Made by a program: the position numbers and the translations under genes. A stretch of 10,134 bases of DNA from Clostridia bacterium (lineage in GTDB: Bacteria; Bacillota; Clostridia; Lachnospirales; WQUN01): positions 1 to 10,134 of the forward strand of contig BNUF01000080.1 in the NCBI GenBank assembly GCA_025997155.1. Direction: 5' to 3'. The notes below the pieces were generated by a model. That model saw nothing but the letters and a program-made list of their open reading frames with translations. It had not been told where the DNA came from and did not search any database. How positions within the stretch are numbered: position 1 is the first letter of the stretch; each line of letters begins with the position of its first letter. Positions 1 to 10,134 of this stretch are shown here, piece after piece.

Positions 1-340
1 AGTTTTTGCTGTATAAAACGTATTTGGACTATAAGGTATTTGAGTACATAGCCTGTAAAGTTCATTCTTTAATAGGCATATTATTAAAGGGACGCTTGTT
101 TGAGGGTTGATTTTATTGTAGCTGTTAATGTCGCCCGATATGGCTTTCTTTAATTATCCAGACGTGTATTGTTCGGCGCATAGCCGATAATATAGTATAA
201 ATACATTCGTCGGGGAGCGTGATAGCTTGCTTGCGGATTAGGCGAAACTTTAAGGACGGCGACTGTGCGTACGGTATGCTCCCTTGGATTTTCTCTGATT
301 GCGGTTGCTTTGAGCGGTATTTCGGCGGTATGTCTTTATA
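1..340. other. Region without a supported gene
   Basis: Several short overlapping open frames exist on both strands here, but none has a good ribosome binding site, a recognisable motif or a clear advantage over its antisense frame. A minus-strand stretch near 1-130 is open for about 44 codons without a start codon, so a broken or truncated gene running off the window edge is possible. I do not recognise it. Confidence 0.4.
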
Positions 341-341
341 T

Positions 342-394
342 AAAAGAGCAGACAAGCCAGAGGAATATCCTATGGTTTATTTGCTCTTTTTTAA
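342..394 (+). terminator. Two-tier hairpin with T tract, terminator-like
   Basis: AAAAGAGCA at 342-350 pairs perfectly with TGCTCTTTT at 382-390. Within its loop a second stem forms: CCA.AGGA (357-364) pairs with TCCT.TGG (368-375) around one mismatch and a 3-base loop. The 3' arm runs into a T tract, and the 5' arm is A-rich, so it could stop transcription from either side. It lies 15 bases before a strong promoter, which would insulate that promoter from upstream reading. Confidence 0.55.
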
Positions 395-408
395 TTTCTG
401 GAAATGAC

Positions 409-437
409 TTGACAAGCCGTATTACAGGTGTTATAAT
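409..437 (+). promoter_or_regulatory. Consensus sigma-70 promoter (cassette A)
   Basis: A perfect -35 TTGACA (409-414) and perfect -10 TATAAT (432-437) are separated by the optimal 17 bases. Transcription would start near 444, reading rightward. The first ATG downstream is at 478, in a frame open to 588 (36 codons) with only a weak GGCGG upstream, so the transcript may encode a very short peptide, a decayed gene, or an RNA. The sequence just before the -35 (CTGGAAATGACTTGAC) resembles the one before the second promoter at 1696. Confidence 0.7.
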
Positions 438-1620
438 GACACAAAGTACCGTTCGGACACACCCGAAACAGGCGGCGATGCATAAGCTTCTTGTGTCGGA
501 GGTCTCCGAAATACATAGTTTGATAACACAGGGCAGATATTGTAATACACGAAATATTGTACTGCAAATCACCCCGAGCTGTCAATAAGATTATGAAAAA
601 TACTTTACAAAGGGTTATTACCTGTCCTAACGCGTTCATCCCAACCAACGGTTAAGCGCGGCGGGACACTAAACACCACGATTTTACGGTACCTTGACAA
701 TTCAGGACAGGCTTTAAGCAGTATTTCGCAATACGGAGTATCAGGATTTTGCGTACAAGCGCAAGGGTTTATGTTGACTATCTTCACCGTCCGTGGTGTG
801 ACGGGTTTTCGATATAAAGCCGCCAAAATCTTATTCGCAAAAAAACCATTTTCTAAGACGGTCTCAATCGGGTTTGAGTTAAACATTCCGAAAACAAGAG
901 GTCGGCAAAGACAACAGGCATACGCGAAAAGACAAGACGGACACCGCCTTTTGCCAAAAACCGCTTAGTACAAAATACATAGTAATTCTAACGCAACTTG
1001 AAAACAAGTTTTCTGTCCGCAATAGCAAAGTTCGTCTATAACTCAATTACTGAACGGAAACTACCTTTTGTACGGCAGCACACGCATTTGCGGCGCAATC
1101 ACCGCCACGGCGGCTCGGCGTACGCGTACAGGAGACTTTTCGGAATTATTTGAGTAAAAAAATTCTGCCTTTATGCTCTAAATGCTATGAGCGATTGTTT
1201 ACGTCTAGATAGAGGCGCGGTTCAACCGGCATATATTCGGCAAAAAGGAAAAGACACATTGATACGAAACAGAGGTATGCGTCCGAGGTAGAATCTGCGG
1301 GGAACGAGAAATTCGCGGAGGAGCGTTAGGGTTTGGACGCTTGCTGTACATTGGCGAATACTCAGTAACAGAGCGCGAAATGCTTACGCGCCGTGAACGG
1401 AATGTAGACTCAAAAGGGATTAGCGCGTAACGCGTGAAATTCTGTTACTGTGAGATAGCCGATAAAGCGGACAAATTCGGAGATGTTTAAGTGTGGCTTA
1501 AAGGGATTGTTGGATTGGGCGGAAAAGCAATATGCCGCTTTGGGACATATTAAAAAAATGTACCCTATGCACGGTTGCGAAGACAGGATTTTATAGACGG
1601 ACGAAAAACGGCAGAAACAA
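438..1620. other. Long stretch with no convincing gene
   Basis: Open frames on opposite strands overlap at 605-886 (minus, 93 codons, no ribosome binding site before its ATG) and about 600-968 (plus, open from about 596, first ATG at 771). Neither gives a product I recognise, and they cannot both be genes. At 1255-1600 the + strand has short coding-like runs that change frame (for example one from ATG 1484, ending at a TAG near 1596). That would fit a decayed gene, but no family can be named. Confidence 0.35.
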
Positions 1621-1625
1621 ACATG

Positions 1626-1645
1626 CCCCGCCTGTTTTGGCGGGG
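1626..1645. terminator. Strong 7-bp GC hairpin
   Basis: CCCCGCC (1626-1632) pairs with GGCGGGG (1639-1645) around a six-base TGTTTT loop. No T tract follows directly, but the A/T-flanked hairpin at 1655-1680 lies ten bases on, so the two may work as a tandem terminator at the end of the gene-poor region. Confidence 0.4.
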
Positions 1646-1654
1646 AGTACATAT

Positions 1655-1680
1655 AAAAAAGAGCGGATACGCCCTTTTTT
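1655..1680. terminator. Bidirectional terminator-like hairpin
   Basis: An A6 run (1655-1660) followed by GAGCG pairs with CGCCC and a T6 run (1675-1680) around a GATA loop, with one A/C mismatch. An A run on one side and a T run on the other is the usual form of a factor-independent terminator working in both directions. It could end minus-strand reading from the phage-like remnants and + strand reading from the left. Confidence 0.55.
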
Positions 1681-1695
1681 AGCTGGGGAAATAAC

Positions 1696-1724
1696 TTGAC
1701 GCAAGGTTATTTTTGCGGTAATAT
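1696..1724 (+). promoter_or_regulatory. Strong sigma-70-like promoter (cassette B)
   Basis: The -35 is TTGACG (1696-1701, one mismatch) and the -10 is TAATAT (1719-1724), with 17 bases between. It follows a terminator hairpin, as promoter A does, and shares CTGG..AAAT.ACTTGAC with it. The first + strand ATG (1755) opens only 20 codons before TAA, so no + strand gene is evident. Transcripts would run antisense to the phage remnants. Confidence 0.6.
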
Positions 1725-1919
1725 GAATGCGAGGATATATAATGACGGAAAAATGAAGAGAGCTTTTGATATGGTCGTTGCAACAAATAGAACGAACATG
1801 CCTTTTGTGACATAATGGAAAATTCGCACGACCTCAAATTTGTTCCCTCGGCACACAATCCAACCATTCCTCTGTTCAAAATCCTGTGAGTACCATGTTG
1901 CGTATGGTAAATCTGCCAT
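1707..1919 (-). CDS. Small unidentified ORF downstream of the scaffold remnant
   Basis: This 70-residue minus-strand frame has a good translation start: AAGGAG lies eight bases before the ATG and overlaps the 3' end of the scaffold gene, as expected of the next gene in a phage head operon. I do not recognise the product. Its first 40 residues (MADLPYATWYSQDFEQ and onward) look like a soluble small protein. The last 30 are strongly hydrophobic and run across a + strand promoter (1696-1724), so the original gene may have been cut and the frame continued by chance into unrelated sequence. A truncated gene is as likely as an intact one. Confidence 0.4.
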   Translation of the reverse strand: MADLPYATWYSQDFEQRNGWIVCRGNKFEVVRIFHYVTKGMFVLFVATTISKALFIFPSLYILAFILPQK

Positions 1920-1922
1920 TTT

Positions 1923-2494
1923 TTACACTCCTTTTTTTATTGCCCTACCCGAAAAGCGAAGTTTTGCGTACCCACTCTCGGATGGCTTATTGTTATTTCC
2001 GCCTGTGCTTACGTTTAGCGTTGTTACTGGGGCTGTCACCGTCTCGGCGGGTTTAACCTTATACTTGCCCTTGTTCTCCGCGTTAAAAGCCGTAAGGGCT
2101 TCCGCGAAAGTAACGCCGCCTTCCGTCGCCAACTTCGATACCGCGAATAAAACATAGTCGCTGTACTGTGCTGTGCGTCGATTCCCTGTTTTAGAACTTC
2201 CGAATGATTGCACAACTGCTCTGCCTCGGATTTCGCGGTTTCGGCTTCTTGCCTGTACTGTTCGAGTAGGGCGGCGTTTTTTTCTTCTGCCGCGAGTTTG
2301 GACGCTTTATATTCTTTAAACTCCGCAAGTTCCTCTTTGGAAGGGAACTTCTTTTGCTCGCGTTCAAGCCGCGCCTTTATTTGCTGGTCAAATTCCGCTT
2401 GGGTAAAAGTTTTTTACGCCGTTTTGGGCGTATCCGTCGCGGGGTTTTCCGCCGTTTGCGCGGTTGCGTCTGTCGTTGTTGCTTGTTCGTCCAT
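1923..2494 (-). pseudogene. Phage capsid scaffold protein (GP20-like), broken
   Basis: GP20-type scaffold proteins guide assembly of the phage head and are lost from the mature capsid. Reading from ATG at 2494-2492, an acidic, Ala/Thr-rich leader of about 26 codons meets a TAA (about 2414-2416). The same frame then continues with KTFTQAEFDQQIKARLEREQ and a highly charged helical, coiled-coil-like stretch typical of this family. Near 2170 the frame shifts. CACAG occurs twice in tandem there, and removing one copy joins the helix to a C-terminal part containing YSDYVLFAVSKLA and ending at TAA 1925-1923. So the gene carries one nonsense codon and one 5-bp duplication. It follows the minor capsid remnant in the order usual for Bacillota siphophages. 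The family assignment rests on the charged helical pattern, the FTQAE(F/L)D motif and gene order. Confidence 0.75.
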
Positions 2495-2567
2495 AGTTTA
2501 GTCATCCTAAATTTTAACGCGATAGTTTGCGTCCGCCGTTTAACGCCCGTCGGCAGTTATTAAGCCG

Positions 2568-3290
2568 CTATTCCAGTAGTCCCGCCTTTTCGCTGAAATC
2601 CTTATACAATGCGTTCCGCGACTTTAACGCCGCCCTAGCTACTGTCAACTCTGTTTTAGCTTCGTTGCCTAACCCCTTGTAGGCTATAATCTCGCGCTTC
2701 GTCTTTCTGATTGCGCGTTCAATGCTCCGCTGTTTTTGGCTTGCTTCGTACGCCTCGTACTTTTTGCCGTTGTAGGTAAACGGCGGCGGGTCAATGTTTT
2801 TAAGCTGTTCCTTAGTGTATCTAGGGGTTGTAAACCCTAGGAATATCTACCATTTAGAGTGTCGGCAGTTAGCGTCTTCCATTTCGCCTCCTACCACGTC
2901 GGAGAAAACCTCATAGCCTAAATCATTCTCCGCGATAGCGTAAATCCCGCCCTGCTAGACGGCGTGGGAGGGACGCGCCACCACATGCGCCGAAATCTCG
3001 TACCCATCACAACCCATTTCGCGGGCGTTCATTTCGGATATTCGGTTTGTGGTGTCTTTAAGTCCCGATATAACCGCGCGGCGTACCGCAACGTCAACTT
3101 TATCTCTGTGTTTTGATTCGTAATCGACTACTTCAAGTCCGCTGTCCGCAAGTGTTTTTACCTGTCTTTTGACGGCTGAAATGTAATCACTCGCCCCGCT
3201 TGCGACTTGCGCGTAAGCGGTGTTCACGGCGTGGATATATGCCTGTTCCATAGGCAACCCCACCATACCGATTGAGGCGGTAAACCTTAG
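2568..3290 (-). pseudogene. Phage minor capsid protein 2, 5'-truncated, two amber codons
   Basis: Proteins of this family sit at or near the portal in Gram-positive siphophages. The frame is open from the IS boundary (3290) to TAG 2570-2568, about 240 codons, interrupted only by TAG at 2957-2955 and 2849-2847. Family hallmarks appear in order: an AYAQVASGASDYISAVK helix, GLEVVDYESKHRDKVDVAVR, an R..V..G segment, ARPSHAV before QGGIYA, NCRHS, then DPPPFTYNGK and a basic helix with KQRSIERAIRKTKRE. The first amber falls where the family normally has Trp (PSHxxWQG), a single TGG to TAG change. The N-terminal part is missing, cut by the IS5 remnant. The reading frame is otherwise undisturbed, which suggests recent decay. 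Confidence 0.85.
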
Positions 3291-3310
3291 AGCCTGTTCA
3301 AAATCTTTTT
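3290..3310. repeat. Terminal inverted repeat of an IS5-type element (one end)
   Basis: GAGCCTGTTCAAAATCTTTT at 3290-3309 has the form of IS5/IS427-group ends. The transposase stop codon (TGA, 3300-3298) lies inside it, as is usual for that group. I see no matching second repeat at the other side (around 3564), so only one end of the element survives. Confidence 0.65.
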
Positions 3311-3564
3311 ATGAGTACGGCAATTAAAGCCAAAACAACCATTTGGAAAGAATTGTGAATTTTGCGTTCGCAGTTTTTCCAAAGCCTGCGAGCTTTGTCT
3401 AACCAGCCGAATACGCTCCGCTCCACAACCCAACGTTTTGGTAATACCGCAAACGTGTGGAGTTCCTTACGCTTTACAACGGAAACATCTGCTCCGCACA
3501 GCTTTTTTACGGCATTGGCGAAATTTTCTCAAGAATATCTGCCGTCTACAAGATATTTTTGAGG
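3298..3564 (-). pseudogene. IS5-family transposase, C-terminal fragment
   Basis: About 88 codons of a DDE transposase C-terminus remain. The fragment opens with KYLVDGRYS (the D.GY-type segment around the second catalytic Asp). It is broken by TGA at 3531-3529, then continues with ENFANAVKKL, VVKRKELHTFAVLPKRWVVE, FGWLDKARRLWKNCER and a hydrophobic tail ending in KRF. PKRWVVERxFxWL is the diagnostic IS5/IS427 stretch carrying the third catalytic acidic residue. The N-terminal two thirds, with the first Asp, are absent, so it is inactive. Plus-strand open frames over the same bases are its antisense shadows. Confidence 0.85.
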
Positions 3565-3822
3565 AAAATGATATAGACGATTTTGTGAATAAACTCAGTT
3601 CTATGAATGATTATAGATTTAGTTCATCCGATGTTTGAACATAGGTGGGGACAGCGTGTGATTCGTTTTTACGACCCTGATAAACATATATATTGAAGTC
3701 GGCGAAAATATAGACATAGTTGTTAAACGGTTTATCGACAGCGGGCTGTCTGTTGTCGATAAACCGCCGTTCGTATGTACGTGCCGATTGATTATGTTAA
3801 AGCCGTTGCGCTGAAAGGATAA
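3564..3822 (+). pseudogene. VOC/glyoxalase-like protein, C-terminal fragment, frameshifted
   Basis: VOC-fold proteins are metal-dependent enzymes or binding proteins such as glyoxalase I and bleomycin-resistance proteins. The fragment starts at the IS border with DIDDFVNKL, a helix typical of the second half-domain. It continues with HRWGQRVIRFYDPDKH, whose WGQR.(I/V)RFYDPD motif is characteristic. After that come IEVGE, VVKRFIDSGLSVVDK and VPIDYVKAVALKG before TAA at 3820-3822. Three frame changes are needed: near 3635 (GTTTGAA), in the AT repeat near 3690, and near 3770 where one A appears lost before CCGCCG. The tail after EVGE (MxxVVKRFxxSG...VPxxYV) is an extension I associate with a clostridial subgroup. 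The 5' half is missing. The gene sits 7 bp before the yjbQ-like remnant, implying a former operon. Confidence 0.8.
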
Positions 3823-3829
3823 AAGGAGA

Positions 3830-4233
3830 ATGAAATCATACCGAAAAGAACTTCACTTCAACACAAAGACACGTCGCGCCTACATAAACATCACGCCGCA
3901 GTTACCGAGATTGGAATCCGCGAGGGGTTATGCCTTGCAAACGCTATGAACATCACGGCAAGCGTGTTTATCAACGATAACGAGAGCTATCTGCGCCGCG
4001 ACTTTGAGCGTTGGCTTGAAAAACTCGCGCCATAAAAACCTTACAACCAGTACGGTCACAACGGTTATGAAGATAACGCTGACGCTCACTTGAAGCGTAC
4101 TGTTATGGGGCGTGAGGTTGTTGTCGCCGTTACAGACGGCAAACTTGACCTCGGCACTTGGGAGCAAATTTTCTACGGCGAGTTTGACGGTGTGCGCGAC
4201 AAGCGGGTTTTAGTAAAGATTATCGGTGAGTGA
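3830..4233 (+). pseudogene. yjbQ: YjbQ/UPF0047 family protein, broken
   Basis: YjbQ proteins are small trimeric enzymes with secondary thiamine-phosphate synthase activity in vitro; their physiological role is unclear. The start is sound: AAAAGGAGA then ATG at 3830. The frame gives [19 protein letters not shown] then NITPQ, and a small deletion and frameshift near 3900 follows. The next frame runs through [33 protein letters not shown] and a TAA (4033-4035) where the family continues. It goes on through YQYGHN-like sequence, [35 protein letters not shown] and [10 protein letters not shown], ending at TGA 4231-4233. Overall length matches the family (about 135-140 residues). NAMNITAS carries Asn where relatives I remember have His, probably a further lost active-site residue. 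Confidence 0.88.
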
Positions 4234-4439
4234 CGGCATTTGTCTAAGCAAACAAAAGTCCGTCTCAAAGACAAGGTGAAAAGATGTTAAACAGCCCCTA
4301 AGCCACAGACAGCCAGACTACGACCTTATATTTAGTCCCAACATGGTTTCTGGCGAAGAGATTATGAGCGTCAACGCAAAGCGCGTGGCAGAGTTTGATA
4401 AATGTTATCGTTTGTCTAAAACTGAAAGGGGCAAGCATT
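4234..4439 (+). other. Gap between the broken chromosomal genes and the small-gene array
   Basis: No gene with a proper start is evident. One + strand frame is open from about 4285 to TGA 4466-4468 and reads plausibly (for example DYDLIFSPNMVSGEEIMSV), but it lacks a start codon in frame and a ribosome binding site, and it runs into the next gene. It could be a broken small gene. A weak promoter candidate (TTGATA at 4396 with a poor -10) is not convincing. The true boundary of the mobile element may lie here. Confidence 0.3.
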
Positions 4440-4604
4440 ATGAAAAAGAAGTACACAACCTACGATGACGCAATCAAACAGTACAACATCTACTTTGGGA
4501 AAATCCCGACGTTCAACGAGATAACTAATCTGTATCACAAGTACCGTAACGAGTGGAAACATTTTGACGGGTTCACAGATTGGCTCGTATACCACACAGA
4601 CTGA
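4440..4604 (+). CDS. Small unidentified protein, first intact gene of the array
   Basis: This 54-residue protein starts at ATG 4440, preceded by GAAAGGGGCAAGC, a variant of the GAAAGGAGCAAA site found before several genes here. An in-frame ATG 45 bases upstream lacks a ribosome binding site. The product is rich in Tyr, Lys and Asn (YTTYDDAIKQYN, IPTFNEITNLYHKYRNEW, FDGFTDWL) with no transmembrane segment, signal peptide or Cys. The pattern suggests a compact helical protein. I do not recognise a family. It is separated from the next gene by 57 bases containing a hairpin. Confidence 0.7.
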   Translation: MKKKYTTYDDAIKQYNIYFGKIPTFNEITNLYHKYRNEWKHFDGFTDWLVYHTD

Positions 4605-4617
4605 ATCAACAAGCCAA

Positions 4618-4637
4618 GCCGGGCGGCAATTCCCGGC
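4618..4637 (+). promoter_or_regulatory. Intergenic hairpin GCCGGG/CCCGGC
   Basis: GCCGGG (4618-4623) pairs perfectly with CCCGGC (4632-4637) around an eight-base loop. No T tract follows, so it is unlikely to be a simple terminator. It sits five bases before the AACCGAAAGGAGCAAA translation site of the next gene. A similar CCGGGA/TCCCGG hairpin precedes the gene at 5854, so an RNA-processing, stability or translational role is possible. Confidence 0.5.
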
Positions 4638-4661
4638 ACACAACCGAAAGGAGCAAACGCT

Positions 4662-4814
4662 ATGAAAAAGTTTAATGTCTATATGCCGACAGAACGCGGC
4701 GGGTACAAATGGGTTGGAGAGGTCGAAGCTGAAACGGAGCAAATAGCATTTGACATAGTGAATTACGACCCGTACAACGGTAGACCGTGGACACTTCAAG
4801 TGCAGGAGGTGTAG
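4662..4814 (+). CDS. Small unidentified protein (50 residues)
   Basis: ATG 4662 follows an excellent ribosome binding site (CCGAAAGGAGCAAACGCT). The 50-residue product begins MKKFNVYMPTERGGYKWVGE, then VEAETEQIAFDIVNYD and ends at TAG 4812-4814, two bases before the next gene's ATG. Alternating hydrophobic residues at the N-terminus, a short helix, then a Pro/Trp turn suggest a small beta-alpha-beta fold. It resembles the short single-domain proteins that clostridial mobile elements carry in rows, but I cannot name a family. Its own 3' end carries the GGAGG site for the downstream gene, so the two are probably translated together. Confidence 0.75.
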   Translation: MKKFNVYMPTERGGYKWVGEVEAETEQIAFDIVNYDPYNGRPWTLQVQEV

Positions 4815-4816
4815 AA

Positions 4817-5149
4817 ATGAAACTTAGAGAACTTTTGGAAAGCTACAACAGCAAGCCGCAGGACGTTGACCTCTACCATTGGGATTACGATGAGGAATCC
4901 GCGACAATGGTTGACCTGTCAATGAAAGGCTTTACGGAAGCCGGGTTGGAAGAATTCAAGAACGTGTTGGACGCAGAGGTTGTTCGGGTAACAGCAGAGG
5001 GCGAAAACTGGGTGTCAGTATTCGTTAAAGGTGTCAACCACAATCGCGTAGCGGAATTATCATATGCTCATTCCGGCAACGTGACACAGGAAGAATACGA
5101 CAGGCTATTTACTATGGACACGAGCGGTGAAAAGGAGGACGCGCAATGA
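4817..5149 (+). CDS. Conserved-looking acidic protein of unknown function
   Basis: ATG 4817 is chosen because GCAGGAGGTGTAGAA lies just upstream; an ATG ten codons earlier has no such site and lies inside the previous gene. The 110-residue product opens with MKLRELLESYNSKPQDVDLY, followed by a WDYDEES turn. It then has an alternating helix and strand pattern (EFKNVLDAEVVRVTAEGENW, VFVKGVNHNRVAELSYAHSG) and a charged tail. It is soluble, acidic and Cys-free. The KLxELLxSYNxKPQDVDL opening followed by a DAEV core is something I associate with a domain of unknown function in clostridial genomes, from memory only. Its stop overlaps the next start (ATGA, 5146-5149), so translation is coupled. Confidence 0.8.
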   Translation: MKLRELLESYNSKPQDVDLYHWDYDEESATMVDLSMKGFTEAGLEEFKNVLDAEVVRVTAEGENWVSVFVKGVNHNRVAELSYAHSGNVTQEEYDRLFTMDTSGEKEDAQ

Positions 5150-5406
5150 AAATCACAGGAATCAAAAAGGCTGTTGGAGATTTTAACTCTTGGCAGGGAA
5201 CAGCAAGGATATACTTTGATAGTTCAGACGGAACAGTATGGACGAATGTATACGCCGGAATGAATGAATGGGACGAGTACCACAGCAAAACCATATCCCA
5301 AATATACAGCAAATCAACAAGCACAATTTGGGAGCGTGATAATAAAATCACAATGCGTGAACTAAAAGAACTCTGTGAAAACGAATTAAGGAGGGTTAAG
5401 CTATGA
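5146..5406 (+). CDS. Unidentified 86-residue protein, translationally coupled
   Basis: The gene starts in an ATGA overlap with the preceding stop, with AAAGGAGGACGCGCA as its ribosome binding site. The product has a beta-rich first half (ITGIKKAVGDFNSWQGTARI then TVWTNVYAG with several aromatics). An ERDNKITMRELKELCENEL helix follows at about residues 62-82, after which it ends in basic residues. There is no membrane segment. The sequence resembles small proteins seen repeatedly in gut Clostridia mobile elements, but no function is known to me. Its stop overlaps the next start in another ATGA (5403-5406). Confidence 0.78.
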   Translation: MKITGIKKAVGDFNSWQGTARIYFDSSDGTVWTNVYAGMNEWDEYHSKTISQIYSKSTSTIWERDNKITMRELKELCENELRRVKL

Positions 5407-5570
5407 AAATCAAACAAAGGCTTGATACCGGGCTGTTTTTCATAGTCAAAGAAAACGACGAGTTTCTGAAAAACGCAAAAGGCATTATCTATTTCGCTGA
5501 CATGCGCGACGCGGAGAAAATGGTACAGCACATCAAACGGCACAATACAGCATTTGAAAGGAGCGAGTGA
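5403..5570 (+). CDS. Small unidentified protein (55 residues)
   Basis: The start at ATG 5403 overlaps the previous stop, and GGAGGG lies eight bases upstream. The 55-residue product opens MKIKQRLDTGLFFIVKENDE and continues FLKNAKGIIYFADMRDAEKM to a His/Arg-rich helix ending in ERSE. The pattern of strand, strand, then a helix beginning DMRDAEKMVQHIK is like very small alpha/beta proteins. It has slightly basic character, unlike most neighbours. Its last codons carry the GAAAGGAGCGA site of the following gene, one base from it, so this is part of the same translated unit. Function unknown. Confidence 0.75.
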   Translation: MKIKQRLDTGLFFIVKENDEFLKNAKGIIYFADMRDAEKMVQHIKRHNTAFERSE

Positions 5571-5571
5571 T

Positions 5572-5766
5572 ATGTTAGACCCGAAGAATTTGAAGCCCTG
5601 CGAGGAACAGTACGAGGAATTTGAAAGCGGACCGAGTTATAGACGCAAGACGTATGTCCAATACGATTATCGTGACAAGCACGGCGAACTGTTCAGCATT
5701 GTCAAACCGACGCTCGAAAGTTGCCGCCGCGCCCGTGATATTTGGGAGAATCACGAAGTTTGCTGA
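5572..5766 (+). CDS. Small unidentified protein (64 residues)
   Basis: ATG 5572 lies one base after the previous stop, with GAAAGGAGCGAGTGAT upstream; a longer in-frame start at 5554 would lie before that site and is rejected. The protein begins MLDPKNLKPCEEQYEEFESG and continues with a strand pair (YVQYDYRDKHGELFSIVKP). It finishes with a helix (LESCRRARDIWENH) and a Cys at the end. There are three Cys in all, not arranged as a recognisable metal site. No family is recognised. It is followed by 87 bases with two hairpins, the longest gap in the array. Confidence 0.72.
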   Translation: MLDPKNLKPCEEQYEEFESGPSYRRKTYVQYDYRDKHGELFSIVKPTLESCRRARDIWENHEVC

Positions 5767-5772
5767 ACCGAA

Positions 5773-5790
5773 ACGCTCCGTGTGGAGCGT
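5773..5790 (+). terminator. 7-bp intergenic hairpin
   Basis: ACGCTCC (5773-5779) pairs perfectly with GGAGCGT (5784-5790) around GTGT. It starts seven bases after a stop codon. No T run follows, so termination is uncertain. It is immediately followed by a second hairpin, and the pair may protect or process the mRNA. Confidence 0.45.
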
Positions 5791-5791
5791 C

Positions 5792-5813
5792 TGCCGGGAA
5801 CGACCTCCCGGTA
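5792..5813 (+). promoter_or_regulatory. Second intergenic hairpin, CCGGGA/TCCCGG
   Basis: CCGGGA (5794-5799) pairs with TCCCGG (5806-5811), extended by a G-U and a T-A pair, around a six-base loop. Its core matches the hairpin at 4618-4637, and both precede a gene with a GAAAGGAGCAAA site, here 20-odd bases further on. Confidence 0.45.
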
Positions 5814-5853
5814 CTGACGAGGTAGGTCAAATATCGAAAGGAGCAAAAAAATT

Positions 5854-6261
5854 ATGAGCAGTTACACAGAGCAAGCCGAGCAGTTCTTAAAGGATTGTGG
5901 CGCAAAATTGAAAGTCGAATATGTCGAATACGATTACTACTTCGACAACGATAAGGAGAAGCGCGACATCTACCGCTTCAAAATCATGCGAAACGGCAAG
6001 CAGTATTCGGCAAAGTTCGGACAGAGTATAGCAAAGTCCAACGATGACGAAAAACCGACAGCCTATGACATACTGGCTTGCTTGCAGAAGTACGAGCCGG
6101 AAACCGATATGTGGGACTTTGCTCACGACTATGGGTACGAAGTCCACGGGCGCACTGATTACGAAAAGGTAAGCCGAATTCACAAGTCAGTTGGACGCGA
6201 GTGGCGCGGTGTAAAGCGGTTGTTCGGAGATGTTCTTGAACAGTTGCAAGAAATTTCGTAG
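5854..6261 (+). CDS. Conserved mobile-element protein of unknown function
   Basis: ATG 5854 follows TCGAAAGGAGCAAAAAAATT. The 135-residue product opens with a helix (TEQAEQFLKDCGAKLKVEYV). It then has strands (YRFKIMRNGKQYSAKFGQS), an Asp-rich turn, a TAYDILACLQKYEP segment and a C-terminal pair of helices with EKVSRIHKS and VKRLFGDVLEQLQEIS. I recall similar proteins (FLK at the N-terminus, FGQSI, YD(I/V)LACLxKYxP, FxxEFGYxxDxR, and a VxRLF..E..LQEI end) as common hypotheticals in clostridial prophages and conjugative elements. The function is not known to me. Length agrees with those relatives, so it is probably complete. Confidence 0.82.
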   Translation: MSSYTEQAEQFLKDCGAKLKVEYVEYDYYFDNDKEKRDIYRFKIMRNGKQYSAKFGQSIAKSNDDEKPTAYDILACLQKYEPETDMWDFAHDYGYEVHGRTDYEKVSRIHKSVGREWRGVKRLFGDVLEQLQEIS

Positions 6262-6273
6262 GGGGAATTTTAT

Positions 6274-6516
6274 ATGCCCGAAAAGAAAAGCGATATTGTT
6301 CGTCGGTTAGTAACGGACGGCGAATACAAGAAGGCATTGCGGATAGCAAAGGACTTTCGGCTTGGGATAAGCAAAGCAGATTCCGAAGCAGTGAAGCGCG
6401 GATATGAATGTATGCTGTACCCCGGCACTTATGCCCAGTTAGGGATTGATACGGACAAAGCCGTTGAAAGTGGTATCAGTACCCTATCAAGGCTGTATGG
6501 AGGTGGGTGTGTATGA
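6274..6516 (+). CDS. Small helical protein of unknown function
   Basis: ATG 6274 has GTAGGGGGAATTTTAT upstream, with the site overlapping the previous TAG. The 80-residue protein is mostly helical: MPEKKSDIVRRLVTDGEYKK then ALRIAKDFRLGI, DSEAVKRGYECML, and a final ALxSGISTLxRLYGG-like helix. The pattern DIVRRLVxxGxYKKALRIAKDFRLGI followed by KRxYECM is one I recall from small hypothetical proteins in Bacillota phages and plasmids. It has no catalytic motif. Its last codons supply the GGAGG site and its stop overlaps the start of the next gene (ATGA, 6513-6516). Confidence 0.8.
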   Translation: MPEKKSDIVRRLVTDGEYKKALRIAKDFRLGISKADSEAVKRGYECMLYPGTYAQLGIDTDKAVESGISTLSRLYGGGCV

Positions 6517-6725
6517 AACTGTACGGAGTGTGTATTGGGAGTTATGTCAGCGAGGACGGTTTTGCCTTTTTCACTTGCAACAACAAAACGGAAGCGCGTA
6601 AACTCGGCAACCAGTACCGCAAAGCGTGGGAGATTACCGACCCGATAGTGAAAATCGTTGAAATTCCGGAGTCAATCAGAGATGACAACGAAGAACGCAG
6701 AAAATATGCCGTTATATCGGCTTAA
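6513..6725 (+). CDS. Small unidentified protein (70 residues)
   Basis: The ATG at 6513, inside an ATGA overlap and seven bases after GGAGG, is preferred over a GTG at 6507 that would sit on the ribosome binding site. The product begins MKLYGVCIGSYVSEDGFAFF, has NKTEARKLGNQYRKAW as a helix, and ends with a charged segment (IPESIRDDNEERRKYAV). A strand-helix-strand layout with a short C-terminal strand is likely. It could bind nucleic acid through its basic helix, but that is only inference. The TAA stop (6723-6725) is inside the AACCGAAAGGAGCAAA element of the next gene. Confidence 0.76.
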   Translation: MKLYGVCIGSYVSEDGFAFFTCNNKTEARKLGNQYRKAWEITDPIVKIVEIPESIRDDNEERRKYAVISA

Positions 6726-6742
6726 CCGAAAGGAGCAAAACT

Positions 6743-7342
6743 ATGAGCAAGAAATTTGACCCCAACAGCACCTACGAACTGCTGAAAGCGGCTTGCAAGA
6801 ACGAAGCGGCAACCCTTGAAAGCGTAGGCAAGCACGTCAGCCGTACTTGCGGCGAGTGCAGTAACTGCATTAAACTCGACCACACAATAGCGCGTGAAAG
6901 AGGGCTTGAAGTAAGCGCGGATTACTATTGCGAAGCAAAATCGACCCTTGATTTAGAGGGTTGGGACGACGATTATTATGAAATTTCGCCCGATGACGAT
7001 TATGACGGCGAAGACCACGGCGATTGGAATTGCCGAACCAAAGAAGCCGAGCCTTGTGCCGACTTCGACCTCAAAATCGGCATACCCGAAGAACAGTTTT
7101 ACGAGGATATGATTGACTGGCTCAACAATCAGCTTGACATCGAGTACACAATCACCTCACGCGGCGAGTATAAGAGCGGTACGGTATGCACAGGCACAGG
7201 AGGACCGAACATAGAGGTTGACACAGGCGCGGGTTGCGTCAAGGGTTACTGGGGTAACGAAACCGCGACCGCACACGTTGACAGCGACGCGATAAACAGG
7301 CTTGATGAAGCCCTTGAAGAACTCTACGATTGCACAAAGTAA
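6743..7342 (+). CDS. Acidic Cys-motif protein, largest of the array
   Basis: ATG 6743 follows CCGAAAGGAGCAAAACT. The 199-residue product contains C36-x2-C39-x2-C42, then C63, C97 and C105, spaced as a small metal-binding or iron-sulfur site might be. Residues 75-94 are a run of Asp/Glu and aromatics (DDDYYEI, DDDYDGEDHGDW). By my count it has about 45 acidic and 18 basic residues, a net charge near -27. The second half has a predicted helix (PEEQFYEDMIDWLNNQL), then a Gly/Thr-rich beta region and a final helix. The CGECSNC knuckle followed by further Cys resembles zinc-knuckle domains of small mobile-element proteins, but I cannot assign a family. DNA mimicry by the acidic part is speculative. 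Confidence 0.8.
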   Translation: MSKKFDPNSTYELLKAACKNEAATLESVGKHVSRTCGECSNCIKLDHTIARERGLEVSADYYCEAKSTLDLEGWDDDYYEISPDDDYDGEDHGDWNCRTKEAEPCADFDLKIGIPEEQFYEDMIDWLNNQLDIEYTITSRGEYKSGTVCTGTGGPNIEVDTGAGCVKGYWGNETATAHVDSDAINRLDEALEELYDCTK

Positions 7343-7357
7343 AACGGAGGGGTTAAA

Positions 7358-7618
7358 ATGTCACAGTATCAGAGTGGGGACTATAATGTCACCTATTGGG
7401 TAACAGGGGAATGCAACGAGTGGTACGAGTTCCGGGTCGAGAAATTCGACAAAAATGACAAGGTCGTGCTTGACAAGGTGGTGCTTATTGCGATAGACGA
7501 CGTGTCAAGGGAATTTATTGGTAATTCGTATCTTGCAGATATGGTTGCAAAAAGTGTTCCTGTCAGAGCGAAGATTAGGCTTGAAAAGAATCCTCCGTTC
7601 GTTGTGAAAAGAATTTAA
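7358..7618 (+). CDS. Unidentified 86-residue beta-rich protein
   Basis: ATG 7358 has CGGAGGGGTTAAA upstream. The product shows strong strand alternation (YNVTYWVTGECNEWYEFRVE, then VVLDKVVLIAI) and a short helix (SYLADMVAKS). It closes with PVRAKIRLEKNPPFVVKRI, which gives a basic C-terminus. A small beta barrel or beta sandwich is plausible. It has a single Cys and no membrane segment. It lies 15 bases after the Cys-motif gene and 13 before the next, within the same presumed operon. No family is recognised. Confidence 0.77.
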   Translation: MSQYQSGDYNVTYWVTGECNEWYEFRVEKFDKNDKVVLDKVVLIAIDDVSREFIGNSYLADMVAKSVPVRAKIRLEKNPPFVVKRI

Positions 7619-7631
7619 GGAGGAATAGCTA

Positions 7632-7964
7632 ATGAGCGAAGACTATAACGACAAATACGGGATTATTTGTGAGGACAACGGGTGGGAGGTACACGAAGAA
7701 GAAGCGACCGTTGAACTCGGGAAACAATCTCCGGCGGGTGAGGACTTTTGGTTCACCGCCGACAAGGAAAACTTCGTCGATAGCGTGAAACAGTACGCCG
7801 CTGATTTTAACATCGACGAGCATATTGAGATGTGGATTGAAGCGCGAAATTCCGGTGTGAGCGGCGTTCCCTCCACGCGGGAACTTGTTAAGGACGCAGA
7901 AGACATTGACAAAATGCTCCAAGAACTGGCGGCGGTTCTTGCAAGAGAGGAGGAAAAGCAATGA
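7632..7964 (+). CDS. Acidic helical protein of unknown function
   Basis: ATG 7632 follows AAGGAGGAATAGCTA, a near-perfect site overlapping the previous stop. The 110 residues comprise an acidic N-terminus, a SPAGEDFWFTADKENFVDSV segment, an aromatic DEHIEMWIEAR segment, and a long C-terminal helix (RELVKDAEDIDKMLQELAAV then LAREEEKQ) likely to form a coiled coil. I count 29 acidic and 10 basic residues. The SPAGEDFWF...NFV..VK.YA..F..DEH.E.WIEAR pattern is, from memory, frequent in hypothetical proteins of clostridial mobile elements. It ends in an ATGA overlap (7961-7964) and so is translated with the following gene. Confidence 0.82.
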   Translation: MSEDYNDKYGIICEDNGWEVHEEEATVELGKQSPAGEDFWFTADKENFVDSVKQYAADFNIDEHIEMWIEARNSGVSGVPSTRELVKDAEDIDKMLQELAAVLAREEEKQ

Positions 7965-8314
7965 GATTTTTTGTTGAACGAACAAGTGAGCATAACAACC
8001 GAAATCCGTTAGCAAACAGCGCGAGAATGGTTACTACCGTTAATGGGCGCGACAAGTATGATGTTCGCACTTGTGATGAGGAAACGTACAATACGAAATT
8101 TAACAGAAAATGGCGTTCTTGCGGTAAAGACCATTGCGTCCTCGAAAACGGGAGTATTCAGAGAACAGTAAAGAGCGAACGCGATGAGTATGCTATAACC
8201 ATTAGTTCACTCGGCGACTTGCTTGAATTTATTCGTGAGGTCGGGTGTGAAGTAATTATCAATCTCGACAATCCACAACCAACACTTGAAATCTATGACG
8301 GTTACAGAGAATAG
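7961..8314 (+). CDS. Unidentified 117-residue protein
   Basis: This gene starts in the ATGA overlap with GAGAGGAGGAAAAGC just upstream. The first half is basic and Asn-rich (FFVERTSEHNNRNP, then NTKFNRKWRSCGKDHCVLEN). The second is acidic with a helix (SLGDLLEFIREVGCEVII) followed by a strand and a TLEIYDGYRE end. C110-free; its Cys residues (including the SCGKDHC pair) could bind a metal together with His, but the spacing is not a standard finger. The contrast between a basic first half and a hydrophobic second suggests two small subdomains. No family is recognised. Confidence 0.77.
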   Translation: MRFFVERTSEHNNRNPLANSARMVTTVNGRDKYDVRTCDEETYNTKFNRKWRSCGKDHCVLENGSIQRTVKSERDEYAITISSLGDLLEFIREVGCEVIINLDNPQPTLEIYDGYRE

Positions 8315-8325
8315 GAGGTATCTAA

Positions 8326-8670
8326 ATGGCACGAATTATCGAACTTAACGCGAAGCAATTCGCGGACAGGCTTCGCGAGTTAAAATTGGACGAAAGCCTT
8401 GACTTCGCGATAGACAACGACCATTCCACGGAGGACGTTGCGGAAATGACCGAAAGTAACCTTGAAAGTTGGTACGGAGCAAAGCGGCTGTTTCTGTTTG
8501 ACAATGACTTTATCGTGGTATCGCACTACGGCTATGGTTATAGTGGTACGGTATCACAAGGCGACAGCGCAGAGAACAATGATTACTTCAACGAGGACGT
8601 TGAGAGTATGTTGGAATGTATCGGGACGGAAACCGTCTATATTGTAGAAAAGCAGGAGGTAGAGCAATGA
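8326..8670 (+). CDS. Acidic unidentified protein upstream of the clamp-like gene
   Basis: ATG 8326 follows TAGGAGGTATCTAA. The 114 residues begin ARIIELNAKQFADRLRELKL, a strand plus helix, then an acidic stretch (DFAIDNDHSTEDVAEMTE). A beta region follows with KRLFLFDNDFIVVSHYGYGY, then acidic residues and a final strand (TVYIVEKQEVEQ). It is clearly acidic overall. The stop overlaps the ATG of the sliding-clamp-like gene (ATGA, 8667-8670) and its last codons hold that gene's GGAGG site. The two are therefore made together and may act together, for example as a clamp partner, but nothing in the sequence proves it. No family is recognised. Confidence 0.78.
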   Translation: MARIIELNAKQFADRLRELKLDESLDFAIDNDHSTEDVAEMTESNLESWYGAKRLFLFDNDFIVVSHYGYGYSGTVSQGDSAENNDYFNEDVESMLECIGTETVYIVEKQEVEQ

Positions 8671-9218
8671 AAATCACTATTTCGGCAACTGACGCGGCGG
8701 CAATCCGTGCCGCTATGAAAGACATCATAGGCAATACGTTATCGTTGGCAGAAAAGTTTAAGGTTATCGGTTTGCGGAGTGAATCCGGCAAGATTACAGC
8801 ATTTGTCTGTGACGGCTACCGCCTTATTCAAAAGACTGTTTCGTCCTTTGGCGTGTCCGACGAGGGGATAATCTATACGCCCCTGTTCGATAAACCGAAA
8901 GGTAAGGAAGCCGTGCTTGAATTTGAATCTGACGGAAAGCAAACCACGATAAAGACAACCGGACTTGAACCTCCGCTGACTGAAACGTCGGTAACGTACA
9001 AACTTCCCAGTGGCGAGATGTTTGACCCGCGCAAGGTTTTTCCGGAAACTGACAGCTTTACCTATGAAATCGGTGTAACCGCTAAATACCTTTCATCGTT
9101 GCTTAACGCAATGAGCGGAAAAGTGGTTAAACTCAAATTCCAAGATAGTAATACAAAACCGTTTATCTTGGAGTGCGGAGATGAGGAACTGGCTCTGCTT
9201 GTACCTTGTAGGATATAG
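8667..9218 (+). CDS. Short sliding-clamp-like protein (DnaN/beta clamp related)
   Basis: Beta clamps encircle DNA and tether polymerases and repair factors. This 183-residue protein starts at the coupled ATG 8667, with GCAGGAGGTAGAGCA before it. An in-frame ATG 17 codons earlier is inside the previous gene. Three stretches match clamp landmarks. GKITAFVCDGYRL (41-53) corresponds to the L..(A/V)TDG.RLA segment. PSGEMFDPRKVFPE (114-127) corresponds to (V)DG.FPDY..V(I/L)P at the end of the middle domain. EIGVTAKYLSSLLNAM (134-149), then VKLKFQD and the terminal LALLVPCRI, match E(I/L)GFN..YL...L.AL, V.L..... and the YLVMP.RL end of the last domain. A canonical clamp has about 370 residues in three domains. 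Here one middle-type domain and roughly the last half of a third remain, or else a single domain with an insert. The frame is intact and ribosome binding is good, so it is not a decay product. Whether it forms a ring, loads onto DNA or interferes with the host clamp is unknown. Confidence 0.78.
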   Translation: MKITISATDAAAIRAAMKDIIGNTLSLAEKFKVIGLRSESGKITAFVCDGYRLIQKTVSSFGVSDEGIIYTPLFDKPKGKEAVLEFESDGKQTTIKTTGLEPPLTETSVTYKLPSGEMFDPRKVFPETDSFTYEIGVTAKYLSSLLNAMSGKVVKLKFQDSNTKPFILECGDEELALLVPCRI

Positions 9219-9240
9219 ACTGAAAGGAGTGCAAACCGAA

Positions 9241-9600
9241 ATGATAAACGACATAGTATTTTCCCCCGACGGAATAGGACTACGCACGATACACAACGAA
9301 AACGACAGTTTCACGGAAGTAATCAGCTTCGATAAGGCGCGGAAAATATCGGACGCTTTGGAACTGTACTACGCTATGGAAGATGTCCGCTCACATCTTC
9401 CCGACAGATACGAGCAAGGCGGCACGGACGAAAACGGCGACTATCTGTACGACCGCGATAAATACACAGAGTCAGCAATCCGCGCTATCTCGCAAGAGGT
9501 AGTGGAGCGAAAGAGTGACAACTCAAATATTCAAGAAACCTACTTCTTCCTTATTGATTGGGTTCTTGATGACTATGACGAGGGAAAGGTGATTATATGA
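9241..9600 (+). CDS. Unidentified 119-residue acidic protein
   Basis: ATG 9241 follows CTGAAAGGAGTGCAAACCGAA. A longer in-frame start at 9181 lies inside the clamp-like gene and is rejected. The first 25 residues form strands (INDIVFSPDGIGLRTIHNEN). A helix with KARKISDALELYYAMEDV follows, then an acidic DENGDYLYDRDKY loop, a second helix (ESAIRAISQEVVERK) and a C-terminal TYFFLIDWVLDDYDEG segment. Acidic and soluble. Gene position directly after the clamp-like protein might point to DNA metabolism, but no motif supports it. The stop overlaps the next start (ATGA, 9597-9600). Confidence 0.77.
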   Translation: MINDIVFSPDGIGLRTIHNENDSFTEVISFDKARKISDALELYYAMEDVRSHLPDRYEQGGTDENGDYLYDRDKYTESAIRAISQEVVERKSDNSNIQETYFFLIDWVLDDYDEGKVII

Positions 9601-10010
9601 ACAACACAGTATTCGATATATGGGAAAACAAGCACCAAAACGACTATCGCGGCGAGTTTGATGACAACGGGCTTATTAAGTATCTCGAAGACCTACGGAT
9701 TGAAACAAATGAGATAGCGGCGTTCATAGCGGAGTTATCAGACGCTGAACCAAGCGAGGAAGCACACACGTTATATCTTCGGAGCGACTGGACTATTGAT
9801 GTCGTTAAGACGAATAAGTCTATGTCCTATCCCGAGTTTATACAGCGCGTATATGAGGAATACAACGTGTATAGCCCGTGGTTTAATGAGTTGTTCCGTA
9901 ACGTGCTTGACGAATCGGCAGAACTCGATCCGAAAGATGTTTTTGGATTTCTCGACCGTATGTTACCCGACGAATTGCCAAGACAATGGATTAAACGATT
10001 AGAGATTTAA
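9597..10010 (+). CDS. Unidentified 137-residue protein, last gene of the array
   Basis: It starts in an ATGA overlap, with GAGGGAAAGGTGATTAT before the ATG. The protein is largely helical and acidic. A FDDNGLIKYLEDLRIETNEI helix is followed by a short strand region (HTLYLRSDWTIDVV). A second helical half contains YPEFIQRVYEEYNVYSPWFN, NVLDES and PKDVFGFLDRMLPDELPRQW. There is no membrane segment and no Cys. The second half, rich in aromatics, looks like a compact helical bundle. No family is recognised. It ends at TAA 10008-10010, after which the sequence becomes very A-rich, so the operon may end here. Confidence 0.78.
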   Translation: MNNTVFDIWENKHQNDYRGEFDDNGLIKYLEDLRIETNEIAAFIAELSDAEPSEEAHTLYLRSDWTIDVVKTNKSMSYPEFIQRVYEEYNVYSPWFNELFRNVLDESAELDPKDVFGFLDRMLPDELPRQWIKRLEI

Positions 10011-10130
10011 GACCAGCTATTAAAAGTCAATAGGTAACTTAAAAAAATTTTAGTAAAAAATCAAAAACCACAGAAATGAAAAAATAACACGAAAAAAAGA
10101 CCTAATGACATAGAAAAGGCGAGTGACAAA
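10011..10130 (+). other. A-rich intergenic stretch
   Basis: The top strand is strongly A-rich with runs of five to seven A, unlike the array before it. A weak 5-bp hairpin (CTATT 10017-10021 with AATAG 10029-10033) follows the last stop, too weak to call a terminator. No convincing promoter pair is visible. The stretch could be a leader for the gene that appears to start at its end. Confidence 0.4.
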
Positions 10131-10134
10131 ATGT
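10131..10134 (+). CDS. Possible start of a further gene, cut by the window edge
   Basis: An ATG at 10131-10133 follows AAAAGGCGAGTGACAAA, a moderately good ribosome binding site (AAGGCGAG) at usual spacing. Only one codon is in the window, so nothing can be said about the product. Same strand and similar leader to the array suggest it continues the same region. Confidence 0.3.

Follow-up and report, generated by a model that had tools for sequence, protein, structure and literature searches.

A reduced, probably non-ring beta-clamp relative in a small-gene array of a Clostridia bacterium

The locus

The window, i.e., the whole stretch of 10,134 nucleotides analysed here, contains an array of 17 small same-strand genes (4440-10010) that includes P0001, a half-length clamp-like gene recognized by its frame, profile matches and predicted fold (8667..9218, + strand; 183 amino acids (aa) and a TAG stop). 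By direct reading, a ribosome-binding site, AGGAGG, lies 7 bases 5' of its ATG (8654..8659, +), and the start codon at 8667 overlaps the stop codon of the upstream gene as ATGA (8667..8670, +), which likely results in translational coupling. The intact frame, the overlap with the neighbour and the good ribosome-binding site described in a first-pass annotation of this DNA were thus confirmed, and all four motifs quoted there occur in the gene. Neither the coupled upstream gene (8326..8670, +; 114 aa) nor the downstream gene (9241..9600, +; 119 aa) has a convincing family among the Pfam and PHROG profiles.

The surroundings of P0001 are heterogeneous. Few intact genes are found in the left part of the window (1-4400), which by eye has many short interrupted frames and the look of decayed genes. 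A 103-aa frame at 2958-3266 (−) matches only positions 138-235 of the 366 of PF06152 (phage minor capsid protein 2; E 2e-27) and is a decayed or broken phage head gene. Within the array, the only clear Pfam family in the 14 of 17 genes scanned is that of a DUF3873 protein at 5572-5766 (+; PF12989, E 1.6e-19), a family common on conjugative elements. A 199-aa protein (6743-7342, +) is 45% identical over residues 125-197 to a stretch of Vibrio phage 142E35-1 that is annotated as conserved hypothetical and putative DNA-binding domain protein. Two other array genes, at 5854-6261 (+; phrog_4273, E 3.5e-6) and 7961-8314 (+; phrog_11889, E 2.2e-5), weakly match function-unknown phage families. Our reading of the small-gene array is that it is plasmid- or ICE-like.

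Resemblance to the sliding clamp

The first-pass annotation had described P0001 as DnaN-like, and sequence profiles and the predicted fold agree in this respect. The C-terminal clamp model PF02768 matches residues 133-176 (E 0.0032, 17.7 bits, below the Pfam cut-off of 27 bits) and the central-domain model PF02767 gives no match. TIGR00663 likewise stays below its curated cut-off (E 0.0068, 15.4 vs. 137.65 bits). Among phage families, phrog_947 (E 1.8e-4) aligns residues 129-183 with profile positions 310-365 of 368, and phrog_3007 (E 0.0023) aligns residues 1-163 with positions 3-163 of 190. A Pfam search of the organism's own genome ranked the host DnaN first (E 9.9e-21) and P0001 second (E 0.0074).

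Family-specific profiles separated P0001 from chance. Against a profile of 124 half-length relatives, from which P0001 was left out although 119 of the 124 had been gathered with a five-row alignment containing it as one row, P0001 scored 19.9 bits vs. 7.5 bits for the best of 2000 shuffles, in an alignment that crosses the domain joint and reaches the last residue. It was also the top of the 110 frames of the window by half-clamp profile (20.1 vs. 2.7 bits). With a profile of 31 DnaN proteins (28 relatives, the host and two phage proteins; L034 and L037 were dropped on failing a motif filter), the scores were 12.4 vs. 7.3 bits. When the lone P0001 sequence was compared with 30 DnaN by hhalign, its C-terminal part reached a probability of 46.7% and its domain II part one of 1.2%; against five phage half-clamps the value was 6.4%. 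Sequence support for the domain II part taken alone is therefore weak. In a tblastn search of 50,697 phage records (2.3 Gb) at E ≤ 10, there were only two hits (E 4 and 9), both of them to the C-terminus of a full-length DnaN, one beside a frame that we take to be recF. The best identity of P0001 is to a full-length DnaN from a gut phage (28% over 155 columns), compared with 23% at most to half-clamps and, over the shared part, 18% to the host DnaN and 20% to that of E. coli. Every single match is weak, but the resemblance to clamps exceeds chance, and on the combined sequence evidence P0001 is a clamp relative, in form nearer the half-length kind.

P0001 matches only residues 126-251 and 311-366 of E. 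coli beta, or ~1.5 domains. By alignment and predicted model, residues 1-126 (8667..9044, +) resemble domain II and hold CDGYRL (residues 48-53) and most of GEMFDPRKVFPE (116-127). Residues 133-183 (9063..9215, +; YEIGVTAKYL ... LLVPCRI) correspond by profiles and model to the second half of domain III and are joined straight onto domain II, with no counterpart of E. coli 252-310. Domain I and the first half of domain III are absent, and the 183 residues fall short of the three domains and ~370 residues of DnaN. The middle and last clamp domains recognized in the first reading are hence represented by the middle domain and the second half of the last, not by two whole domains. Structure prediction of the monomer yielded the clamp fold in the shared part (E. 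coli residues 126-366), a prediction driven largely by 60 aligned relatives; the single-sequence AlphaFold model has a pLDDT of 33.8. The model lacks the second helix of domain II, and the first helix of domain III has no counterpart in P0001. In full clamps, these two helices line the DNA channel.

Half-length clamps in phages

P0001 shares its architecture with a known, apparently unstudied kind of phage half-clamp, grouped in PHROG 3007; the reduced clamp that had been proposed from sequence alone thus already has a phage counterpart. Examples are Bcep43 gp15 of a Burkholderia phage (193 aa, L074:2456-3037, with the record note 'DNA Pol III b subunit fragment'), gp7 of Sodalis phage SO-1 (172 aa, record note 'possible moron'), gp07 of Escherichia phage TheodorHerzl (172 aa), 101114BS4_017 (184 aa) and gp46 of Vibrio phage 1.115.B (204 aa). 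Among the titles and abstract openings listed from an open-licence library, none described half-length clamps. Both PHROGs and many phage records label this large family (phrog_3007) as a 'RusA-like Holliday junction resolvase'. A RusA identity finds no support: no RusA family was found at Pfam E ≤ 1 for P0001 or for the four phage half-clamps scanned. PF02767, the clamp central domain, matches all four of these half-clamps, and phrog_3007 itself matches the domain II part of two of three DnaN scanned; of 398 genomes of the phylum, 77 have frames of full-length size that it matches.

A tblastn search with SO-1 gp7 gave matches, perhaps not all of them in half-length genes, in 275 phage records; in 252 of these the match spans 80% or more of the query. 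Of 7998 proteins scored with the five-row alignment, 4788 had E ≤ 0.01, a set from which a length limit bars whole DnaN and which may include DnaN fragments; among the matches listed (120 of the 4788), lengths are 165-218 aa. At 80 viral loci we recovered 79 frames, 76 of half length (170-292 aa), the three left out being 157, 326 and 365 aa long. There may be further ways of cutting the clamp, as two more shortened phage families, phrog_6615 (214 aa) and phrog_12598 (275 aa), have matches to parts of DnaN.

In Dhillonvirus (L075, L076, L080) and Naesvirus (L074), the half-clamp gene is opposite in strand to the surrounding head-region genes. It is alone on its strand in SO-1, TheodorHerzl and Bcep43, with spanin genes also around it in two of these, and is accompanied by one further gene in 101114BS4 (L080). 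We interpret this placement as a moron-like position.

Sixteen columns are nearly invariant among half-clamps; P0001 is identical in eight (D19, G35, D49, G50, R52, G116, Y141 and R182) and conservative in five of the other eight. In a tree of 43 rows, it falls on the branch connecting half-clamps and DnaN (support 94/89, unstarred), with a very long end branch of 3.16, a placement compatible both with an origin shared with the phage half-clamps and with a separate one.

Pocket and ring interface

Proteins with a clamp-binding motif (CBM), among them DNA polymerases, the delta subunit of the clamp loader and repair proteins, use this motif to dock in the clamp pocket. A search of the 17 array proteins for a CBM-like pattern gave no match. 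For E. coli beta, a 2024 review (PMC11139829) lists 18 distinct pocket residues and 13 dimer-interface residues, all of which agree with the E. coli sequence used here. None of the 13 listed interface positions is present in P0001, and all are empty in each of 54 divergent half-clamps picked from 200. Conversely, 17 of the listed pocket positions are filled in all 54 and residue 344 in 48, and P0001 shows the same pattern. The cut, at E. coli ~251/311, is the same in P0001 and the 54 relatives. When two blocks of such lengths are placed on E. coli beta, only 50 of 34,410 placements keep the pocket and exclude the interface.

Pocket positions are also the better conserved ones: the identity of half-clamps to E. 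coli is 0.77 there vs. 0.22 elsewhere. Because the gathering scan used two conserved words near pocket residues, the comparison was repeated excluding the stretches around these words and gave 0.69 (11 pocket positions) vs. 0.18 (121 positions; p 1.4e-5), a signal that is in part inherited, since full-length clamps conserve pocket residues too. In P0001, likeness to the 31 DnaN is higher at the pocket than at other positions (p 6.5e-4). The pocket is nevertheless altered: only 7 of the 18 positions have the E. coli residue, and Pro242 is replaced by Phe, Thr172 by Cys, Asn320 by Thr and Met364 by Cys. CBM binding is therefore not assured. A further change, His175 to Tyr, is found in 24 of the 31 DnaN as well.

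Searches for relatives

No close relative of P0001 was found in 5.8 billion proteins, where P0001 itself was the sole one among 113 candidates, or in IMG/VR, genome_contigs and 295 related genomes, and the same protein, viral, contig and genome searches gave no relative near enough for a measurement of selection. Two weak hits in the 295 genomes (E ~0.0097), by eye a repeat-like protein and an integrase-like frame, were judged to be chance. Weak hits in 57 plasmid records, aligned with residues 84-182 at a best E of ~1, were dropped; in two of these records they lie in small proteins beside HipA genes, one of which was inspected and has no clamp motif. Most searches for related elements via the neighbouring genes were empty; one gave three distant phage records and another one weak genome hit (G163, E 3.1e-5).

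A second convincing half-length clamp was absent among the matches listed in 146 relatives (PF02768) and in 391 genomes of the class (half-clamp alignment), where the frames are almost only of full-clamp size. The odd frames in the 146 relatives are of 97 aa (G109, E 2.2e-11), 88 aa with two stops (G054, E 0.016) and, twice, 290 aa (G049, E 0.0085; G113, E 0.037); a 235-aa frame at a contig start occurs in the class set (G750), and a 287-aa frame in P0001's own genome (C91, E 0.52). In the 398 genomes of the phylum, phrog_3007 matched only frames of 361-494 aa at E ≤ 1e-8, a threshold too strict to recover a copy that had diverged as far as P0001.

Possible function

The retained parts of P0001 are those that build the pocket, and for this reason we favour, among the roles offered by the first-pass annotation, that of a partial clamp that binds CBM proteins, or of a decoy. 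With a probability of about 0.5, P0001 is a reduced, probably non-ring relative of the beta clamp that would act as a soluble pocket protein, decoy or adaptor for CBM partners. The fusion of domain II straight to the second half of domain III would keep the CBM-docking pocket, and with the ring-closing parts and several DNA-lining helices gone, the protein would not encircle DNA. We infer that P0001 would be monomeric and bind CBM partners, either as a decoy, in competition with the host clamp for at least one of them, or as an adaptor that holds such a partner for the element. A monomeric beta mutant is reported to bind the loader delta ~50-fold more tightly than dimeric beta does and to be unable to tether Pol III in processive replication (PMC11139829); a ring-less clamp that keeps its pocket could therefore be an effective competitor. 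Poisoning of the host clamp by joining its ring, as had also been suggested, finds no support, because P0001 lacks the known interface on both sides.

The main rival is a constructive one, in which the pocket binds a replication protein of the element or host and aids the element's own replication as an adaptor or processivity factor, with no competition with the host clamp. It owes this position to the neighbours of the phage half-clamps. Among the 25 of 119 families listed are DNA primase (phrog_1156, to which 4 of the 122 frames scanned at 24 loci match), helicases and several families of DNA polymerase, along with HNH endonucleases and repressors; the Vibrio phage 1.115.B gene, located between small genes, has genes for ERF recombination and RepL nearby. 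However, the moron-like, opposite-strand position in SO-1, TheodorHerzl, Bcep43 and 101114BS4 does not favour such a role, nor does the absence of a polymerase from the 13 of 16 other array genes of this 10-kb contig that were scanned against Pfam, and we consider it rather unlikely.

Formation of a ring from several copies through a new interface, in the manner of PCNA and gp45 with their two-domain subunits, is improbable. The trimer ring raised in the first reading is not supported, because a subunit has ~1.5 domains instead of two and every listed interface residue is missing, in P0001 as in 54 of 54 relatives; the two helices that line the DNA channel in full clamps are lacking as well. 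That P0001 is a decaying remnant of a full-length dnaN with no present function is very improbable: the decayed PF06152 piece (2958-3266) in the left part of the window and the very long branch of P0001 (3.16) would fit decay, but the frame is intact, has a good ribosome-binding site and overlaps an intact neighbour, the same cut recurs in the 54 divergent relatives, and pocket positions are better kept than the rest.

Beyond P0001, it is possible, though we hold this only tentatively, that mobile elements have anciently or repeatedly cut the clamp down to its pocket, creating a ring-less decoy that would capture host delta or polymerase and take over or block replication, with P0001 as a far outlier in a bacterial element outside the known phages. 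In bacterial replication and repair the clamp pocket serves as a hub, and antibacterial compounds target it. A pocket without a ring would be a natural tool in which partner binding is separable from DNA tethering, and would offer phages and plasmids a new means of steering host replication. A large group of phage genes now annotated as hypothetical, as 'DNA polymerase III beta subunit' or as 'RusA-like' would also gain a testable function.

Comparison with known systems

P0001 shares with DnaN (E. coli beta and the host DnaN, G000:C3) the fold of residues 126-366, the pocket position and the C-terminal motif, and differs in lacking domain I, the first half of domain III and the dimer interface. 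With the PHROG 3007 proteins it has in common the site at which domain II runs straight into the second half of domain III. SO-1 gp7, Bcep43 gp15, TheodorHerzl gp07 and 1.115.B gp46 are likewise short (172-204 aa) and without the interface parts, and the first, third and fourth of these end, as P0001 does, at the last clamp strand. P0001 is, however, only 13-25% identical to the 60 aligned relatives, has KFKVIG and VCDGYR in place of their RYYLNG and ATDGHR signatures, and lies in an apparent plasmid- or ICE-like small-gene array, not in a recognisable phage.

The trimers of PCNA and phage T4 gp45 have two full domains per subunit (PMC9690074), compared with ~1.5 in P0001. Waterfoul gp48 of a mycobacteriophage, a toxic phage clamp in a published screen (PMC11797047, PMC9339283), was ruled out as evidence for half-clamps because it is 376 aa long. 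Phage Twort Gp168 is reported to be a clamp inhibitor that binds the DNA channel of the clamp (PMC11139829). P0001 resembles it in coming from a mobile element and in its proposed interference with the clamp pathway; whereas Gp168 binds the channel, a half-clamp would imitate the clamp itself and bind its partners.
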